A stretch of DNA of 64,000 bases from Thermococcus radiotolerans. Its GTDB lineage: Archaea > Methanobacteriota_B > Thermococci > Thermococcales > Thermococcaceae. Of this stretch, positions 1 to 64,000 are shown piece by piece (within the stretch, counting starts at the first letter, position 1; every line of letters begins with the position of its first letter). Made by a program: the position numbers and the translations under genes. Where the stretch lies: NCBI RefSeq assembly GCF_002214565.1, contig NZ_CP015106.1, forward strand, positions 620,001-684,000, in the 5' to 3' direction. The notes under the pieces are model-generated. The model ran no database searches and had not been told where the DNA came from. It saw only the letters and a list, made by a program, of their open reading frames with translations.

Positions 1-284
1 CCAAGAGCGCGACGCTTGGAAGCCTCGGTGTCCTGGTGGGCGTCGGCATCTGGGCGCTCGGCACTGACTTCGGAAGCATCCCCTGGCTCACGAAGACCAT
101 CGTCATCGCGGTCTTTCTGCTGCTCACCAACCCGATAAGCGCCCACGCGCTCATAAGGGCGGCCTACAAGAGCGGCATACCCCTCTGGGAGGGCAGCGTC
201 GTTGACAAGTACAGGGAGCACCTGGAGGCCAAGGAGAGGGAGGAAGTTGAAGAAACACCCGCTGAGGAGGGTGGTGAGGAATGA
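1..284 (+). CDS. mbxC: Mrp-type antiporter subunit MnhG-like, Mbx complex subunit C (5' end missing)
   Basis: The window opens inside this gene; the reading frame is open from base 3 and ends at a TGA at 282-284. The visible part has two hydrophobic helices, a PISAHALIRAAY stretch typical of MnhG/PhaG subunits, and a charged Glu-rich tail. In Mbh and Mbx complexes this small subunit belongs to the sodium/proton-translocating membrane module. The next gene starts inside its stop codon (ATGA overlap), so the two are translationally coupled. The true start, mbxA and mbxB should lie upstream of the window. Confidence 0.85.
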   Translation, partial: KSATLGSLGVLVGVGIWALGTDFGSIPWLTKTIVIAVFLLLTNPISAHALIRAAYKSGIPLWEGSVVDKYREHLEAKEREEVEETPAEEGGEE

Positions 285-565
285 ACTGCATAACCTGCAT
301 CGAGTACATCATAGTAGGCGTCATGATAATATCCGCGGTTCTCGCGGTGGAGTGGAGAGACCTCCTAGCGGCGGCCGTTGGAACGGCTGCGGTCAGTCTA
401 TTCGCCTCGCTGCTGTTCTTCATGCTGCAGGCGCCGGACGTCGCAATGACAGAGGCAGCCATAGGCGCAGCGCTCAGCGGTGCGATATTCATCTTCGCCA
501 TCAAGAGAACTCAGCGCTTTGAGACGGAGGAGGAAGAGAAGCCCGGCTGGTGGGTGAGGTGGTGA
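281..565 (+). CDS. mbxD: DUF4040-type membrane subunit, Mbx subunit D
   Basis: This 94-residue membrane protein has about three helices and the sequence LQAPDVAMTEAAIGA, which is the hallmark of the MbhD/DUF4040 segment (also found at the C-terminus of MrpA). Its ATG overlaps the mbxC stop, preceded by a GGTGGTGAGG ribosome-binding site. In the Mbh/Mbx family this subunit belongs to the Mrp-like ion-translocating module. The assignment rests on the motif and on operon position. Confidence 0.85.
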   Translation: MNCITCIEYIIVGVMIISAVLAVEWRDLLAAAVGTAAVSLFASLLFFMLQAPDVAMTEAAIGAALSGAIFIFAIKRTQRFETEEEEKPGWWVRW

Positions 566-567
566 AA

Positions 568-1275
568 ATGCTCAAGCGCGCGCTCGCTATAATCCTGCTC
601 CTCATCGTGGGTTACTGGCTCGCCCAGGGCCTCGCGGGAGTTCCCTTTGGGCAGGATAGGATGCTCGTTGCCCAGTACTACCTCGACAACGTGAAGCAGC
701 AGACCGGAGCCGTCAACGCGGTCACCGCCGTCGTCGTCAACTACCGTGGATTCGATACCCTCGGTGAGGTCACCGTTCTGTTCATAGCATCAACCGGAGT
801 CGGCGCACTCCTCTGGAGGAAAAAGAAGAAGAGAACCGCCAAGACCGAGGGTTCGATAGTCCTTACAACCGGAACCAGGCTTCTGGTGCCCTTCGTCATG
901 CTCTTCGGTGCCTACATCTTCATCCACGGACACCTCACACCGGGAGGAGGATTCCCGGGCGGAGCCACCATCGCCACCGCATTCCTGCTGCTCTACCTGG
1001 CGTTCATAACCTACGAGATACCCCACAAGGGCTTCGAGAAGACAGAGGGGCTCGCGGGAATGAGTTACGTTCTCGTTGGCCTCATCGGTCTCTCCATAGG
1101 CGGCTACTTCCTCTTCGACTGGATATGGCAGACCTGGAACTTCGGCACGGAGAACGTTGGAAGGCTCCTCAGCGGCGGATTCATACCGATAATCTACACC
1201 ATCATCGGCCTGAAGGTCGGCACTGAGCTCAGCGGCATCATCGACAACATGCTCAAGGAGGAGGTGAGCGAATGA
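568..1275 (+). CDS. MnhB-like membrane subunit with extra N-terminal helices (MbhE plus MbhF equivalent)
   Basis: The protein has about 235 residues. An N-terminal part (about 1-85) looks like MbhE, with VNAVTAVVVNYRGFDTLGE, as at the end of MrpA. It is followed by an MnhB domain with LVPFVMLFGAYIFIHGHLTPGGGFPGG. Mbh encodes these as separate mbhE and mbhF genes, so here they are fused, as in the Mbx/Mbs type, where the subunit has been called MbxF or MbsE. ATG at 568 is preferred over an in-frame GTG at 550 because GAGGTG lies just upstream. It is part of the ion-pumping arm. Confidence 0.8.
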   Translation: MLKRALAIILLLIVGYWLAQGLAGVPFGQDRMLVAQYYLDNVKQQTGAVNAVTAVVVNYRGFDTLGEVTVLFIASTGVGALLWRKKKKRTAKTEGSIVLTTGTRLLVPFVMLFGAYIFIHGHLTPGGGFPGGATIATAFLLLYLAFITYEIPHKGFEKTEGLAGMSYVLVGLIGLSIGGYFLFDWIWQTWNFGTENVGRLLSGGFIPIIYTIIGLKVGTELSGIIDNMLKEEVSE

Positions 1276-1616
1276 TCAGCGTCTACTACTTCGGCGCCAT
1301 AGCCCTCATCCTCGTGGGCCTCTACGCGATACTCGTCAAGAAGAACCTGCTCAAGATACTCATCGGACTCAGCATAATGGAAACCGGCGTGAACCTGCTC
1401 CTCATCAGCGTTGGCTACGTCTCCGGAAGGAGCGCACCCATACTGAGCGAGGGAATCGGCCCGAACCAGGCCGTTGACCCAATCCCTCAGGCCCTCGTGC
1501 TCACCGCGATAGTTATAGGCGTTGCCACCACCGCCATGGCCCTTAGCGTCGCCATGCTGATCTACGAGAAGTACGGAACCCTTAACATCGAGGAGATAAG
1601 GAGGTTGAGAGGATGA
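1272..1616 (+). CDS. mbxG: MnhC/NuoK-like membrane subunit, Mbx subunit G
   Basis: The 114-residue protein has three predicted helices. It contains LLKILIGLSIMETGVNLLLI and DPIPQALVLTAIVIGVATTA, both characteristic of MnhC/NuoK proteins, including the Glu in helix 2 implicated in ion transfer. It overlaps the previous and next genes by 4 bases each, as expected inside the mbx operon. Confidence 0.88.
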   Translation: MISVYYFGAIALILVGLYAILVKKNLLKILIGLSIMETGVNLLLISVGYVSGRSAPILSEGIGPNQAVDPIPQALVLTAIVIGVATTAMALSVAMLIYEKYGTLNIEEIRRLRG

Positions 1617-3100
1617 ACGGGCAGTACGCCGCTCTGCTCATAGCGCTACCCCTCATCAGCGCGTTCTTCGTGCCCCTGCTGAAGGGCGCCGGAAAGAACG
1701 CAATCAGGTACTTCCTCATAGCTGTCACCGCACTTCAGACCGGAATAGCCGCGTGGGTGTTCCAGTGGGTTTACTCCACGGGCCAGCCGATAATCGTCAT
1801 CGCAGGTGGCTGGAGGCCGCCTGTTGGAATCAACCTGTACTTCGGCCACTTCGCGGCGCTCTTCGTGCTCATCGTCGCGGCAATCAGCTTCCTCATGGCT
1901 GTCTTCAGCCTCAGGGCAATCGAAGTCGAGCCCATAGACAAGTACGCCATGCTCTTCCTGCTCCTCATGCTCGGAGCCACCGGCATGATAGCGACGGGGG
2001 ACATATTCAACCTCTTCGTATTCATGGAGATAACCGCAATCAGCGCCTACGCTCTAACCGCCTACAACAAGACCGGTGAGGCGGCCGAGGCCTCGATGAA
2101 GTACATCGTCCTCGGTGGAATCGGTTCCAGCTTCTTCCTCATCGGCATAGCGCTCATCTACGGTTCCCTCGGAACCCTCAACATGGCACAGATAGCGCAG
2201 CTGGCCGCAACAATGGACCCGACCGTCGCACAGGTGGGACTGGCGCTGATAATATTCGGCTTAGCCGTTGAAGCGGAGCTCTTCCCGCTCAACGCCTGGG
2301 CCCCCGATGCATACCAGGCCGCCCCGCACCCGGTGACCGTCATGTTCTCGGCCTTCGTCGTCAAGGCGGGCCTCTACGCCATGGCCAGGATTCTCTACCT
2401 GATGCAGGACGTCGGAAGCTGGGGTTCGGTTCTAAAGCTCCTCGTCGTGCTGGCGACGCTCACGGTAATCATTGCGGAGCTCGCCGCGCTCAGGCAGAGG
2501 AACGTCAAGAGGATGATAGCCTACTCCAGTATAGCCCAGATAGGCCTCATCGCGCTCGCCCTCGCCCTCGGAACCCAGAGCGGTGTTGACGCCGGCGTCT
2601 TCCACATGATAAACCACGCCATCGTGAAGGCCATGCTGTTCCTCGCGGTCGGCTACGTTGCGATGACCCTCGGAGGAGCAGAGATTGAGAACTTCAGGGG
2701 ACTTGGAAGGAGGATGCCGCTGACTGCCTTCGCGATTTCAGTGGGCGCCATAGCCACCGTCGGAATACCGCTGTTCAACATATTCTGGAGCAAAATCAGG
2801 ATAATACTCGCCACCCTCCAGGTGGGCTACACTTGGGCGGCTGTCTTGGTGCTCACCGCAAGCGTCGTGGAGGCCGTCTATTACTTCAGGCTGCTCCACA
2901 CGATCTGGTTCGAGGGAGACGGAGAGAGGATAGACGAGAACATCGTTATCGGCCTCATGGTACTGTTCCTCGCGGCCCTCGTGGTCGTGATAGGAATCTA
3001 CCCGGACTACGCCTGGAACCTCGCCCAGAAGGCCGGAAACGACCTCTTCAACGTTGCCCAGTACGTTAAGAACGTGCCACTGATGGGGGTGGGAGCATGA
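1613..3100 (+). CDS. mbxH: MnhD/NuoN-like antiporter subunit, Mbx subunit H
   Basis: The 495-residue polytopic protein of the proton-antiporter family has roughly 14 helices. The conserved Glu of helix 5 is visible in FVFMEITAISAYALTAY, and the conserved Lys after the NAWAPDAYQAAPHPV loop is in SAFVVKAGLYAM. This is one of two antiporter-type subunits in the operon. Two copies (H and H') distinguish Mbx from Mbh, which has one. It overlaps mbxG and the next gene by 4 bases each. Confidence 0.9.
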   Translation: MNGQYAALLIALPLISAFFVPLLKGAGKNAIRYFLIAVTALQTGIAAWVFQWVYSTGQPIIVIAGGWRPPVGINLYFGHFAALFVLIVAAISFLMAVFSLRAIEVEPIDKYAMLFLLLMLGATGMIATGDIFNLFVFMEITAISAYALTAYNKTGEAAEASMKYIVLGGIGSSFFLIGIALIYGSLGTLNMAQIAQLAATMDPTVAQVGLALIIFGLAVEAELFPLNAWAPDAYQAAPHPVTVMFSAFVVKAGLYAMARILYLMQDVGSWGSVLKLLVVLATLTVIIAELAALRQRNVKRMIAYSSIAQIGLIALALALGTQSGVDAGVFHMINHAIVKAMLFLAVGYVAMTLGGAEIENFRGLGRRMPLTAFAISVGAIATVGIPLFNIFWSKIRIILATLQVGYTWAAVLVLTASVVEAVYYFRLLHTIWFEGDGERIDENIVIGLMVLFLAALVVVIGIYPDYAWNLAQKAGNDLFNVAQYVKNVPLMGVGA

Positions 3101-4941
3101 TCAACGAACTCCTCATCATAATCTTTGCGCCCCTGATAGCTGGAGTCATAGCGTGGGCGCTTGATATAAAGGGCGTGAGGGAGGCTATAGGCCTCATAGG
3201 CGCGGCGATACCCCTCGCGTACCTCGCCAAGCTTTACTCCACCGTCCTGAACGAGGCGGTAAACTACTCGGTTACGGTTAGCGGGTTCACCCTGCAGTTC
3301 CAGCTCAACACCATGAGCTGGTACTTCGCGGCGGTGGCCTCGCTGGTGGGCCTTGCGATGGCCCTCGGAATGGCATCAACCTCGAAGAGCTCCTACGACT
3401 GGCTCTTCGCCCTGATGAGCTACACGGGAGTGCTCGGTGTCTTCCTGAGCCAGGATTTCGTGGGATTCTTCCTGCTCTGGGAGATGATGACCTTCGCCAG
3501 CTTCATGATGGTCATCAGGAGGAACAAGCACGAGTCCCTCAAGTACTTCGTGCTGAGCGTTATCGGAGCCTACGCGATGCTGATAGCGATAGGCATCCTC
3601 TACGCCAAGACAGGAGCGCTCGACTTCGCCACCATAAGGCAGGCCCTCTACATTGACGCAAGCCTCGGAGCGATAAGCACCGCCGAGACGGTCCTAATAT
3701 TCGGGCTGTTCCTGACGGCGTTCGGCGTTAAGGCCGGTGCCGTTCCGCTCCACGTCTGGGCGCCCGGAGCTTACAGCGAGACCGACCAGAGCTACACGAC
3801 CTTCTTCAGCGGTGCCCTCAGTAAGGCGGGAGCCTATGGATTCCTCCTGCTCTACATCCTCATGGGCTACAAGCTCTACGCGGCCCTTGGAACCTTCCAC
3901 GGGCACCTGACCTTCGCATACATAATCGCGTGGATAGGGGCGATAACCGTAGTCGTTGCAGGCTTCCTAGCTGTCCTCCAGGAGGACATCAGGAAGCTCT
4001 TCGCCTACTCGTCGGTCAGCCAGGTCGGCTACATACTGCTCGCCTTCGGACTCGGTAGCAGCCTCGGATTTGCCGGAGGTCTCTTCCACGTGCTCAGCCA
4101 TGCAGTCTTCAAAGGCCTCTTCTGGCTCGTGACCGCTGCCATAATCCTCCAGACAGGCAAGACCCAGTTCAAGGACATGGGAGGCCTCGCTGAGAAGATG
4201 CCCTTCACCTTCGCGATGGGTCTGATAGCGGTGCTGAGCCTCGCGGGAATCCCGCCGATGGCCGGCTTTGCCAGCAAGTGGCTCATCTACGAGGCAGCCA
4301 TAAGCGCCCACATGCCCCTCGTTGCAGGCGCCATATTCCTCGGAAGCGGCATAGCGTTCGCCTACGTGGTCAGGTTCCTCTACGCGGTTTGGTTCGGCCA
4401 GAGGCCGAGCGACCTTGAGGACGTTAAGGAGGCACCGCTCCCGCTCCTCATAGGAATGGCTCTACTGGCGATCCCCAACCTGCTCTTCGGTGTGGCACCG
4501 GGCATAGTCACCAAGTACCTCAACAGGATGCTCGGAGGGGAAATCGTCGGCGGTGACTACTACAAGCTCGTTACTCCGACGGGAACCTACAACGCCCTGC
4601 TCGTGACGATAGCCCTCACAATCGGCCTGGTCATAGCCGGGCTGGTGTACCTCTACGGCGCCAAGGTGAGGAAGATAAAGGTGACAAACACCTACCAGTC
4701 GGGTAACCCCGTCACTGAGGAGTTCAACCTCAGCATCAGAAAGAACTTCTACAGACCGCTGGCAGAGGCCCTGGAGTTCTGGCTCAAGTACAGCTGGGAC
4801 AGGTTCTACGAGCGCCTGGCGGGCATAGCGGAGGACTTCGCCGACTCGATCAGACAGTCCCTGTACAACGGCAACGTCCAGAGCTACTCGTGGTACCTGG
4901 CGATAGTGCTGCTCATACTCGCACTGTGGGGGGTGTTGTGA
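3097..4941 (+). CDS. NuoL/MnhA-like antiporter subunit, Mbx subunit H'
   Basis: This 614-residue protein is the second antiporter-like subunit of the operon (usually written mbxH'). WEMMTFASFMMVI holds the conserved Glu and VKAGAVPLHVWAPGAY the conserved Lys region. After the last antiporter helix, residues about 490-614 form an extension that ends in a terminal helix. NuoL uses such an extension as a lateral helix, so a bracing role along the membrane arm is inferred. It ends one base before the start of mbxM. Confidence 0.88.
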   Translation: MINELLIIIFAPLIAGVIAWALDIKGVREAIGLIGAAIPLAYLAKLYSTVLNEAVNYSVTVSGFTLQFQLNTMSWYFAAVASLVGLAMALGMASTSKSSYDWLFALMSYTGVLGVFLSQDFVGFFLLWEMMTFASFMMVIRRNKHESLKYFVLSVIGAYAMLIAIGILYAKTGALDFATIRQALYIDASLGAISTAETVLIFGLFLTAFGVKAGAVPLHVWAPGAYSETDQSYTTFFSGALSKAGAYGFLLLYILMGYKLYAALGTFHGHLTFAYIIAWIGAITVVVAGFLAVLQEDIRKLFAYSSVSQVGYILLAFGLGSSLGFAGGLFHVLSHAVFKGLFWLVTAAIILQTGKTQFKDMGGLAEKMPFTFAMGLIAVLSLAGIPPMAGFASKWLIYEAAISAHMPLVAGAIFLGSGIAFAYVVRFLYAVWFGQRPSDLEDVKEAPLPLLIGMALLAIPNLLFGVAPGIVTKYLNRMLGGEIVGGDYYKLVTPTGTYNALLVTIALTIGLVIAGLVYLYGAKVRKIKVTNTYQSGNPVTEEFNLSIRKNFYRPLAEALEFWLKYSWDRFYERLAGIAEDFADSIRQSLYNGNVQSYSWYLAIVLLILALWGVL

Positions 4942-5835
4942 ATGATTGACTGGAAGCTCATCTTGGAAGTCATCGGAATGCTGATATACGCCACCTTCAT
5001 GGGCTTCATATTCATGGGCATAGAGAGGAAGGCCATGGCAAGGATTCAGCGCCGCGTTGGACCGCCGATATATCAGCCGATAATAGACACCCTCAAGCTA
5101 CTGGGCAAGAAGGAGAGCGTCACCCATGGATTCATCTACGACTTCGGCCCGATATTCGCCCTTGGAGCCAGCATCGCAGCGCTGCTCTTCATCCCCCTCG
5201 CAGGCTTCCGCCTCTTCAGCGTCAACGCCGACCTCATCGTCGTTGCATATCTCCTTGAGGTGCCGATGCTCGGCATAATGCTCGGTGCGATGAGCTCAGG
5301 AAACCCCTACTCAGCGGTCGGTGTCCAGCGTGGACTGCTCACCATGGTGGCCATGCAGCTGCCATACGGTCTCGCGCTGATAGCCGTCATCCAGCACTGG
5401 GGAACCTTCAAGCTGAACGAGCTGGTGTCCCTCCAGCAGGCCCACGGATGGAGCATCCTCGTCCCGGCGCTCTTCGTTGCAATGATAGTCTTCGACATAG
5501 TCTTCCAGGCGATGCTCGGTCTTGAGCCCTTCGACATAATCACCGCCCCGGCGGAAATCTCGATGGGTCCCATGGTCGAGTACGGCGGCAAGCACGCGGC
5601 GTTGCTCTTTACCCAGCACGCGGTTCAGCTCTTCGCGGAGACGGCATTCTTTGCGGTAATCTTCCTCGGAGGAGCCAGCAACCTGCTCGAGCTGCTCATC
5701 AAGCAGATAGCGGTGCTCTTCATAGCGATATTCGTGGCCAGCATCTACCCGAGGTTCACCATAGACCAGGCGGCCAAGTTCTTCTGGAAGTGGCCGACCA
5801 TACTGGGAATAATAGCCGTGCTCCTGACGATGTGA
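4942..5835 (+). CDS. mbxM: NuoH-like membrane subunit, Mbx subunit M
   Basis: The 297-residue protein has about eight helices and matches complex I NuoH. It shows GIERKAMARIQRRVGPPIYQP near residue 30 and FDIITAPAEISMGPMVEYGG around 200, the loops that face the quinone/electron-transfer interface in complex I relatives. In Mbh the equivalent mbhM follows mbhL. Here it sits between H' and J, the order described for P. furiosus Mbx. This gene order is a main reason for calling the cluster mbx rather than mbh. Confidence 0.9.
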   Translation: MIDWKLILEVIGMLIYATFMGFIFMGIERKAMARIQRRVGPPIYQPIIDTLKLLGKKESVTHGFIYDFGPIFALGASIAALLFIPLAGFRLFSVNADLIVVAYLLEVPMLGIMLGAMSSGNPYSAVGVQRGLLTMVAMQLPYGLALIAVIQHWGTFKLNELVSLQQAHGWSILVPALFVAMIVFDIVFQAMLGLEPFDIITAPAEISMGPMVEYGGKHAALLFTQHAVQLFAETAFFAVIFLGGASNLLELLIKQIAVLFIAIFVASIYPRFTIDQAAKFFWKWPTILGIIAVLLTM

Positions 5836-5845
5836 GGTGATGTGG

Positions 5846-6436
5846 ATGAGCGAGAGAAAGAATGACGATTTCATAAGCTACGAGCTCCAGGAGTTCAAGC
5901 TCTTCGAGCCCCTGTTCAAGTGGGCCAGGAAGAAGAGCCTCTGGATAGTGGCCTTCTGTACAGGCTGTGGCGGTATCGAGATGCCGCCGCTGGCCACCGC
6001 CAGGTACGACTTCGAGCGCTTCGGAATAATGCCAAACCCGGCACCGAGGATGGGTGACCTCTTCCTCATCACGGGCTACGTCACCCCGAAGACTCTCAAG
6101 AGGATAATCATAACCTACGAGATGATGCAGGACCCCAAGTACGTATTGATGCACGGCTCATGCCCGATAAACGGCGGAGTCTACTGGGACTCTTACAATG
6201 TCGTCAAGCAACTCGACAAGTACCTGCCGGTCGACGTGGCCATAGCCGGCTGCATGCCTAGGGCCGAGGCAGTCATGGACGGAATAATGGAGATAATGCG
6301 CAAGATAGAGGACGGAACCGCCGACGGCTGGAAGCGCTATAGGGAGAACTACGAGTACTACAGGAAGAATCAGGACGAGCTGTTTGGAGAAGGATGGCGC
6401 GAGAAGGACGCCAGGAGGTGGCTGGCATGGATATGA
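5846..6436 (+). CDS. mbxJ: NuoB-like iron-sulfur subunit, Mbx subunit J
   Basis: This protein of about 196 residues is related to NuoB and to small subunits of NiFe hydrogenases. The four ligands for the proximal 4Fe-4S cluster are visible as FCTGCGG (Cys38, Cys41), GSCPINGG (Cys106) and AGCMPRAEA (Cys136). The open frame begins at a GTG at 5837, but ATG at 5846 has a GAGGTGAT site at good spacing and is chosen. It passes electrons towards the active site in MbxL. Confidence 0.9.
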   Translation: MSERKNDDFISYELQEFKLFEPLFKWARKKSLWIVAFCTGCGGIEMPPLATARYDFERFGIMPNPAPRMGDLFLITGYVTPKTLKRIIITYEMMQDPKYVLMHGSCPINGGVYWDSYNVVKQLDKYLPVDVAIAGCMPRAEAVMDGIMEIMRKIEDGTADGWKRYRENYEYYRKNQDELFGEGWREKDARRWLAWI

Positions 6437-7026
6437 ACGAGAAGCCCAAGGTCGAGGAGAAGGTTGAGGAGCAGAAAACCAAGGAGGTTCCGGAAGTGGA
6501 GGCTCCAAAGCTCCCCGACACCAAGGAGGGGAAGCTGGTCGCGGAGGTGCTTGAGAAGGCACCCTACGCCGAGGGCAACGTCAGGCGCGAGAGGCGCGTT
6601 GAGTTCAAAGTCCCCGCGGACAGGATAAAGGAGTTCCTCGAGCTCGCGAGTGAGAAGTTCGAGATGCTCATTCAGATAAGCGTCGTCGACTGGCTCAAGG
6701 AGGGTGAGTTCGAGCTAGTCTATCAGCTCTGGAGCGTCAGTGAAAGCGTCCACGCCTTCGTGAGGACGAGGATACCCAGGGAGAACGCAAAGATGCCCAC
6801 CGCGATGGACATCTGGCCGGTTGCCGAGACCTACGAGAGGGAGGCACACGAGTTCTTCGGCATAATATTCGAGGGCAACCCGAGGCTCGGTCCGTTCATC
6901 CTCGAGCCGAGGGAGTACGAGAAGCACCCGCTCAGAAAGGACTTCAACACGCTCGGCTACGTCAAGACGATCTACGGCGAGGATTTCGACAGATACGACG
7001 AGAGCAAGACCAATTACGTGATATGA
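6427..7026 (+). CDS. mbxK: NuoC-like subunit, Mbx subunit K
   Basis: The 199-residue soluble protein carries a charged N-terminal extension (about 1-50, Lys/Glu-rich). The NuoC domain that follows ends with the family signature YEREAHEFFGIIFEGNPRL and HPLRKDFNTLGY. The chosen ATG (6427) follows a GGAGGTGG site; an upstream ATG at 6394 in the same frame lacks one. It overlaps mbxJ by 10 bases. NuoC-type subunits pair with the NuoD-type large subunit, here MbxL. Confidence 0.9.
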   Translation: MDMNEKPKVEEKVEEQKTKEVPEVEAPKLPDTKEGKLVAEVLEKAPYAEGNVRRERRVEFKVPADRIKEFLELASEKFEMLIQISVVDWLKEGEFELVYQLWSVSESVHAFVRTRIPRENAKMPTAMDIWPVAETYEREAHEFFGIIFEGNPRLGPFILEPREYEKHPLRKDFNTLGYVKTIYGEDFDRYDESKTNYVI

Positions 7027-7036
7027 GGTGATGATC

Positions 7037-8221
7037 ATGGCGAATTTGGAAGTCCCGAAGGAACTTAAGGAAGAGGCAAAGGCCCACGACATGTACCTTC
7101 ACCCCATAGACAAGGACACCTACGAGCTGTTCTTCGGTCCGCAGCACATGGCCACCGAGAACTTCAGCATAATCCTGAAAATGGACGGAAGCAGAATTGA
7201 GAAGGCCATAGTCAACCCCGGATTCCTCCACCGCGGTTTCGAGAAGCTCGCAGAGCAGAGGCCCTACTTCACCAACATCGCCCTGCTCCTCCGTATATGT
7301 GTTCCCGAGAGCGACGTGCCGGAGAACATCTACTCCATGGCGGTTGACGAGATAGTCGGCTGGGAGGTTCCGGAGAGGGCCCAGTGGATAAGGACGGTAG
7401 TCCTCGAGATGGCCAGGATGAGCGCATGGATGTTCTGGATTATGGGCTTTGGAAACGAGATAGGTCTCTACACAGCGGGCCAGTGGGCTGCTGCCTACCG
7501 TGAGAGGTTCATGCGCCTCTTCGAGGAGCTCACGGGAGGAAGGGTTTATCACATCTACACCGTGCCCGGAGGAGTCAGGAGGGACATACCCAGCGACAAG
7601 TGGCTCCGCCAGCTCAGGGACACCGTCGAGTACCTCAAGGGCAAGATGAAGGACTTCGACGAGATACTCTTCGACAACTACATCACCTTCGAGAGGACTG
7701 AGGGAGTCGGTGTAATGGACAAGCGCTTTGCACTCAAGCACGCCGTCACCGGTCCGAACCTCAGAGCTGTTGGCGTTCCCTACGACGTCAGGAAGGACGA
7801 CCCGTACCTGTTCTACCCGGAGCTGGAGTTCGAGGTTCCAGTCCTGAGGGAGGGCGACAGCTTGGCCAGGGTCCTCGTCAGGAGGTACGAGATGGAGCAG
7901 GATCTCTACATCCTCGAGCAGCTCCTCGACATGGGGCCGCCGAGCGGACCGTACATGGTCAAGGATGCCAGGCTCAAGGCCCTACCGAGATTCAAACCGC
8001 CGAAGGGAGACGCCTACGCCCACGTTGAGAGCACGAAGGGAGACTTTGGCGCCTACGTCGTCAGCGACGGAACCCACAAGCCCTACCGCGTCCACGTCAG
8101 GGGCCCGAGCCAGAGCCACGGTGTTACCGTGCTTGAAGAACTCCTAAGGGGAGCCCGCCTTGCGGACGTGCCGGTCATCCTGAAGACCCTTGACAACTGC
8201 CCGCCGGACATAGACAGGTGA
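7037..8221 (+). CDS. mbxL: NuoD / NiFe-hydrogenase-large-subunit-like protein, Mbx subunit L
   Basis: This 394-residue protein shows the large-subunit signature PQHMATENFSI and PGFLHRGFEKL. Active NiFe hydrogenases bind the metal centre with an N-terminal and a C-terminal CxxC pair. Here only one Cys of each remains: RICVPES (Cys88) and DNCPPDIDR near residue 388. This pattern is known for MbxL of the sulfane-sulfur-reducing complex and argues against hydrogen evolution. The start follows a GAGGTGAT site; an in-frame GTG lies 9 bases upstream. Confidence 0.92.
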   Translation: MANLEVPKELKEEAKAHDMYLHPIDKDTYELFFGPQHMATENFSIILKMDGSRIEKAIVNPGFLHRGFEKLAEQRPYFTNIALLLRICVPESDVPENIYSMAVDEIVGWEVPERAQWIRTVVLEMARMSAWMFWIMGFGNEIGLYTAGQWAAAYRERFMRLFEELTGGRVYHIYTVPGGVRRDIPSDKWLRQLRDTVEYLKGKMKDFDEILFDNYITFERTEGVGVMDKRFALKHAVTGPNLRAVGVPYDVRKDDPYLFYPELEFEVPVLREGDSLARVLVRRYEMEQDLYILEQLLDMGPPSGPYMVKDARLKALPRFKPPKGDAYAHVESTKGDFGAYVVSDGTHKPYRVHVRGPSQSHGVTVLEELLRGARLADVPVILKTLDNCPPDIDR

Positions 8222-8226
8222 TGAAG

Positions 8227-8973
8227 ATGGAGAGCGTTGAGAAGCCAAAGGTTAGGGTCGTCGGCGAGGAGAAGGTCAAGCTCAAGAAGTCATTCGTCAA
8301 GCCATGGCTGGGCATCAAGTACCTCTTCAAGAAGCCGGTCACGATAAAGATACCCTTCGAGAAGATAGAGCCGGCACCGAAGTATAGGGGATTTCACACG
8401 CTGAACTGGAAGACCTGCGTCGGCTGTAACTTCTGCGGCCAGATATGTCCCGCCAGGGCCATAGAGATGACCTGGATAGAAGTGGACGGCAAGATGGAGA
8501 AGAGGCCACACCCGAAGGTGGACTACGGCAGGTGTACCTTCTGCCAGTTCTGTGTGGACGTCTGCCCGACCGGTGCCCTTGACTTCACCGAGAACTACTA
8601 CCTCACCACCGGCGGCCTGGAGGAGGACCTGGAGCTCTACGACTGGGTGCCCATAGACCCGAAGAAGGTCAAGGAGCTCAACGAGAAGTTCAGGGACTAC
8701 CGCTTCCCGGTGGTCAAGATCGAGAAGCTGGAGGACGGTACCCACATCTACCACCTCCGCGACGGCGACAAGATAGAGTTCAAGATACTCGGCTACGGTC
8801 TGAGGCCGCCCAAGAAGCCGACGCCGGCCAAGCCACCTGCGAAGCCTGCCAAGGCCCCGGAGAAGAAAGAGGCCGCCAAACCAGCCGAGAAGAAGGAAGA
8901 GAAGCCTGCCGAGAAGGCCCCAGAGAAGGCCGAGGAAAAGGCCCAGGCCAAGCCCGAGGAGAAGAAGGAGTGA
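8227..8973 (+). CDS. mbxN: NuoI-like 2x[4Fe-4S] ferredoxin subunit, Mbx subunit N
   Basis: About 248 residues, ending the operon. Two ferredoxin motifs, CVGCNFCGQICPA and CTFCQFCVDVCPTGA, give eight cysteines for two 4Fe-4S clusters, as in NuoI/MbhN, likely accepting electrons from ferredoxin. After residue about 195 comes a tail of some 55 residues made almost only of Lys, Ala, Pro and Glu. It is low in complexity, probably disordered, and seems additional to the NuoI fold. ATG at 8227 follows AGGTGAT; ATG at 8221 is an alternative. Confidence 0.9.
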   Translation: MESVEKPKVRVVGEEKVKLKKSFVKPWLGIKYLFKKPVTIKIPFEKIEPAPKYRGFHTLNWKTCVGCNFCGQICPARAIEMTWIEVDGKMEKRPHPKVDYGRCTFCQFCVDVCPTGALDFTENYYLTTGGLEEDLELYDWVPIDPKKVKELNEKFRDYRFPVVKIEKLEDGTHIYHLRDGDKIEFKILGYGLRPPKKPTPAKPPAKPAKAPEKKEAAKPAEKKEEKPAEKAPEKAEEKAQAKPEEKKE

Positions 8974-8995
8974 CCCTTTCTCTTTTCTCTTCCAA
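8974..8995 (+). terminator. Pyrimidine-rich terminator after the mbx operon
   Basis: Immediately after the mbxN stop comes a run of C and T with several TTT blocks (ccctttctcttttctcttcc). Archaeal RNA polymerase terminates at such T-rich tracts, and a new TATA element starts just downstream, so this is the likely operon end. Confidence 0.6.
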
Positions 8996-8997
8996 TC

Positions 8998-9042
8998 GTA
9001 AACTTTTTTAAGTCTCGCGGTGTTATGCATACGGTGGTGTCA
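8998..9042 (+). promoter_or_regulatory. Promoter and leader of first DUF996 gene
   Basis: A TATA-like element aaacttttttaag lies at about 9000-9012. About 20 bases downstream is CATACGGTGGTGTCAGTGG, nearly identical to the leader of the next gene (9694-9713). Its GGTGG block serves as the ribosome-binding site for the GTG start at 9043. Confidence 0.55.
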
Positions 9043-9642
9043 GTGGGTGTTGATATAAAAAGCGAGAAGACCCTCGGTCTCGTTGGATCCGTACTGGCAA
9101 TCGTGGGCGGTTTTACCGGCGTCATACCCTACGTGGGGGTGTTCATGGGGACCGTCTCCCTGGTGGGTGCGATACTGGTTCTGGTGGCTTTGAAGGGAAT
9201 AGGTGACAAGGTGGGTGACGACAGACCCTTCAAGTACTACCTGTACTCCATCGTGGTGGCATTCGTCGGTTCGGTAATAGCCGTGATATTCATCGTTGTG
9301 GGTGCTCTGTCCCTATCGAACGCGACCATCGCGGGCATGAGGGCCTTTGAGCATCCCTGGGGCATCTTTGGGACCGGCATGCTGATATTCGGCTTCCTCG
9401 CTTTCATCGCGGTGCTTATACTGGGGGTATACTTCGCGAAGCAGGCGTGGGAAGCGATGTACGAGATAACGGGCGTTGATGAGTTCCAGAGTACGGCAAA
9501 ATGGCTCTGGTGGGGTGCGCTGACGGCCATAATCCTGGTGGGATTCATACTGCTCCTCGTGGCCGCGGTATACCAGATAATAGGCTTCGCAAACCTGCCG
9601 GAGGAGCTTGAAACCGCAACCCCGGCAAACGTGGCACCGTGA
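9043..9642 (+). CDS. DUF996 family membrane protein (tandem copy 1)
   Basis: About 199 residues. It has four or five hydrophobic helices and the DUF996 pattern: SEKTLGLVGSVLAIVGG at the start, FIGxVxxLxGxILxLxAL-type second helix, KYYLYSIVV, and near the end YEITGVDEFQSTAKWLWWGALT. The function of DUF996 is unknown. A start at ATG 9025 is possible, but the predicted transcript start and a GGTGG site favour GTG at 9043. It is a clear paralogue of the next gene and a more distant relative of the two minus-strand genes at 45.4-46.7 kb. Confidence 0.8.
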   Translation: MGVDIKSEKTLGLVGSVLAIVGGFTGVIPYVGVFMGTVSLVGAILVLVALKGIGDKVGDDRPFKYYLYSIVVAFVGSVIAVIFIVVGALSLSNATIAGMRAFEHPWGIFGTGMLIFGFLAFIAVLILGVYFAKQAWEAMYEITGVDEFQSTAKWLWWGALTAIILVGFILLLVAAVYQIIGFANLPEELETATPANVAP

Positions 9643-9667
9643 GCCCATCTTCTCACTCTTTTGGGTA

Positions 9668-9708
9668 ACGTTTTTAAGCTTAGGGTTGATTTTCATACGG
9701 TGGTTTCG
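9668..9708 (+). promoter_or_regulatory. Promoter and leader of second DUF996 gene
   Basis: The TATA-like element cgtttttaagc at 9669-9679 is followed by CATACGGTGGTTTCGGTGG at 9694-9713, matching the leader of the preceding paralogue at all but two positions. The open frame extends back to 9661, but that start lies inside the TATA box, so GTG at 9709 is preferred. Confidence 0.55.
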
Positions 9709-10284
9709 GTGGCCGTTGTTAACGTTAGCAGCGAAAAGAACATGGGAATGTGGGGCGCAATCCTCAGCCTCATCGGCGGTTTTATACCGTACATCGGCAG
9801 TGTGGTATCGCTGATCGGCTTCATCCTGATACTGCTGGCCCTGAAGGGAATAAGCGATGCCGTAGGCGACGAGAGGCCCTTTAAGAACTACCTCTACGGC
9901 GTCATCTTTGCTATAGGCGGTCTGATAGTCATCCTCGCCCTGCTGTTCGGAACCTTTGCCCTCGTTCCAGCGGGATGGCACCTCAGCGAATCGGCCGGGA
10001 TAGGCCTGGCGATCCTGCTCTTCATACTGTTCGTGGCCCTGATAATCGGCGCTGCCTACTTCCAGAAGAGGGCCTGGCTTGCGATGTACGAGATAACCGA
10101 CACCAAGGAGTTCAAGGACGCCGCCACGTGGGTGTGGTGGGGCGCACTTACCGCCATAATCCTCGTTGGATTCCTGCTGCTCCTGATCGCGCGCGTCTTC
10201 GTCATAATAGCCTTCAACAAGATGCCCGCGGAGCTTGGAGAGGAGCCGGAGCCAGCCCCAGCGGAAGAAGAGGTAATCTGGTGA
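9709..10284 (+). CDS. DUF996 family membrane protein (tandem copy 2)
   Basis: About 191 residues, very similar to the gene before it: SSEKNMGMWGAILSLIGGF, then FxPYIGSVVSLIGFILILLALKG, then WLAMYEITDTKEFKDAATWVWWGALTAIILVGF. It has four or five helices and an acidic Pro/Glu-rich C-terminal tail. Function unknown. Having its own TATA element and leader suggests independent transcription or a duplicated regulatory unit. Confidence 0.8.
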   Translation: MAVVNVSSEKNMGMWGAILSLIGGFIPYIGSVVSLIGFILILLALKGISDAVGDERPFKNYLYGVIFAIGGLIVILALLFGTFALVPAGWHLSESAGIGLAILLFILFVALIIGAAYFQKRAWLAMYEITDTKEFKDAATWVWWGALTAIILVGFLLLLIARVFVIIAFNKMPAELGEEPEPAPAEEEVIW

Positions 10285-10312
10285 CCCCTTCTCTTTTGTC
10301 TTTTTGTGTTGT
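10285..10312 (+). terminator. T-rich terminator after the DUF996 pair
   Basis: The tract ccccttctcttttgtctttttgtg directly follows the stop of the second DUF996 gene. It lies in the 42-base space between two converging genes. Confidence 0.5.
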
Positions 10313-10326
10313 AAAAAAAGAAGAAC

Positions 10327-11628
10327 TCAGAGGAGCCTGTCGAGCACTATCGCCGTAAGCGCCCCAACAGCCATCCCGGACTCAAGGATGCTGGCGACTA
10401 TCTTCGGGAAGGCCGTCAGGAACTCCGCCGGGAGCTGGGGTGCGCCGAGGCCGGCTATCAGCGCGGCGGCCAGTATCAGCGTGTTCCTGTCGTTGAACTC
10501 GACCCTCTCCTTTATCAGCCTAAGCCCGGTGACGCTTATCATTCCGTACAGCGCCAGAGTCAGGCCGCCGAGAACCGGCGCGGGCATTGATGCCAGAACT
10601 CCCCCAAACTTCGGAACCAGCGAGAGGAGGATCAGAATAACCGCCCCTATCTGCACCACGTACCTGCTGCCAACCTTCGTGAGGGCCACGACACCTATGT
10701 TCTCCGAGTAGCTCGTCGTTCCACACGCGCCGAGGAGGCCCGCTATCGAGCAGGCCAGGCCCTCGCTGCCGATTCCCCTCGCTATGTGCTTGCCCGTTAT
10801 GCCCGAGCCCGTGACGGTGGCTATCGCGTGGTAGTCCCCGACGCTCTCTATGATGCTCACCATGAAGGCGAAGAGGAGCAGGACTATCGCCGTTGTGTCG
10901 AAGGCCGGCTCGCCCCACGGGAAGGGCCTTGGGATGCTCACAACCGGCAGGCTCTTTACGAGCCCGAAGTCCGTGAGGCCGAGGGGAACGCTCACAAGGT
11001 ATCCAACCGCAGCGCCCACAACGACAGGCATTGCCTTCAGGCTTCCCTTCGCCCTTAGGGCGACCATAACGGTCGTGAGGAAAGTTATGACCGCCACCAG
11101 GGTTGCCCTGGCGATGCTCCCCCCTGACGGGTCCGCGTAGAAGTTGAAGAAGTTCTTGACGGCAACGTCTGCGAGACTGAATCCGATGAGGGTTATCGTA
11201 ACCCCCGTGACCAGCGGGGTGAAGAGCTTCCTGACCTTCCCGATTATCCCGAGCCATCCAATGGCTGCCTCTATCAGGCCTCCAACGATCAGCGCACCCT
11301 GGACCGCGGCCATTCCGAAGCTTGAGCCAATCGCTATGAGGCCCGGGATGAAGGCGAAGCTTGAGCCCTGCACTATCGGGTACCTGGAGCCTATCGTCGT
11401 CTGGAGCAGCGTTGCGATGCCCATCGCCAGCAGAACCGCCTGTATCATGAGGGCAATCTCGGAGCCGCTCAGACCAACTGCACCCCCGACGACCAGGGGC
11501 ACGGTGACGGTGGCACCGAACATCGCGAGAACATGCTGAAGGCCAAAAACCAAAGCCTTTGAAGGTTCAACCTTATCCTCGATTCCAACCTTGAGTACCG
11601 GTCCTTTAATCGTCTCAAGGGTTTCCAT
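10327..11628 (-). CDS. NCS2 family nucleobase (uracil/xanthine) permease
   Basis: The 433-residue protein has about 14 helices and belongs to the nucleobase:cation symporter-2 family. The QH motif of helix 1 is seen in LVFGLQHVLAMFGATVTVPL, QGSSFAFIPGL marks helix 3, and SENIGVVALTKVGSRYV carries the substrate-site region after helix 9. Uracil or xanthine is the usual substrate in this branch; the sequence does not decide which. It has its own promoter and stands alone. Confidence 0.88.
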   Translation of the reverse strand: METLETIKGPVLKVGIEDKVEPSKALVFGLQHVLAMFGATVTVPLVVGGAVGLSGSEIALMIQAVLLAMGIATLLQTTIGSRYPIVQGSSFAFIPGLIAIGSSFGMAAVQGALIVGGLIEAAIGWLGIIGKVRKLFTPLVTGVTITLIGFSLADVAVKNFFNFYADPSGGSIARATLVAVITFLTTVMVALRAKGSLKAMPVVVGAAVGYLVSVPLGLTDFGLVKSLPVVSIPRPFPWGEPAFDTTAIVLLLFAFMVSIIESVGDYHAIATVTGSGITGKHIARGIGSEGLACSIAGLLGACGTTSYSENIGVVALTKVGSRYVVQIGAVILILLSLVPKFGGVLASMPAPVLGGLTLALYGMISVTGLRLIKERVEFNDRNTLILAAALIAGLGAPQLPAEFLTAFPKIVASILESGMAVGALTAIVLDRLL

Positions 11629-11633
11629 TGAAG

Positions 11634-11672
11634 CCCGCTCAACCTGTGTAAAGGTTTGTTTAAAAAGCTTTC
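11634..11672 (-). promoter_or_regulatory. Promoter of the NCS2 permease
   Basis: On the minus strand the sequence reads gctttttaaac (plus 11658-11668), a good TATA element. It would start transcription about 10 bases before the ATG at 11628. Confidence 0.5.
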
Positions 11673-11704
11673 GGAAGCAGGGAAAATAAACAGAAAAATG
11701 TCAA

Positions 11705-13048
11705 TCACCAGCCTTGAACCTTCGTCAGAACCTCGTCCGGAACCCTGCCCTCCTCGACGTCCGCTATGGCCCGCTCCAGCCTGTTGAGACCCTCCTCTAG
11801 GAGCTCCTCCTCTATCGTGAGGGGCGGCTGAATCCTCAGCACGTTACCCTGGAGGAACGCGAGAACTAAACCCAGCTCGTAGGCGCGCCAGACGACCTTC
11901 CTGGCCTCCTCGTAGGCCCTCTCCTTGGTCTCCCTGTCCTTCACAAGGTCAACGCCGAGCATCAGGCCGAGGCCGCGAACGTCGCCGATGAGCTCGTGCT
12001 CCTCCTTCATCTTCTCGAGCCTCTTTCTGGTGTACTCTCCGAGCTTCTCCGCCCTCTTGAGCAGGTCCTTCTCCTCTATCTCCTCGATAACCGCCAAAGC
12101 AGCTCTGCTCGTCACGGGATTGCCGCTGAGGGTGAAGGTGTGTCCAAGCGACGGAAGGGAGTCCATAACCTTGGAGCGCCCTATTATCGCGCTTATGGGC
12201 AGTCCACCGCCGAGGGGTTTGGCTATCGTTATGACATCGGGGGTGACCCCGAAGTGCTCTATCGCGAACCATCTGCCCGTCCTCCCCATGCCGCTCTGAA
12301 CCTCGTCCACAACCAGGAGGATATCGTGTTCATCGAGGATTCTCTTCACCTTTTTGAAGTAATCCTGCGGCGGAACGACCATTCCGGCGTCGCCCTGTAT
12401 CGGCTCGGCGAAGAGGGCCGCGACGCCGTCGGCGTAGACCTCCCCCTCGAACTTCTCCTTGATGTAGGAAACGCACTCCATTTTGCAGGTCTTTGGGTCC
12501 TTCCCGAAGGGGCAGCGGTAGCAGTTGGGGTACGGGATGTAGTGAATACCGCTCAGCTCACCTACTATGGAGCGAACCTCGAAGTCGAGGCCCGTTATAC
12601 TCATCGCGCCGTAGGTTGCCCCGTAATAGCTCCTGAGATAGCTGAGTATCGTTCTCCTCCGCGTGTAGGCCCTCGCGAGCTTTATCGCCCCATCGTTGGC
12701 ATCGCTCCCGCTCATCCCGAAGCCCACCTTCGGGCTCTCGATGGGCGATATCTCGGCGAGCTTCTCAGCCAGGAGGAGCGGCTCAACCGGGAAACCGTAG
12801 ATGAAGGTGAAGTGTATCAGCCTCTCCGCTTGCTCCCTTATCGCGTTCACAACCCTGGGGTTGTTGTGCCCAACGTTCTGAACGGCGGCGTCGCTCAGGA
12901 AGTCTATGTACTCCCTGCCCTCGATGTCCCAGACACGGGCGTTCTCAGCCTTGACGCCCACTATTGGCGCGTAGGTGACGCGAGCCGACCTCGGAAAAAC
13001 CCGTGAATAGCGCTCCACAACCTCCTCCTTGTTCCGGGGGTAGTCCAT
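11705..13048 (-). CDS. Class III PLP enzyme, probable amino-acid racemase or aminotransferase
   Basis: 447 residues of the class III aminotransferase fold. The PLP lysine is Lys277 in [11 protein letters not shown], with Asp248 in [14 protein letters not shown] Cys-rich insertion spans residues 176-192 (C-x2-C-x8-C-x3-C). The Thermococcales members of this fold include broad-specificity and Ala/Ser or Leu/Met racemases as well as ornithine aminotransferase. The Lrp/AsnC gene transcribed divergently from it resembles, as I recall, the Pyrococcus racemase neighbourhood. Substrate and reaction cannot be fixed from sequence. Confidence 0.8.
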
Positions 13049-13165
13049 GCTCTCACCGTACTGCTATATGCGTTTGAAATTAATAGCAATTTCGCCCAGA
13101 TTTTACTAATTTCGCAGAAAAAATTAAAAAGATAGCAAAATATTGACAAAAATTGAGGTGAGAAA
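13049..13165. promoter_or_regulatory. Divergent AT-rich promoter region with direct repeat
   Basis: This 117-base region separates the minus-strand PLP enzyme from the plus-strand Lrp gene and is far richer in A/T than its surroundings. AATTTCGC occurs twice, at 13088-13095 and 13108-13115, exactly 20 bases apart, or about two helical turns. A TATA-like aaaaaattaaaaag at about 13117-13130 could serve the Lrp gene. Lrp-type octamers bind such phased sites, so autoregulation is inferred. Confidence 0.5.
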
Positions 13166-13627
13166 ATGCGAACTAGTGAGCATCTTGACGAACTGGACAG
13201 AATGATACTCCACATCCTCCAGGAGGACGGGCGGGCCAGCTACTCCGAGATAGCAAGACGCCTCAAGGTGCCGGAATCGACTGTCAGGCTCAGGGTGAAG
13301 AAGCTCGTCGAGAGGGGCGTCATAAGGAAGTTCTCGGCGCTCATAAATCCATTCAAGGCGGGCTACTCGATAGTCGCGTTCATAGCGGTCGACGTTGAGC
13401 CGAGCAGGGTGAAGAAGGCCGCGGAGGAGCTGAGCAAGCTGCCAGAAGTGGACGTTCTGGGCATAGCGACCGGGGCGCACGATATACTCATGCAGGTAAC
13501 CGTTAAGGACCTTCAGGAGCTCGAGAGCTTCCTCATAGAAAAGCTGGGAAGAATAGAGGGGCTGAGGAGCACGGAAACGTCAATCCTCACGAGCGTAAGG
13601 AAATGGGGCTACGCGAGGGTGTTCTAA
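13166..13627 (+). CDS. Lrp/AsnC family transcriptional regulator
   Basis: 153 residues. The N-terminal helix-turn-helix is seen as LDELDRMILHILQEDGRAS and IARRLKVPESTVRLRVKKL. A RAM ligand-binding domain follows, with VDVLGIATGAHDILMQV. ATG at 13166 follows GAGGTGAGAA. It is divergent from the PLP amino-acid enzyme and probably controls it in response to an amino acid. It converges with the M24-like gene, overlapping its end by 4 bases. Confidence 0.9.
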   Translation: MRTSEHLDELDRMILHILQEDGRASYSEIARRLKVPESTVRLRVKKLVERGVIRKFSALINPFKAGYSIVAFIAVDVEPSRVKKAAEELSKLPEVDVLGIATGAHDILMQVTVKDLQELESFLIEKLGRIEGLRSTETSILTSVRKWGYARVF

Positions 13628-14700
13628 GTCACCCTCTCGAGCCCATCCTTTTTGACGATGTACGTGTCCTCGTGCTTTATCGCCCCCTCCGGAATCATCA
13701 GCGGCGAATGGATAACCGCTAGGACCATGTTCTCCTGAACCTTCGCGGCCCTCTGCGGGACGACTATGGTGGAAATGGGGGGCTCCTCTATGAGCAGGCC
13801 AACGCCGTGGGTGTAGCCGGCTATGTAAGCCTCGCCGAATCCCCTCTCCCGGAAGAAGTTTGCGAGCTTCTTCTCGACGGTGTTCAGTGCAACACCCACT
13901 CTCGTCTCCTCAAGCGCGATTCTGTAGGCCTCTTCCTTGGTCTCAATGGCCCTCCCGACCCTCTCGCCCGGCTCGCCGACCACAAAGGTTCTCGCCACGT
14001 TGGCGTAGTAGTTGTTCCAGTCTGCACCGATGACGACTGTAACGACACCGTTTCCGGGGACTTTCAGGTCGCGGAAGGGCTCGGCGTGCGCCCTCGGCGT
14101 CGTTGAAACGTAGACCTTCGGGTCTTCGCTGCCGCTCAGCATGAGCTCCCTCACAACTTCAGCCGCTATCTCCAGCTCGCTGAGGCCAGGTTTTATAACC
14201 TCCTCGGCGACCTTCATACCGCGCCCTGCGATTTTCCCGGCTTTCCTGATGTTGTCGAGCTCCCATTCTTCCTTTATCATCCTCAGTCCCATCGTGAGGT
14301 CGAGGATGTCCACTATCTCCATGGTCGGGTTGAGGCGCTCGAATATCTTGAGGAATATAAGGTAGGCGTCGCGCTCTATGCCGAATTCGAGTCCAACGCG
14401 GCTCATCCCGTTGCGGTGTATCCAGCCCACAACGCCGGCCATCAGGTCCTCCACCTTCTGGAACTCCACGACGTTCTCAATCCAGCTCTTCTCCCTGAAA
14501 AGCCCGGCTTCGCCCTTGACGACGTAGACCACCGGCTCGCCCTCGGCAGGAATGAGGAGGCTCGGACGAAGCCACTTGGTTCCGGTGAAGTAAATGAAGC
14601 TGGAGAGGGTTCTTATCACCGCCCCGTCTATCTCGTTCTCCCTCAACAGCTCCTGAAAGCGCTCCACCCTTCTTCTGAATATCTCCCTGTCCCCGCGCAC
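13624..14700 (-). CDS. M24 (Xaa-Pro peptidase/prolidase-fold) protein with degenerate metal site
   Basis: About 358 residues with the creatinase-like N-terminal domain and the pita-bread C-terminal domain of M24 peptidases. Active members bind two metals with Asp, Asp, His, Glu, Glu. Here IGADWNNYYANVARTF aligns to the LGAxYxGYxxDxTRTF motif with both Asp positions changed (to Val and Asn). THGVGL keeps the His, but the first metal Glu position reads AVIHSP; the final KHEDTYIV keeps Glu. It is therefore probably not a metallopeptidase. GTG at 14700 (after GAGGTGAT) is the likely start. Confidence 0.75.
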   Translation of the reverse strand: MRGDREIFRRRVERFQELLRENEIDGAVIRTLSSFIYFTGTKWLRPSLLIPAEGEPVVYVVKGEAGLFREKSWIENVVEFQKVEDLMAGVVGWIHRNGMSRVGLEFGIERDAYLIFLKIFERLNPTMEIVDILDLTMGLRMIKEEWELDNIRKAGKIAGRGMKVAEEVIKPGLSELEIAAEVVRELMLSGSEDPKVYVSTTPRAHAEPFRDLKVPGNGVVTVVIGADWNNYYANVARTFVVGEPGERVGRAIETKEEAYRIALEETRVGVALNTVEKKLANFFRERGFGEAYIAGYTHGVGLLIEEPPISTIVVPQRAAKVQENMVLAVIHSPLMIPEGAIKHEDTYIVKKDGLERVT

Positions 14701-14710
14701 ATAAATCACC

Positions 14711-16051
14711 TCAATCCTTCCAGTCCAGCAGTCTCTTCTCGCCCTCAATCCTTTTATATGGCTCGATGTCCATCGTCATCTCAAGGGTGCCGAGGTACTC
14801 GCCGTCCCTCCCGAACAGCGGGACGTACCTGATGTAGACGTACTTCGGCCCGAGCCGGAGCCAGAAGGCTGCCTCCTTCTTCCTGCCCTCCTTGAAGGCC
14901 TTGAGGATTTTGTTCACTATGTGGACGCTCTTCGGGGGATGGCAGAGCTGGACGGGCCTTCCGAGCACGGACGGGGTTCTCGCGAATATCCTCTCCCCCG
15001 GCGAGAAGAAGCGAACCCTGTCGTCTCTGTCTATAAAGGTCACGTCCACCGGAAGGGCCTCGAATATCGCCTTTAGTTCCTCAATGCTCACGTAGCCGGT
15101 TCCAAGGTCTATATCGCCCTCGCGTTCGAGTTCTGACTTGTCAAACTCCAGAGGCTGGCCCTTCAATGTCTGCTGGATCTCCCTCGGAAGGTTCAGCAGT
15201 TCCTCAGCGCTCAGCTCTGGGTCGATCTCCCACGGATGGAGCGGCTCAACGTCCTCTCCCGGGTCCCACGCTGGCGGATTAACCTTGTAATAGCCGAACT
15301 CGTCTTCCTGCATCCTTATTGCCTTCCACTCCCCATCGCTCAGCAGGGCCTTTAGGGTGGGGTAGTAGATGTTGTTCTCCCTGAAGACCATGTCACTCAG
15401 CGCGAATGAAGCCCCGCCCGCCTTTTCCTTAAAGCGCTCAACGAACTCCTCCCAGGGCATCTCGCCCCTTTTCCTCAAAAGCTCGGCCAGGTGCTTTACC
15501 ATGAACCTTATCTCATCGTGCTTTGTCCAGAGAACTGTCGCTATCGCGGTCAAACCGCGGCGCTCGATGTAGGGGAAGGTGAGCATCTCCTCGCGGTTGT
15601 AGTGGGTGAAACCGACCTTCCTGAGGTTGCCCACTATCTCCTCCAGAACGCCGAGGATTTCCTCCCTCATGCGCTCGTCCCTGGTGGTTGCCAGAGTCCT
15701 CGCGTAGAGGTTGAGCATCTCGGAGTCCTTCATTATCTCCTTGTTCTCGAGGTAGAGCGTCTTGAGCGGGTGCCCGTCGGGTAGTTCCCTCTCTTCCAGC
15801 TCATCGGTCCCCTTCACAGCCTCCCTGAACAGCTCAACGTGAAGGTCGCACATCTTCGCTATGTCCTTGGCAGAGACTCCCTCCCTCACCAGCTCCTGCT
15901 CTATGATTGGAATCTCCAGAGGGGAGATACCGCTCAACACGACCCTGAACTCTTCCTTGAGTTCGTTAACGTCCTCCCCCTCATGAATCCGGAGAAGGAG
16001 CCTCTTCAACTGCTCCTTCTTGTATTCGCGATCCTTCAGCAATTCAGTCAT
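14711..16051 (-). CDS. DUF438, hemerythrin-like and PAS domain protein
   Basis: About 446 residues. Residues 1-95 match DUF438 (LKDREYKKEQLKRLLLRIHEG, SGISPLEIPIIEQELV). About 110-260 is a hemerythrin-like helical region, with HYNREEMLTFPYIE and TKHDEIRFMVKHL supplying His and Glu metal ligands. The C-terminal 130 residues are a PAS domain (DVTFIDRDDRVRFFSP, YIRYVPLFGRDGEYLG). Proteins of this COG are thought to sense oxygen, NO or redox state; here that is inference. ATG at 16051 follows AAGGTGG. Confidence 0.82.
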   Translation of the reverse strand: MTELLKDREYKKEQLKRLLLRIHEGEDVNELKEEFRVVLSGISPLEIPIIEQELVREGVSAKDIAKMCDLHVELFREAVKGTDELEERELPDGHPLKTLYLENKEIMKDSEMLNLYARTLATTRDERMREEILGVLEEIVGNLRKVGFTHYNREEMLTFPYIERRGLTAIATVLWTKHDEIRFMVKHLAELLRKRGEMPWEEFVERFKEKAGGASFALSDMVFRENNIYYPTLKALLSDGEWKAIRMQEDEFGYYKVNPPAWDPGEDVEPLHPWEIDPELSAEELLNLPREIQQTLKGQPLEFDKSELEREGDIDLGTGYVSIEELKAIFEALPVDVTFIDRDDRVRFFSPGERIFARTPSVLGRPVQLCHPPKSVHIVNKILKAFKEGRKKEAAFWLRLGPKYVYIRYVPLFGRDGEYLGTLEMTMDIEPYKRIEGEKRLLDWKD

Positions 16052-16162
16052 CTTTACCACCTTCATGACAAGTGTCATATAAAACGTTTATAAGCATTCC
16101 TGGGCATATCTGCCCAACAAGGTTTATATGCCGCGCGTCATATAAGGATAACGGTGGAAAAC
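16052..16162. promoter_or_regulatory. Divergent promoter with near-perfect palindrome
   Basis: Minus-strand TATA gcttataaac (about 16086-16095) faces DUF438, and plus-strand TATA ggtttatatg (16121-16130) faces the DUF2249 gene. Between them lies TGGGCATATCTGCCCA (16101-16116), an inverted repeat with 6-base arms, placed to control both. CCGCGCGTCATA at 16131-16142, directly after the plus TATA, recurs at 16646-16657. Confidence 0.6.
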
Positions 16163-16640
16163 ATGATACTCGATGTTCGTGGATTGCAGCCCCCGCAACC
16201 GGCTGTTATGATGGTGGAAGCCCTCGCCAAGCTCAAAGCGGGAGAAACTCTGGAGGTAATCGGCGACAAGCCTTTCGTTGACATGATAGGGAAGCTTGAG
16301 GAGGCCGGTTACAGGATTGAGTTGAAGGAAATCGGTGAAGCCTTCGTGCTCAGGATAACCAAAACCGAGAACTCGAGAGAGCTCACGATGGAACTCAAGG
16401 AGTGTGACGATAAGCTGGACGAGATAACCGAGGAAACCAACGTGGCCCAGCTCCTCAAAGTCTACCCGGAGTCCCTTAAGATACTTCGTGAAGTACGGCT
16501 TCTCACCCCTCGAGAATCCGGAGATGAGGAGAACCCTCGCCAAGACGATAACCCTGAAGGATGCCAAGAGCCTCCTCGGAATGAGCGACGAGAAGTTCGA
16601 AAAGATGATGGAAGAGCTTAAGGAACTGGAAAAGGCTTAA
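16163..16640 (+). pseudogene. DUF2249-DUF1858 protein gene split by a +1 frameshift
   Basis: Frame one, from ATG 16163 (after GGTGG), encodes a DUF2249 domain (LDVRGLQPPQP, LEVIGDKPFVDMIGKLEEAGY) and the start of DUF1858 (VAQLLKVYPESLKI). From about 16485 the homologous sequence continues in the next frame, with FVKYGFSPLENPEMRRTLAKT through KFEKMMEELKELEKA, to the TAA at 16638-16640. The first frame runs on as nonsense-like sequence to 16621. One extra base at 16484-16487 explains it. The intact product would have about 158 residues. It could be a true mutation, a strain-level event or a sequencing error. Confidence 0.75.
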
Positions 16641-16666
16641 ATATTCCGCGCGTCATAGTGGTACCC
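16634..16666 (+). promoter_or_regulatory. Promoter of the XRE-type regulator, sharing a motif with the upstream promoter
   Basis: The TATA-like element cttaaatatt (16636-16645) is followed at once by CCGCGCGTCATA (16646-16657), the same 12 bases that follow the TATA of the DUF2249 gene. Spacing from the TATA predicts transcription starting at or next to ATG 16667, so the mRNA may be leaderless. Confidence 0.5.
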
Positions 16667-17053
16667 ATGAAGACGAACGCCTTTGACGTCGCAGCAAGGT
16701 ACGTGTATCCCTCCCTGCGGAGAAGACTCGTTGAAATCCTTCGCGGAAAGGGCCTCAAGCAGACCGAGATAGGGGAGCTCCTGTACATCACTCAGTCCGC
16801 CGTCTCGCGCTATCTGAGGATGGACAGAGGGGCCCTGATAGACGTCTCGAAGTTCCCGGACATAGATGCCAGGGTGATGGCGCTGGCCGAGAGAATAGTC
16901 AGGGAGAGCCCGACAGAGTACGAGATTCATTCAGAGCTCGTCCGGATATCCCTCGAGATGCTCGGCAGGGGTTACGTCTGTTCCCTCCATTCACAGCTTG
17001 ACCCGGAGGTCGATCCCGCCAAGTGCAGGGTCTGCCTGGAACTTTTCGGCTGA
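16667..17053 (+). CDS. XRE-type helix-turn-helix regulator with C-terminal Cys motif
   Basis: About 128 residues, resembling the archaeal COG2522 predicted regulators. The helix-turn-helix is visible in KQTEIGELLYITQSAVSRYL. The C-terminal end has VCSLH and CRVCLELFG, three cysteines (one plus CxxC) and a His that could bind zinc or an iron-sulfur cluster. Its promoter carries the CCGCGCGTCATA motif, consistent with control of itself and of the neighbouring DUF2249 gene (inference). Confidence 0.7.
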   Translation: MKTNAFDVAARYVYPSLRRRLVEILRGKGLKQTEIGELLYITQSAVSRYLRMDRGALIDVSKFPDIDARVMALAERIVRESPTEYEIHSELVRISLEMLGRGYVCSLHSQLDPEVDPAKCRVCLELFG

Positions 17054-17079
17054 ACTAAGGCTTCTAGGGCGCTCTAAGG

Positions 17080-17124
17080 GAAGGTTTAATACCTTTCGAC
17101 GCCTATTTTAGCCCGGTGATATCC
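17080..17124 (+). promoter_or_regulatory. Promoter of the orphan gene at 17125
   Basis: AAGGTTTAATACCTT at 17081-17095 combines a TATA-like core with a 5-base inverted repeat. The ribosome-binding site GGTGAT at 17115-17120 precedes the GTG start. Confidence 0.45.
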
Positions 17125-17937
17125 GTGAAAAGGGCACTCGTAACTCTCACACCCCCCGAGAGCAAGAGGCTGATAGCCAGGGCGGTCGTGGCCATGCCGG
17201 AAGTTCAACACGCACTGAAGCACGGCTTCGTCTACATAGCCACCGGAACTACCGCTGCATACATAGCCGAGGAGATTCTAGGGGAGAAGATAGAGAAGGA
17301 GAAGTGGACCGTTGGCATAATAAGCAAGGGGCGGACGTGCGTCACGCCCAAGCAGACGTGGCCCAAGCACCTCGTCCTCTACAGGGGCGAACCGTTTGAT
17401 GATCCACTGGAGGCCCTCAAGCGGATGGGCCCAGAAGATGTTTTCATCAAGGGCGCCAACGCGATAGACATCAACTGGAACGTTGCAGTTTTTGCAGCGG
17501 CTCCTGACGGTGGGACGATAGGCAAGACCTTCGGCTGGACGATAACGAAGGGTGTCTTCACGATAACGCCGGTGAGCCTTGAGAAGTTCGTGCCGACACC
17601 GGTTGAGGAGAGCGCCAAGTTAACCGGCATCTACTCATTCGACTGGGGAACCGGGCTTTACTCGGCCCTCGTGCCGATACCGCATTCACATCCCGTCACC
17701 GAGGTCGAGGCGTACAGAATACTCGCGGGAGTCGAGGCGATTCCGATAGCGGCAGGCGGCGCCGGCGGAGCTGAAGGAAGCGTCACCCTCGTCCTTGAGG
17801 GCGATGATGAGGCCATGGAAACGGCGAAGGAGATAACGAAGGCAGTTAAGGGTGAGCCGTATCTCGAGCCCTACACCGAGGACTGCTCGATATGTCCGTT
17901 CGCAAACATCTGTGGCCTTGGAAGCGGCACTTTTTGA
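17125..17937 (+). CDS. Conserved hypothetical protein with C-terminal Cys motif
   Basis: About 270 residues, not recognised. It is soluble, with a glycine-rich segment (AAGGAGGAEGSVTLVLEGDDEA, in two parts around residues 215-235) that looks like a nucleotide or phosphate loop, and a C-terminal CSICPFANICG (C-x2-C-x5-C). GTG 17125 is preferred over GTG 17116 because of the GGTGAT spacing. It stands alone downstream of a putative redox regulator. No function is proposed. Confidence 0.6.
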   Translation: MKRALVTLTPPESKRLIARAVVAMPEVQHALKHGFVYIATGTTAAYIAEEILGEKIEKEKWTVGIISKGRTCVTPKQTWPKHLVLYRGEPFDDPLEALKRMGPEDVFIKGANAIDINWNVAVFAAAPDGGTIGKTFGWTITKGVFTITPVSLEKFVPTPVEESAKLTGIYSFDWGTGLYSALVPIPHSHPVTEVEAYRILAGVEAIPIAAGGAGGAEGSVTLVLEGDDEAMETAKEITKAVKGEPYLEPYTEDCSICPFANICGLGSGTF

Positions 17938-17977
17938 GCCGTGTCAATTCTTCCTCCTTATAAAACCGCATCGAGCA

Positions 17978-18706
17978 TCAAAGCGAAGCACCGGTTAGAA
18001 CCCAGACCCCTATCGCGATCAGCAGAATCCCCGCAACGACCGAAAGCTCCCGGCTCCTCCTCACCATGGCCTGGGAGAAGCGCTTGCTCTCCGTGACACT
18101 GCCCATGGCAAGCAGTATGATCACCAGCGGCAGCACGAACACCAGGTTGTAGAGGGCCAGAAGGAGGAAGGCGAGGGCCTCCCCTGCCTTCGAGATTATT
18201 ATCGCGTAGACCAGGTAGCTCCCTGCAGAGCATGGAAGGAGCGTGGTGGAGACTATGATGCCCAGGGTGAAGGCCCCCACGGCTGTGGCATCGCTGCTGA
18301 ATATCCTCTTCTTGACGCCCTTCTTGTCGGCTATGCGCGACTTCTCCATCAGCCCGGTGGCTATGGTGTAGGCCCCAAAGATTATCGCGGCAACCCCCGC
18401 GACCCAGAGGGGCAGATAACCGGCGAAGTAAAGCAGACCGACTCCAAGGAGGTAGTAGGATATGTACACCGCGGCTATGAAAGCGGCACCTATGAGGTAG
18501 AGCCGCCTCTTGGAAATCTCCCTGACCGAGAGGGCTATGAGGAGCATGGTGTATATGACGAACGTGCACGGGTTTATGGAGTCCGTCATCGCAAGGGTGA
18601 AGAACTGGGGGATGAAACCGCTCATGCCCAGTGCCCACAGCGCCAGGGAGCTTATCCCGAAGGATGCGAGGACTATGAGCGCCAGACCCTTTATCTCACT
18701 CCTCAT
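17978..18706 (-). CDS. CcdA/DsbD-like thiol-disulfide membrane transporter
   Basis: This 242-residue protein has six or seven helices. Two conserved helix-borne cysteines appear in DSINPCTFVIY (about residue 48) and TTLLPCSAGSYLVY (about 162), as in CcdA proteins, which move reducing power across the membrane. The next gene, on the same strand and just upstream, encodes an exported CxxC thioredoxin-like protein, a likely partner. A 61-base gap separates them. Confidence 0.82.
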   Translation of the reverse strand: MRSEIKGLALIVLASFGISSLALWALGMSGFIPQFFTLAMTDSINPCTFVIYTMLLIALSVREISKRRLYLIGAAFIAAVYISYYLLGVGLLYFAGYLPLWVAGVAAIIFGAYTIATGLMEKSRIADKKGVKKRIFSSDATAVGAFTLGIIVSTTLLPCSAGSYLVYAIIISKAGEALAFLLLALYNLVFVLPLVIILLAMGSVTESKRFSQAMVRRSRELSVVAGILLIAIGVWVLTGASL

Positions 18707-18767
18707 GGTAGAAAGTTATCGCGGGGCTTTTTGTGGCTTTCTAAAACAAAAAGTTGAGAACGAAAGG

Positions 18768-19349
18768 TCAGCGCCTCCGTTTGAGGAGAACCAGGGGAAT
18801 AACCGCAAGGGCAACCAGTATTCCCGGCCCGCAGATTCCACTGTTGCCCGGCGTGGTCGTGGTTGTGGTCGTCGTTACCGGCTCATCCGGATTCCTGTGC
18901 TCAACGTAGATAACCTGGAGCTTCTGGATTATGGTTTCGTTTTTTATTATGTACGCTTTTCCCCCGGTTACAAGGATCAGACCGCCGTTGTCCATCGCAG
19001 CCTTTACTATCTCCGGGGCCATTGAGACGTTAAACTCCCCCTCAACTATGGCCTCAAGTTTACCGTCGTAGGCTATGCCTATGGCCGGAACTCCCGCTAT
19101 GCCCGTGTACTGGTACTGGACGCCGAAGAGGGCCTGGTTCTCGGTATTGTCCACCAGCTCATAGTAAGTGAAGCTGTCGTTCCCGTAGACCCTCGGTATC
19201 TCCTCCTTCATCTTGCGGCAGTGGGGGCAGGTCTTCGCACCGTACATGTAGAAGTGGAGTTTATCCGGATTCACCTGGGCCTCCGCGACGGCGTATGATA
19301 CCGTCGAGATAAACAGCAGCCCTATGATAATTAAAACCAACTTTTTCAT
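18768..19349 (-). CDS. Exported thioredoxin-like protein with CGP-CTERM anchor
   Basis: 193 residues. It has an N-terminal signal peptide (LVLIIIGLLFISTVSYAVA), a thioredoxin-like fold with active site YGAKTCPHCRKMKEEIP, and a cis-Pro candidate in AGVPAIG. After a run of eight threonines the C-terminus is CGPGILVALAVIPLVLLKRRR in type (Cys-Gly-Pro, hydrophobic stretch, Arg cluster). That is the CGP-CTERM sorting signal found in Thermococcales, so the protein is probably lipid-anchored outside the cell. It likely exchanges electrons with the adjacent CcdA-like protein. Confidence 0.85.
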   Translation of the reverse strand: MKKLVLIIIGLLFISTVSYAVAEAQVNPDKLHFYMYGAKTCPHCRKMKEEIPRVYGNDSFTYYELVDNTENQALFGVQYQYTGIAGVPAIGIAYDGKLEAIVEGEFNVSMAPEIVKAAMDNGGLILVTGGKAYIIKNETIIQKLQVIYVEHRNPDEPVTTTTTTTTPGNSGICGPGILVALAVIPLVLLKRRR

Positions 19350-19441
19350 CTTCTCACCTGAACCTTATTCCCGTGGGAAGTTATAAACCTTGGCCGCGGA
19401 AAGCTTAAATCCTCCGAGTTGCAAAATTCTTGGGGATGATC

Positions 19442-19906
19442 ATGCAGGAGTGGTACCGCTCCAGGGCACTGTACGAGGCGGTTCTTAAACTCGTCAACTC
19501 TGGAAAGACCGAGGAAGCGCTTCAGATGGCGGATGGGATACCCGACAGGGTGATTCGCTCCAAGGCATTCTCGCATATAGCCATTGAAGTCGCACGAAAG
19601 GGCCGGGACTACGGGGAGGCCCTGGAGAGGGCGGTGAAGGCTGCCCTCGATATAGAAAACCACGAGGAGAGCACAAAGGCGCTCATGAGCCTGGCCTTCG
19701 AGTTCCTGAACCTCGGAAAGCCCGACGAGGCCATGAGGATATCCAAGTACATAACCGACCTCTCGAACAGATCCAAGGTTGAGGCCGAAGTTGCCCTGAC
19801 CCTAGCCAAGGCAGGGAAGATTTCAGAGGCGATGGAGATAATCAACGGCATAATGGACGATGACGTTAAGACGTGGGCGATGTCCAGACTAGCCAGCCAG
19901 CTTTAG
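19442..19906 (+). CDS. Small helical-repeat (TPR/HEAT-like) protein
   Basis: About 154 residues built from alternating amphipathic helices of roughly 35 residues (EEALQMADGIPDRVIRSKA, LAFEFLNLGKPDEAMRIS, LTLAKAGKISEAMEIING), which suggests TPR-like protein binding. It resembles in style the longer repeat protein at 34526. A TATA-like aagcttaaat at about 19401-19410 and GGGGATGATC before the ATG support the start. Function unknown. Confidence 0.65.
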   Translation: MQEWYRSRALYEAVLKLVNSGKTEEALQMADGIPDRVIRSKAFSHIAIEVARKGRDYGEALERAVKAALDIENHEESTKALMSLAFEFLNLGKPDEAMRISKYITDLSNRSKVEAEVALTLAKAGKISEAMEIINGIMDDDVKTWAMSRLASQL

Positions 19907-20006
19907 CTCAAATTTGCCTATTTTCCCGTGACATTTTTAAAAATTTAACACGCAACAATCCACAAGGCTTTTTTAGGCTCTCCCGTTTCCCGTCCGGGTG
20001 AGAAAA

Positions 20007-20255
20007 ATGAACGGTGGAGAGATAATAGGACTCTTGGGAATGCTACTCCTCGTGGGCTCGTGGGTTCCTCAGACAGTGGAGACGATAAGGAAAAGGCACT
20101 GCCCGCTGAACCTGGAGTTCATCCTGATCTACGTCCTGGCGGCCAGCTTCCTGACTGTCTACTCGTACATAATACGGGACTGGATATTCTTCACCCTGAA
20201 CTTCCTCTCCGCGTTCCAGAGCGCGGTGAACCTCTTCGTCAAGCTCCGCTACTGA
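20007..20255 (+). CDS. Small PQ-loop (SemiSWEET-like) membrane protein
   Basis: 82 residues, three predicted helices. GSWVPQTVETIRKRHCPLNLEF carries the Pro-Gln pair of the PQ-loop family. A single three-helix unit is the size of a half transporter, which would act as a dimer. The ATG follows GGGTGAG. The substrate is not known. It converges with the PEBP gene, with a 3-base gap. Confidence 0.7.
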   Translation: MNGGEIIGLLGMLLLVGSWVPQTVETIRKRHCPLNLEFILIYVLAASFLTVYSYIIRDWIFFTLNFLSAFQSAVNLFVKLRY

Positions 20256-20258
20256 GCC

Positions 20259-20816
20259 TCAGTCCCGCCTGTACAGGCCGACGAGTTCGCCCCACTGGAC
20301 GACGTGGCCCTTCATGGCCTCTTCCAATTCCCTTCTTCCGGAGCCGGGCCTGAGGTTGAGCGTCGTGTCGAGGCCGTAAACCTTGAAGTGATAGTGGTGT
20401 ATCCCGTGGCCCCTCGGCGGGCACGGACCGCCGTAGCCTACCATTCCGAAATCGTTGCGTCCCTGAATCACGTGAACAGGGGCATCAACCTCCGCCTGTT
20501 TTGGAACCCCCTTGGGTATCTCGCCCAGGGGTGGAATGTTCCACGCTATCCAGTGGGTGAAGGTTCCACCGGGGGCATCGGGGTCGTCCATGATGATGAC
20601 TAGGCTCTTGACATCGGGGTCTATGTGCCCTATGAATATCGGGGGGTTAACGTTCTCCCCATCGCACGTGAACTCAACGGGTATGTACTCCCCGTTGTGA
20701 AACACCGAACCTATCTCAAGGTCCATACTCACACCTCCTTCGGGTTTTTCATGGGATGTGCATCCTGCGATGCACACCCCCAAAATCAAAACCAGTACTA
20801 CCGCGAATCCCTTCAT
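20259..20816 (-). CDS. PEBP/YbhB family lipoprotein
   Basis: 185 residues. A lipoprotein signal peptide ends in the lipobox CIAGC (Cys19). The PEBP fold motifs are clear: IIMDDPDAPGGTFTHWIAWNIPP and YGGPCPPRGHGIHHYHFKVYGLD. Bacterial and archaeal members bind small anionic ligands, but their role is not settled. The mature protein would be membrane-anchored outside the cell. Confidence 0.85.
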   Translation of the reverse strand: MKGFAVVLVLILGVCIAGCTSHEKPEGGVSMDLEIGSVFHNGEYIPVEFTCDGENVNPPIFIGHIDPDVKSLVIIMDDPDAPGGTFTHWIAWNIPPLGEIPKGVPKQAEVDAPVHVIQGRNDFGMVGYGGPCPPRGHGIHHYHFKVYGLDTTLNLRPGSGRRELEEAMKGHVVQWGELVGLYRRD

Positions 20817-20902
20817 GTTAATAAGTCCTTTTTCAAACGTAAAAATATTTCGGCCTTAGGCTTTATTAAGTTCAGCCGACAAAATAGTACCCGGTGATGG
20901 CT

Positions 20903-21625
20903 GTGGAGCTGGCCGGGAAGGTTGCCCTCGTCACCGGTGCCGGGAGGGGAATCGGTCGGGCGATAGCCGTTGCCCTGGCGGCGAAGGGAGTGAACGTCGC
21001 CGTAAACTACGCCCACAGCAGGGAGAAGGCTGAAGAGACTGCCAAGCTCTGCCGCTCCCACGGCGTCGAGGCGATAACGGTGAAGGCCGACGTGAGCAGT
21101 CGCGAAGAGGTCAGAAAGATGGTTGAAGAGGTCATCGACCACTTCGGAAGGATAGACATCCTCGTGAACAACGCCGGAATCCTCGGAAAGACCCTGAAGC
21201 CGATGGAGGTCACCGACGATGACTGGGACGCCGTTCTAGGTGTCAACCTCAAGGGGGCCTTCATAGTCACCCAGGAAGTCCTCAGATACATGAAGAGGGG
21301 CAAGATAGTCAACATCGCCTCGATAGCCGGGAAGGACGGGGGAACGGTCGGTCCTCACTACGCGGCCTCGAAGGGCGGACTGATAGCCCTCACATTCAAC
21401 CTCGCAAGGCATCTCGCCCCGGACATCCTCGTCAACGCAATAGCGCCTGGACCAGTTGACACCGAGCTGATAGGCCCTGAGATAAAGGAGAGGCTCCGCT
21501 CGCTCTCCCTGACTGGCGAGATAGCTAAACCCGAGGAGATAGCCCACGCGGTGATTTTTCTCCTCGAAAACGACCACATAACCGGTGAACTCATAGACGT
21601 CAACGGCGGCAGGCTGATGGATTGA
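20903..21625 (+). CDS. Short-chain dehydrogenase/reductase (FabG-like)
   Basis: About 240 residues, classical SDR. The NAD(P)-binding TGAGRGIGRAIA lies near the N-terminus, followed by NNAGILGK, and the catalytic Ser-Tyr-Lys shows as IASIAGK and HYAASKGG. NAVAPGPVDTE-like sequence (NAIAPGPVDTEL) and a DVNGG end complete the pattern. GTG at 20903 has GGTGAT at normal spacing; ATG at 20897 overlaps that site and is the alternative. Substrate unknown. Confidence 0.88.
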   Translation: MELAGKVALVTGAGRGIGRAIAVALAAKGVNVAVNYAHSREKAEETAKLCRSHGVEAITVKADVSSREEVRKMVEEVIDHFGRIDILVNNAGILGKTLKPMEVTDDDWDAVLGVNLKGAFIVTQEVLRYMKRGKIVNIASIAGKDGGTVGPHYAASKGGLIALTFNLARHLAPDILVNAIAPGPVDTELIGPEIKERLRSLSLTGEIAKPEEIAHAVIFLLENDHITGELIDVNGGRLMD

Positions 21626-21661
21626 TTTTTAAGCTCCTTCCCCATCTTTTCTTGATGCCCC

Positions 21662-22123
21662 ATGAAGGTGCTGTGGGAGAGGGAGATTCCAGCGGATGAG
21701 ATAGTCGTCTCGCCCAGACCGGTCTGGAAGTGCCGCTCCTGCCCGATGTACGGCAAGAGGCCGAGCTGTCCGCCCCACGTCCCGAACTGGAGGGAAGCGA
21801 GGGAGTGGGTGCGGCACTTCAAGAGGGCCCTGATAGTGAAGTTCGAGATAGACATGGAGCGCTTTGAGGATGAGAAAAGGGAGACCCTGCTGTACCTCCT
21901 GAAGAGGGAGGAAGAGTTCTTCAAGAAGGGGAAGATGTACGCAATGGCGCTGTTTCCCGGTTCCTGCAACCTCTGCGACGACTGTCCATTCGAGAGGGGC
22001 GAGCCGTGCAGGATGCCGACCACGGTCAGACCGAGCATAGACGCGGTGGGCATCGAGATTGGAAAACTCGTGGAAATCAACTTCTCCGAAAGCGTTTTGT
22101 ACGGGATGGTGCTAATTGAATAA
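21662..22123 (+). CDS. DUF2284 predicted metal-binding protein
   Basis: 153 residues with eight or more cysteines in two clusters: WKCRSCPMYGKRPSCPPHVP near the N-terminus and GSCNLCDDCPFERGEPCRMP in the middle. Both fit the DUF2284 family, thought to bind metal or iron-sulfur clusters. It is followed after 12 bases by a membrane protein, then by CARF-like and PIN genes, and appears to be first in that operon. Confidence 0.8.
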   Translation: MKVLWEREIPADEIVVSPRPVWKCRSCPMYGKRPSCPPHVPNWREAREWVRHFKRALIVKFEIDMERFEDEKRETLLYLLKREEEFFKKGKMYAMALFPGSCNLCDDCPFERGEPCRMPTTVRPSIDAVGIEIGKLVEINFSESVLYGMVLIE

Positions 22124-22135
22124 CGGTGCGAACGG

Positions 22136-22591
22136 ATGAAGGAAAACGTCTCCCCCGCCGGGACGAAGTGGGGAATCTCACTTATCATGACGCTCGTATA
22201 CGCCTTCGGGGCCGCGTGGTTCTACTACCTGCCGGGGAAGGGGGAGCCCGGCGTTGAGGTGGAGTTCTGGCAGCTACTGCTCCACTTCCTCCTCCTCAGC
22301 TTCCTCTTTTGGATAGTTCTAGTTCCAGAGAGGAAATCGAGCAAATCTCCCGACGTTCTCATGTTCACCGTTTTAACGGTTCCCGCCGGAGTGCTCGCCG
22401 CACTCCTCTTTCTCTTCGCCGCCGGGGGAGTTGGAGTTCACGAAACCTACGGTCTCGAATACATCGTAATGGCACTGGTGCCGTTCCTGATCGCCCACAA
22501 GACCGTTAAGGGGCGGATTTCAGCGGTTCCATTCGTTTTGGCGCTGGTTTATGGAGTCATAGCGTACATCTGGGGGAGTAGATTATGGTGA
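22136..22591 (+). CDS. Hypothetical membrane protein in CARF-PIN gene string
   Basis: 151 residues with about five hydrophobic helices and short loops; no recognised domain. It starts 12 bases after the DUF2284 gene behind a GGTGCG site and overlaps the CARF-like gene by 7 bases, so it is co-transcribed with both. Membrane partners occur in several nucleotide-signalling defence systems, but no such role can be read from this sequence. Confidence 0.65.
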   Translation: MKENVSPAGTKWGISLIMTLVYAFGAAWFYYLPGKGEPGVEVEFWQLLLHFLLLSFLFWIVLVPERKSSKSPDVLMFTVLTVPAGVLAALLFLFAAGGVGVHETYGLEYIVMALVPFLIAHKTVKGRISAVPFVLALVYGVIAYIWGSRLW

Positions 22592-23067
22592 AGGTTGCGT
22601 ACATAACCCTTCTCGGCCGCTCGCCGTGGGCGGTCGTTAACACCTACTACAAGCTCCTCACACGGGGAGGGAAGGCCGAGAAGATATACATATTCACGGA
22701 GGAGCGCTACCGCCACAACCTGCCCAAGGTCGTCGAGGCGATTAGAGCGATTTCAGAGGCGTATAACCTCAATCCAACAATAGAAACCGAAGTCGTTCCG
22801 GACTACGGCTTCTTCGTCGCCGACAGAAAGTTCAGGGAGCTGTTCTCCAAGCTGGAGCGCGAGGGCTACAGGATGGGTCTGGACATAACCTCAGGAAGGA
22901 AGGCCCTCGTTGCCGCCGCGATAGTTCAGATAAGGAAGTTCCCCGTGGCGTTCATAGTTTACATGGGGCTCCTCGATCTGGACTTCCCGGACAGGCCCTA
23001 CATGATGATCCCAACCCACATGCAGCCGATAAAGAACTTCCTGGGTGATGAGAGTGAGGGAGACTAG
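22585..23067 (+). CDS. Stand-alone CARF-like Rossmann protein
   Basis: 160 residues. A Rossmann-like core starts with VAYITLLGRSPWAVVNTYYKLL, followed by IYIFTEERYRHNLPKVVEAI. The diagnostic segment is GLDITSGRKALVAAAI (Asp100 to Ala112), the position of the D/N-x-T-x-G-x-K motif that binds cyclic oligoadenylate in CRISPR CARF domains. No effector domain is fused; instead the PIN gene downstream overlaps it by 14 bases. No CRISPR array or cas gene is visible in the window. CARF identity is inferred from the motif and fold pattern. Confidence 0.65.
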   Translation: MVKVAYITLLGRSPWAVVNTYYKLLTRGGKAEKIYIFTEERYRHNLPKVVEAIRAISEAYNLNPTIETEVVPDYGFFVADRKFRELFSKLEREGYRMGLDITSGRKALVAAAIVQIRKFPVAFIVYMGLLDLDFPDRPYMMIPTHMQPIKNFLGDESEGD

Positions 23068-24052
23068 CGAGGTTATAGAGAAGCCGGAGCTCCAGATACT
23101 CCTCAACGTTCTGGGGGACATCAGGGTGAGCTATCCGCTCTACGGGCTGCCCCTGCTGAGGGCAAAGCCTGTGGAAACCGGCTACCGCGTTGAGCTCACT
23201 GTGAACAGGCGGGAGTTCAACGAGCACGTTCCAGAGTATCTCTCCCATGAACTTCCCACCTGGACGGACTTCTACGAGTGCTTCATCTCCGCGGGCATCG
23301 TAAGGTACGCGAACATCGATGAGTTCATCCAGAACCTAGAGCTCTACGAGAGGCTCAAGAAGGGCGTGGCCTTCGCCCCGGACACCAACCTCTTCTACCA
23401 CCGCTTCATCTCGGGCTTCAGGCCCCTTGACCGGTATCAAATAGTTGTAGCCGAGGGCGTGAAGAAGGAGATAGAGAACGCCATGAACTACAAGTACCGG
23501 CACAGGGAGCTGGAGGAAATCAGGCGCGAGGTTAGAAACGGAAGCCTCCTCCGGGAGTTCAGCAACAGGCGGACGAAGAGGAGCAGGAAGGCCGCGTACA
23601 TAGCCCTCAAGGAGTTCGAAAGGCTGAAGGACAGGATAATCATAGCCGAGAGCGTCAAAGAACCGGCCCACAACAACGACGAGATAATAGTCAAGTCCCT
23701 CAAGCACTACGACAACATGACTCCCACGCTCCTCGTCTTCCTCACGGCGGACATAGCGATAACCGATGTGGCTGAGATGGAGGGGCTGGAATACTTCCTC
23801 TTCAAGTACCCGCGCCAGGAGATTGGTCGGCACGATGTTACGGCCTATCAACTCAGGACGCTCCTCTTCAACCTCGCGGCGGTTTTCGGCGTCATAGAGG
23901 TGAATGGAATAACGATTTTCGGCGAGTTCGGAGGCAAGGGCGGGCTGAACGAGCTCAAGCTGATCTTTCCAACCGAGAACAGGGCCTATCACGAGTTCGA
24001 GTTCCACCTGAAGCTCAGCAGGAAGCTGATGAGGATAATGGGGGAGAAATAA
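23054..24052 (+). CDS. PIN-domain putative ribonuclease coupled to CARF-like gene
   Basis: About 332 residues. An N-terminal domain of about 105 residues is unrecognised. A PIN-type nuclease domain follows, with acidic residues at the expected places: FAPDTNLFYH (Asp110), VVAEGVKKEIE (Glu134/139), NNDEIIVKSL (Asp209) and FLTADIAITDVAE (Asp233). GTG at 23054 follows GGGTGAT inside the upstream CARF-like gene. The pairing suggests a nuclease governed by a nucleotide-sensing partner. Function is inferred from domains only. Confidence 0.7.
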   Translation: MRETSEVIEKPELQILLNVLGDIRVSYPLYGLPLLRAKPVETGYRVELTVNRREFNEHVPEYLSHELPTWTDFYECFISAGIVRYANIDEFIQNLELYERLKKGVAFAPDTNLFYHRFISGFRPLDRYQIVVAEGVKKEIENAMNYKYRHRELEEIRREVRNGSLLREFSNRRTKRSRKAAYIALKEFERLKDRIIIAESVKEPAHNNDEIIVKSLKHYDNMTPTLLVFLTADIAITDVAEMEGLEYFLFKYPRQEIGRHDVTAYQLRTLLFNLAAVFGVIEVNGITIFGEFGGKGGLNELKLIFPTENRAYHEFEFHLKLSRKLMRIMGEK

Positions 24053-24056
24053 AAAC

Positions 24057-25382
24057 TCACTGAAGCATGCCCTCCAGCCTCTCCACGAAATCCATGCTCC
24101 TCCTGAGGTCCGCGAAGTACTCCTTCGCCCTCTCGATGTGCTCCTTCTCCACCCTTCCGCCCTTCGCCAGGACGCTGGCCGGAGCCAGGAGCTGCACCGC
24201 GTAGCGCAGGCTGGTCTTCTCGCCGAGCTCCGCGAGGTACTCTATCGCCTCCTCACTGACCTCGATCTTCTCCTCCTTTGCCCTTATCTTGACAATCTCT
24301 CGAATCTCATCCTTCTTATAGGGCTCGGTGTTGATTATGAGCAGCCTGTCGAGCATGTCGATGGGTATCCCGTGCGGAGCCTCGATCTCGGTGCCCCTTA
24401 TCTTCGTCCTTCCGCGGTTCGTCGCGAGGATAAGGATCGGCGCCAGCTCGCTCTCCATCGCCCTCGCGAGGAAGGAGAACGCCTCGATGTCGAGCATGTG
24501 AACCTCGTCTATGAAGAGAACCCCCGGCACGAGGCTGGCCTTCCCCTCCTCGATCCACTTCTTGACGGTCTCATCAACGCGCCCCCTTATCTCGTCGCTT
24601 ATCTCCGCCCCAGTGCTGAAGAGTAGGCCGAAGATGTTTCCGCGGGCGTTGGCAACGTCGAGATCGTGGAGGGTTACCGTGTAGGTGAACTCCTTTATCT
24701 TGAGAACCGGTCCGCTCGGTAGGTTCACCTTGCGCTTGAAGAACAGCCCCTCTTCCTCCTTCGTGGTTCCTATCTTCGAAATCCTTCCGGTTTCGGCGTC
24801 AATCTGTATGACGTCGCCCTCCTCAACGCCCATCTCCATGAGCTGATAGGCTATCTCCCTGCCGGCCCTGATGGTCTTCTCATCGTCCTTGGTGCGGAGG
24901 GTTATGACGACGCTCTCGGGAATCTCGACGTAGGGATTGAACGGATGCCTGGTGCGGTTTATCCTTATCTCCCTGACCTCGCCCTCGTAGACCTTCCTCT
25001 CTTCGCTTATCCTCACTCCTATGGCCCTCCTCAGGGCCTCCTTCAGGAACTCCGTCTTCTTGACCTCGGCGGAATAAATCTCGCTTCCCGCTATCTGGAC
25101 GAAGGGAACGTCCTCACCGAGTTCCCTTGCTATGCCCATAGCTATGGCCGTTTTACCGCTTCCCGTCGGGCCGACGAGAAGGATTCCCTTTCCGGCGAGC
25201 TTGCCGCGCTTGATGAGTTCAACCGCTATTCCCGCCGCTTCCCTCGCCTTAACCTGTCCGACCATTCCGTCGGCCATGAACTTCGCCTTTCCATTCTCGT
25301 CGAGACCGAGCCCCTTGATGTGGGAGTGGCTTCCAATCCTCTCGAAGCTCCTCGGTGCGGTCACTTCCTCTATAACTGGCAT
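24057..25382 (-). CDS. RuvB-like (TIP49/RuvBL family) AAA+ ATPase
   Basis: 441 residues. Walker A is GPTGSGKT (71-78) and Walker B VLFIDEVHMLD (Asp292-Glu293), with sensor ILATNRG. An insertion of about 170 residues between them (EIRINRTRHPFNPY, DEKTIRAGREIAYQLMEMG) is the domain II OB-fold insert of eukaryotic RuvBL1/2. The start GSHSHIKGLGLD is also typical. Eukaryotic homologues work in chromatin remodelling and complex assembly; the archaeal role is not settled. It converges with the PIN gene. Confidence 0.88.
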   Translation of the reverse strand: MPVIEEVTAPRSFERIGSHSHIKGLGLDENGKAKFMADGMVGQVKAREAAGIAVELIKRGKLAGKGILLVGPTGSGKTAIAMGIARELGEDVPFVQIAGSEIYSAEVKKTEFLKEALRRAIGVRISEERKVYEGEVREIRINRTRHPFNPYVEIPESVVITLRTKDDEKTIRAGREIAYQLMEMGVEEGDVIQIDAETGRISKIGTTKEEEGLFFKRKVNLPSGPVLKIKEFTYTVTLHDLDVANARGNIFGLLFSTGAEISDEIRGRVDETVKKWIEEGKASLVPGVLFIDEVHMLDIEAFSFLARAMESELAPILILATNRGRTKIRGTEIEAPHGIPIDMLDRLLIINTEPYKKDEIREIVKIRAKEEKIEVSEEAIEYLAELGEKTSLRYAVQLLAPASVLAKGGRVEKEHIERAKEYFADLRRSMDFVERLEGMLQ

Positions 25383-25444
25383 GGCACCACCCCCTTAATC
25401 TTTCCAGGGGTTACTAAAAGAGGGGAGATTTAAAAATTTGACGC

Positions 25445-26392
25445 TCACATGTGGGCTTTCCAGAAGCGCCTTATCGTCCCGAAGGCCTCCTCCTCTGGGG
25501 CGTAGTCCTCGGCTATCTCGGCCAGGAGCCGGTGTTCGCTGGCTCTTCCGCGGAGGGTGAATGCGCGCCTCAGCGACGGGAAGGAAGCGGCAACGGCGGC
25601 ACCCATTGAACCAATGATCGATGTAAATCCATGGGGGAAGAGCAGTTTTCCAACGAAAAAGCCCGAAGCCAAAAGCAGTGAGCCAAGGGTAAAATTGACG
25701 AACCTCTTGGGCAGGGCTATCGGGAATTCGGCGTAGGGAATCCTTCCATCAGCGCCGTCCACGTAGGCCCTGTGTGTGAGAAAGCCGTACCTGTAACTGA
25801 GACGCCATATTGGGTAGTATACGAGGCCGTCCAGGGTCACCTCAAAGCCCGTCTCGTCCAGCCCGACCCTGCCCCAGTGAAAGTAGTGCCTGGCTTCCTC
25901 CTTCAGGAGCTTCCCCACCGCCAATCTGAGCTTTTCCCTCGCCTCATCCTCGCTCAGCGTTTTCTCCACGAGCTTTCCCTTAACCCTGCCGTCGAAGTAC
26001 CTCCTCCCCCTAGTGGGCAGGGGATAGTTCATCAGCTCGTTGAAGCCATTCGCCGCGGGGACGGTAAGATAGTTGAAGAACTCGACGTTGCCGGCCCCCT
26101 CTGGAGAGAACGTCCCCGTGTAGGTCATGCCGGTGGCCTTTACGAAGAACACGTAAAAGGGTATGTAGAGCAGTTCTCGCCCAATGAGCTGAGCCTTCCA
26201 CTCGACGTCGTTGGGGGAAAGGCGCTGGAGCCTTATGAAGGACATCAGGGGCTTCCAGGGATCCTCAACTCTAAGTGGATACGTGAACGTCTTCACCTCG
26301 CCGAGCCGTATCTGGAATCCGCAGTAGGGGCAAGTCACAAGTCCCTCTTCCGCCTCGAACTCGGCACCGCAGTTGGGGCATCTGACCTTCAT
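25445..26392 (-). CDS. Zinc-ribbon protein with two C-terminal helices (paralogue B)
   Basis: 315 residues. It begins with a zinc ribbon, CPNCGAEFEAEEGLVTCPYCG. A soluble domain of about 180 residues (LLYIPFYVFFVKATGMTYTG, VYYPIWRLSYRYG) follows, then one or two hydrophobic helices at about 235-285. Its ATG overlaps the stop of the upstream gene, which has the same architecture. Function unknown. Confidence 0.7.
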   Translation of the reverse strand: MKVRCPNCGAEFEAEEGLVTCPYCGFQIRLGEVKTFTYPLRVEDPWKPLMSFIRLQRLSPNDVEWKAQLIGRELLYIPFYVFFVKATGMTYTGTFSPEGAGNVEFFNYLTVPAANGFNELMNYPLPTRGRRYFDGRVKGKLVEKTLSEDEAREKLRLAVGKLLKEEARHYFHWGRVGLDETGFEVTLDGLVYYPIWRLSYRYGFLTHRAYVDGADGRIPYAEFPIALPKRFVNFTLGSLLLASGFFVGKLLFPHGFTSIIGSMGAAVAASFPSLRRAFTLRGRASEHRLLAEIAEDYAPEEEAFGTIRRFWKAHM

Positions 26393-27423
26393 CTTTCGAC
26401 CCTCACGTCACGCGCCATCTTTCTTCCGTAGCCCTTCGCGAGCCCGAACCCGAAGTAGGCGAGCAGAGCCGGGATTATCAGGGCCAGGAGAGCCCCCTGT
26501 CTGGCGTGGGCGACGAGGTCCCAGTATTCCACGTTGCCGTATGGGGTCGTGAAGAACGCTGCCACCCCCACTCCCACCAGCGCCGCAAGGGCGTACGCCA
26601 CCTTGCGCCAGACCCTTACCGGCTCAAGAGCGAGCACTTCCTTTCCTTTGTGGCCGTCGTATGCGATGAAATAGGTTCCGCCCTCGATGTCGTAGTACAC
26701 CTTCCAGAGGGGGTAGAACACGAGGGCAAAGTCCTCGACCTCACCGCTGAACCAGAACGCCCTCATCTCCTTGTCCTTTGGAACGTGGACTTCCTTGGCC
26801 CTGTCCGATGCCCTGTCCAGAAGCGCCGCCTTTGCCTGCTCCCTTCCGAAATCGGTGTTCAGGAAGTCCGGCTCGAGTTCCTCCCACTTCTCGGGAGTGA
26901 GTTCGGATATTGGCCTTGGCTCCATAATCCTGGAGAGGGCGCGGCTTATCTCCCCCGACGCGATGTAAGCCCTCCGTTCCATCTTCCTGGCAAGCTCCTC
27001 AACAGCCACGTCGTAGACGCTCCTCCTCGCAGGGACGCAGACAATGGATTTCTCCTCAAAATTTCGGGATCTGACAACTCGCTTTGTCTTATTGCCCTCT
27101 TTGATTTTGTCCACGTACCGAACGTATCCATTTCCCTTTACCTTGCCGAACCATATCGGAACGTAGAAGCCCTCAACCTTCGCAATCTCGATCTTCCCGC
27201 GGAGGCCCAGGTAGTCCTTGTCCCTCCTCACGCGCTCCCAGAAGAGGCGCAGGATTTCCTTCTTTGGGAGGCTCTCAACAAAGAAAACGTTCTTCTCGGT
27301 GAAAATTTTGTCGTAGGAGTTGGGATAGCCGCAGTAGGGGCAGACAACTATTATATCCTCCGGCGTGGTCTCGAGGGGCGCACCGCACCGCTCGCACCTG
27401 AGGACCTCGATGATTACCACCAC
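26389..27423 (-). CDS. Zinc-ribbon protein with two C-terminal helices (paralogue A)
   Basis: 344 residues: a zinc ribbon (CERCGAPLETTPEDIIVVCPYCG), a soluble middle domain (EGFYVPIWFGKVKGNGYVRYVD, FYPLWKVYYDIEGG) and two hydrophobic helices at about 280-330. The matching YxPIW-type strands suggest it and the next gene are diverged duplicates. The start is likely GTG at 27423 or 27420, close behind a TATA-like region, perhaps with little leader. Function unknown. Confidence 0.68.
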   Translation of the reverse strand: MVVIIEVLRCERCGAPLETTPEDIIVVCPYCGYPNSYDKIFTEKNVFFVESLPKKEILRLFWERVRRDKDYLGLRGKIEIAKVEGFYVPIWFGKVKGNGYVRYVDKIKEGNKTKRVVRSRNFEEKSIVCVPARRSVYDVAVEELARKMERRAYIASGEISRALSRIMEPRPISELTPEKWEELEPDFLNTDFGREQAKAALLDRASDRAKEVHVPKDKEMRAFWFSGEVEDFALVFYPLWKVYYDIEGGTYFIAYDGHKGKEVLALEPVRVWRKVAYALAALVGVGVAAFFTTPYGNVEYWDLVAHARQGALLALIIPALLAYFGFGLAKGYGRKMARDVRVER

Positions 27424-27542
27424 TGATTGGGAGGAAGTTAAAGGTTAAAAGTTTTTGGCTCAGGCCGTCGATCCCGGGCATCCTTCACCCCAAAGGCCAA
27501 TGTCATCATCGCCGTATTCACTTCGGAGAATCCCTTAAAAGC

Positions 27543-27983
27543 TCACCTGTATCTCAGCCAGAAGTACAGCGACGCGCTCCCCACGATGATGGAAACCGCG
27601 AGCAGGAAAGCGCCGACGAACCTGGCCACGTACGAATTCTCTCCGATGGCCAGCCGCCCCATTATCAATCCAGCCGGGATCAAAAGGAGAACCGCCTTTT
27701 CCGACTTCCAAAAGAAGGCGGGAATCAGAAAAGCCCCTCCCAGAAGGTAAAGCGGATTTCCATAGTTCAGGAACAGCAGGATCGGGAGGAGAACGCCGAG
27801 AACGAGGTAGGCCTCTCCAGAACGCTTTGAGGGCCTTGAACGGTTGAGTACATGGACGCCGGCAAAGAGCACTGCAAACGCCGCCAGAAGGAGCATAAAA
27901 GAAAGCTTCCCCCCGGAATCCTGAAAGTATGCCGAGAGGCCAACGAGGACGAGGGAGAGCGCAATAAGCGCCTCACCCTTCAC
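27543..27983 (-). CDS. Hypothetical membrane protein
   Basis: 146 residues with five hydrophobic helices and no recognised motif. GTG start at 27983 behind GAGGTGAGAG. It lies 9 bases after the queE stop on the same strand and is probably co-transcribed with it. Confidence 0.6.
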   Translation of the reverse strand: MKGEALIALSLVLVGLSAYFQDSGGKLSFMLLLAAFAVLFAGVHVLNRSRPSKRSGEAYLVLGVLLPILLFLNYGNPLYLLGGAFLIPAFFWKSEKAVLLLIPAGLIMGRLAIGENSYVARFVGAFLLAVSIIVGSASLYFWLRYR

Positions 27984-27992
27984 GCTCTCACC

Positions 27993-28754
27993 TCAGAGGA
28001 CGTTGAGGTACTTGTGAACCTGGAAGCTCAGGCCGACGTTCTTTCGGCCCATGATGAGCGAAGCCTCGCGGTAGAACTCCATAAGCCTCGCCTGACTAAT
28101 CTCAATCGGCTCCCTCGGCTGAATTACGAGTGGGGCCAGGCCTTTCAGTAGCTCCGCATACCAGCGGACGTTCTCGATTTTCGTTTCCGACGTAACGACG
28201 AGCTTGGCGTAAACTTTGGCCCCGGCTTCCTTCAGAATCCTTATGCTCTCCACCTCGCGGAGAACCAGAGCCCTCCAGTCCTCCGTGGCCTTAGCCGTCT
28301 CGTCCTTTATGTCAACGCTGGCGTAGTCTGTGAGGTCGGCAACCTCTTTAATCAGCTCCGGCAAACCGCCGTGGGTTTCAAGGAAGTTGTCGAAGCCGAG
28401 GCTCCTCATCTCCTCCATGAGAGCTGTGAGCGGTTTTATCTGGAGCGTCGGCTCGCCGCCGGTGTAGCTTATCGAGTGAAGGTCGCCGGTATCGAGGCGC
28501 AGAATGGCATCAACAACATCGTCGAGCTCCGCTGGATTCGGTCGGTACTCGAACTTCCCGGTGAACGGCTCGACTTCATAGCGCCAGCGTGAAACCCGGG
28601 AGGCGTCTATGTACTCCCTGGAGTCGCACCAGACGCAGTTAAGGTCGCACCCGGCGAAGCGGACGAAAATCTGCCTCCTGCCAAAGGTAGAACCCTCGAC
28701 GCTTCCCCCCTCCCCCTGCCAGCTGTTAAAGACTTCGGCCATTACGAGTCTCAT
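27993..28754 (-). CDS. queE: 7-carboxy-7-deazaguanine synthase, radical SAM
   Basis: 253 residues. CDLNCVWC (C-x3-C-x2-C) binds the radical-SAM 4Fe-4S cluster, and SYTGGEPTLQ is the SAM-binding GGE motif. The N-terminus AEVFNSWQGEGGSVEGSTFGRRQ is typical of QueE. The enzyme makes the 7-deazaguanine precursor used for archaeosine in archaeal tRNA. The start has GAGGTG upstream; ATG at 28742 is an alternative. Confidence 0.88.
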   Translation of the reverse strand: MRLVMAEVFNSWQGEGGSVEGSTFGRRQIFVRFAGCDLNCVWCDSREYIDASRVSRWRYEVEPFTGKFEYRPNPAELDDVVDAILRLDTGDLHSISYTGGEPTLQIKPLTALMEEMRSLGFDNFLETHGGLPELIKEVADLTDYASVDIKDETAKATEDWRALVLREVESIRILKEAGAKVYAKLVVTSETKIENVRWYAELLKGLAPLVIQPREPIEISQARLMEFYREASLIMGRKNVGLSFQVHKYLNVL

Positions 28755-28763
28755 GCCAACACC

Positions 28764-29024
28764 TCACAGCTCATCCACATCAACGCCCTTCACGTGCTCG
28801 CTCACGTAGCCCTCGAGAATCTCAACCTTTACGCTCCGGTCCTCACCAGTCATGTCGGCCATCAGCTGAACTCCCCTCGCATAGTCCCAGAGGCGCCTCT
28901 TTGCCTCGTCCGTGACCCTCTCCGCCATGACGATTATCTCCCTCTCGTCGGGCCTCTCGCTCACGATCTCGATGACCCTCCTAGCATCTTCCTCGGTGAA
29001 GGTTCCCCTCTTCTTGAAGAGCAC
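28764..29024 (-). CDS. Small conserved hypothetical protein
   Basis: About 86 residues, mixed alpha/beta, acidic. The central stretch REIIVMAERVTDEAKRRLWDYARG is not a motif I recognise. GTG at 29024 has GGAGGTGG at good spacing; the open frame begins at 29033. It lies 9 bases before queE and may be co-transcribed. Confidence 0.55.
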   Translation of the reverse strand: MLFKKRGTFTEEDARRVIEIVSERPDEREIIVMAERVTDEAKRRLWDYARGVQLMADMTGEDRSVKVEILEGYVSEHVKGVDVDEL

Positions 29025-29077
29025 GGCCACCACCTCCAGCTTTAATTAAATAATCCTGTAATTCGGTGATTACATAA

Positions 29078-29578
29078 TCAGATGTATCTCATCAGCAGTT
29101 CAACGGCTTCCTCGAATATCTCCCTGTCCCTTCCATCGAGAACGCTCTCCAGATAGTGTAGGCTGACGAGGTTAAGGATTATGTAGGCGGTGTTCCTGTC
29201 CAGACCAAGGTCATAGGCCTCGTAGTAGACGATCTCCCTGCCCAAGGCATCGTTGAGCATCTCCACGAAATAGGCGATGTCTTCCACGCGGAGCTCGTCC
29301 CATTTGCTCTCCATCTCGTCGAAGTAGCGCTCCATGACCCTGAGCGTTTCAAGGTCAACCTTCAACGTTCCCTCAAAGTAGGGGAACTCACCCACGCGGA
29401 AAATCTTGACGCCCTCCTCGTCCTGGACGCCTATGTAGTCCCACAGGAGAATACCCTCTACTGGATTGTGGCCGTATTTGCTCGCCAGGTAGGAGAAGCG
29501 TTCCATTATCTCGGTCATGTCATCGAGAAACTCCTCTTCGTCGCGGAAGTGTATTATCTTGCTTATCGTTCCGGCCAT
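29078..29578 (-). CDS. Conserved hypothetical protein, acidic helical
   Basis: About 166 residues, mostly helical and acidic, with an aromatic-rich C-terminal half (EIVYYEAYDLGLDRNTAYIIL). No domain recognised. ATG at 29578 follows AGGTGCAG. A minus-strand TATA element (ccttataac) lies at about 29611-29619. Confidence 0.55.
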   Translation of the reverse strand: MAGTISKIIHFRDEEEFLDDMTEIMERFSYLASKYGHNPVEGILLWDYIGVQDEEGVKIFRVGEFPYFEGTLKVDLETLRVMERYFDEMESKWDELRVEDIAYFVEMLNDALGREIVYYEAYDLGLDRNTAYIILNLVSLHYLESVLDGRDREIFEEAVELLMRYI

Positions 29579-29707
29579 GTTCTGCACCTATGGGTGAGTT
29601 AGCCCAACCGTTATAAGGTTTTGTGCATAGGAAGAATTGCCCGACGAGTATTGGGTTGCGATGACGTCGGGACCCCCAGGGGGGCGACATCTCCACTGCC
29701 CCCCTTA

Positions 29708-29731
29708 CAAACTTTTCTGGTGAAAAGTTTG
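29708..29731. repeat. Hairpin repeat 1: CAAACTTTTC / GAAAAGTTTG
   Basis: A perfect 10-base stem with the 4-base loop TGGT. Related hairpins follow at 29987-30009 and 30080-30102. Confidence 0.6.
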
Positions 29732-29833
29732 ATCAAATAATTCTGACTGTTCATGAGGCGGGTTTTATAGTCTGTGCACTTTAAGGCAGGTAAGTTTTGT
29801 TGTTGGTTTGTTTTACAATTATGATTTAACAGT

Positions 29834-29883
29834 GGTTCACTCTCAAGAAAGGCGTCCAACGGACGCCAGAATGGGAGTGAACC
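29834..29883 (+). ncRNA. Candidate structured RNA, two-stem hairpin
   Basis: GGTTCACTCTC (29834-29844) pairs with GGGAGTGAACC (29873-29883) over 11 bases including one G-U pair. Inside, GGCGTCC (29851-29857) pairs perfectly with GGACGCC (29861-29867) around an AAC loop. Purine-rich internal loops AAGAAA and AGAAT separate the stems. A TATA-like element lies about 70 bases upstream. I see no ACA box or C/D boxes, so the RNA class is unknown. Confidence 0.4.
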
Positions 29884-29986
29884 CTTGTAAAAAGTCCAGC
29901 TTAATGTTAAACCTCCTTTTCCTATAGCAAATTTTAGAGCGCACGCATTATCCTCTGCCAGTTCGACAGGAAAAGAACTTTTTGGT

Positions 29987-30009
29987 GAAACTTTGCTGGA
30001 CAAAGTTTC
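29987..30009. repeat. Hairpin repeat 2: GAAACTTTG / CAAAGTTTC
   Basis: A perfect 9-base stem with loop CTGGA, sharing the AACTTT core and preceding TTTTGGTG with the other hairpins of this region. Confidence 0.6.
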
Positions 30010-30079
30010 AACGTCCAGATAAATTTTATAAGGGAATCTTCTATCAATCGGCGGGTTTAAAGGAACCGCGAACTTTGAT

Positions 30080-30102
30080 GAAACTTTGCCATGCAAAGCT
30101 TC
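30080..30102. repeat. Hairpin repeat 3: GAAACTTTGC / GCAAAGCTTC
   Basis: A 10-base stem with one mismatch and the loop CAT, just upstream of the rpl37Ae TATA element. Confidence 0.55.
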
Positions 30103-30178
30103 CAGGCAAAGGTTTATAAAACGTCCCCGGAAACACTCTCCAGTCGTGAAAATCGGTTGATAATTAGAGGTGATGCTC

Positions 30179-30439
30179 ATGGGAAGGACTACTAAGGTTG
30201 GTTCAGCCGGAAGATACGGTCCAAGGTACGGTCTCAAGATTAGAAGAAGGGTCGCGGCCGTTGAGGCCAAGATGAAGCAGAAGCACGTCTGCCCGGTCTG
30301 CGGAAGGAAGGCCGTTAGGAGGATTAGCACGGGCATATGGCAGTGCCAGAAGTGCGGCGCCACCTTCGCCGGCGGTGCCTACCTGCCGACCACTCCGGCC
30401 GGAAAGGTCGCCAAGCGTGTCACGGCCTCCAAGGCCTGA
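30179..30439 (+). CDS. rpl37ae: Large ribosomal subunit protein eL43 (L37Ae)
   Basis: 86 residues, [18 protein letters not shown] at the start and a C2-C2 zinc ribbon, CPVCGRKAV and [13 protein letters not shown]. It matches eL43 in length and sequence. ATG at 30179 has GAGGTGAT upstream; the frame opens at 30170. It leads the conserved cluster with rpoP, Brix and Pcc1. Confidence 0.95.
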
Positions 30440-30472
30440 CCCCTTTCCTTTGCTTAGTTTAGGGTGATAACC

Positions 30473-30622
30473 ATGGTGATGGCCGTTTACCGTTGCGCAA
30501 AATGTGGAAAGGAGGTCGAGCTCGACCTCGAAAACACCAGGGAAGTCCGCTGCCCCTACTGCGGCAGCAAGATACTCTACAAGCCCAGGCCCAGGGTGGC
30601 CAGGCGCGTAAAGGCGATCTGA
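30473..30622 (+). CDS. rpoP: DNA-directed RNA polymerase subunit P (Rpb12-like)
   Basis: A 49-residue protein beginning MVMAVYRCAKCGKEVELD, with a second pair CPYCGSKILYKPRPRV. The zinc-binding CxxC pairs and basic C-terminus match archaeal RpoP. The ATG follows GGGTGATAA, 33 bases after the L37Ae stop, in the usual archaeal order. Confidence 0.93.
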   Translation: MVMAVYRCAKCGKEVELDLENTREVRCPYCGSKILYKPRPRVARRVKAI

Positions 30623-30674
30623 TTCTTTCGTTTCGAAAGCCTTTTATCGCTTAAACGAATTTTGAGTGAGGGCT

Positions 30675-31307
30675 ATGATGCTGATAACGACTTCCCACAG
30701 ACCCACAAGGAGGACGAGGAGCTTCGGCCACGACCTAGAGAAGGTCTTCCCCAACTCGCTCTACCTGACCAGGGGAAAGAAGACCATCCAGGACCTGCTC
30801 ATGGAGGCCTACGACAGGAACTACGAGAGGCTCTTGATAGTCAACGTCTGGAAGGGGAACCCGCTCAAGATGACCTTTATCAAAGTTGACCCCGAGGACT
30901 GGGGCTACCTCGGCTACCTGTACCTCCACGGCATCAAGCTCCAGCGCGAGATCGGTTTTAGGGATATAAGGCCCATACGCGAGGAGATGCCACTTGTTGT
31001 AACTACCGCAAAGCGCGTCGGCCTCGACCACGTTGCCTTCGCCCAGGTTTTCGCCGAGCTGACCGGCGGAAAGTTCGTCCCGAGAAAGGAGCGCTCGCTC
31101 CTCGGGATAGCCGACAGGTACAACACCGACGTGCTGAGCGTCATCGAGAGGCACCCGCGCGGAATGGCGGTCAACTTCTACCGCCTGGACGTCAATAAGG
31201 AGAAGGCCGTTGGCCCGCTCATAAGCGTCAAGATATGGATAATGGAGGACGGGCGGAGATGGGACTACAAGGAAGCGATTCTGAAGCGTGGCCCATCGAA
31301 GGAGTGA
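30675..31307 (+). CDS. Brix domain protein, ribosome biogenesis
   Basis: About 210 residues. MMLITTSHRPTRRTRSFGHDLEKVFPNS is the characteristic Brix/IMP4 start (shown in two parts: LITTSHRPTRRTR, FGHDLEKVFPN). Archaeal Brix proteins act in rRNA maturation. ATG at 30675 or 30678 is likely; the open frame begins with GTG at 30666. It overlaps the Pcc1 gene by 4 bases. Confidence 0.88.
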   Translation: MMLITTSHRPTRRTRSFGHDLEKVFPNSLYLTRGKKTIQDLLMEAYDRNYERLLIVNVWKGNPLKMTFIKVDPEDWGYLGYLYLHGIKLQREIGFRDIRPIREEMPLVVTTAKRVGLDHVAFAQVFAELTGGKFVPRKERSLLGIADRYNTDVLSVIERHPRGMAVNFYRLDVNKEKAVGPLISVKIWIMEDGRRWDYKEAILKRGPSKE

Positions 31308-31528
31308 TCGAGCTCTCCTTTCCCGATGAGGAGACCGCGAGAATAGTTTACGAGAGCGTTCTGTACGAGCACGAGAGCGTGCCTTATCGGAGGAGCAGAA
31401 TAGAGTTCCTCCGCGAGGGGAACAGGGTGATAATCAGGTTCCTCGCCCGGGACAACTCCGCCCTGAGGGGCACGCTGAACTCCTATCTGAGATGGATTAA
31501 GGTTGCCATCGATGCCATAGAACCTTGA
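31304..31528 (+). CDS. KEOPS complex subunit Pcc1
   Basis: 74 residues. ETARIVYESVLYEHESVPYRRSR and ALRGTLNSYLRWIKVAIDAIE (in part) are the Pcc1 signature. KEOPS makes the t6A modification of tRNA. GTG at 31304 overlaps the Brix stop as GTGA, giving the normal archaeal Pcc1 length. Longer upstream starts would add residues that are an out-of-frame reading of the Brix end. Confidence 0.85.
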   Translation: MIELSFPDEETARIVYESVLYEHESVPYRRSRIEFLREGNRVIIRFLARDNSALRGTLNSYLRWIKVAIDAIEP

Positions 31529-31629
31529 TTCTAGACGACCCTTGATGGTTGAATTTTCCTGCATCCGGGGGCAGGTTTATATAATTCTAAAACGCAGATT
31601 GAATTATTACAGATGATGAAGGTGTCAAC

Positions 31630-32415
31630 ATGAAGTTTAGCAAAAACTTCGAACTCCCAGTGTTTTTCCTGCTGACGTTCGCTTGGTCGTGGGGCTTCTG
31701 GAGTTTGGGAGGATACACCAAAATAGCCCTCCTTCTGGCACCCTTCGGGCCCACACTCATGGCTTTCCTCCTCACCTACCTCACATCCGGAAAAGGAGGC
31801 GTAAAGGACCTTCTGAGAAAGGGTCTTAGTCTCAAATTTCCCAAGGTTTGGCTGATCCCGGCACTCCTCCTGATGCCGGCCATAATCGGGCTGTCGCTGT
31901 TGATTGCAGTTATGAGTGGAGAGCCCCTTCCCGAGACGCCACTTACTGGGAATCCCCTAACGCTTATTGTAGCGTTTTTCTATATCTTAGTCCTGGGAGG
32001 CCCCCTGGCCGAGGAGTTTGGGTGGAGAGGCTTTGCCCTCGGGAGACTGCAGACAAAGTACAGCGCTCTGGTGGCGAGTCTGATTCTAGGGGTGATATGG
32101 GGACTGTGGCATCTTCCATTATTCTACGCTGCCAATGAACTATACAAGAACGTTCCTTTCCCAGGCTTCGTCGCGGGGACAATCCTCTTTTCCATACTCT
32201 TCACATGGATATTCAACAACACCAACGGAAGCGTTTTGACCGCAATACTGCTCCACACCAGTGGGAACTGGGGCCACTTCGCCTTTCCAATAACGGCAAC
32301 CCAGTGGGGAAGCCTGTACTCCTTGATAATAAACTTCGCCGTGGTTCTTGTGATCCTCGCGGTGTGGGGAACGAAAAGCATGAAGCGAGAATCTACTCCT
32401 AGCGCAGGCCCATAA
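31630..32415 (+). CDS. CPBP (CAAX-type) intramembrane metalloprotease
   Basis: 261 residues with about eight helices. Motif 1 is EEFGWRGFALG, motif 2 is GLWHLPLFY, and motif 3 appears to be LLHTSGNWGHF, giving the Glu and His residues of CPBP proteases. It has its own TATA (ggtttatataatt, about 31574-31586) and AAGGTGT site. It interrupts an otherwise conserved translation/transcription cluster, so it is probably a later insertion. Substrate unknown. Confidence 0.85.
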   Translation: MKFSKNFELPVFFLLTFAWSWGFWSLGGYTKIALLLAPFGPTLMAFLLTYLTSGKGGVKDLLRKGLSLKFPKVWLIPALLLMPAIIGLSLLIAVMSGEPLPETPLTGNPLTLIVAFFYILVLGGPLAEEFGWRGFALGRLQTKYSALVASLILGVIWGLWHLPLFYAANELYKNVPFPGFVAGTILFSILFTWIFNNTNGSVLTAILLHTSGNWGHFAFPITATQWGSLYSLIINFAVVLVILAVWGTKSMKRESTPSAGP

Positions 32416-32473
32416 CCTTCTTAAACTCCCCCCCTTATTCTAACCCGGCATTACGATTACGGAGGTGTGTGTC

Positions 32474-32824
32474 ATGCAGAACATTCCGCCCCAGGTTCAA
32501 GCCATGCTCGGCCAGCTTGAGAGCTATCAGCAGCAGCTCCAGCTCGTCATCCAGCAGAAGCAGAAAGTTCAGCTCGAGCTCACCGAGGCAAAGAAGGCCC
32601 TGGAAGAACTTGAGAAGGTCGAGGATGGAACGGTTATCTACAAGACCGTCGGAACGCTCATCGTCAAGACCGACAAGGCCAAGGCCGTCGAGGAGCTGAA
32701 GGAGAAGGTCGAGACCCTCGAGGTCCGCCTGAACGCCCTCGAGAGGCAGGAGAAGAAGCTCAACGAGAAGCTCAAGGAGCTCACCGCGAAGATACAGTCC
32801 GCCCTCAGGCCCACCGCGGGCTGA
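32474..32824 (+). CDS. pfdB: Prefoldin beta subunit
   Basis: 116 residues. Two long coiled-coil helices flank a short beta region (DGTVIYKTVGTLIVKTDKAK), the prefoldin beta pattern. The ATG follows GGAGGTG. With prefoldin alpha, encoded elsewhere, it forms the hexameric holdase that passes unfolded proteins to the thermosome. Confidence 0.93.
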   Translation: MQNIPPQVQAMLGQLESYQQQLQLVIQQKQKVQLELTEAKKALEELEKVEDGTVIYKTVGTLIVKTDKAKAVEELKEKVETLEVRLNALERQEKKLNEKLKELTAKIQSALRPTAG

Positions 32825-32853
32825 CCTCTTCTCTTCCATTTGGAGGGATAGCA

Positions 32854-33186
32854 ATGGACGAGAGTGCCAGCGAGAGAAGGGTTATCCACATCGGCCTGCC
32901 GGAGCTGAGCGAGGAGCAGCTTATAGAGGTAGGCGAGATCGCGCAGGAGACGATAATCAAGCACGTCTTCGACGTCCTCAACAGGAGCGACGTGAAGGAT
33001 ATAGAGGTCACGATGAGGATAAACCGCGACGAGACCCTTGACCTTGAGGTTGAGGTATACCTTGAGGTACCCGTTTTCGTGAAGGTGGACGTTGAGAGTC
33101 TCATAGATGAGGCCGTTGAGGAGGCCTACGCGGCCGTTGAGAGAAAACTGAGGGAGATTGCGGATGAGGGGAAAAATAAGGCTTAA
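32854..33186 (+). CDS. DUF3194 family protein
   Basis: 110 residues with LSEEQLIEVGEIAQETI and a beta region LEVEVYLEVPVFVKVDVE. DUF3194 genes usually sit beside prefoldin beta in Thermococcales. Function unknown. It overlaps the DHH gene by 23 bases. Confidence 0.75.
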   Translation: MDESASERRVIHIGLPELSEEQLIEVGEIAQETIIKHVFDVLNRSDVKDIEVTMRINRDETLDLEVEVYLEVPVFVKVDVESLIDEAVEEAYAAVERKLREIADEGKNKA

Positions 33187-34147
33187 ACGCTTCCTGCAAC
33201 GCTCACGGGATAAATCCTTCCTTCTCCTCTGCCACCACAACGCGGACCCGGATTCCCTCGGCTCGGCGATAGCCTTCGCTATCTACCTCAAATCGATCGG
33301 CGTTGAGAACGTGAGAATAGGCGTCGCCCAGAGCGTTTCTTCCTACGCGAAGAGGCTGCTCACCTTCTCACCCGTTCCGCTCGAAAAGGATCCTTCCGTT
33401 GAGGAAGAGGTCGTCGTAATCTTTGACACCTCTTCCCTCGAACAGCTCGAACCCATCGAGATCCCGCGCGGTAAGACCGTTATTGTCATCGACCACCATG
33501 CCGAGAAGGAGAGACCCATCAGAGCTGATATAGCCGTCGTCGATTCATCGCGCACCTCCACGGCCGAGATAGTCTGGGAGCTTTTCAAATATCTCGGCTT
33601 CTACGATGAGAAAGCCGTTAAGGCCCTTCTCGCCGGAATAGTCACCGACACCGCAAACTTCCGCTTCGCGAACTCGAAGACCTTCAAGGCCGTAAGCGAG
33701 ATGTTGGAGCGCTTTCCAATTCAGATGGGGGAGATTTTCCAGCTAGTTGCCCCCGTCAGCGACGAGAACATCGATCAGGCAAAGCGCATGGCCATCCTCA
33801 AGGCCTGCCAGAGGATGGAGATAAGGAAGTTCAGGAGGTATATCATAGCGGTCTCCAAGGTCTCTGCCTACGAGTCCCTCGCCTGCAAAACGTTCCTGAA
33901 CCTCGGCGCAGACATAGCCGTCGTGGGGAGCGAGAAGAAGGGTGTCAGGATTTCCGCGAGGGCAAAGGAGAGCATCGTGAAGAAGGGCCTGCACCTCGGC
34001 AAAATCATGGAGAAGGTTGGACCTGTAATAGACGGCGCAGGTGGGGGCCATGCCGGAGCCGCTGGGGCGAACGGAAGGAAGAACCTTGACGAAGCGATAA
34101 AGCTCATCCTGAAGGAGATTGAGAGGTTTTTGAGGGAGGTTGATTGA
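33164..34147 (+). CDS. DHH-DHHA1 phosphoesterase (nanoRNase/RecJ-like)
   Basis: About 327 residues. The DHH domain has LLCHHNADPDSLGSA, VIFDTSS and VIDHHAE; the DHHA1 domain ends in DGAGGGHAGAAGA. Metal-dependent phosphoesterases of this group degrade short RNAs or cyclic dinucleotides or act as 3'-5' exonucleases. The exact activity is not clear from sequence. ATG at 33164 lies within the DUF3194 gene. Confidence 0.88.
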   Translation: MRGKIRLKRFLQRSRDKSFLLLCHHNADPDSLGSAIAFAIYLKSIGVENVRIGVAQSVSSYAKRLLTFSPVPLEKDPSVEEEVVVIFDTSSLEQLEPIEIPRGKTVIVIDHHAEKERPIRADIAVVDSSRTSTAEIVWELFKYLGFYDEKAVKALLAGIVTDTANFRFANSKTFKAVSEMLERFPIQMGEIFQLVAPVSDENIDQAKRMAILKACQRMEIRKFRRYIIAVSKVSAYESLACKTFLNLGADIAVVGSEKKGVRISARAKESIVKKGLHLGKIMEKVGPVIDGAGGGHAGAAGANGRKNLDEAIKLILKEIERFLREVD

Positions 34148-34148
34148 G

Positions 34149-34475
34149 ATGGCAAAGTGCCCGCTCTGCGGCAGTTCCCTCGACTGGGCAGGATTGATAG
34201 AACAGATGCTCGCCATTGAGAACGCTGATGAGGTTTTCCGGGACCGCGAAAAGTTCATGGAGGCCTTTGAAGACTTCGTCTTCAAGTGCCCCCACTGCGG
34301 TGAGGAGTTCTACGGGAGGAACCTTCCGGCGAAGGAGGCCGAGAAGGTGTTTGAGCTGCTCAACGAGTTCAAGGGCTCCATAGACTGGGAGAACCGGAAG
34401 GTTCGCCTCAGGCTGAACAGCCTCTTGGCGCTCGACACGATGCTCGAGAACTGGGACAAAAAGGTCAAGGGTTAG
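34149..34475 (+). CDS. Small zinc-ribbon hypothetical protein
   Basis: About 108 residues with two Cys pairs, CPLCGSSLDW and CPHCGEEFYG, separated by a helical stretch of about 40 residues. One zinc is likely. ATG begins one base after the DHH stop, in the same operon. Function unknown. Confidence 0.65.
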   Translation: MAKCPLCGSSLDWAGLIEQMLAIENADEVFRDREKFMEAFEDFVFKCPHCGEEFYGRNLPAKEAEKVFELLNEFKGSIDWENRKVRLRLNSLLALDTMLENWDKKVKG

Positions 34476-34525
34476 CGATAGCCTTTTTTACTTTCGTTCC
34501 CTACTCCTAGCGGTTGGTGGTTCTC

Positions 34526-35758
34526 GTGGAGGCCGTGGAGCTTTACCTATCAAAGGGGGACTATAAAAACGCACTGAGGAATGCGCTGGAGATTGAAGAC
34601 CAGATAAAACGCCTGATAGCCCTGACCGAAGTCCTGACGGCCTTTCCGCGGGACGAGGTTTTAAGCCACATGCTGGAGACGCTCGAATCCGTAAGCGGAA
34701 CACCGGAGAAAGCTTTGGCGTATTCGATCCTCGGCAGGGCGCTCTACGTACTCGACCGGGACAGGGACGCGGAGGCCTACTTTGAAAACGCCATAGGCAT
34801 CGCTAGGAGCATAGACTCCCCAAGGGTTAGGGGAGAGGTTCTGGCGGGGATAGCGAGAAACCTCGTTCTCTCAGACCGATATAAGGACGGATTGGAGCTT
34901 TTCAGAGAGGCCGTCGAGCTCCTGCAGGCCTCGAGGGGACTGTCATCGGCGGCAACGTCGTCCCTTATAAAGGTCGCTCGATTGATTGAGAAGAGCGCCG
35001 ACGAGATACCCAACGAGATAGCCCTTGAGTTTTACGAACTGGCCCGGGACGTTTACGCCTCGATATTCTTCAAGCTCCAGGCAAAGTACCTCGAGGACAA
35101 GATGGAGCTGATAAATGACGTCCTGAAGAGGGGCAAGATAGCCGTGGAGGAGCTTCTAGAGAAAGGGGAGGTCGAGCCCGCGATTTCAATGATGCGCTTC
35201 CTCCCGCTGGAGGGCAGGGCGATATCGATGCTCGAGCTGGCCTACTGGCTCTACCTCCACGAGCAGCCGAGGCTCGGAAGAAGGGTCTTCGATGACGCCC
35301 TCGAGATAGTCTTCGTCGGAAAGTTCAAACCAACGGACGGTGAGCTGGACAGGATAGCGAGGCGCTTCCTGCGCATAGGCTTTCTGGAGGAGCCGCTTAT
35401 CCTTGCCGGCGTTATCAGGGACGATGGGATAGCGTCGGAGCTCCTCGGGGAGGTGGCTTTGGCCTACGCCCGCTGGGGCGATAAGACCAGAGCCCGCTCG
35501 ATAGCCGAGGGAATAAGGGACGAAAGCGTTAAGAACCGCGTTTTAGAGGCACTGGAGGGTGAGAGTTATGTGGGACACGAGCAAGGATTACCGCTTACTG
35601 GTGGCGGAGAAGGCGGTGGAGCTGTTCCTGAAGACGGTGGAGCACGCGAAGTTCAAGGGGAAGTGGAACAAGAAGGGAGCGATTCAGCTGGCGAAGGAGA
35701 TGATTCCAGAGATACAGGCGATGAGGTACAGCTACGTGGAGCCGAAGGAGCTGATTGA
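34526..35758 (+). CDS. TPR-like repeat protein, C-terminus probably altered by stop loss
   Basis: The first 345 residues form helical repeats ([29 protein letters not shown] and similar in pattern), a likely protein-binding scaffold. GTG at 34526 follows GGTGG. The frame does not stop where the next gene begins. It runs 191 bases into the MetG-beta gene, adding about 60 Gly/Glu/Asp-rich residues that are simply that gene read in another frame. A TGA at 35560-35562, one frame away, would end the protein as LEG-stop if one G were added in GAGGG at 35555-35559. Confidence 0.6.
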
Positions 35759-36293
35759 GACACCGCAGATGAAGGCGCTGAAGGAGAAGGCTTTGGGCAT
35801 AATCGAAGCTTTGGGCGGCGAGGACTGGCACCACAAGTTCATCAGCCTGGCAGATAAGAGCGAGCGCGAGAAGGTCGAAGAGCAGGTCGCGAAGGTCCGC
35901 TTCTTCCTCAACACAATCCTCGGCCTTGACAGGAGGCTGGCCCTCGGAAAGATAAACGACCCGGTTATAGCCGTTGATATAAAGGTCGGAGAGGTCATGA
36001 GCGTCGGCAAGCACCCGAACGCCGACAGGCTTCTAGTTACCAACGTGAACATCGGCGACAGGGCGATAACCGTCGTCACCAACGACCTGGGCGTTAAGGA
36101 AGGAAACCGTGTTGCCGTTGCCCTGCTACCGCCGGCCAACTTCCGCGGAATCGTCAGCGAGGGAATGTTCCTCGGCGCCGGAGAGGGAGTCCTCAAGGAC
36201 GTGAAGGGAGAAATAGGCGGCCTGCCCAAGGGAGTCCCGCTCGAGGCCTTCAACGAGACGAGGAACCTGGTCGAGGCGTTTTTGAAGGGCTGA
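35568..36293 (+). CDS. tRNA-binding OB-fold protein, methionyl-tRNA synthetase beta-like
   Basis: 241 residues. The N-terminal part (1-120) is helical. The C-terminal part is the EMAPII/Trbp111 OB fold, with [25 protein letters not shown] and [13 protein letters not shown]. Archaeal MetRS often has this domain as a separate beta subunit. Whether this one dimerises with MetRS is not known. Its start lies inside the extended frame of the preceding gene. Confidence 0.8.
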
Positions 36294-36320
36294 CCTATTC
36301 TTTTCCCTTCTGAAAACGCT
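36294..36320 (+). terminator. T-rich terminator after the MetG-beta-like gene
   Basis: The sequence cctattcttttcccttctg follows the stop codon, in the 58-base gap before the converging oxidoreductase gene. Confidence 0.4.
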
Positions 36321-36351
36321 ACAGCCAAGGAAAAGAAGGGGAGGAGGAAGT

Positions 36352-38211
36352 TCAGATAAGCCCCATCCTCTTCTTCACGACCTCCAAAGCCCTCTCCGCA
36401 TCATCCTTGAACTCCGGATAGCCGAGCTCCTCCATCGTCTCCGGCAGCGGGACGCCGAGCTCCTCGTGCCAGCCCCTCAGCCGGTAGAATTCTTTCCTCG
36501 CTTCAAGGAAGTCGTTGTAGTCTATGAAGGCCGCGTTGCCCTCCGCAGGCCCGTCTGGCTCGGGCTCCCACCAGCGCGGTGGAATCGTATCGTCGAGCGG
36601 AGGAGTAACCCAGTCGAGGGCATCGTGTATCCTTGCTATGCTCTCAACTGCCTGCGCGACCTTCCTGAGCTTCTCTACCGTCCACTCCTCGCCGGTTGCT
36701 AGGGAGTAGAACCTCGCCAGATCCTCCATCTTGTAGGAAACGAACTTGCACGTTCCAAGCATGTCCGTTATGTAGCTCTCGTCCCTGCCCTCTATCATCG
36801 ACGGGACGAGTTCCCTAGCAGGCCCCTGGTTGGGCAGCTGGTGCGGCCTCGGCCAGCCCCTCAGGTGGCTCGCCCCAACGTCGGCAGTGGCGTAGCTGAG
36901 GGCGTAGGTCCTCCTTCCGCGCGGGTCCCAAGCGGGGCTTTCCATGCCCTTCACGTGAACTGCCAGTTCGCAGCCCCTGCCGAGCCTCTCGCAGGCCCTC
37001 TTAACGCCGTCCGCTAAAATCGCCCCAATTCCCCTCCTCTCGGCCATCAGCTTGATGAGCCTCTCCTCCGCTTCCTCGTCACCGAAGCCTTTAACCGGGA
37101 AGCCTATTTCATCCTCCGTGATTAAGCCCCTCTCCACTATCTCAAAGAGCCAGCCGATGGTCGCTCCGGTCGCTATGCTATCCAAGCCGAGGTTGTTGAC
37201 GAGCCAGTTGAAGTACGCCACCGCCGGGAAGTTGAACACTCCGGTCGCGGCTCCGAGCATGGCAATGCTCTCGTATTCAGGCTTGACGCGGATTTTTCTG
37301 CCCTTGTACTCGACCTCCACATAGCGGGCGCACTTTATCGGACAGCTCTTGCCGTGGACGAACCATTCCGGCTCGACCTCGTACTTCTTGACTTCGTCTC
37401 CAGCCAATTTGCTCGCTAACTCATCGGGTATGTGGGGCCTTGAGAAGTTGTACGCAGGACTCATTCCAAGGGAAGCCGAGCTCCTCAGCCCATCGCTCGT
37501 GCCGTAGTTTCTACTGTGCTCGTACTTCGGATCGGTGGCGAAGTGGTCGTAGAACTCCTGCCAGAGTCTCTGGAACTCCTCGGGGTTGGCAACAGGGGGC
37601 TTCTCACCGGGTTCGACGACGACCGCCTTAACCCGCTTGCTCCCAAGAACGGCCCCAAGGCCGCCCCTTCCGCTCGCCCTCTCCGTGTCGTAGATGACGT
37701 TGGCTATCCTGCTCAGCTTCTCTCCGGCCGGCCCGATGAGTGCCACGCTCGAAGTAGGGTGCTCCCTCCAGAGTTCTCTGGCGACCTCGTAGTTTCCTTT
37801 ACCCCAGAGATGCTTTGCGTTCCTAATCTCGACCTTTCCATCATGGACGTAGAGGTAAACCGGCTCCTCAGCTTTACCTTCGATTATCAGGGCGTCGAAG
37901 TGCCCCTTGAGCTTCGGCCCGAAGGCGTCTCCGCCGCTGGAGTCGCTTATGAGCCCCGTCTCTGGGCTCTTGCTGACGGCTATGACCTTGCTCGAGCCGG
38001 GTATGAGGCCCGTCAGTCCACCCGGCGCAAAGATGAACTTGTTGGCCGGGCTTAACGGGTCGGTTCCGGGCGGAACCTCCCGGTAAATCAGGTAGTAGCC
38101 GAGCCCCTTCCCGCCGATGAACTTCCTTATCATCTCGTCGGGCAGTTCCTCATACGTCACCCTTCCAGTACTCAGGTTAACCCGGGCTATCCTGTTATGG
38201 TAGCCGTACAT
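36352..38211 (-). CDS. Tungsten aldehyde:ferredoxin oxidoreductase family protein (WOR4-like)
   Basis: About 619 residues of the AOR family, with NLSTGRVTYEELP at the start and SSGGDAFGPKLK for the pterin site. The 4Fe-4S ligands of AOR are CxxCxxxC plus a distant Cys. Here the first is Gly (GKSCPIKC, Gly287, Cys290, Cys294) and the distant one is Cys488 in DMLGTCKF. Three ligands suggest a 3Fe cluster, as I recall reported for P. furiosus WOR4, which has similar length. Substrate unknown. ATG at 38211 overlaps the aldo/keto reductase stop (TAATG). Confidence 0.8.
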   Translation of the reverse strand: MYGYHNRIARVNLSTGRVTYEELPDEMIRKFIGGKGLGYYLIYREVPPGTDPLSPANKFIFAPGGLTGLIPGSSKVIAVSKSPETGLISDSSGGDAFGPKLKGHFDALIIEGKAEEPVYLYVHDGKVEIRNAKHLWGKGNYEVARELWREHPTSSVALIGPAGEKLSRIANVIYDTERASGRGGLGAVLGSKRVKAVVVEPGEKPPVANPEEFQRLWQEFYDHFATDPKYEHSRNYGTSDGLRSSASLGMSPAYNFSRPHIPDELASKLAGDEVKKYEVEPEWFVHGKSCPIKCARYVEVEYKGRKIRVKPEYESIAMLGAATGVFNFPAVAYFNWLVNNLGLDSIATGATIGWLFEIVERGLITEDEIGFPVKGFGDEEAEERLIKLMAERRGIGAILADGVKRACERLGRGCELAVHVKGMESPAWDPRGRRTYALSYATADVGASHLRGWPRPHQLPNQGPARELVPSMIEGRDESYITDMLGTCKFVSYKMEDLARFYSLATGEEWTVEKLRKVAQAVESIARIHDALDWVTPPLDDTIPPRWWEPEPDGPAEGNAAFIDYNDFLEARKEFYRLRGWHEELGVPLPETMEELGYPEFKDDAERALEVVKKRMGLI

Positions 38212-39035
38212 TAGACGCACCCCCTCGCCTTCTCCCTATCATCCTTCGTGAGCCTCCAGCCCATCGCACCGGCGTTCTCTTCGATATGGGCCTTGCTGCC
38301 CGCCTTGGGAATGGCTACAACGTTGTCCTCCCAGATGAGGTAGTTCAAAGCCACCTGCGCTGCGGTTTTGTCGTAGGATTTTCCAATCTCGGCCAGACAT
38401 TGGTTTCTCGCGAGCGAGCCCTTCTCCAGTGGAGTGTAGGCTATGAGTGCCATCTTTTCGCGCTTCATGTAATCTAGAAGCCCGCTCGTCTCGGGCCACC
38501 TGTCGCGGAGCGAGTACTTCACCTCGTTGGCAACTATCTCGTACTTCCTCATAGCTTCCTGGGAGCGCTTGAGAAGCTCGAGGTCGAAGTTGCTGACGCC
38601 TATGTAGCGAATGAGTCCCTCATCCACAAGCTCCTCCAAGGCGTGAAGCGTTTCCTCGATTCTTCCCCACTCTGTGCCGGGCCAGTGGAGAAGGTAGAGG
38701 TCTATGTACGTGCCGAGCCTCTTCGCACTCGCCCTTGCGGCCCTCTTTGCACTCTCGCGGCCGAAGTGGGTTGGCCACACCTTGCTGATGATGAAAATCT
38801 CTTCGCGCTCGAAGCCCCTAATCGCTTCCCCGACGAGCTCCTCGCTGTGACCGGCTCCGTAGAACTCGGCCGTGTCAATGAGGTTAATCCCCAGCTCCAG
38901 ACCGTATCTCAGGGCCTCGATGTTTTCCTTATCGCGAGAATAATCGGGGCTCTCGTAGCCCCCTATGCCCCACGTGCCCATGCCAATGGCGGTGACCTTA
39001 TCAGAACCGATAATCTTCAAATCCTTAGGCACCAT
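38211..39035 (-). CDS. Aldo/keto reductase
   Basis: 274 residues, TIM-barrel AKR. The catalytic tetrad is visible: Asp and Tyr in LIDTAEFYGAGHSEE, Lys in IISKVWPTHFG, His in LYLLHWPGTEW. AIPKAGSKAHIEEN is the NADPH-binding end. ATG follows GGTGAT. It is translationally coupled to the tungsten oxidoreductase, so the two may handle the same aldehyde/alcohol pool (inference). Confidence 0.88.
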   Translation of the reverse strand: MVPKDLKIIGSDKVTAIGMGTWGIGGYESPDYSRDKENIEALRYGLELGINLIDTAEFYGAGHSEELVGEAIRGFEREEIFIISKVWPTHFGRESAKRAARASAKRLGTYIDLYLLHWPGTEWGRIEETLHALEELVDEGLIRYIGVSNFDLELLKRSQEAMRKYEIVANEVKYSLRDRWPETSGLLDYMKREKMALIAYTPLEKGSLARNQCLAEIGKSYDKTAAQVALNYLIWEDNVVAIPKAGSKAHIEENAGAMGWRLTKDDREKARGCV

Positions 39036-39130
39036 AACCCATCACCACGTCGGTAGAATTAGGAAACCGAACTTAATTAAGGTTTCCATCTGAACGCTAA
39101 GATAAAGGGACAAAAATGGATAAAGGATTG

Positions 39131-40033
39131 TTAGTCCCTTGATGTTTTTGCTTGAATTTTTTCAATCAGCAAATAAACTTCCTCAATTGCGTGGATAGAT
39201 TCTACAAATATCCTCTCAGCTTCGTTTATCTCGAACACTTTATCAGGATGCTCTGCACTATTACGTATTTCTCTCAAAAAATCCAAATATCCCTCCAATC
39301 GCTTAGATCTGATTTTGCGATATTCTAACTGCTTTTGGATTTCAGAAAGAGCATAATTCCATGTGGGGTAAGAATCTACTTCGTTAACGTCTTCATTTGT
39401 TAATTTGAAATACAGGTCCCTAATTGCAGCCTCTACCGCTCTCAATGATATCATTACAGAGGCCGTGGGAAGATCAAACAGCAATGCCTTAAAAGACTCC
39501 AGTAAATCATGCGATACTATTTCAGGAATGTGGTTAACCACTATCTCTGGGTATGAGAACAATGGCTGTAATCCGGTGGATAGCAGGTTTTCGTAATCTA
39601 AGATGCCCTTATGAACTTCAATCTCAATAGTTTTCCTTTTTGAGAGTTCCTGTTGTAAGAGAGTTATTATGATTTCAACAGTCCGCCTAAGAGCTCTTAA
39701 GTCATTTTCATCGATGTTCCTTGGAGTAGACTCAAGTTCGGAAGCATATTTCTGGTGAAGGTATGAAATCAACTCATCCAATTCGCTGTATTGAATTATA
39801 TGCTCTAACCCCTTTCTTTTCAAGAAATCTTGAATCAGGTACAATGTCCACAATATATATCCTTTGCCTTTTTGATCGCTAACTTCTCCAGAAGGCAAAA
39901 CAACTAAATCCTCAGGTCTAGCTAGTCGTATGTATTCTGTCCAAGTTCCAATTGTATACGCGTCAATTAAGTCTATCGGCTCTACAACAGGTTCAGAAGT
40001 TTGTTGGGGCAAAGTCCCATTCTCATCTTCCAT
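39131..40033 (-). CDS. AT-rich islet gene with HEPN/DUF4145-like C-terminus
   Basis: About 300 residues. The gene is much richer in A/T than everything around it, pointing to recent transfer. The N-terminal 180 residues are unrecognised. The C-terminal 110 are helical, with ASVMISLRAVEAAIRDLYF and LDFLREIRNSAEHPDKVF. Arg257-x4-His262 matches the R-x4-6-H motif of HEPN ribonucleases and the shape of DUF4145. It has its own promoter and no partner gene next to it. A defence or RNase role is inferred. Confidence 0.6.
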   Translation of the reverse strand: MEDENGTLPQQTSEPVVEPIDLIDAYTIGTWTEYIRLARPEDLVVLPSGEVSDQKGKGYILWTLYLIQDFLKRKGLEHIIQYSELDELISYLHQKYASELESTPRNIDENDLRALRRTVEIIITLLQQELSKRKTIEIEVHKGILDYENLLSTGLQPLFSYPEIVVNHIPEIVSHDLLESFKALLFDLPTASVMISLRAVEAAIRDLYFKLTNEDVNEVDSYPTWNYALSEIQKQLEYRKIRSKRLEGYLDFLREIRNSAEHPDKVFEINEAERIFVESIHAIEEVYLLIEKIQAKTSRD

Positions 40034-40085
40034 TGTGTCCACCCACTAACAATAAACGTAACTAGTGGTATAAAAAAGTTTGGTC
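40034..40085 (-). promoter_or_regulatory. Promoter of the AT-rich islet gene
   Basis: On the minus strand aacttttttataccac (plus 40062-40080) provides a TATA element, followed by GGTGG before ATG at 40033. Confidence 0.45.
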
Positions 40086-40106
40086 TAATAGAATATTGAG
40101 AAAAAA

Positions 40107-41342
40107 TTAAGCCCCAAACTTCTCGGAGCGGTTCATGAGGTCCATCATTATCGGCACTATGTCGTGGCCCTTTATCCTGCCGAGGCCGCCGCGCATGCAC
40201 TCGCGCTCGCCGAAGCTCTCCGTGTAGTCGGGCCTAACGCCACCACCAGCTATGAGAACCGGAACAGGGTCGCCGCTGTGGTTCATGACCTCACAGGGCG
40301 TTGAATGGTCGCCGGTTATCGCTATGACGACGTCCTCAAGGTCAACCTTGTCAACTATGTATCCTATCATCCTGTCGGCCTTCTCTATCATCTCGACCTT
40401 GAGCCTCGGGTTGTTGTCGTGGCCCGCTGCATCGGTCGGCTTGAAGTGCAGGAAGACGAAGTCGTACTCATTGAGGAGCTCGACCACTTTCCTCGCCTTC
40501 GCCATCTCGTCGGTGTTGTACTCGCCGGTGGCCCCCTCGGGGGTGTATATGTCGAAGCCTATCGCCCTTGCGACGCCCTTGACGAGGGAAACCGCAACGA
40601 CCGCCGCTGCCTTTACCTTCCACTGCTCGGTGAACTTCATCGGTATGTCCGGATAGGTGCCGGCGCCCCTCACCAGGAGGTAGTTGGCCACGGGCTTACC
40701 CGCCTTTCTGCGCTCCTCGTTGACGGGATGCCTTTCGAGAACCTTGTGTGCCTGTCTGACGAACTCGTTGAGTATCTCGGCAACGCGCCTGCTCTCCTCA
40801 TCCTCCCAGGTGAACTCGTGGGGCGGCTTTCCGGCCTCGTGCGGGTCGTTCTCGCCGACTTTATAGCCAGCCGCCATGCCCTTGAGAACGAGAACCGCCC
40901 TGTGGCCGGTCGCTCCAACGAAGATGAAGTCAACGGGGAGCTTAACGTTCTCCTGGATGGCCTTCGCCAGCTCGTGGGCTTCCTCCGTGCTTATCCTTCC
41001 GGCGCGCCTGTCTGTTATGACACCGTTCTCGATGGTCGCGAAGTTTACGCGGAAAGCCAAGTCGTCCTCATCGAGGTCTAGACCGACGCCGAGGGCCTCA
41101 AGGAAGCCCCTTCCGCGGTAGACCTTGTAGGGGTCGTAGCCGAAGATGCTCAGATGAGCGGTGTCGCTGCCAGCCGGCTGTCCGGGCTTTATCGGATCCT
41201 GCTGGCCGAGGAGCCCCCATCTCGCAAGCCCATCCATGTTTGGGGTGTTTGCGTACTCAAGCGGAGTTTTTCCGCCGAGCTCCTTTATCGGCCTGTCCCC
41301 AAGGCCATCAAGGATTATGAGAAGTCCCTTCCTCTGCTTCAT
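40107..41342 (-). CDS. apgM: 2,3-bisphosphoglycerate-independent phosphoglycerate mutase, archaeal type
   Basis: 411 residues from the ATG at 41342, which follows GGTGAT; the open frame extends 174 bases further but lacks a site. GLLIILDGLGDRPI holds the first metal ligand, AGSDTAHLSIFGYDP the phosphorylated Ser region, FKPTDAAGHDN and TGDHSTPCEV the remaining metal ligands. It interconverts 3- and 2-phosphoglycerate in glycolysis and gluconeogenesis. Confidence 0.93.
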   Translation of the reverse strand: MKQRKGLLIILDGLGDRPIKELGGKTPLEYANTPNMDGLARWGLLGQQDPIKPGQPAGSDTAHLSIFGYDPYKVYRGRGFLEALGVGLDLDEDDLAFRVNFATIENGVITDRRAGRISTEEAHELAKAIQENVKLPVDFIFVGATGHRAVLVLKGMAAGYKVGENDPHEAGKPPHEFTWEDEESRRVAEILNEFVRQAHKVLERHPVNEERRKAGKPVANYLLVRGAGTYPDIPMKFTEQWKVKAAAVVAVSLVKGVARAIGFDIYTPEGATGEYNTDEMAKARKVVELLNEYDFVFLHFKPTDAAGHDNNPRLKVEMIEKADRMIGYIVDKVDLEDVVIAITGDHSTPCEVMNHSGDPVPVLIAGGGVRPDYTESFGERECMRGGLGRIKGHDIVPIMMDLMNRSEKFGA

Positions 41343-41470
41343 ACCTATCACCTGGAGTGAGTAGCGGCATGGAGTTAAAAGCTTTGTTGACCGGATTTGA
41401 ACCGCTTCATCACCCGGAGTTTCAAAAAAGCTTTTAACCCCTCCCCCTTTCTCCCACTGGAGGTGAGGGA
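41343..41470. promoter_or_regulatory. Divergent promoters of apgM and the HIT gene
   Basis: Minus-strand TATA aagcttttaactcc lies at about 41373-41386, and plus-strand TATA aagcttttaaccc at about 41427-41439. Both carry the same AAGCTTTTAAC core. The HIT gene then has GGAGGTGAGG. Confidence 0.5.
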
Positions 41471-41977
41471 ATGAAGATAATGTGGGCACCGTGGCGCATC
41501 GAGTACATACGCTCACCGAAGCACGATGGCTGCATATTCTGCGATTTCCCGAAGGAGAACCGCGATAAGGAGAGGCTCATCCTCTACCGTGGGAAGCACT
41601 GCTTCATAATCATGAACAACTACCCCTACAATCCAGGTCACGTTATGATAGCCCCCTACCGGCACGTTGGGCGGTGGGAGGATTTAACCGATTACGAGCT
41701 TCTTGAGATGATGCAGCTCTCCCAGCTCATGATAAAGGCCCTGAAGAAGACGATGAAGCCGCAGGGCTTCAATATGGGCGTGAACCTCGGCCGCGTTGCC
41801 GGAGCGGGCATAGACGACCACGTGCACCTCCACATAGTGCCGAGGTGGAACGGGGACACGAACTTCATGCCGGTCATAGCCGACACCAAGGTTATCCCGG
41901 AGTCGCTTGAGGAAGCCTACGACGAGCTGAAGAAGGCGATAGATGAGATAGTGGAGGAGACCGCTAAATCCTCCTGA
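41471..41977 (+). CDS. HIT family hydrolase
   Basis: 168 residues. The histidine triad is HVHLHIVPRW, with the N-terminal CIFCDFP zinc-type Cys pair. Members hydrolyse Ap4A or nucleoside phosphoramidates. It converges with the DUF3211-like gene, overlapping its end by 14 bases. Confidence 0.9.
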   Translation: MKIMWAPWRIEYIRSPKHDGCIFCDFPKENRDKERLILYRGKHCFIIMNNYPYNPGHVMIAPYRHVGRWEDLTDYELLEMMQLSQLMIKALKKTMKPQGFNMGVNLGRVAGAGIDDHVHLHIVPRWNGDTNFMPVIADTKVIPESLEEAYDELKKAIDEIVEETAKSS

Positions 41978-42658
41978 CCTTTATCTTAAGCGTATCATCC
42001 AAAGGCAGACCCTCAAAGAGCTCCGGGCCCACCTCCAGCACCGAGAGGTCTGCCTCGATCACCGTTTCTTTGTTCTGGGAATTCCTCACCGTAAGCCGGA
42101 CGAACCTCCCTCCCCTGACCGTTGCTGAGATTCTGACACCATTCTCGGACACGCCTTCAAGCATGAAGTCCTTGCCCCTGAGCTCCCAGATGATCCTCTT
42201 TATGAGCGCTGGGGCACTCTCTGGGGTTACGTGATGCACGACGCCTTCGTCCGACTCCAGTTCCAGCACCGGGCAGGTCGCTTGAGCGCTGCAGAAGTCC
42301 TTTATCGCTTCAGCTATTCCTCTGGCGAAGTTCTCCAGAGGCTTGCCCATGAGGAGTTCACCGAATCCAGACCAGCTGGCCGTCACTTTAAGCCTGTTTT
42401 CCCGCATTTCAAACGTCACCGTGAGTACTCCCTTTTCCCCGGTGAAAGTGTATACTGCAGCGTTCCTTCTGAATCCCAGGGCCAGCGTGAACTCGTAACC
42501 GAAGTCAAATATGAACCTGGGATGTTAAACCTCACCGTATCACCATGTAAACTTTCGAAGTACGGAAAGAACGGAAGGGTCTTCTCCGGCTCGCTGAGGA
42601 TTACCTGGAGACCTTCCCATGAATGGGGCAGTTCTACCTCGTAGCTTCTAGTTTTCAC
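41964..42658 (-). pseudogene. DUF3211-like (SRPBCC-type) gene split by a one-base deletion
   Basis: The upstream frame begins near GTG 42658 (KTRSYEVELPHSW, LPFFPYFESLHGDTVRFNIP). It would then turn to nonsense and stop at 42416. From 42519 the matching sequence continues in another frame: RFIFDFGYEFTLALGFRRNA and VYTFTGEKGVLTVTFEMREN, running to 41964. One missing C in the CCC run at 42519-42521 restores a single protein of about 231 residues. A restart at GTG 42419 could make only the C-terminal half. DUF3211 has no known function. Confidence 0.7.
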
Positions 42659-42748
42659 CTTTACTCGCCGAGAATTTGTAAAAAAGGCCATGTAAAAAGC
42701 GTTTCTTAAACCGTTGGGTTGGAACCCCTCCAAAAGAAAAAGAGGGAG

Positions 42749-44377
42749 TCAGCCCTCCACAACGTAGATGGGAACCTTCCCGTGCGGGATTCCGGTTCTT
42801 TTGCCGTACCATTTGCTGAGGAGGCGGTGGAGCACAACGAGCAGCGGTACCGCGATGGCGAGCAGTACCCAGCCGTTCTTCAGGCCCGCGGCGAAGAGCA
42901 GGAGCATGAGGGCGCCAACGAATCCCGCGGTGAGGGCGTAGGGTATCTGGGTGTTCACGTGGTCAAGGTGGTCGCAGCCCGAGAACATGGAACTCATAAT
43001 GGTCGTGTCGCTGATCGGTGAGCAGTGGTCGCCGAAGACTCCACCCGCGAAGACGGAGGCGATGCTGGCGTAGACGACCGGTCCAAAGCTCCCGCTGAGT
43101 CCGTAGGAGAGGGGAACCGCTATCGGCATCATTATGGCGAAGGTTCCCCAGCTCGTTCCCGTCGTGAAGGAGATGAATGCCGCCACCACGAAGACCACGA
43201 AGGGCACCAGTCCAGGCGAGAGGACGTTCGATGCGACGCTAACTATGTAGTCTGCCGTGCCAACCGCGTCGCAGGCGCTCTTGATGCTCCACGCGAGGAT
43301 GAGTATCATCATGGCGAAGTGCATCTGCTTCATTCCGGCAACAAGGGTGTGCTCGACCTCCTCTAGGCTCATTATCCTCATCGCCAGAACGAGGGCCATT
43401 GCGACGATGACCATGGAGAAAGAACCCCAGACGAGGGCCCACGTTGAGTCCGCGTTGGACAGGACCTCCTGGAATCCGCCCTTCGCGTAAGCGGCGCTGC
43501 CTCCGCCGGTAACCCACAGGCCGAGGAAGGTCATGAAGACAAGGGCCGCAACGGGCAGTATAAACACCCAGACGCTTTCCTTGCCCTCCAGGGGCATTCC
43601 AACGTCCACTTCCGTCGTCATCATCGGCTGCGCCCCGTCGCGCATCACCTTGCCTTCGGTCCTGGCGCGGTACTCAGCGCGAAGCATCGGGCCGTAGTGC
43701 CTGTGGGTGATTGCAACGAGGTAGACGAGGATGACCGCCAGGATGGGGTAGAACCTGTAGGGCCAGCTTGAGAACCAGGCGGAGTAGGCGCTTATGTTCG
43801 CACCGACGCTCGCTATCGCGTCCTTAAGGAGGCCGAGCTCGTAGCCAATCCATGTGGAGACGACCGCCAGAACCGCCACAGGAGCGGCGGTGGAATCGTC
43901 GGCGTAAGCTAAGAACTCCCTTGAAACCCTCGCCCTGTCGGTTATCGGCCTCATGGTGTTGCCGACTATGATGGTGTTGGTGTAATCGTCGAAGAATATT
44001 ATCGTCCCGAAGATGGCCGCCATGAGGGAAGCGGCGCGGCTGGTTTTAATCTTCCGCGTTACCGCCTTCGCTATGGCGTTCATGCCTCCTGCTTTGTATA
44101 TCAGCGCCACCCCTGCACCTATGAGCGCATCAAAGAGGAGAATCCTCGTGTTCCAGAGGTCGGTCATGATCTGTCCGTTTTCTTCCCAGGCGGATGCTAT
44201 GTTGAAGGCTATCCACTTCAGCGTTTCGGTAGTGGCACCTATTGGGTTCCCTCCTGCCACCAGCAGTCCTCCGACCCATACTCCAAAAAACAAAGCGAAC
44301 AGCACCCTCTTTGTTAAAATGGCCAGCCCAATGGCCACCAGTGGGGGAAGCAGTGACAGAATCCCGAAGTCACTCAT
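42749..44377 (-). CDS. NhaC family Na+/H+ antiporter
   Basis: 542 residues, about 12 helices. FGTIIFFDDYTNTIIVGNTMRPITDR and STAAPVAVLAVVSTW (in parts) are NhaC hallmarks, and SFTTGTSWGTFAIMMPIAVPL forms the second conserved loop. It exchanges sodium and protons at the cytoplasmic membrane. ATG follows GGGTGG. Its promoter carries a strong inverted repeat. Confidence 0.88.
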   Translation of the reverse strand: MSDFGILSLLPPLVAIGLAILTKRVLFALFFGVWVGGLLVAGGNPIGATTETLKWIAFNIASAWEENGQIMTDLWNTRILLFDALIGAGVALIYKAGGMNAIAKAVTRKIKTSRAASLMAAIFGTIIFFDDYTNTIIVGNTMRPITDRARVSREFLAYADDSTAAPVAVLAVVSTWIGYELGLLKDAIASVGANISAYSAWFSSWPYRFYPILAVILVYLVAITHRHYGPMLRAEYRARTEGKVMRDGAQPMMTTEVDVGMPLEGKESVWVFILPVAALVFMTFLGLWVTGGGSAAYAKGGFQEVLSNADSTWALVWGSFSMVIVAMALVLAMRIMSLEEVEHTLVAGMKQMHFAMMILILAWSIKSACDAVGTADYIVSVASNVLSPGLVPFVVFVVAAFISFTTGTSWGTFAIMMPIAVPLSYGLSGSFGPVVYASIASVFAGGVFGDHCSPISDTTIMSSMFSGCDHLDHVNTQIPYALTAGFVGALMLLLFAAGLKNGWVLLAIAVPLLVVLHRLLSKWYGKRTGIPHGKVPIYVVEG

Positions 44378-44610
44378 GGTTCAACCACCCGATATTGTAC
44401 TATTGGGAGCACGTCACCAATAGGTATCAAGGGTACAATATAAAAGCCTTTTTAGAACTTTTGTGGCTATTCTGTGGAGTATTCTGGCAAGTTTACCCCA
44501 GAATAGCTAACAAAGAATAACAAAATGCATAGAAGCTCTTCAATAAACCTTCCTACCCAAATATTATTTTGATGTATTGAACATTGAACCAAAAATTTAT
44601 GAAAGTTTAT
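44378..44610 (-). promoter_or_regulatory. nhaC promoter with nested inverted repeats; thyX downstream region
   Basis: No gene is seen in this 233-base region. ATATTGTAC (44392-44400) and GTACAATAT (44433-44441) form a perfect 9-base inverted repeat. Inside it are TATTGG (44401-44406) and CCAATA (44417-44422). The minus-strand TATA (ggcttttatattg) overlaps the outer right arm, so a bound protein would block initiation. A second repeat, GCTATTCTG / CAGAATAGC, lies at 44466-44474 and 44499-44507. Confidence 0.55.
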
Positions 44611-45348
44611 TCATATCCGGGCAACCTTTGCCCACTTTTCCTTCGTCCTCTTCCAGCAGCCCGGCGGCATAAGCTCGCCCTCTGGACAGTAGCCGAGCTG
44701 AACGCACCTGGGCCCGAGCTTCGCCCACTTGATAATCGGCCTCAGGTCATCGTTCTTGGCTATCTCCTCCAGCATCTTCCAGGCCACTTCCCTTATCTCC
44801 CACTGGGCCCTCTCGCACGCCCTTAGACCGAAGAAGTGCTTCAGCTCGCGGAGGTTCATGGTCATGACGAGCTTAGTCCTAACTGCCTGGGGGAGTATAA
44901 AGCGCGCGTCCTCCTGATGGCTTCCCCGCTCGATGGTCTTCTTGTACAGCTCCATCGAACGCTTCATGAGCTCTTTCCATTCGGCAAGGAGTTCTGGATC
45001 GTTCTTTACGGACTCCGGGATAACGAAGGTCTCCTCGACGTCTTCGGGATTCAGCACGATGTAGCGCTGGCTCTGCTGCGTGTAGCTCGCTATTCTGTGC
45101 CTTATGAGCTGGTGACTGCAAACGCGAGAACAGCCCTCGATCGCAAAGGTCAAAACAGCGTGTTCCAGTATTGACTCGTGGCCGTAGCCTAGAACCCGGG
45201 GCAGATGCATCCGAACGTCCTCTTCGCCCATGCGCTCGAATGCTTCCGTCTCCCATTCATCCCAGTAGCTTATGAGCGCCGCCCAAGTGACAGTTTCGAG
45301 AGGTTTTTTCGTATAATTGACAAGGGTAACCCTGATCCCATCCCCCAT
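44611..45348 (-). CDS. thyX: Flavin-dependent thymidylate synthase
   Basis: 245 residues. The ThyX motif RHRIASYTQQSQR is present, with FAIEGCSRVCSHQLIRHR before it and RELKHFFGLRACERAQWEIR after. It methylates dUMP using FAD, NADPH and methylene-folate. ATG at 45348 follows GGTGGC. Confidence 0.95.
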   Translation of the reverse strand: MGDGIRVTLVNYTKKPLETVTWAALISYWDEWETEAFERMGEEDVRMHLPRVLGYGHESILEHAVLTFAIEGCSRVCSHQLIRHRIASYTQQSQRYIVLNPEDVEETFVIPESVKNDPELLAEWKELMKRSMELYKKTIERGSHQEDARFILPQAVRTKLVMTMNLRELKHFFGLRACERAQWEIREVAWKMLEEIAKNDDLRPIIKWAKLGPRCVQLGYCPEGELMPPGCWKRTKEKWAKVARI

Positions 45349-45440
45349 TCGTGCCACCGGAGATAGAAGAGGCCCAGGTTTATTAGGTTTACCTTGGAGT
45401 CAAAAATAGATGGAGGGAACCGGGTTCCCCACAAAAGAGT

Positions 45441-46115
45441 CTAATCTTGCGGGGTTTCCTCAGAGGGTTCCTTGCTGGCCTCGGCAGATTCCTCCTCGGG
45501 AGTCGTGGGCTCCTCGGAGGGTTCAGCACTCTCAGTCTCCACGGTTTCTTCGGGTGCCGGCTCGGGGACTGGTTTCTCATCGGGCGCAGGCGTCTCACTT
45601 ACCGCCCCGGGAAGCTCCTCCGGGAGGGCGAAGAACGCCATGATCTCGAGTATGGCGCCGACCAGGATGAAGAAGTAGCCCACCATAAGGAGCATAAGTA
45701 TCGAGCCGATGAGGTAGAAGAGCGCTGCCGTGTGGAACGTTCCAACGCCCGTTTCTTGGGCTATTGCGTCGTAGCTCTTCTTCATGAACCAGACACCTAT
45801 TATCATGAGCACTACCGATATGAAGCTCCAGACGCCAAAAGCCGACATGAGCTCGGCGACCTGCTCTGGGTCGTGAATGACGTCCGCCATTTTGTCCCAC
45901 ATGTCGTAGAAGGCCCACGAGAGCACCAGGCTGGCGACTATGTTAAGCATCGCCGCCCAGACGTAGTCCTTGAATATCTTCTCCTTCTTAGTGGCCTCGG
46001 CTATCTCCTTCACTGCAAAAAGCTTCATGATGAAGCCCACGAGATAGGTCACGTAGAACAGGCTGAAGATTGCGCCGATGCCACCCCATGTTCGTGCGGT
46101 TTTCAAACTTCCCAT
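45441..46115 (-). CDS. DUF996 family membrane protein (copy 3)
   Basis: 224 residues. The N-terminal 160 form four or five helices with the DUF996 pattern: KTARTWGGIGAIFSL, IMKLFAVKEIAEATKKEKIFKDY, FMKKSYDAIAQETGVGTFHTAALFYLIG. The C-terminal 60 residues are a Pro/Glu/Ser-rich acidic tail. ATG at 46115 follows GGGTGATAA; the open frame extends upstream without a site. It is a close paralogue of the next gene. Confidence 0.8.
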   Translation of the reverse strand: MGSLKTARTWGGIGAIFSLFYVTYLVGFIMKLFAVKEIAEATKKEKIFKDYVWAAMLNIVASLVLSWAFYDMWDKMADVIHDPEQVAELMSAFGVWSFISVVLMIIGVWFMKKSYDAIAQETGVGTFHTAALFYLIGSILMLLMVGYFFILVGAILEIMAFFALPEELPGAVSETPAPDEKPVPEPAPEETVETESAEPSEEPTTPEEESAEASKEPSEETPQD

Positions 46116-46215
46116 GTTATCACCCGTAACCGGTACGATTTTCGTATATAAAAGTGTTTTCCCATAAATGGAGAAACGTCGAATTCGCAACAAAGACAAA
46201 GGGAAACGGAGAAAA

Positions 46216-46749
46216 TCATTCCTCGAACGAAACGGGCACCTGCTCCTCAGCCGTCTGGGCAACCTCGTCGGGCAGGGAGAAGAAGGCCACTATCTCGAGT
46301 ACTGCCGCCACGAGGAGGATTACCAGCCCCAGCCCAACGGGAACCAGAATGGCACCGGCTAGGTACAGTAGCGCCGTTGTGTGGAAGGTCCCAACGCCGG
46401 TCTCCTCGGAGATTATGTCGTAGCTCTGCTTCATGAACCACACTCCGATGAACATTATTATGGCCGCTATGAGGCCGCCCATGCCCATGGCACCGATGAT
46501 GCCCTCCGGGGACTCGGAGAAGCCCATCGCAAACATCGTGCCCCAGATGGTCGCCACAAGAATCAATGCCGCTATGATGTTCAGTATCGCCGCCCAGAGG
46601 TACTTGCTGAATATCTCGCCCCTGCCGGTGGCCTCGGCGATGTCCTTGACCGCAAAGAGCTTCAGTATGAAGCCCACAAAGCCAAGCCCCACCAGTGTGA
46701 GGATCGCACCTATACCTCCCAAGAGCTTGGCGTTCTTCAATTCGCTCAC
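46216..46749 (-). CDS. DUF996 family membrane protein (copy 4)
   Basis: 177 residues, GTG start behind GGTGATGTAAC. Closely related to the preceding entry: KNAKLLGGIGAILTLVG, ILKLFAVKDIAEATGRGEIFSKY, FMKQSYDIISEETGVGTFHTTALLYLAG. A minus-strand TATA (gccttttataaatc) lies at about 46780-46793. Function unknown. Confidence 0.8.
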   Translation of the reverse strand: MSELKNAKLLGGIGAILTLVGLGFVGFILKLFAVKDIAEATGRGEIFSKYLWAAILNIIAALILVATIWGTMFAMGFSESPEGIIGAMGMGGLIAAIIMFIGVWFMKQSYDIISEETGVGTFHTTALLYLAGAILVPVGLGLVILLVAAVLEIVAFFSLPDEVAQTAEEQVPVSFEE

Positions 46750-46982
46750 GTTACATCACCCCGTTAATGTTGGACGGCGATTTATAAAAGGCTTTTCACC
46801 ACAAACCATAAAATTTAGGACACAGTTCCGTCGGAATTGCATCAGTGGAACAAAGGATGCACCAATGCCCATTACGTTTGGAAAGTTCAAGAACGCTGAT
46901 GCTCAAAAGATTTCAGCCGGGAGCAGGTTTATCCGACGAAAGGGTTATTAAAAGGGAGCGCCAGCATTAATCGGTGATGCAC
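46750..46982. promoter_or_regulatory. Divergent region between DUF996 and argF
   Basis: The 233 bases hold the minus-strand DUF996 TATA (about 46780-46793) and a plus-strand TATA gttattaaaag (46944-46954) for argF. GGTGATGCAC precedes the argF ATG. No gene is recognised in between. Confidence 0.5.
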
Positions 46983-47930
46983 ATGGTGGTTAGCCTTGCA
47001 GGAAGGGATGTTCTCTGCCTTCAGGACTTCACGAGGGAGGAGATTGAGACTATTCTCAAAACTGCCGAAATGATGAAGATATGGAACAAGATAGGCAAGC
47101 CGCACCGCGTTCTTGAGGGTAAGACCCTGGCCATGATTTTCCAGAAACCCTCGACTAGGACGAGAATCTCATTTGAGGTTGGAATCTATCAGCTCGGCGG
47201 CTACGGCCTCTACCTCAACGCTCAGGACCTGCAGCTCAGGCGTGGCGAGACCATCGCCGACACCGCGCGCGTTCTCAGTAGGTACGTCGACGGAATAATG
47301 GCCCGCGTTTATGCCCACAAGGACGTTGAAGACCTCGCCAAGTACGCGAGCGTTCCGGTCATCAACGGTCTGAGCGACTTCTCCCACCCGTGCCAGGCTC
47401 TGGCCGACTACCAGACCATCCTTGAGAAGAAGGGCCGCATAGCCGGTCTCAAGGTCGTCTACGTCGGTGACGGAAACAACGTCGCCCACTCGCTCATGAT
47501 AGCTGGAACCAAGCTCGGTGCAAACGTTGTCGTTGCAACTCCAGAGGGCTACGAGCCGGACGAGAAGGTCATCAAGTGGGCGGAGCAGAACGCGGCCGAA
47601 AGCGGCGGTTCATTCGAGCTCCTCCACGATCCGATCAAGGCCGTCAAGGACGCCGACGTCATCTACACCGACGTTTGGGCGAGCATGGGTCAGGAGGCCG
47701 AAGCCGAGGAGAGGAGGAAGATATTCCAGCCGTTCCAGGTCAACAAGGACCTCGTCAAGCACGCCAAGCCGGACTACATCTTCATGCACTGCCTCCCGGC
47801 CCACCGCGGCGAGGAGGTCACCGACGACGTCGTTGACTCTCCGAACAGCGTCGTCTTCGACGAGGCCGAGAACAGGCTGCACGCCCAGAAGGCGGTGATG
47901 GCCCTCATCATGGGCGGGATAAAGGTTTGA
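46983..47930 (+). CDS. argF: Ornithine carbamoyltransferase
   Basis: 315 residues. The carbamoyl-phosphate site STRTR lies in QKPSTRTRISFEV, FSHPCQALADYQT is the HPCQ motif, and MHCLPAHRGEEVTDDV carries the ornithine-site HCLPAHRG. It makes citrulline from ornithine and carbamoyl phosphate. ATG at 46983 has GGTGAT; the frame opens 9 bases earlier. Confidence 0.95.
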   Translation: MVVSLAGRDVLCLQDFTREEIETILKTAEMMKIWNKIGKPHRVLEGKTLAMIFQKPSTRTRISFEVGIYQLGGYGLYLNAQDLQLRRGETIADTARVLSRYVDGIMARVYAHKDVEDLAKYASVPVINGLSDFSHPCQALADYQTILEKKGRIAGLKVVYVGDGNNVAHSLMIAGTKLGANVVVATPEGYEPDEKVIKWAEQNAAESGGSFELLHDPIKAVKDADVIYTDVWASMGQEAEAEERRKIFQPFQVNKDLVKHAKPDYIFMHCLPAHRGEEVTDDVVDSPNSVVFDEAENRLHAQKAVMALIMGGIKV

Positions 47931-47999
47931 ATGCCTTTTTCTTAACCCTTTAATTCTCGGGACAAAGAACCTTTTAAACCTCTTTTCATATCTCCCTCC

Positions 48000-48929
48000 A
48001 TGCTCGAGAGGTTGTTTTCCCTCGGCTACTCCAAGACATTCGCGGAGAGGTATTATGCCCTCTGGGGCGATAGGGCATTAGCTATAGCCGAGGCCATGGA
48101 AAAACCCCTGCCGAGGTGTTTCCGCGTAAACACGCTCAGGATAGAGGTTCAAAAGCTCACCAAGCTCCTCAACAAGAAAGGCTTCCAGTTTAAACGAGTC
48201 CCCTGGGCGAGAGAAGGCTTCTGCCTAACTCGCGAGCCATTCTCGATAACCTCCACGCCGGAATACCTTGGTGGCCTCCTCTACATCCAGGAGGCCAGCT
48301 CGATGTACCCGCCGGTGGCGCTCGAACCAAAGGTCGGTGAAACCGTTGCCGATATGGCGGCGGCACCTGGGGGCAAAACTTCCTACCTCGCCCAGCTGAT
48401 GGGGAACGAGGGGATAATCTACGCCTTCGACGTCGGTGAAGAACGCTTAAAGGAAACTCGTCTGAACCTTTCCCGCCTCGGCGTTACGAATACGGTCCTC
48501 ATCCACAAGTCCTCGCTCCACATGGCCGAGCTCGGCGTCGAGTTCGATAAAATCCTCCTGGATGCCCCCTGCACCGGCTCGGGCACCATACACAAGAATC
48601 CCGAGCGGAAGGCCAACAGGACAATGGAGGATGTGAAGTTCTGCCAGGGGCTGCAGATGCGGATGATTAAGGTCGCCCTTGAGAACCTCAAGCCCGGCGG
48701 GATACTCGTCTACTCGACCTGCTCGCTCGAGCCGGAGGAGAACGAGTTCGTTATCCAATGGGTTCTTGATAACTTCGACGTTGAACTGCTCCCGCTCCGC
48801 TACGGCGAGCCGGCTTTAACCAATCCCTTCGGAATTGAACTTAGCGATGAGATAAGAAAGGCGAGGCGCTTCTACCCCGACAGGCACGGGACGAGCGGCT
48901 TCTTCGTTGCGAAGATTAAAAAGCTCTAA
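48000..48929 (+). CDS. NOL1/NOP2/sun-type RNA m5C methyltransferase
   Basis: 309 residues. SAM site DMAAAPGGKTSYLAQL, catalytic Cys in LLDAPCTGSGTIHKNP and second Cys in VYSTCSLEPEENEF. Archaeal relatives methylate tRNA cytosine. A TATA-like ccttttaaacctc at about 47969-47981 lies about 26 bases before the ATG and no ribosome-binding site is seen, so the mRNA is probably leaderless. The end overlaps the converging gene by 4 bases. Confidence 0.9.
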   Translation: MLERLFSLGYSKTFAERYYALWGDRALAIAEAMEKPLPRCFRVNTLRIEVQKLTKLLNKKGFQFKRVPWAREGFCLTREPFSITSTPEYLGGLLYIQEASSMYPPVALEPKVGETVADMAAAPGGKTSYLAQLMGNEGIIYAFDVGEERLKETRLNLSRLGVTNTVLIHKSSLHMAELGVEFDKILLDAPCTGSGTIHKNPERKANRTMEDVKFCQGLQMRMIKVALENLKPGGILVYSTCSLEPEENEFVIQWVLDNFDVELLPLRYGEPALTNPFGIELSDEIRKARRFYPDRHGTSGFFVAKIKKL

Positions 48930-49903
48930 TCCTCGGATTCTGCAACCAGGACTTCCTCTATTTTTCTAAGCCTCTCCAAGACGTCCTCGCTGAGGTTCCT
49001 CTCCAGCTCCTCACGGGCGGCCTTGGCAAGCTCGAACTTCGAGTCGTACTTCCCGAGGGCCGTCCAGTGAATCTTCTTGCCCTCCAGAAAAACATCTATG
49101 TCGCAGAGGCGCTTGTATCCAACGTACTCGATGCCCTTCAGCAGAAACTTAACGCGCACCGGGTCCTCCCACGTCAGCAGCTTGAGCTTGTACACCGGAA
49201 CGCGCATGAAGGGCCTCGGATAGTCCCAGTCCCAGCCCTCACCGACGACGAAGCCAAGGTCGAGGTCCTCTATGACCATCATCAGCCGCTCTATGTTCTC
49301 ATCGTAGCGCTTGTCGGTGTCGTAGATTTTGATGGTTATCTCCTTCCATTCGGGCATCAGCCGGAGGAGAAGCACCGGAACGTCAATCGTTAATTCATGG
49401 TAGACGCTCAGAAAGTCCCTGCGTATCAGAACCGCCCCCGAGATTTCATCCGGCCCGATGGGGGCGCTGAGCTTCTTCGTCGTTACGCCGATTATCGTGT
49501 CCCCGGCTTCGCCCTCGTCGAAGGCCGTTCTGATGTCCATGATTTCGCCGCCGTACTTCTCGGCCAGCAGCTTGAGCCCGTCCTCAACGTTGGTGGGTAT
49601 CCTCAGGAGGATTAGGGTGCTCTCAACGTGCACCTTCTCCACGGGGAGGTTTCGGTTGACGACCTCGCTGAGAACGACTGGGGCGTGGGCCCCTATCAGG
49701 AAAGCCGTCTCCGGCGGGATGGTCTCCTTCTTCCATTCCTCCGTTACGAAGACGACGGTTTCAAACTCGTTGCTGAGTTTGATTGCCTCATCCGTCGGCA
49801 GTTCTTTGACACCAAATGCCTCAGAAACGGCCTTTTTCACCAACTCCGCGTCCTTGGCTCTGAGGAAGATTATAGACGGACCAAATCGGAGAACCTTCAT
49901 CAT
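48926..49903 (-). CDS. Conserved hypothetical protein beside phosphoesterase
   Basis: About 325 residues, soluble, alpha/beta, with no motif I recognise; the middle has GEGWDWDYPRPFMRVPVYK. ATG at 49903 overlaps the phosphoesterase stop (ATGA), so the two are coupled. It may be restricted to Thermococcales. Confidence 0.6.
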   Translation of the reverse strand: MMKVLRFGPSIIFLRAKDAELVKKAVSEAFGVKELPTDEAIKLSNEFETVVFVTEEWKKETIPPETAFLIGAHAPVVLSEVVNRNLPVEKVHVESTLILLRIPTNVEDGLKLLAEKYGGEIMDIRTAFDEGEAGDTIIGVTTKKLSAPIGPDEISGAVLIRRDFLSVYHELTIDVPVLLLRLMPEWKEITIKIYDTDKRYDENIERLMMVIEDLDLGFVVGEGWDWDYPRPFMRVPVYKLKLLTWEDPVRVKFLLKGIEYVGYKRLCDIDVFLEGKKIHWTALGKYDSKFELAKAAREELERNLSEDVLERLRKIEEVLVAESED

Positions 49904-50478
49904 ATTCCCCTCCACATCTTGTAACCCCTATCAAAATCCGTTCCGCCGGGGTATTTAACGCGATAGGTCTGCCTGCTCGGCAGAAGAACGAAGTTGACGC
50001 CGAGAACGCCGTTTAGACCCCTCTCGATGAGCTTGAAGTTGTGGCCGTACAGCCTAAAATCGGCGTCCAGGTTAGCCACGTCCCTCCACGTATGGCCCAG
50101 GGCAAACCTCGCACCCTCTATCTCGATGACGGTCCCGGGCTCAACGACGGCATCACCGAAGAACTCCCTGACCAGCTCCGGGTCGTCCTCGTTTCCTGGA
50201 ACGACGTAGAGTTTCACCCCGTAGCCCTTGAGAACGTGGGCGAGCTTCCTTATTGCGCCCTGGTAGCGGGGCCTGAGCTCGGGCCGTCTCTCCAGCTTTA
50301 CGTTGTCGGCTAGGTCGCCGGTATGGATGACGTAATCCGGATCGGTTTTTTCTATGAGCTCACCGATGAAGCGGTAGACGCTCTCGGGAGTATCGCTTAC
50401 GTGCATGACCTTCGTCTCATCGGAGGATGCGAGCACTTCTAGGACCTTTTTCCGGAAGATGGGAAGCTTGAACGGCAT
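49900..50478 (-). CDS. Calcineurin-like metallophosphoesterase
   Basis: 192 residues. The motifs HVSDTPES, HTGDLADN, VPGNED, LGHTW and YGHNF follow the metallophosphoesterase order. The first motif reads VSDT rather than the usual D-x-H, so one metal ligand may be altered. Substrate unknown. It is divergent from the saccharopine-dehydrogenase-like gene. Confidence 0.82.
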   Translation of the reverse strand: MPFKLPIFRKKVLEVLASSDETKVMHVSDTPESVYRFIGELIEKTDPDYVIHTGDLADNVKLERRPELRPRYQGAIRKLAHVLKGYGVKLYVVPGNEDDPELVREFFGDAVVEPGTVIEIEGARFALGHTWRDVANLDADFRLYGHNFKLIERGLNGVLGVNFVLLPSRQTYRVKYPGGTDFDRGYKMWRGI

Positions 50479-50537
50479 TGGAGAGACTAGGAGCAGGGCT
50501 TATATATACCTTGCCACAACTCCCATGGGGTGTTGAG

Positions 50538-52263
<1,726 letters not shown>

Positions 52264-52366
52264 AAACGCCCGCGGGGGCATAACGTTTTTATATTACCTC
52301 CTGTTTAATTCCCCGTAAGCTTCCTGGAATAACGGGCTAGAAACATCTCCACGGGGGTGTGAATCG
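52264..52366 (+). promoter_or_regulatory. Promoter of the large membrane protein
   Basis: TATA element acgtttttatatta at about 52283-52296. The leader is long (about 45 bases) and contains GGGGGTGTGAATCG before the ATG. Confidence 0.45.
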
Positions 52367-53746
52367 ATGAGAAAAATAAGCTTCCTGATGGCGTTTTTGA
52401 TAACCGGGTACATCCTTGGAATCTGGAACTTCCTGGTTCTGCCCAAGTACTACATAAACTTCGGGCTGAAGGGATTCCTGATATCGCTGATACCGATGCT
52501 CGTAGCGCTGTTCCTGATATACAGTGAGGCGGAGAGCACCAAACGCACCAGATACCTGATATACGAGCTGTTCTTCAAGATATCGCGCACCCCGGCGCTG
52601 ATATTCGTGCTCATCATGTTCCTGCTCGTGATCCTCGGAATAACGACCTACTACTCCTCGTACAGCCTCATATACATCTTTGGCATCGGACCCAAGTACG
52701 TCCCGGCCATCGCCCTTGGAACGATACTCCTCTCCATAATCCTTCTCCTGCTCGCCAAAGGCAAGACCCTCGAGGTCATCTCAGTGCTGTCAGTGCTCTT
52801 CGTGCTCTTCGCAATCCTCTCGGCCATCATAGTCAGGAACCAGGCTCTCAGTGCCGTCACCGCGCCGCAGGCCGTTCACTACATGAACAACGCGGTCTCG
52901 GCGATAACGTCCTTCGACCAGCCGCTCTCCATCAAGGGAATCCTCTACATGCTCATATCGGTCCTCGTTTCCTTTGGACTCGGTGCGGGCGTTTACTACG
53001 TGGTCGGGAGCTTCACCCCGGAGGAGCTTGACCTCAGGAAGGTCCTCGCGGCGGTTTTCATCCTCCAGATAATACTCAGCTTCGCGGCGGCTTTCACCGT
53101 CGCCTACTCCCTCGGCGCGGCATATCAGGGATTCGGAAAAGCCTTCCACAACCCCAACATCCCCGCGGAGGAGTCCATGAAGCTCTACCTCGGCTTCCAG
53201 AACCTCAAGGAGTACGCCACCAACAGCGAGAAGAGCCCGATGGACTCGATTGAAGTGTTCTACTCGATTCCCTACGTTCTCAGGGGCAACATTGCCAACG
53301 CCGACAGGTTGGTATACCTGCTCATGCTCTCGCTCTACTTCGCCGGGCTGACCACCATCATAGTCCTCATCGAGATGGGCAGCCAGATACTCTCCGAGGT
53401 CATGCAGCTCGGGAGGAGCAAGAGCCTGACGCTGGTGGCGTTCCTGGGCCTCGTGCTCTCCGCAACGATGGTCGTAAGCGACATCAGAACCATGTTCGTC
53501 GTCGTGCCCTTCAGCGTCGGTGCCCTCATAGCGGCGGTGGAGGCCTACCCGCTCCTCTCAGGTGAGCTTGCACACAACAGGGGAATCGTCGGGGGCATAA
53601 TTGTACTGCTCCTCCTGGCCGGCATCGTGAGCCTCTACTTCACCCTCAGGGCCCCGGCAACACCGATCAAGATTGGGGCACTGCTCGGTCTCGTCCTCTT
53701 CGTGCCGGTGCTCATGAACAGCATGCTGATGAAGACCCGCCGCTGA
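52367..53746 (+). CDS. Polytopic membrane protein, possibly divergent sodium symporter (LeuT fold)
   Basis: 459 residues with about 12 helices. The C-terminal half looks like neurotransmitter:sodium symporters: LSIKGILYMLISVLVSFGLG, then GAGVYYVVGSF, then LLMLSLYFAGLTTIIVLIEMG. The usual GxGNxWRFPY of helix 1 is absent; helix 1 reads YILGIWNFLVLPKYY. Either a diverged transporter or a family of its own. It is transcribed alone. Confidence 0.55.
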   Translation: MRKISFLMAFLITGYILGIWNFLVLPKYYINFGLKGFLISLIPMLVALFLIYSEAESTKRTRYLIYELFFKISRTPALIFVLIMFLLVILGITTYYSSYSLIYIFGIGPKYVPAIALGTILLSIILLLLAKGKTLEVISVLSVLFVLFAILSAIIVRNQALSAVTAPQAVHYMNNAVSAITSFDQPLSIKGILYMLISVLVSFGLGAGVYYVVGSFTPEELDLRKVLAAVFILQIILSFAAAFTVAYSLGAAYQGFGKAFHNPNIPAEESMKLYLGFQNLKEYATNSEKSPMDSIEVFYSIPYVLRGNIANADRLVYLLMLSLYFAGLTTIIVLIEMGSQILSEVMQLGRSKSLTLVAFLGLVLSATMVVSDIRTMFVVVPFSVGALIAAVEAYPLLSGELAHNRGIVGGIIVLLLLAGIVSLYFTLRAPATPIKIGALLGLVLFVPVLMNSMLMKTRR

Positions 53747-53819
53747 ACTTTTCCATTTTCAAAAATTTTTTAAAGACCCTTCCCAATCGGTTTTAGAACG
53801 CTTATGGGAGGTCTGAAAA

Positions 53820-54230
53820 ATGGGAGACAAGACCAAGGTTCAGGTTAGCAAGCTCAAGCCGGGAAGGTACATCCTTATCGACGGTGAGCCCTGCAGGATT
53901 GGCAACATAACCGTTTCCTCGCCTGGCAAGCACGGCTCCGCCAAGGCCAGGATCGAGGCCGTTGGAATCTTCGACGGCAAGGTCAGGAGCATCGTCAAGC
54001 CCACCAGCGCGGAGGTTGACGTTCCGATCATCGACAAGAGAACCGCCCAGATCATCGCCATGACCCCGGACACCGTCCAGATCATGGACATGGAGACCTA
54101 CGAGCTCTACGACGTCCCGATCGAGGGCGGCGTCGCCGACGACATCAAGGACCAGCTCAAGGAAGGCATCAACGTCGAGTACTGGGAGACCCTCGGCAGG
54201 ATCAAGATAATGAAGCTCAAGGGCGAGTGA
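53820..54230 (+). CDS. Translation initiation factor aIF5A
   Basis: 136 residues. The hypusination loop [12 protein letters not shown] carries the Lys that is modified to deoxyhypusine or hypusine; [13 protein letters not shown] and a C-terminal OB fold complete the match. A TATA-like aaaaattttttaaag lies at about 53761-53775, and GGGAGGTCTG precedes the ATG. It relieves ribosome stalling during elongation. Confidence 0.95.
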
Positions 54231-54279
54231 GCCCCCTTCTACCTCTTTAAACCAAACTTTTCTCGGAAAGTTAAAAAAG
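54231..54279. terminator. Bidirectional T/A-rich terminator between aIF5A and treT
   Basis: The sequence ccccttctacctctttaaacc is followed by AACTTTTCTCGGAAAGTT, a short hairpin resembling the AACTTT hairpins of the 29.6-30.1 kb region. The two genes converge here. Confidence 0.4.
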
Positions 54280-55518
54280 CTAGAGGGAATTCAGGAGGTC
54301 CAGATACCTCTCCAGGTGCCCGGTAATTAAAAAGTTCTCCAGCACCCTTTTTCTTGCCTTCATGCCCATGAGGTCTGTTTCTTCCGGGTGTTTCAGCAGA
54401 TAGATGGTCTTCTCGACGGCATCTTCCACCCCCTTCACGAGAAAGCCGGTTTCACCGTCAACCACTTGGAACTTGATTCCTCCAACGGCCCTGCCAACCA
54501 CAGGCTTACCCTTCCACATGGCCTCAGTCACAGTTAATCCAAAACCCTCCCTGATAGACATTTGCAAGACCACATCACTAGCCCGCTGGAAGGCGTTGAC
54601 CTCACGAGCGTGAACTCCAGTCAAATTCGTCAAAACCTTCACGTCGTAATCCTCGCCAATCTTCCTCAGGGTCTTCTCAAAGTAAACCCAGCCTTCCGGA
54701 TCGTCAGCAGCCATGACGCCGACGAGGAGAAGCTGAACCCCTGGAATCTTCTCCTTCACTTTCCGGTAAACGTCAATGACGTCAAATACTCCCTTCCAGG
54801 GGTCGAAGCGGGCGACTTGAGTGATTATCGGCCTGTCAGGGTCAACGTCGAACCTTTCGAGCGTTTTGAGAACCTCGGACTCGCTTAACTCCATGTTCTT
54901 CTCGCTTAACGGATCGATTGATGGAGGCATTATGACGGTTTTCCTTGGGTCCAGATCACTCTGAACGTATTCTGGAAGGTGAAAGATGTACCTATCGTAT
55001 TTCTGAACGTATTGTCTTAAGAATTCCCAGAATTCCCTGTTTGGATCGCTCAAGTCGATGTGGCAGCGCCATATCCAGGGCTGTCTCTTCTCGTAAAACT
55101 CTATCAATGCTGCTGGCTGTGGGTCGTGGACGAGGACGTAATCGAATTCAGTCAAGTCGGTTTTTTGGGCGTTCTCCTCGTTGGTTTTGATGTAGAGGTT
55201 TTTCATTTCCTCGGTGAGTTTGAGGTTTTTGTTGCCCTGGAGGGCGTTGTGGAAACTTTTAGTGACGTTGAAGAACTCGTCCGAGCCTTGAATGACGAAC
55301 CATTTGGCGTCGAGTCCTGAGTCCCTCATGAGGGGCACGAGATTGTGGAGTATCTCCGCAACGCCCCCGCCAAAGGACGTCGAGTTGACGTGGGCGAAGC
55401 TCTTTCCCTCCAACTTTTCCGCCTTGACTCTTATCCTTTCAACGGTCTCCTCTCCGATTATTCCGCTGTAATCCTCCAGGCCTTTACCGGCCCCTGTGAA
55501 GTCCCTAACCTCCAGCAT
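54280..55518 (-). CDS. treT: Trehalose glycosyltransferring synthase TreT (GT4)
   Basis: 412 residues. NSTSFGGGVAEILHNLVPLM is the N-terminal GT-B loop, QVARFDPWKGVFDVIDVYRK the donor region, and REGFGLTVTEAMWKGKPVV the C-terminal E-x7-E motif. TreT reversibly joins or splits trehalose with an NDP-glucose. It ends the mal gene string, 64 bases after malK. The start is at ATG 55518 behind GGGGGTGAT. Confidence 0.9.
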   Translation of the reverse strand: MLEVRDFTGAGKGLEDYSGIIGEETVERIRVKAEKLEGKSFAHVNSTSFGGGVAEILHNLVPLMRDSGLDAKWFVIQGSDEFFNVTKSFHNALQGNKNLKLTEEMKNLYIKTNEENAQKTDLTEFDYVLVHDPQPAALIEFYEKRQPWIWRCHIDLSDPNREFWEFLRQYVQKYDRYIFHLPEYVQSDLDPRKTVIMPPSIDPLSEKNMELSESEVLKTLERFDVDPDRPIITQVARFDPWKGVFDVIDVYRKVKEKIPGVQLLLVGVMAADDPEGWVYFEKTLRKIGEDYDVKVLTNLTGVHAREVNAFQRASDVVLQMSIREGFGLTVTEAMWKGKPVVGRAVGGIKFQVVDGETGFLVKGVEDAVEKTIYLLKHPEETDLMGMKARKRVLENFLITGHLERYLDLLNSL

Positions 55519-55581
55519 CACATCACCCCCTCACTTTCGGTAAGAAGAGAAAGGGCTGATTTGAGGCAGTCAGCGCAGTAA

Positions 55582-56655
55582 TCAGCCGTACAGCAGTTTT
55601 CCACTCTTGGGGTCGAAGATGTACATCCTATCCATCCTCGGCCTCCAGTAAACCTCCTCCCTGCCCGTCTCCACTCCTTCAGGAAGCCTGAGTATGAGCT
55701 CCACACCACCGTAGGCAATGTGGCCGTAGCTCTCCACACCGAGCTTCTCAACACCGAGGAGTCTGCCCTTCACAAAGCCCTCCTTCGGTTCGGAGCTGAC
55801 TTCAACGTGCTGAGGCCTGAAGCCGAGAACCGCGGTGCCGCGGATGTCTATGCTGGCAGGAAGTTCCAGCATGAATTCCCCTGCATCGAAGAGCACTTTT
55901 CCATCCTTCTCCTCAACATCTCCTTTCACGAGGTTCATTGGTGGGCTTCCCACGAACGTTGCAACGAAGGTGTTGGCGGGTTTGTAGAAAATCTCATCCG
56001 GCGTGCCAACCTGCTGGAGAACGCCCTTGTCCATGACCGCTATCCTGTCGGCCATCGTCATAGCCTCAACCTGGTCGTGGGTGACGTAGATGGTGGTTAT
56101 TCCGAGGTCGTAGCTGAGGAGCTTTTTGAGTTCAAAGCGCATCTGGGTTCTTATCTTGGCGTCGAGGTTGCTCAGCGGCTCGTCGAGGAGGAAAACCTCG
56201 GGTTCTCTCACCAGCGCCCTAGCCAAGGCCACACGCTGCTGCTGACCACCGCTCAGTTCGCTTGGCTTTCGGTTGAGAAGGTCGGCTATCCCAAGGAACT
56301 CGGCTACCTCCTTAACGCGTCGTATCCTCTCCTGCTTCGGAACCTTCCACATCCTCAGCGGAAATTCTATGTTGCCGAAAACCGTCATGTGTGGATAGAG
56401 CGCGTAGCTCTGGAAGACCATGGCGGTGTTCCTTTTGGTGGGGTCTATCTCGTTGACCAGCTGGTCGCCTATCCATATTTCGCCTTCGGTGGGTGTTTCG
56501 AGGCCGGCTATCATTCTGAGTGTCGTCGATTTTCCACACCCGCTTGGTCCGAGGAGCACCATGAACTCCCCATCCCTGATCTCAAGGTTCAGTTTGTTGA
56601 CCGCAACCACTTCACCAAACTTCTTGGTAACGTCCTTAAGCAGAACCCTCGCCAT
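55582..56655 (-). CDS. malK: Trehalose/maltose ABC transporter ATPase MalK
   Basis: 357 residues. Walker A GPSGCGKST, Q-loop FQSYALYPHM, signature LSGGQQQRVALARAL, Walker B VFLLDEPLSNLDAK, switch His in YVTHDQVEAM. The C-terminal 120 residues are the OB-type regulatory domain (TAVLGFRPQHVEV). Its ATG overlaps the malG stop (TGATG). In T. litoralis, as I recall, treT and trmB lie between malG and malK; here malK follows malG directly. Confidence 0.93.
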   Translation of the reverse strand: MARVLLKDVTKKFGEVVAVNKLNLEIRDGEFMVLLGPSGCGKSTTLRMIAGLETPTEGEIWIGDQLVNEIDPTKRNTAMVFQSYALYPHMTVFGNIEFPLRMWKVPKQERIRRVKEVAEFLGIADLLNRKPSELSGGQQQRVALARALVREPEVFLLDEPLSNLDAKIRTQMRFELKKLLSYDLGITTIYVTHDQVEAMTMADRIAVMDKGVLQQVGTPDEIFYKPANTFVATFVGSPPMNLVKGDVEEKDGKVLFDAGEFMLELPASIDIRGTAVLGFRPQHVEVSSEPKEGFVKGRLLGVEKLGVESYGHIAYGGVELILRLPEGVETGREEVYWRPRMDRMYIFDPKSGKLLYG

Positions 56656-57503
56656 CAGCCTTTCCCTCCTGTAATGACTATACCCCTAATGAGATACCTG
56701 TTCAGCACGAGGAAGAGCAGTATCGTGGGTGCCGAGGCCACCAGCGAGCCCGCTATGATGGGGGTGTACTCCGTCCACATGCTCCTCTGGAAGGCAAAGC
56801 TGAGACCAACCGGCAGCGTGAAGTTTTCCGGCGAACGGAGGAAGATGAGCGGCCCGATGAAGGCGTTCCAAGAGCCGAGGAACTGGTAAACGGCAACCGC
56901 ACCAAGGGCAGGTTTGGCCAGCGGCAGAGCTATGTAAAAGAACGCCTTTATCGGACCGCACCCATCTAGGCGGGCGGCTTCGAATATCTCGTTGGAAAGT
57001 GAGGTGAAGTACTGCCTCATGAGGAAGATGCTCGACACGTTCACTATTCCCAGCAGTGCGAGGCCGAAGATGTTGTCTATGAGGCCGAGCTTGTACATGA
57101 TGATGTAGTTCGGAACCAGCGTAACGAACATTGGGATCATGAGGAGCGAGAGCAGCGCGGAGAAGATTACGTCCTTCCCCGGGAATTTGAGTCTGGCGAA
57201 GGCGTAGCCAGCCATGCTGGTGAATAGCACGTTGCCGGCAACGATTAGCCCAGCGTAAAGCGCGGTGTTACGAATCCAGCGCGGAAACAGGTCAAGTCTG
57301 AAGAGCTTCTGATAGTTCTCAAGCGTGAATGGATTGGGGATCCACTCCGGGGGATAGGCTGAAGCCTGCGCCCACGTCATGAACGAAGCGACCAGCGACC
57401 TGATGAAGGGCATTAGATAAACCAGCGCAAAGGTTATCAGCACGGCGTAGGTTATGACAATCCATATACGGCGGATGAGTCTCTCCCTCTCCCGCGGAGT
57501 CAT
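56655..57503 (-). CDS. malG: Trehalose/maltose ABC transporter permease MalG
   Basis: 282 residues with six helices. The EAA loop that contacts MalK is FEAARLDGCGPIKAFFYIALPLAKP (EAA...G at about 188-200). ATG overlaps the malF stop by 4 bases. Confidence 0.92.
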   Translation of the reverse strand: MTPRERERLIRRIWIVITYAVLITFALVYLMPFIRSLVASFMTWAQASAYPPEWIPNPFTLENYQKLFRLDLFPRWIRNTALYAGLIVAGNVLFTSMAGYAFARLKFPGKDVIFSALLSLLMIPMFVTLVPNYIIMYKLGLIDNIFGLALLGIVNVSSIFLMRQYFTSLSNEIFEAARLDGCGPIKAFFYIALPLAKPALGAVAVYQFLGSWNAFIGPLIFLRSPENFTLPVGLSFAFQRSMWTEYTPIIAGSLVASAPTILLFLVLNRYLIRGIVITGGKG

Positions 57504-58441
57504 CGCATAGCCCTCCCGTACTTCTTCTGGAACAGGTAGGTGGTCGTGAATATTATCGCGAACAGGAACCAGCTCTTGGCCGCGGCAACGCCGGGACGTA
57601 TCCTGGTGAACGCTTCGTTATAGATGTCCAGCGCGACGGTATAGCCTGCCCCTCCCGGGCCGCCATTGGCCCCTGCCATTATCCACGCGAGGTCGAACAT
57701 CTGGAGGGCTCCTATGAGTCCCATGACCACCACGTAGACGACCATCGGCCTGAGCATCGGGATTGTTATGAAGAAGAACCTCCTTATCGGCCCGGCGCCG
57801 TCAAGCATTGCCGCCTCGTATATCTCCCTGGGAATGGCCTGCATCGCCGCCAGGAAGGATACCATGAAGTGGCCGCTGGTTCCCCAGATGGCGACAGTGG
57901 CTATGGCAAACAGAAGGTAGTCCTTGTTGTTTATCCAGTCCACCGGCTCGAAGCCCGGGATCACGTGGGTCAGGACGTAGTTTATGTAGCCATTTTTCAT
58001 GAAGAGCCATATGAATATCAGCGCCACGATGACCGAGGAAGTCGTCGCGGGCAGGAAATAGGAAACCTTGAAGAACTGCTGGCCGCGAATCTTCTGGTTG
58101 GCGAAGGAAGCCAGGACTATTGCCAGGAAGGTTTGGATGGGCACGACGATCAGTGTGTAGAGCAGGATGTTCTTCAGGCCGGTGTAGAATGGGACGAGAA
58201 GATAGGGAGCTCCGTGAAGTCCCCTGATAAGATCCCTTATCACAATCTCAAAGTTTTGAAGCCCTACAAACTGCATCTCGCCTATATAATCCCATTTGAA
58301 GAAGCTCAGATAGAAGGCAAAGAACATCGCGAAGTAACCAAAAACCAGATTCAAAATAACGGCAATCGAGATGAGAGTTAGCCCGGCCACAATCTCCTTA
58401 TTCCTAGACTTCTCGTAAAAGGAAGAAAAAGACGAAAACAT
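57500..58441 (-). CDS. malF: Trehalose/maltose ABC transporter permease MalF
   Basis: 313 residues, six or more helices, EAA loop YEAAMLDGAGPIRRFFFITIPML. The second membrane subunit of the importer. ATG follows GAGGTGAGAAC, 9 bases after the malE stop. Confidence 0.92.
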   Translation of the reverse strand: MFSSFSSFYEKSRNKEIVAGLTLISIAVILNLVFGYFAMFFAFYLSFFKWDYIGEMQFVGLQNFEIVIRDLIRGLHGAPYLLVPFYTGLKNILLYTLIVVPIQTFLAIVLASFANQKIRGQQFFKVSYFLPATTSSVIVALIFIWLFMKNGYINYVLTHVIPGFEPVDWINNKDYLLFAIATVAIWGTSGHFMVSFLAAMQAIPREIYEAAMLDGAGPIRRFFFITIPMLRPMVVYVVVMGLIGALQMFDLAWIMAGANGGPGGAGYTVALDIYNEAFTRIRPGVAAAKSWFLFAIIFTTTYLFQKKYGRAMR

Positions 58442-58450
58442 GTTCTCACC

Positions 58451-59812
58451 TCAGCTGCTCAGCTCTTCCTGAACGACCTGTTTCATAACCTCAATGGCCT
58501 CGTCCGCACTCATCTCGCCCCTCATCGCCGCTGCCATGGCGTCGCTGAACTTGCTCTCAATCGGTCCCGACTTCGGACCCCAGAGGAAGACTATCATCTT
58601 GTCGTACTTGAAGGAGAGGGTCTTCTTGTGCTGCGGCCACATGTCCGGATCGTTCTCAAAGCCCTTTATGCTGGGCAGGGTCTGGCCACCCTTGACGACA
58701 AGCTCCTTCTGTCCCTCCGGTCCGAGGAGGAACTTAACGAACTTCCATGCCTCCTGAGGGTGCTCGGTTTTGGCGTTTATTCCCAGAATGACGGTGTAGA
58801 CCATGGTCACCCTTCCTTCTTTTCCGGCCGGGACGGGGGCGATGTCCCAGTCCTCACCGTATTTGAAGTCGGGGAACTGGTCGGCGAGGAAAGGAATCAT
58901 CCAGTTTCCGCTGATGACCATTCCAACCTCCTGCTGGCCGAAGGCGTCACCGAGCCAGCCGGCTCCGACGTCACTCGGCTGGACAACGTACGGGGTAAGT
59001 CCCTGGTTCTCCCTCTCTATCTTACCCTTCCTGTAGAGGTCGATGTACCAGGTGAGGGTCTCCTTAACCACGGGGTTGTCGAACCAGGAGGCATCCTCGG
59101 GCTTCTCGAACCAGGGCTTGGGAGCACCGTTGCTGACCGCCACGGGGACGTATCTGTTAAATCCGCCCAGATATATGGCCAGTCCGGGCTTTCCGGTCTT
59201 GTCAGCTATTATCTTGGCGTACTCCTCAAGCTCCTCCCAGGTTTCGGGCGGCCTGGTGAGGCCAGCCTGTTCGAAGAGCTTTTTGTTGTAGAAGAGGGCC
59301 AGCATGCTCCAGTCCTTCGGCAGGCCGTAGAGCTTTCCATCCTTCATGAACGGCTCCAGCAGGAACGGATAGAACTGGTCAATGAAGCTCTGGTCGGCAA
59401 GGTCGGATATGGGATAGAGGGCGCCCTTGTCGATGAAGATTGGAGCCCAGGCACTGTCAACGTAGAAGACATCGGGGGCAACTCCAGCACCGTAGGATGC
59501 CAGAATGTTCTCGTGGAACATCTGAGTGATGACCTCATACTTGATGCCGATGTTGGGGTTCTGCTCTTCGAAGGCTTTAATCATCTTCTCGTAGTTCTTC
59601 ATCTCGGTTTCTCCGGCACTCCAACCGGCGAACCTTACGAAAACCTTCTCCTGCACCTGCGTCTCAACCTTGGTCTCAGTTTTAACTTTGGTCTCCGTGA
59701 CGGTTGCCGAGGTTTGGGTTCCGGTCTGCTCTCCGCCGCCGATGCATCCGGCAGCTACTACCGCCAAAAGCAGAACAAAAACCAAAAGACCACCAGCAAG
59801 GACTTTTTTCAT
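58451..59812 (-). CDS. malE: Trehalose/maltose-binding lipoprotein MalE
   Basis: 453 residues. A lipoprotein signal ends at AAGCIGG (Cys23), followed by a Thr/Lys/Glu-rich linker (SATVTETKVKTETK) of about 35 residues, then a type I solute-binding domain (WEELEEYAKIIADKTGKPG, WMIPFLADQFPDF). It captures alpha-disaccharides outside the cell for MalFGK. It is the first gene of the operon, transcribed away from trmB. Confidence 0.92.
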   Translation of the reverse strand: MKKVLAGGLLVFVLLLAVVAAGCIGGGEQTGTQTSATVTETKVKTETKVETQVQEKVFVRFAGWSAGETEMKNYEKMIKAFEEQNPNIGIKYEVITQMFHENILASYGAGVAPDVFYVDSAWAPIFIDKGALYPISDLADQSFIDQFYPFLLEPFMKDGKLYGLPKDWSMLALFYNKKLFEQAGLTRPPETWEELEEYAKIIADKTGKPGLAIYLGGFNRYVPVAVSNGAPKPWFEKPEDASWFDNPVVKETLTWYIDLYRKGKIERENQGLTPYVVQPSDVGAGWLGDAFGQQEVGMVISGNWMIPFLADQFPDFKYGEDWDIAPVPAGKEGRVTMVYTVILGINAKTEHPQEAWKFVKFLLGPEGQKELVVKGGQTLPSIKGFENDPDMWPQHKKTLSFKYDKMIVFLWGPKSGPIESKFSDAMAAAMRGEMSADEAIEVMKQVVQEELSS

Positions 59813-59971
59813 ACCTCCTCACCCCTCGAGATACGTGCATGAAATAATATGGGCATTCAATGTTTATACTACAATACTATTATATAAACCTTACTGAATT
59901 AGTATCCAATATATTTAAATAGTATTGAAGCTCAAAAATACGTAGTAGCAGTGACCTGTGGAGGGGTGCAG
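59813..59971. promoter_or_regulatory. malE-trmB divergent control region with inverted repeats
   Basis: CAATACTATT (59872-59881) and AATAGTATTG (59918-59927) form a perfect 10-base inverted repeat. Between them TACT-gaatt-AGTA (59892-59904) is a smaller palindrome. Minus-strand TATA ggtttatataata (about 59878-59890) serves malE, and plus-strand aatatatttaaata (about 59908-59921) serves trmB, so each outer arm abuts a TATA box. This fits TrmB repression of both directions, relieved by sugar (known for the family, inferred here). Confidence 0.65.
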
Positions 59972-61030
59972 ATGGAAAATTATGCTTTTTTGATTGAAAA
60001 ATTGCAGGAACTCGGGCTCACCAAAAGGGAGGCTGAAGTTTATCTGACGATTCTCATAAAGGATGGAGCTACCGTGAAGGAGCTTCTTGAGGCCCTTGAC
60101 ATTCACCAGCCCCAGCTCTACAACATAATCCAGAGCCTGATACGGAAGGGATTCATAAGAGCTTCCGCCGGAAGGCCGAGGGTTTACACTGCGAGCGATA
60201 TAGGGGCCCTAATCGACATTCAGAAGATGAAGTTCGATCTCCTCCGGAGCGTCCTTCAGGAGGAGCTTATGAAGATTAAGGGGAGAACCGGGGAAGAGGG
60301 ACCCTATATCTCGCTTGTGAGAAGCCTAGAAGGTGTCCTGGCGAGTGTTATCGAAATAATAAACTCCGCGGAAGTCGAGATTAGAGCCGAGCTCCCCTAT
60401 CCTGTTTTCAAAGAGCTCAAACCCTATCTGCTGGGAGCCCTTCAGAGGGGGGTGAACCTGTACCTCCTGGTTTATCCCAGCATAGGCACTCCAGAGGAGT
60501 TCGAGAGGTTCAGGGATCAGGTTAAAATACGGACCTTTGAGCTTGGAAACTTCCTCCTCGTTATATCTGACCTCTCAAGTGCGGTTTACTCAAAACGGCG
60601 CTTTTTCAGCGTCCACAAGCTTCCAATTTCCAGCAACGAGATCTACGGATACGTGATACAGGAAAAAGACCTTCTCCTTAGACTCCTCAACATCCACAAC
60701 AACCTCTGGCTCAAGTCAAAGGAGGTCATGGGCTGGATTTCTAGGCCCGAGCTGTATCCCAAGGTGTTCATAGAGTTCTCGATGGCGCTTAACGAGCTTG
60801 AGACCCTGCTAAAGCTCGGCTACACTCCGGTGGTGACCGTGGAGGGCAGGGACGTTAAGAGCGGCTACCCAGTGAGCATCACCGGAAATGTGCGCTCGAT
60901 AAACCGCTTTGGAATAGTCAGCAACTTCGTCCTCGAAAGCGAGAACGGAACCTTTACCGTCGGGGGTTTCGATGCGGAAGTAGAGGACATCGAGGCGCAG
61001 AGGGTCGTCATCAAGGAGATAAAGAAATAA
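59972..61030 (+). CDS. trmB: TrmB-type sugar-responsive transcriptional regulator
   Basis: 352 residues. The winged helix is seen in LGLTKREAEVYLTILIKDGATVKEL and DIHQPQLYNIIQSLIRKGFI (each in part). The C-terminal sugar-binding domain follows, with LVISDLSSAVYSKRRFF and GYVIQEKDLLLRL. ATG at 59972 has GGAGGGGTG. The family represses the trehalose/maltose transporter and releases on sugar binding. It leads a unit with the HAD and GH65 genes (10-base gap). Confidence 0.9.
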   Translation: MENYAFLIEKLQELGLTKREAEVYLTILIKDGATVKELLEALDIHQPQLYNIIQSLIRKGFIRASAGRPRVYTASDIGALIDIQKMKFDLLRSVLQEELMKIKGRTGEEGPYISLVRSLEGVLASVIEIINSAEVEIRAELPYPVFKELKPYLLGALQRGVNLYLLVYPSIGTPEEFERFRDQVKIRTFELGNFLLVISDLSSAVYSKRRFFSVHKLPISSNEIYGYVIQEKDLLLRLLNIHNNLWLKSKEVMGWISRPELYPKVFIEFSMALNELETLLKLGYTPVVTVEGRDVKSGYPVSITGNVRSINRFGIVSNFVLESENGTFTVGGFDAEVEDIEAQRVVIKEIKK

Positions 61031-61040
61031 GGTGGCAGCG

Positions 61041-61745
61041 ATGGCCAGGATAGCACTGATATGGGACTTCGATGGGGTCCTCGTTTACACGCCCCACGAG
61101 GAAGCCTGGCGAAAGGCCACGGAAATATATGGGGCTAAAATCGACCACGAATTCTACGTGAGGTACGTCTCAGGAAAGCCGCGCTACGAGGGTGCGCACA
61201 ACATACTGGAGCTGACGGGTATCTACGAGCGTCATGGTGCGGACACCGAGGAAAAAAGGAAAAAACTCCTCACGGAGTTCGCCGAGTTCAAGAACAGAAT
61301 GGTCAACGAGATGTTCGACAGGGGAGAGTACGAGGTTAACCGAGGGGCAATAGAGTTCCTGATGAAGGCAAGGGAGCGGGGAATACCGAGCGCTCTGGCT
61401 TCTGCCTCAAAGAACGCCCCGAAGCTGGCGGCCAAGGTCAGGGTGGGAGAGAAGAGACTGATAGACCTTTTCGATGTTGACGTCAGTGGTATGGCCCCCA
61501 GCAAGAAGGAGGTATTCCGGCTGGCTAGGAAAAAGCTCATGGAGATGTTCCCGGAGGTGGAGTCGTTTTTTGTCGTTGAAGATGCCCCCGCGGGCGTAAA
61601 GGCTGCCAGAGAGCTCGGAATGCTTGTTCTTGGATACGAAAGAGAGGCGGAACTTGATGAGGCAGATCTGAGGTTCAGGGACTTTGGGGAGGTCTCCATC
61701 GAGCGACTGTTGATGCTGAGCGAAGGTAAGGAGGGGGACGAATGA
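61041..61745 (+). CDS. HAD hydrolase, beta-phosphoglucomutase-like
   Basis: 234 residues. HAD motif I is WDFDGVLVYTP, motif II ALASASKNAP, the motif III Lys is in APSKKEVF, and motif IV is VVEDAPAGVKAA, the beta-PGM pattern. It would convert beta-glucose 1-phosphate, the product of an inverting GH65 phosphorylase, to glucose 6-phosphate. It overlaps the GH65 gene by 4 bases. The start follows AGGTGG. Confidence 0.85.
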   Translation: MARIALIWDFDGVLVYTPHEEAWRKATEIYGAKIDHEFYVRYVSGKPRYEGAHNILELTGIYERHGADTEEKRKKLLTEFAEFKNRMVNEMFDRGEYEVNRGAIEFLMKARERGIPSALASASKNAPKLAAKVRVGEKRLIDLFDVDVSGMAPSKKEVFRLARKKLMEMFPEVESFFVVEDAPAGVKAARELGMLVLGYEREAELDEADLRFRDFGEVSIERLLMLSEGKEGDE

Positions 61746-63985
61746 GGTTTCGGTTTAGGCTTTCCCGGTATTCACCCGAGGAGGAGGCAGTCTACGGGAC
61801 GATACTAACCCTGGGAAACGGGCATCTCGGTGTTCGGGGCGAAGTTGAGCTTGAGCCAACGATATACGGCACGACCATAGCCGGTGTTTATGATGATGCC
61901 CCTTACTTTTACCGCGAAATTGTCAACGCTCCCCGGGTCGTGGGTCTGCAGCTGATGTTTAATGGTGAGCCCCTAAACCTGAGCACGCACAAAATTCTGC
62001 GCTACGAGAGGGAGCTGGACATAGAAAAAGGAACCCTAACAACGTGGGTGGAGCTTGAAACCAAAAAAGGAGCCAGAATTAACTACGAGAGCACGCGAAT
62101 AGTCCACGGAAAGAGAAAAAACCTCGTTATTATGAGGTTCAGGTTTAGGGCCAGTCAGGACGGCCTCCTCACGATACTGAACCCGATAGAACTCGACACA
62201 GCCAATCCATCCTACAGGGAAGAGATACTCGTCAGGCACTATTCCGTGGAGGAGCTGGACTGCGATGGGGAGGCGGTATATGCCCACGTCAGGACGCTGG
62301 ACGGGAGGTACCACGTGGGCATAGCGAGCTCAATTTTCACCCCCTGGAACCACGAGAGAAACACCGTAAAGAGCACCAGGCTCCTAGGAGAAGTCCTGAC
62401 ACTGAACGTTGAGAGCGGGAAGGAGTACGAGTTTGTGAAATACGTTGTAGTGTCCTCAAGCGGCGGAAGCGACATGAAAAGTGCCGTTCTTGAGGAACTC
62501 CGGGAGAACAAAAGGACGGGGTTTGAGGGGCTGTACGAGGAACACGTGGAGCACTGGGAGAAAATCTGGGAGAGGGCAGGGATAGAAATAGAAGGCGACG
62601 AAGACGCCGAGAGGGGACTTGCATTCAGCCTCTTCCATCTGGTGCAGTCACTTCCCCACGACAGTCGCATATCCCTAACCGCGAGGGGGATACACGGCTT
62701 TGGCTACCGCGGGCACGTCTTCTGGGACACAGAAATCTATGCACTCCCGTTCTTCATGGCAACGATGCCGGAGGAAGCCCGCAGAATGCTAGTTTACAGG
62801 TACAATAACCTCAACGCGGCCAGAGAAAATGCGAGGCTCAACGGCTACGAGGGCGCACAGTTCCCATGGGAATCGGCCGACGATGGCAGAGAAGCAACGC
62901 CTCCCCTTGTGCCGCTCGACATGAGGGGGGAGAAGATGGTCAGGATATACACCGGCGAGGAGGAGCACCACATAACGGCCGACATAGCCTACACCGTTGA
63001 CCTATACTACCGCCTTACGGGGGATGAGGAGTTCATAATTCGCCACGGCCTCGAGATTATCCTGGAAACGGCGCGCTTCTGGGCGAGCCGGGTGAGGTAC
63101 GACGATAAGAAGGGCTACGTGATAGAAAAGGTGATCGGACCGGACGAGTACCACGAGCACGTTAACAACAGCTTCTTCACCAACCTGATGGCCAGGCACA
63201 ACCTGCTCCTCGGGGTCTCATATTTCAGAGAAGGCCTTGGGAAGAGCCAGTGGAGGGAGGTCATTGAGAGAACCGGGGTGACCGAAAGGGAGGCCCAGAG
63301 ATGGCTTGAGATAGCCGAGGGCCTGTACCTTCCACCGCAGAGGGATAACGGAGTTTACGAGGAGTTCGACGGATATTTCGAGCTGATGGACTACACAGTT
63401 GACCCTTACGGCCTAGGCGAGGGGAGACTGCCGGAGGAGATAAGGGAAAACCTCGGAAAAACCCGGCTCATCAAGCAGGCGGACGTTATAGCCGCCCAGT
63501 ACCTCCTGAAGGACTGGTTTGACCTGGATACCATCAGAAGGAACTTCGAGTACTATATCGTCAGAACCACCCACGCATCCTCACTCTCAATGCCAACCTA
63601 CGCCATAGTCGCATCGTGGCTCGGGGACCTGGAACTCGCGTACGACTACTTCATGAAATGCGCCTACATAGACCTGAAGAACATTTACGGAAACACCGCG
63701 GAGGGATTTCACCTGGCAACCGCCGGCGGTCTGTGGCAGATACTCTTCAGGGGCTTTTGCGGTGTTGATTTCAAGGGAAATGAGCTGGAAATCAAGCCGA
63801 ACCTCCCGGAAAAATGGAAGTCGGTGAGGCTGAGGTTCTTCTTCAGAGGGTCGCGGCTTGAGCTGAGGGTGAAGCACGGCGAAGTTCACATAAAGATGCT
63901 GGAGGGCACGAAACCGATAGGTGTGGAAGCCTTCGGAAGTGAGGCGATTCTTCAGCCGGGGGGAGAGGTCGTACTCCGGCCTTAG
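61742..63985 (+). CDS. GH65 disaccharide phosphorylase (kojibiose or trehalose type)
   Basis: 747 residues. The beta-sandwich N-terminal domain starts YGTILTLGNGHLGVRGE. The (alpha/alpha)6 catalytic domain has HVFWDTEIYALPFF, the general-acid Glu in VIGPDEYHEHVNNSF, and the phosphate-binding THASSLSMPTYA. These inverting enzymes split an alpha-glucosyl disaccharide with phosphate to beta-glucose 1-phosphate. An archaeal kojibiose phosphorylase plus beta-PGM pair is known in Pyrococcus. The linkage used here cannot be read from the sequence. Confidence 0.88.
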   Translation: MRFRFRLSRYSPEEEAVYGTILTLGNGHLGVRGEVELEPTIYGTTIAGVYDDAPYFYREIVNAPRVVGLQLMFNGEPLNLSTHKILRYERELDIEKGTLTTWVELETKKGARINYESTRIVHGKRKNLVIMRFRFRASQDGLLTILNPIELDTANPSYREEILVRHYSVEELDCDGEAVYAHVRTLDGRYHVGIASSIFTPWNHERNTVKSTRLLGEVLTLNVESGKEYEFVKYVVVSSSGGSDMKSAVLEELRENKRTGFEGLYEEHVEHWEKIWERAGIEIEGDEDAERGLAFSLFHLVQSLPHDSRISLTARGIHGFGYRGHVFWDTEIYALPFFMATMPEEARRMLVYRYNNLNAARENARLNGYEGAQFPWESADDGREATPPLVPLDMRGEKMVRIYTGEEEHHITADIAYTVDLYYRLTGDEEFIIRHGLEIILETARFWASRVRYDDKKGYVIEKVIGPDEYHEHVNNSFFTNLMARHNLLLGVSYFREGLGKSQWREVIERTGVTEREAQRWLEIAEGLYLPPQRDNGVYEEFDGYFELMDYTVDPYGLGEGRLPEEIRENLGKTRLIKQADVIAAQYLLKDWFDLDTIRRNFEYYIVRTTHASSLSMPTYAIVASWLGDLELAYDYFMKCAYIDLKNIYGNTAEGFHLATAGGLWQILFRGFCGVDFKGNELEIKPNLPEKWKSVRLRFFFRGSRLELRVKHGEVHIKMLEGTKPIGVEAFGSEAILQPGGEVVLRP

Positions 63986-64000
63986 CCCCCACAAAGGTTT

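Follow-up and report, generated by a model that had tools for sequence, protein, structure and literature searches.

A gap upstream of rpl37Ae in Thermococcus radiotolerans with the gene of small RNA sRk28 and a putatively mobile foldback repeat

Layout of the gap upstream of rpl37Ae

The window analyzed here, a stretch of 64,000 nt from T. radiotolerans, carries at 29588–30178 a gap of 591 bases between a minus-strand ORF of 169 aa (29078–29587; start at 29587) and rpl37Ae (ATG at 30179), the latter identified by its NCBIfam L37Ae match. Inspection of the ORFs revealed no convincing protein gene in the gap. The initial annotation had described a long non-coding gap, the longest of the window; both points held, the second in a crude tiling of ORFs to which the 303-aa ORF at 39131–40042, dropped by the filter, had been restored. 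To the left, two conserved ORFs of 89 and 169 aa (28764–29587) are divergent from the RNA gene described below, and neither had a Pfam or NCBIfam match at E 0.01.

When 61 genomes were searched at the DNA level, the gap fell into pieces with differing behavior, and it is therefore composite. Query positions 48–122 recurred in most genomes of the same genus, positions 515–591 traveled with rpl37Ae, and the middle of the gap resembled other genomic places at ~70% identity. At the right edge lie the promoter and leader of rpl37Ae (30113–30178, plus strand), which are conserved with that gene in other genomes; the promoter, with a TTTATAA box at 30113–30119, was read by eye, and a ribosome-binding-like site, GAGGTGAT, occupies 30167–30174. 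The most conserved feature of the gap, 29639–29707, had not been singled out before. Taken as a whole, the gap is probably best explained as three units: the gene of the small RNA sRk28, a copy of a mobile foldback repeat that mostly trails RNA genes, and the rpl37Ae promoter and leader.

The sRk28 gene

The RNA gene at 29639–29707 (plus strand) was delimited by DNA conservation, a model match at 29639–29704, covariation and the position of the P. abyssi 5' end; its last three bases (TTA) would also belong to the gene. It consists of two G+C-rich stems of seven pairs each, with stem I (29640–29646 with 29665–29671), then a conserved loop and a CCCCCA linker, and stem II (29679–29685 with 29698–29704), and its consensus reads GCCCGACGAGUANNGGGUUGCGAUGACGUCGGGACCCCCAGGGGGSC...GSCCCCC. 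In a DNA search, the stretch 29630–29712 matched 77 of 94 Thermococcaceae genomes, in all six genera and once per genome, and 66 of the 74 good genomes. From 76 fetched regions plus the window, 75 intact copies were extracted; the covariance model recovered sRk28 in 75 of these 77 sources, the remaining two (G087 and G029) being broken. With strict filters, a phylum-wide search with the model found sRk28 in 6 of 12 genera, all of one family. Across 84,980 species, a scan with an exact pattern returned 14 loci, whose titles all named Thermococcus, Thermococcaceae or Thermococcales; with 75 copies known, it is not exhaustive.

The two stems were supported by the pattern of base changes. Among 59 distinct sequences, 99.5% of the pair cells were standard, and two pairs carried 41 two-sided compensatory cells, compared with 14.3 in shuffles (0/500 as high); sliding the pairing partners abolished the two-sided changes. 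Only 2 of the 14 pairs vary on both sides, and this number is not above shuffles because most pairs are invariant and thus uninformative, for or against. Since 34 of the same sequences went into the model, the alignment leans towards it. A kink-turn was considered on paper and rejected, as its sheared pairs clash with the covarying pairs. We also scanned 12 genomes for the complement of the sRk28 loop (12 nt, at most one mismatch). It gave 2 to 15 matches per genome, a count that includes the sRk28 gene itself in the 11 genomes having it, and exceeded a reversed-pattern control in several Thermococcus genomes (13 vs 2 in G000 and 15 vs 3 in G013). No recurring place that would point to an antisense partner was seen among the matches in the 12 genomes; such a partner may nonetheless exist.

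The upstream region of sRk28 resembles an archaeal promoter. In the window, a TATA box, TTATAA, lies at 29611–29616 (plus strand), −28 to −23 from the first G. When the 75 loci were aligned on that G, only A or T occurred at −26, −25 and −24, position −10 was A in 91% and position −1 a pyrimidine in 75/75; the TATA-like box is weak in the Pyrococcus-type copies. The gene behind sRk28 varies by clade and encodes L37Ae (rpl37Ae), a topoisomerase-I-like protein, an HTH-CBS-like protein, a PP-loop protein or others; the rpl37Ae, PP-loop and QueE-like proteins were checked against family libraries, and the other neighbors were named by eye. At one locus (L118 in G010), sRk28 is inverted within the gap found elsewhere between the 169-aa gene and rpl37Ae. 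With this promoter-like box and with downstream genes that vary, sRk28 looks like a free-standing gene under its own predicted promoter.

In G064, which we take to be P. abyssi GE5, in line with the agreeing position of sRk28, the model matched 527730–527797 on the minus strand. Excerpts of the P. abyssi study map the 5' end of sRk28 to 527798 on the minus strand, give sizes of 70/100 nt and report little of the RNA in stationary phase (Phok et al., PMC3124441), and those of the T. kodakarensis study describe a growth-phase-regulated, apparently orphan transcript (Jager et al., PMC4247193). The published RNA and the gene found here thus share the locus in G064, the strand, a start within 1 nt of the published 5' end and a similar size. 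Direct comparison supports the prediction that 29639–29707 is the gene of sRk28, the published ~70-nt RNA of P. abyssi and T. kodakarensis. The earlier statement that no known RNA class fits the gap is right for Rfam, in which sRk28 is absent though conserved across a whole family; for the literature it does not hold, as excerpts of both papers already name sRk28 (PMC3124441, PMC4247193). The Rfam search of sRk28 gave no guide-RNA family and a sole, chance-level match to snoR101 that lay outside the gene; box C/D and H/ACA boxes were sought by eye.

The two accounts differ in what sRk28 is. In print it is preQ1-like and may be cut from the leader of an mRNA, with no promoter of its own (PMC3124441, PMC4247193); here it appears free-standing. 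Both papers mention a possible preQ1 riboswitch (PMC3124441, PMC4247193); the published proposal, with a possible pseudoknot, is of a preQ1- or preQ0-type switch in a neighboring gene's leader, and a QueE-like gene does lie within 5 kb of sRk28 in 58 of 75 loci. That gene is, however, on the opposite strand in 57 of the 58, and in G064 it is far from sRk28. A PP-loop gene follows sRk28 in 8 Pyrococcus-type loci, and Pfam QueC matches part of its protein, weakly but above threshold; the protein scored 29.1 bits against the NCBIfam QueC cut-off of 150.3 and did better as TtuA-like, likewise below cut-off. No preQ1 family appeared among the Rfam matches up to E 10, and sRk28 holds no constant leader position before queuosine or archaeosine genes. 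Because the gene behind sRk28 differs between clades, the published preQ1 label is unsupported, and we consider the riboswitch reading quite improbable. A separate link between the PP-loop gene and sRk28, which had started from G102, a genome without both, failed over the 94 genomes: among the good genomes, G022, G028, G029, G031 and G091 have the PP-loop gene without sRk28, G002, G088, G061 and G117 have sRk28 without the PP-loop gene, and G099, G102, G103 and G108, all of one genus, have neither.

A conserved peptide read from 29662 onward (ATG ACG TCG GGA CCC CCA GGG GGG CGA) can hardly be the explanation, for although in that frame the two covarying pairs have their 3'-side columns at third codon positions, the partners of these columns change along with them, the other third positions are nearly invariant, the L125 copy has a 1-nt insertion in the frame, and the second loop varies in length by single bases.

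Several genomes have lost sRk28. In G087 it lacks an internal 15 nt, and in G029 it is decayed, as judged by eye. G103 carries a decayed copy at a contig edge, and G108 (L209) a decayed copy with ~2 kb of DNA inserted between it and the promoter of its neighbor. The first ORF of this insertion resembles an IS607-type protein by eye, and the locus is a natural knock-out. The same gap is short and without sRk28 in G028, G031 and G085, and no trace of the gene was found in G022. The 169-aa neighbor was found in 87 of 94 genomes and the QueE-like gene in 89, and both are retained in most genomes without intact sRk28. Judged from these genomes, sRk28 appears dispensable. A known small-RNA gene probably bears a wrong label, and its reassessment as something other than a riboswitch leader is a correction; we infer that the RNA would act in trans or in an RNP.

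Structure and distribution of the foldback repeat

The middle of the gap is occupied by a 302-bp copy of a foldback repeat (29708–30009, plus strand), which begins 3 nt past stem II of sRk28 and is matched by the repeat model R2 at 29825–29946 (111.7 bits). It consists of a left terminal hairpin, CAAACTTTTC-TGGT-GAAAAGTTTG (29708–29731), a core two-stem hairpin (29834–29883) defined by fold and covariation, and a right terminal hairpin (29987–30009), all on the plus strand. Two AAACTTT...AAAGTTT hairpins (29709–29730 and 29988–30008) were found in the window against a mean of 0.00 in 100 window shuffles, and the folds around them are weaker than that of the core (z −3.5 for 29700–29740 and −2.1 for 29970–30020). 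A degenerate hairpin resembling the right end lies at 30073–30101 (plus strand); the segment 30060–30120 had a z of −0.53, with 57/200 shuffles as good, and the loose right-end pattern matched nonetheless. The initial annotation had grouped the three as related hairpins with an AACTTT core. Their resemblance in sequence stands; two of them are the ends of the repeat, and the third, folding no better than shuffles, is likely a remnant, possibly of a second repeat copy. The further AACTTT hairpin claimed near 54257 matched none of the three repeat-family patterns used; at 54251–54275 a short hairpin lies between convergent ORFs (one aIF5A-like, ending at 54230, and one at 54280–55521).

R2, a model of 118 positions built from 16 copies, matched 66 of 94 genomes, usually several times each, the totals including weaker opposite-strand matches of the same copy; in T. 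radiotolerans itself there are 14 matches and fewer physical copies. By genus, matches occurred in 57 of 61 genomes of the window's genus, in 5/13 and 4/7 of two others and in none of three more. The core has the form GTTTCACTC...GGCGTCC NNN GGACGCC...GAGTGAAAC, and the consensus of 28 oriented sequences consists, in order, of the left hairpin, GCGTGCAATT, the core, TTTTAGAGTGCACGC and the right hairpin TTTTGGTcAAgCTTTg. Many copies were also matched on the reverse strand ~50 nt away, which gives the repeat the approximate shape of a long palindrome. When two copies were folded in isolation, each scored better than every shuffle (z −4.8 and −4.2).

The two-stem hairpin at 29834–29883, noted earlier, proved real, with a fold of −34 kcal/mol (z −7.6; 0/200 shuffles as good). 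The covariance check proposed for it turned up compensatory changes: two-sided changes occurred at 10 of 16 core pairs in 56 distinct copies, compared with 4.0 in shuffles (0/500) and 3–4 in slid versions, and a MAFFT alignment of 16 copies agreed, with 5 covarying core pairs against 1.4 in shuffles. This stability and these changes, together with a TTTTATAG box at 29762–29769, would also suit the initial proposal of an independent small-RNA gene at the hairpin. Yet the hairpin is the core of a repeat dispersed over 66 of 94 genomes, with similarity extending far beyond the hairpin, and covariation alone is therefore no proof of such a gene, a reading that we regard as very improbable. The gap does hold one small-RNA gene, as had been proposed; it is sRk28 at 29639–29707, not the hairpin.

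The repeat had no Rfam family in a search of the window and 17 source entries, some of them with copies, and no match in 72,556 plasmids; viral contigs gave no exact match to its core. No published description was found in the open-access literature, a scope outside which most subscription journals fall. What is novel at this locus is the repeat together with its placement, both apparently undescribed.

Placement of the repeat behind small-RNA genes

The consensus ahead of the left hairpin read like the 3' end of a tRNA, and ARAGORN was therefore run on the flanks of the repeat copies. Of 46 copies, which are mostly best matches, often one per genome, some of them orthologous, and hence not independent, 35 lay behind a same-strand tRNA gene within 600 nt, 19 of the 35 within 122 nt; at L307, tRNA-Pro is 94 nt upstream. 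Among 18 distinct tRNA-adjacent copies, 14 started exactly 3 nt past the CCA and the others at 1, 2, 2 and 6 nt. The right end, set by a loose pattern, was recognized in 16 of the 18, at 266–300 nt behind the tRNA. For 16 copies farther from a tRNA, the distance was 319–459 nt in 13, as if another unit stood between. Copies at L268, L274, L283 and L310 followed the C/D RNA sR36 on the same strand, the L277 copy followed sRk28, and those at L264 and L266 an apparent intron-bearing tRNA-Met (by eye). The L286 copy was preceded by nothing recognized, and the L288 copy was near a contig edge. In G007, one copy (L294) adjoined a CRISPR array and another (L295) came directly after the apparent stop codon of a protein gene; L295 is also beside an apparent lone CRISPR repeat, as read by eye.

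The loci of sRk28 gave a similar picture. R2 had 48 matches (E up to 0.1) in the 809,749 bases surrounding 75 sRk28 genes, and every one fell within 1.1 kb behind sRk28; they sat in 20 of the 75 loci, with the best match on the sRk28 strand in 20/20 and a few weaker ones on the opposite strand. Only one tRNA gene in total was contained in 47 scanned sRk28 loci. At least 24 of the 75 loci had a terminal-type hairpin starting exactly 3 nt past stem II, many of these hairpins being without a recognizable R2 core; the hairpin end finder missed L090, L099, L105, L137 and L139 and mistook some promoters (e.g., at L080) for hairpins. Up to three copies were seen in tandem behind sRk28 at L101 and L105. 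In 400 kb of G007 sampled at even steps, copies occurred at three places, all already among the matches listed earlier, and 3/3 were behind same-strand tRNA genes; 3 of the 11 tRNA genes in the sample had a copy and 8 had no R2 copy. By direct comparison, most Thermococcus copies stand immediately behind a small-RNA gene that shares their strand, usually 3 nt past the RNA.

Near-identical copies behind different tRNA genes of one genome indicate that the repeat moves. In G007, the copies behind tRNA-Val, -Leu, -Ile and -Lys were 97–100% identical over the model, and those beside the CRISPR array, tRNA-Arg and the protein gene 96–98%; mobility, with recent spread in G007, is strongly suggested by these sequences. 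The stretch shared in G007 is ~570 bp, so the moving unit may exceed one repeat and may be composite. Elsewhere, the closest relative of a copy is often one at the same RNA gene (98–99% in two pairs), so many were inherited. No target-site duplication was seen by eye in the flanks of the 18 tRNA-adjacent copies, whose right ends were set by the loose pattern. We take the repeat to be a candidate non-autonomous mobile repeat landing at small-RNA 3' ends. Insertion would target small-RNA genes at their 3' ends, guided perhaps by the transcript end (termination or processing) or by the DNA structure there, and the enzyme would be supplied in trans. We tentatively propose, as a conjecture more likely to fail than to stand, that an undescribed non-coding mobile DNA senses the ends of small stable RNAs and inserts ~3 nt beyond them, whatever the RNA (tRNA, C/D sRNA or sRk28). 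No other prokaryotic element is known to follow such a rule.

The main rival holds that the repeat serves small-RNA genes as a functional 3' trailer or terminator module and is retained for their 3' maturation or termination. The close and regular spacing behind tRNA, sR36 and sRk28, the conserved pairing of the core and the nearest-relative copies at the same RNA gene in several cases would all fit such a module. Its distribution is patchy, however, as only 20/75 sRk28 loci and 3/11 tRNA genes in the G007 sample carry it, and the tandem copies behind sRk28, as well as the recent, nearly identical copies standing at different G007 genes, also speak against it; we judge this reading unlikely, though ahead of the other alternatives. 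Far less probable still is descent from integrase-type elements whose att sites are tRNA 3' ends, the repeat being what is left of one. Like the repeat, SSV-type integrase elements such as the pT26-2 plasmids sit at Thermococcales tRNA 3' ends, and in excerpts of the source describing them their att sites overlap the tRNA (PMC6972569). A tRNA 3' end with a downstream match above 100 shuffles was found for at most 3 of 18 copies (L267, L272 and L308), which would fit this reading; the other 15 had none, copies also follow sR36 and sRk28, and the plasmid search was empty.

As a putative mobile repeat landing behind small-RNA genes, the element can be set beside other known systems. REP/BIME/REPIN and ERIC are bacterial intergenic palindromic repeats, and REP/REPIN are marked by a GTAG-type motif and a RAYT transposase partner. 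Our repeat resembles them in being short, non-coding and palindromic, with several copies per genome and a conserved fold, and differs in sitting directly behind small-RNA genes. The eukaryotic tRNA-gene-targeted retroelements, Dictyostelium TRE and yeast Ty3, likewise prefer the neighborhood of tRNA genes; unlike them, the repeat is archaeal, has no coding capacity, lies ~3 nt from the RNA end and also occurs at sR36 and sRk28. Closer to home, excerpts of the P. abyssi study describe sRk48/sRk52 and sRkB/sRkC, which are also repetitive structured intergenic loci of Thermococcales (PMC3124441), but with strict filters R2 matched none of the nine Pyrococcus-type (g12) genomes, G064 included.

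The natural losses of sRk28 offer ready comparisons towards its function. If the proposed insertion rule is true, insertion would be aimed by a transcript 3' end or a termination event, and the repeats would be natural flags for small-RNA 3' ends. Unannotated archaeal RNAs would be easier to find with a repeat family marking small-RNA gene ends, and such a family would add a new example of mobile DNA that targets safe sites.

Follow-up and report, generated by a model that had tools for sequence, protein, structure and literature searches.

A stretch of 64,000 nucleotides of Thermococcus radiotolerans DNA (hereafter the window) contains an AT-rich islet that consists of one gene and its own promoter. 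The encoded protein ends in what sequence and modelled fold together identify as a HEPN domain, and comparison with related genomes indicates that the gene was acquired by horizontal transfer. With moderate confidence, we read it as a solo, horizontally mobile gene for a predicted HEPN RNase with an N-terminal sensor or regulatory half, probably an abortive-infection or toxin gene.

The genome of the window is a single contig of 1.87 Mb, and its relatives are Thermococcales. The 1-kb segment 39001–40000 has a GC content of 0.38, compared with 0.55–0.60 in nearly all other 1-kb segments, and the islet gene is 38% GC in a neighbourhood of about 57%. Its GC3 is 0.37 against a mean of 0.73 (sd 0.09), and its codon-usage score of −0.38 is the worst among the 64 ORFs of 120 aa or more in the window (mean 0.18, sd 0.15), the reference for this comparison being the window's own genes only. 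The sequence-only reading had described a block poorer in G/C than its neighbours at 39131–40085. The composition is as described, and comparison with the close congener G013 corrects the limits to 39120–40107 (unstranded). G013 is otherwise collinear with the window by blastn (L086), so that 36364–39119 corresponds to 16422–19177 and 40108–40424 to 19185–19501, and its empty site has 7 bp opposite the 988 bp of the window. The G013 DNA flanking the islet position is 88–91% identical to that of the window. In gene orientation, the left edge of the islet lies directly at the stop codon of the upstream neighbour, and no target duplication or terminal repeat is evident by eye at the edges. Elsewhere in the window there is a second low-GC ORF (29611–30363; GC 0.47, GC3 0.48) without a Pfam match, and its surrounding DNA is collinear with that of G013 at about 96% identity.

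A single minus-strand gene fills the block; there is no second plausible ORF on either strand and no integrase or partner gene in the islet. The mechanical ORF (39131–40042, minus strand, 303 aa) begins at an upstream GTG, and residue numbers throughout refer to this form. The 300-residue form (39131–40033, minus strand) is favoured because the GTG start of the orthologue in genome G016, preceded by a GGTG purine box, aligns with the ATG at 40033, which is most likely the start of the gene. About 35 nt upstream of this ATG is an archaeal-type promoter, the BRE/TATA-like block AAACTTTTTTATA (40069–40081, minus strand). Since a similar block recurs ahead of the other orthologues, the promoter belongs to the unit, in line with the earlier proposal that the gene has its own. 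An Rfam search of 36–44 kb returned nothing.

The islet lies between metabolic genes, as had been proposed. Upstream is a gene that we take to encode cofactor-independent phosphoglycerate mutase (apgM; 40107–41333, minus strand), conserved at 86–95% identity in all but one of the congeners searched, and downstream is one for what is presumably an aldo/keto reductase (AKR; 38211–39035, minus strand). In comparison with relatives, both are conserved anchors of the site. When the apgM-AKR interval was read in 17 congeners (16 besides G013), the islet gene was absent from all of them, G013 included. Six have short intergenic gaps without a gene there. In the remainder the interval is occupied by unrelated genes that span 0.7 to 14 kb and are mostly normal in GC; we take these to include cobalamin-biosynthesis-like genes and DUF2202-like proteins among others. 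Because the contents differ among the 17 congeners, apgM-AKR is a labile chromosomal junction in the genus. Within the genus, the interval (39036–40106 in the window; L053–L069) is highly variable, with lengths between 70 bp and about 14 kb. No defence gene or antitoxin was found beside the islet. An integrative element was considered and rejected, as the window lacks a tRNA and the islet lacks an integrase.

Orthologues are present in four of the 115 genomes of the phylum, namely the window genome (G000), G016, G029 and G107, and in four of the 396 relatives; they occupy three chromosomal sites. The G016 copy is at the same apgM-AKR site as that of the window, with the AKR start at a contig edge. 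The G029 copy lies between what we assume to be a thyX-side ORF and a HIT-family gene, and the copy in G107, which belongs to a different genus, lies between a presumed HAD hydrolase gene and argF (L005 is apparently this same contig). The islet protein of the window is 84% identical to that of G107 (C-terminal 220 residues), 73% to that of G029 and 71% to that of G016, whereas the corresponding values are 84, 88 and 89% for apgM and 76, 82 and 85% for AKR. This reversal of the identity order indicates that the gene was horizontally transferred, its closest copy being in another genus; the claim is based on identities, as the apgM tree placed the hosts poorly and the five-row gene tree has no supported branch. 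Empty sites, the conflict with host relatedness and the several sites all agree with the single-gene insertion that had been suspected from the window.

The DNA following the G107 copy includes a 40-bp stretch that matches the AKR promoter found in the window and in G013 at 33 of 40 positions. The match scores 40, and the 99th percentile of 2000 control pieces is 27; the control pool included the stretch itself, which explains the control maximum of 40. This single short match suggests that the G107 copy left an apgM-AKR site. A viral origin was rejected, since tblastn and pattern scans of phage records, plasmids and viral contigs revealed no viral or plasmid relative. Weak PHROG matches (phrog_1305, E 1.4e-4; phrog_32483, E 2.2e-4) give a hint of distant viral kin, and across the 396 genomes phrog_32483 matches only these same islet-type genes.

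The C-terminal HEPN domain (residues 174–302; 39137–39523, minus strand) was assigned from the PF05168 score of a paralogue and from a Foldseek search with the domain model. The window protein itself does not reach the cut-offs of Pfam, with 13.1 bits for DUF4145 and 9.8 bits for HEPN, which counts against our preferred reading. The G016 copy scores 19.3 bits against HEPN (E 0.0013), and a diverged paralogue in G107 (L074) passes the PF05168 HEPN profile with 23.4 bits against a cut-off of 22 (E 7e-5). For DUF4145 (PF13643), the gathering score of 23.1 bits is reached neither by the window protein nor by the G107 paralogue (18.7), and by this curated rule the islet protein is DUF4145-like and outside PF13643. 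The paralogue is 38% identical. An AT-rich stretch of G107 (L078; G107:C28, 226–8991) holds the HEPN paralogue together with a 708-aa protein, a Schlafen/AlbA_2 protein and an MCM OB-domain ORF; this stretch may be an integrated element or a cluster of defence genes.

AlphaFold models computed on four sequences have a pLDDT of 75 for the whole protein and, for the C-terminal domain, a pLDDT of 79 and a pTM of 0.77. When the domain model was compared with the Protein Data Bank by Foldseek, ranks 1–15 were all HEPN proteins, with probabilities of 0.77–1.00. Entry 2hsb matched with a probability of 1.00 and a target TM of 0.73, and the HEPN matches include the HepT toxins 5yep, 7ae6 and 7bxo and the HEPN domain of sacsin. 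The E-values (0.08–0.5) are individually weak, and we count this against the preferred reading; the consistency of HEPN-only matches over the top 15, as judged from the model, does not look like chance. Also counted against it is a negative result from comparing profiles with the genome's four ordinary HEPN proteins, for which the alignments were very shallow. No solved relative was found by sequence, and a BFVD fold search gave no useful match.

The alignment and the AlphaFold model place R260-N-S-A-E-H265, an Rx4H motif, at the end of helix 3 (39248–39265, minus strand) and E204-A-A-I-R208, the accessory acidic Ex3[KR] motif, in helix 2 (39419–39433, minus strand), and the positions of both agree with the published HEPN motif definitions (PMC3710099). 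The Glu and Arg of the second motif are invariant in the four aligned copies. Residues R257 and R260 are invariant where aligned, and the Rx4H motif is present in the window protein, the G107 copy and the G107 paralogue; in G016 a Tyr replaces the His, and in G029 the motif is deleted. The sequence-only reading was thus right that an R-x4-6-H motif is present, but its numbering, Arg257/His262, was not: R257 exists in the window protein, and the histidine is residue 265. Likewise, conservation holds for the arginines but not throughout for the histidine. A profile match via the paralogue, a four-helix bundle in the model, the Rx4-6H motif and the Ex3[KR] motif were all found, and this sequence and model evidence identifies the C-terminal domain as HEPN, consistent with its first description as HEPN/DUF4145-like.

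The N-terminal region (about residues 20–160; 39563–39985, minus strand) is modelled as helical with two short strands. It contains no recognised domain and has no Pfam, NCBIfam or PADLOC match above cut-off, and it is likely a sensor or regulatory part. Against the PADLOC defence models, the best match of the window protein was LeoBC (E 0.035), judged not significant and weighed against our preferred reading; the G016 copy and the G107 paralogue gave no match.

Like members of the HEPN DUF4145-like clade (PF13643; PF05168; clan CL0291; Anantharaman et al. 2013, PMC3710099), the islet protein has the domain at the C-terminus of a longer chain and has a scattered distribution. It differs in that its N-terminal half matches by Pfam none of the DUF4145 partners described (restriction endonuclease, helicase, AbiJ-NTD and others; PMC3710099) and in that its gene is outside any restriction-modification operon. 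With HepT-MntA (HEPN-MNT) it has the HEPN fold in common, HepT structures being among the best fold matches. However, the islet protein has 300 residues rather than about 130, and its gene is not part of a two-gene operon and has no MNT partner; no MNT nucleotidyltransferase gene is adjacent, the neighbours being apgM and AKR. RnlA/LsoA and Csm6/Csx1 have the layout predicted for the islet protein, an N-terminal regulatory part followed by a C-terminal HEPN RNase, and the fold list includes LsoA (5hy3) and Csm6 (6tug, 8jbb) at probabilities of only 0.13–0.25. In contrast to these systems, the islet protein has no recognised CARF or RnlA-type domain, and no antitoxin or CRISPR genes adjoin its gene.

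Two of the four orthologues are frameshifted. In the G029 copy, several indels are accompanied by loss of the segment that holds the motif helix. The G107 copy has a one-base frameshift, for which an assembly error is possible, as G107 is a MAG. The G016 copy is intact apart from the Tyr at position 265. The dN/dS ratio (YN00) of the window gene is about 0.09 against G016 and 0.14 against G107, and because these pairs show values near 0.1 the protein was under selection before decay. The frameshifts in G029 (L004/L007) and G107 (L005) both lie near residue 83–86 and produce the same net shift by deletions of 4 and 1 bases, respectively; the near-identical position is probably a coincidence. 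Programmed frameshifting was rejected, since the window and G016 copies read through and the indels differ, and it is also disfavoured by the further deletions in G029 and the lack of a visible slippery site. In G023 (G023:C43, about 2608–2709; L079), a 34-residue stretch weakly resembles residues 131–164 (E 0.007) and is perhaps a relic of another lost copy.

For HEPN domains with the Rx4H motif, metal-independent RNase activity has been predicted or demonstrated, and they serve as toxins both in abortive infection and in toxin-antitoxin systems (PMC3710099). In the mechanism we propose, the N-terminal half would sense a trigger, for example virus infection, and the triggered HEPN domain would cut cellular or viral RNA by its predicted metal-independent RNase activity. 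The cutting of RNA would stop growth, as with abortive-infection proteins and solo HEPN toxins, and the protein would thereby serve in defence. A defence or toxin role would fit the family and the loss pattern. The gene is rare, has been transferred together with its promoter and has decayed repeatedly, all of which fits a costly conditional gene. Being of this size and standing alone with no partner gene, it would most resemble the HEPN abortive-infection proteins, in which the other half senses or restrains. A more specific form of this proposal, which we consider quite unlikely, is a Thermococcales-specific single-gene immune RNase in which a new kind of N-terminal sensor of a viral signal frees the HEPN domain, and whose promoter-gene cassette moves by flanking homologous exchange without an integrase.

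Three other explanations were weighed against the preferred reading. The gene could encode a selfish or stress-related HEPN toxin with no antiviral role, whose antitoxin is encoded elsewhere or which is an orphan restrained by its own N-terminal half. The HEPN toxins of toxin-antitoxin systems have the same fold, and HepT structures rank among its best matches. That copies were inactivated repeatedly fits a costly toxin, and the host genome has four ordinary HEPN genes, each adjoining a nucleotidyltransferase-like gene. However, no nucleotidyltransferase or small partner gene is found in the islet or moving with it, and HepT is half as large as the protein; we regard this explanation as possible but rather unlikely. 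Somewhat less probable is a non-catalytic HEPN protein, RNA-binding or regulatory, in which the Rx4H motif is only partly conserved. The Tyr in place of His265 in the intact G016 copy would agree with this, and dead HEPN families that possibly bind RNA have been described, such as part of the MtlR family (PMC3710099), but the His is kept in the window, in the G107 copy and in the strongly diverged G107 paralogue (36–42% identity), and all four aligned copies retain R260, N261 and E204.

That the gene is not mobile at all, but an old vertical gene lost many times whose AT-richness is a quirk, appears highly improbable. Although the window genome and the less related G016 carry it at the same apgM-AKR site, its closest copy is in another genus, contrary to host relatedness, the other copies are at other sites, and the AKR-promoter-like stretch (33/40) lies beside the G107 copy.

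Archaeal defence genes beyond CRISPR and restriction-modification are poorly known (PMC12988326), and standard annotation at the Pfam, NCBIfam and PADLOC cut-offs leaves the islet gene unnamed. The islet proteins are a small new Thermococcales branch of a HEPN kind that is already known, and the broad picture is unchanged by them. Should the protein prove active as a solo HEPN RNase, it would be one more small candidate that can be tested in a genus with laboratory hosts, and the empty, broken and intact copies are natural controls for it.
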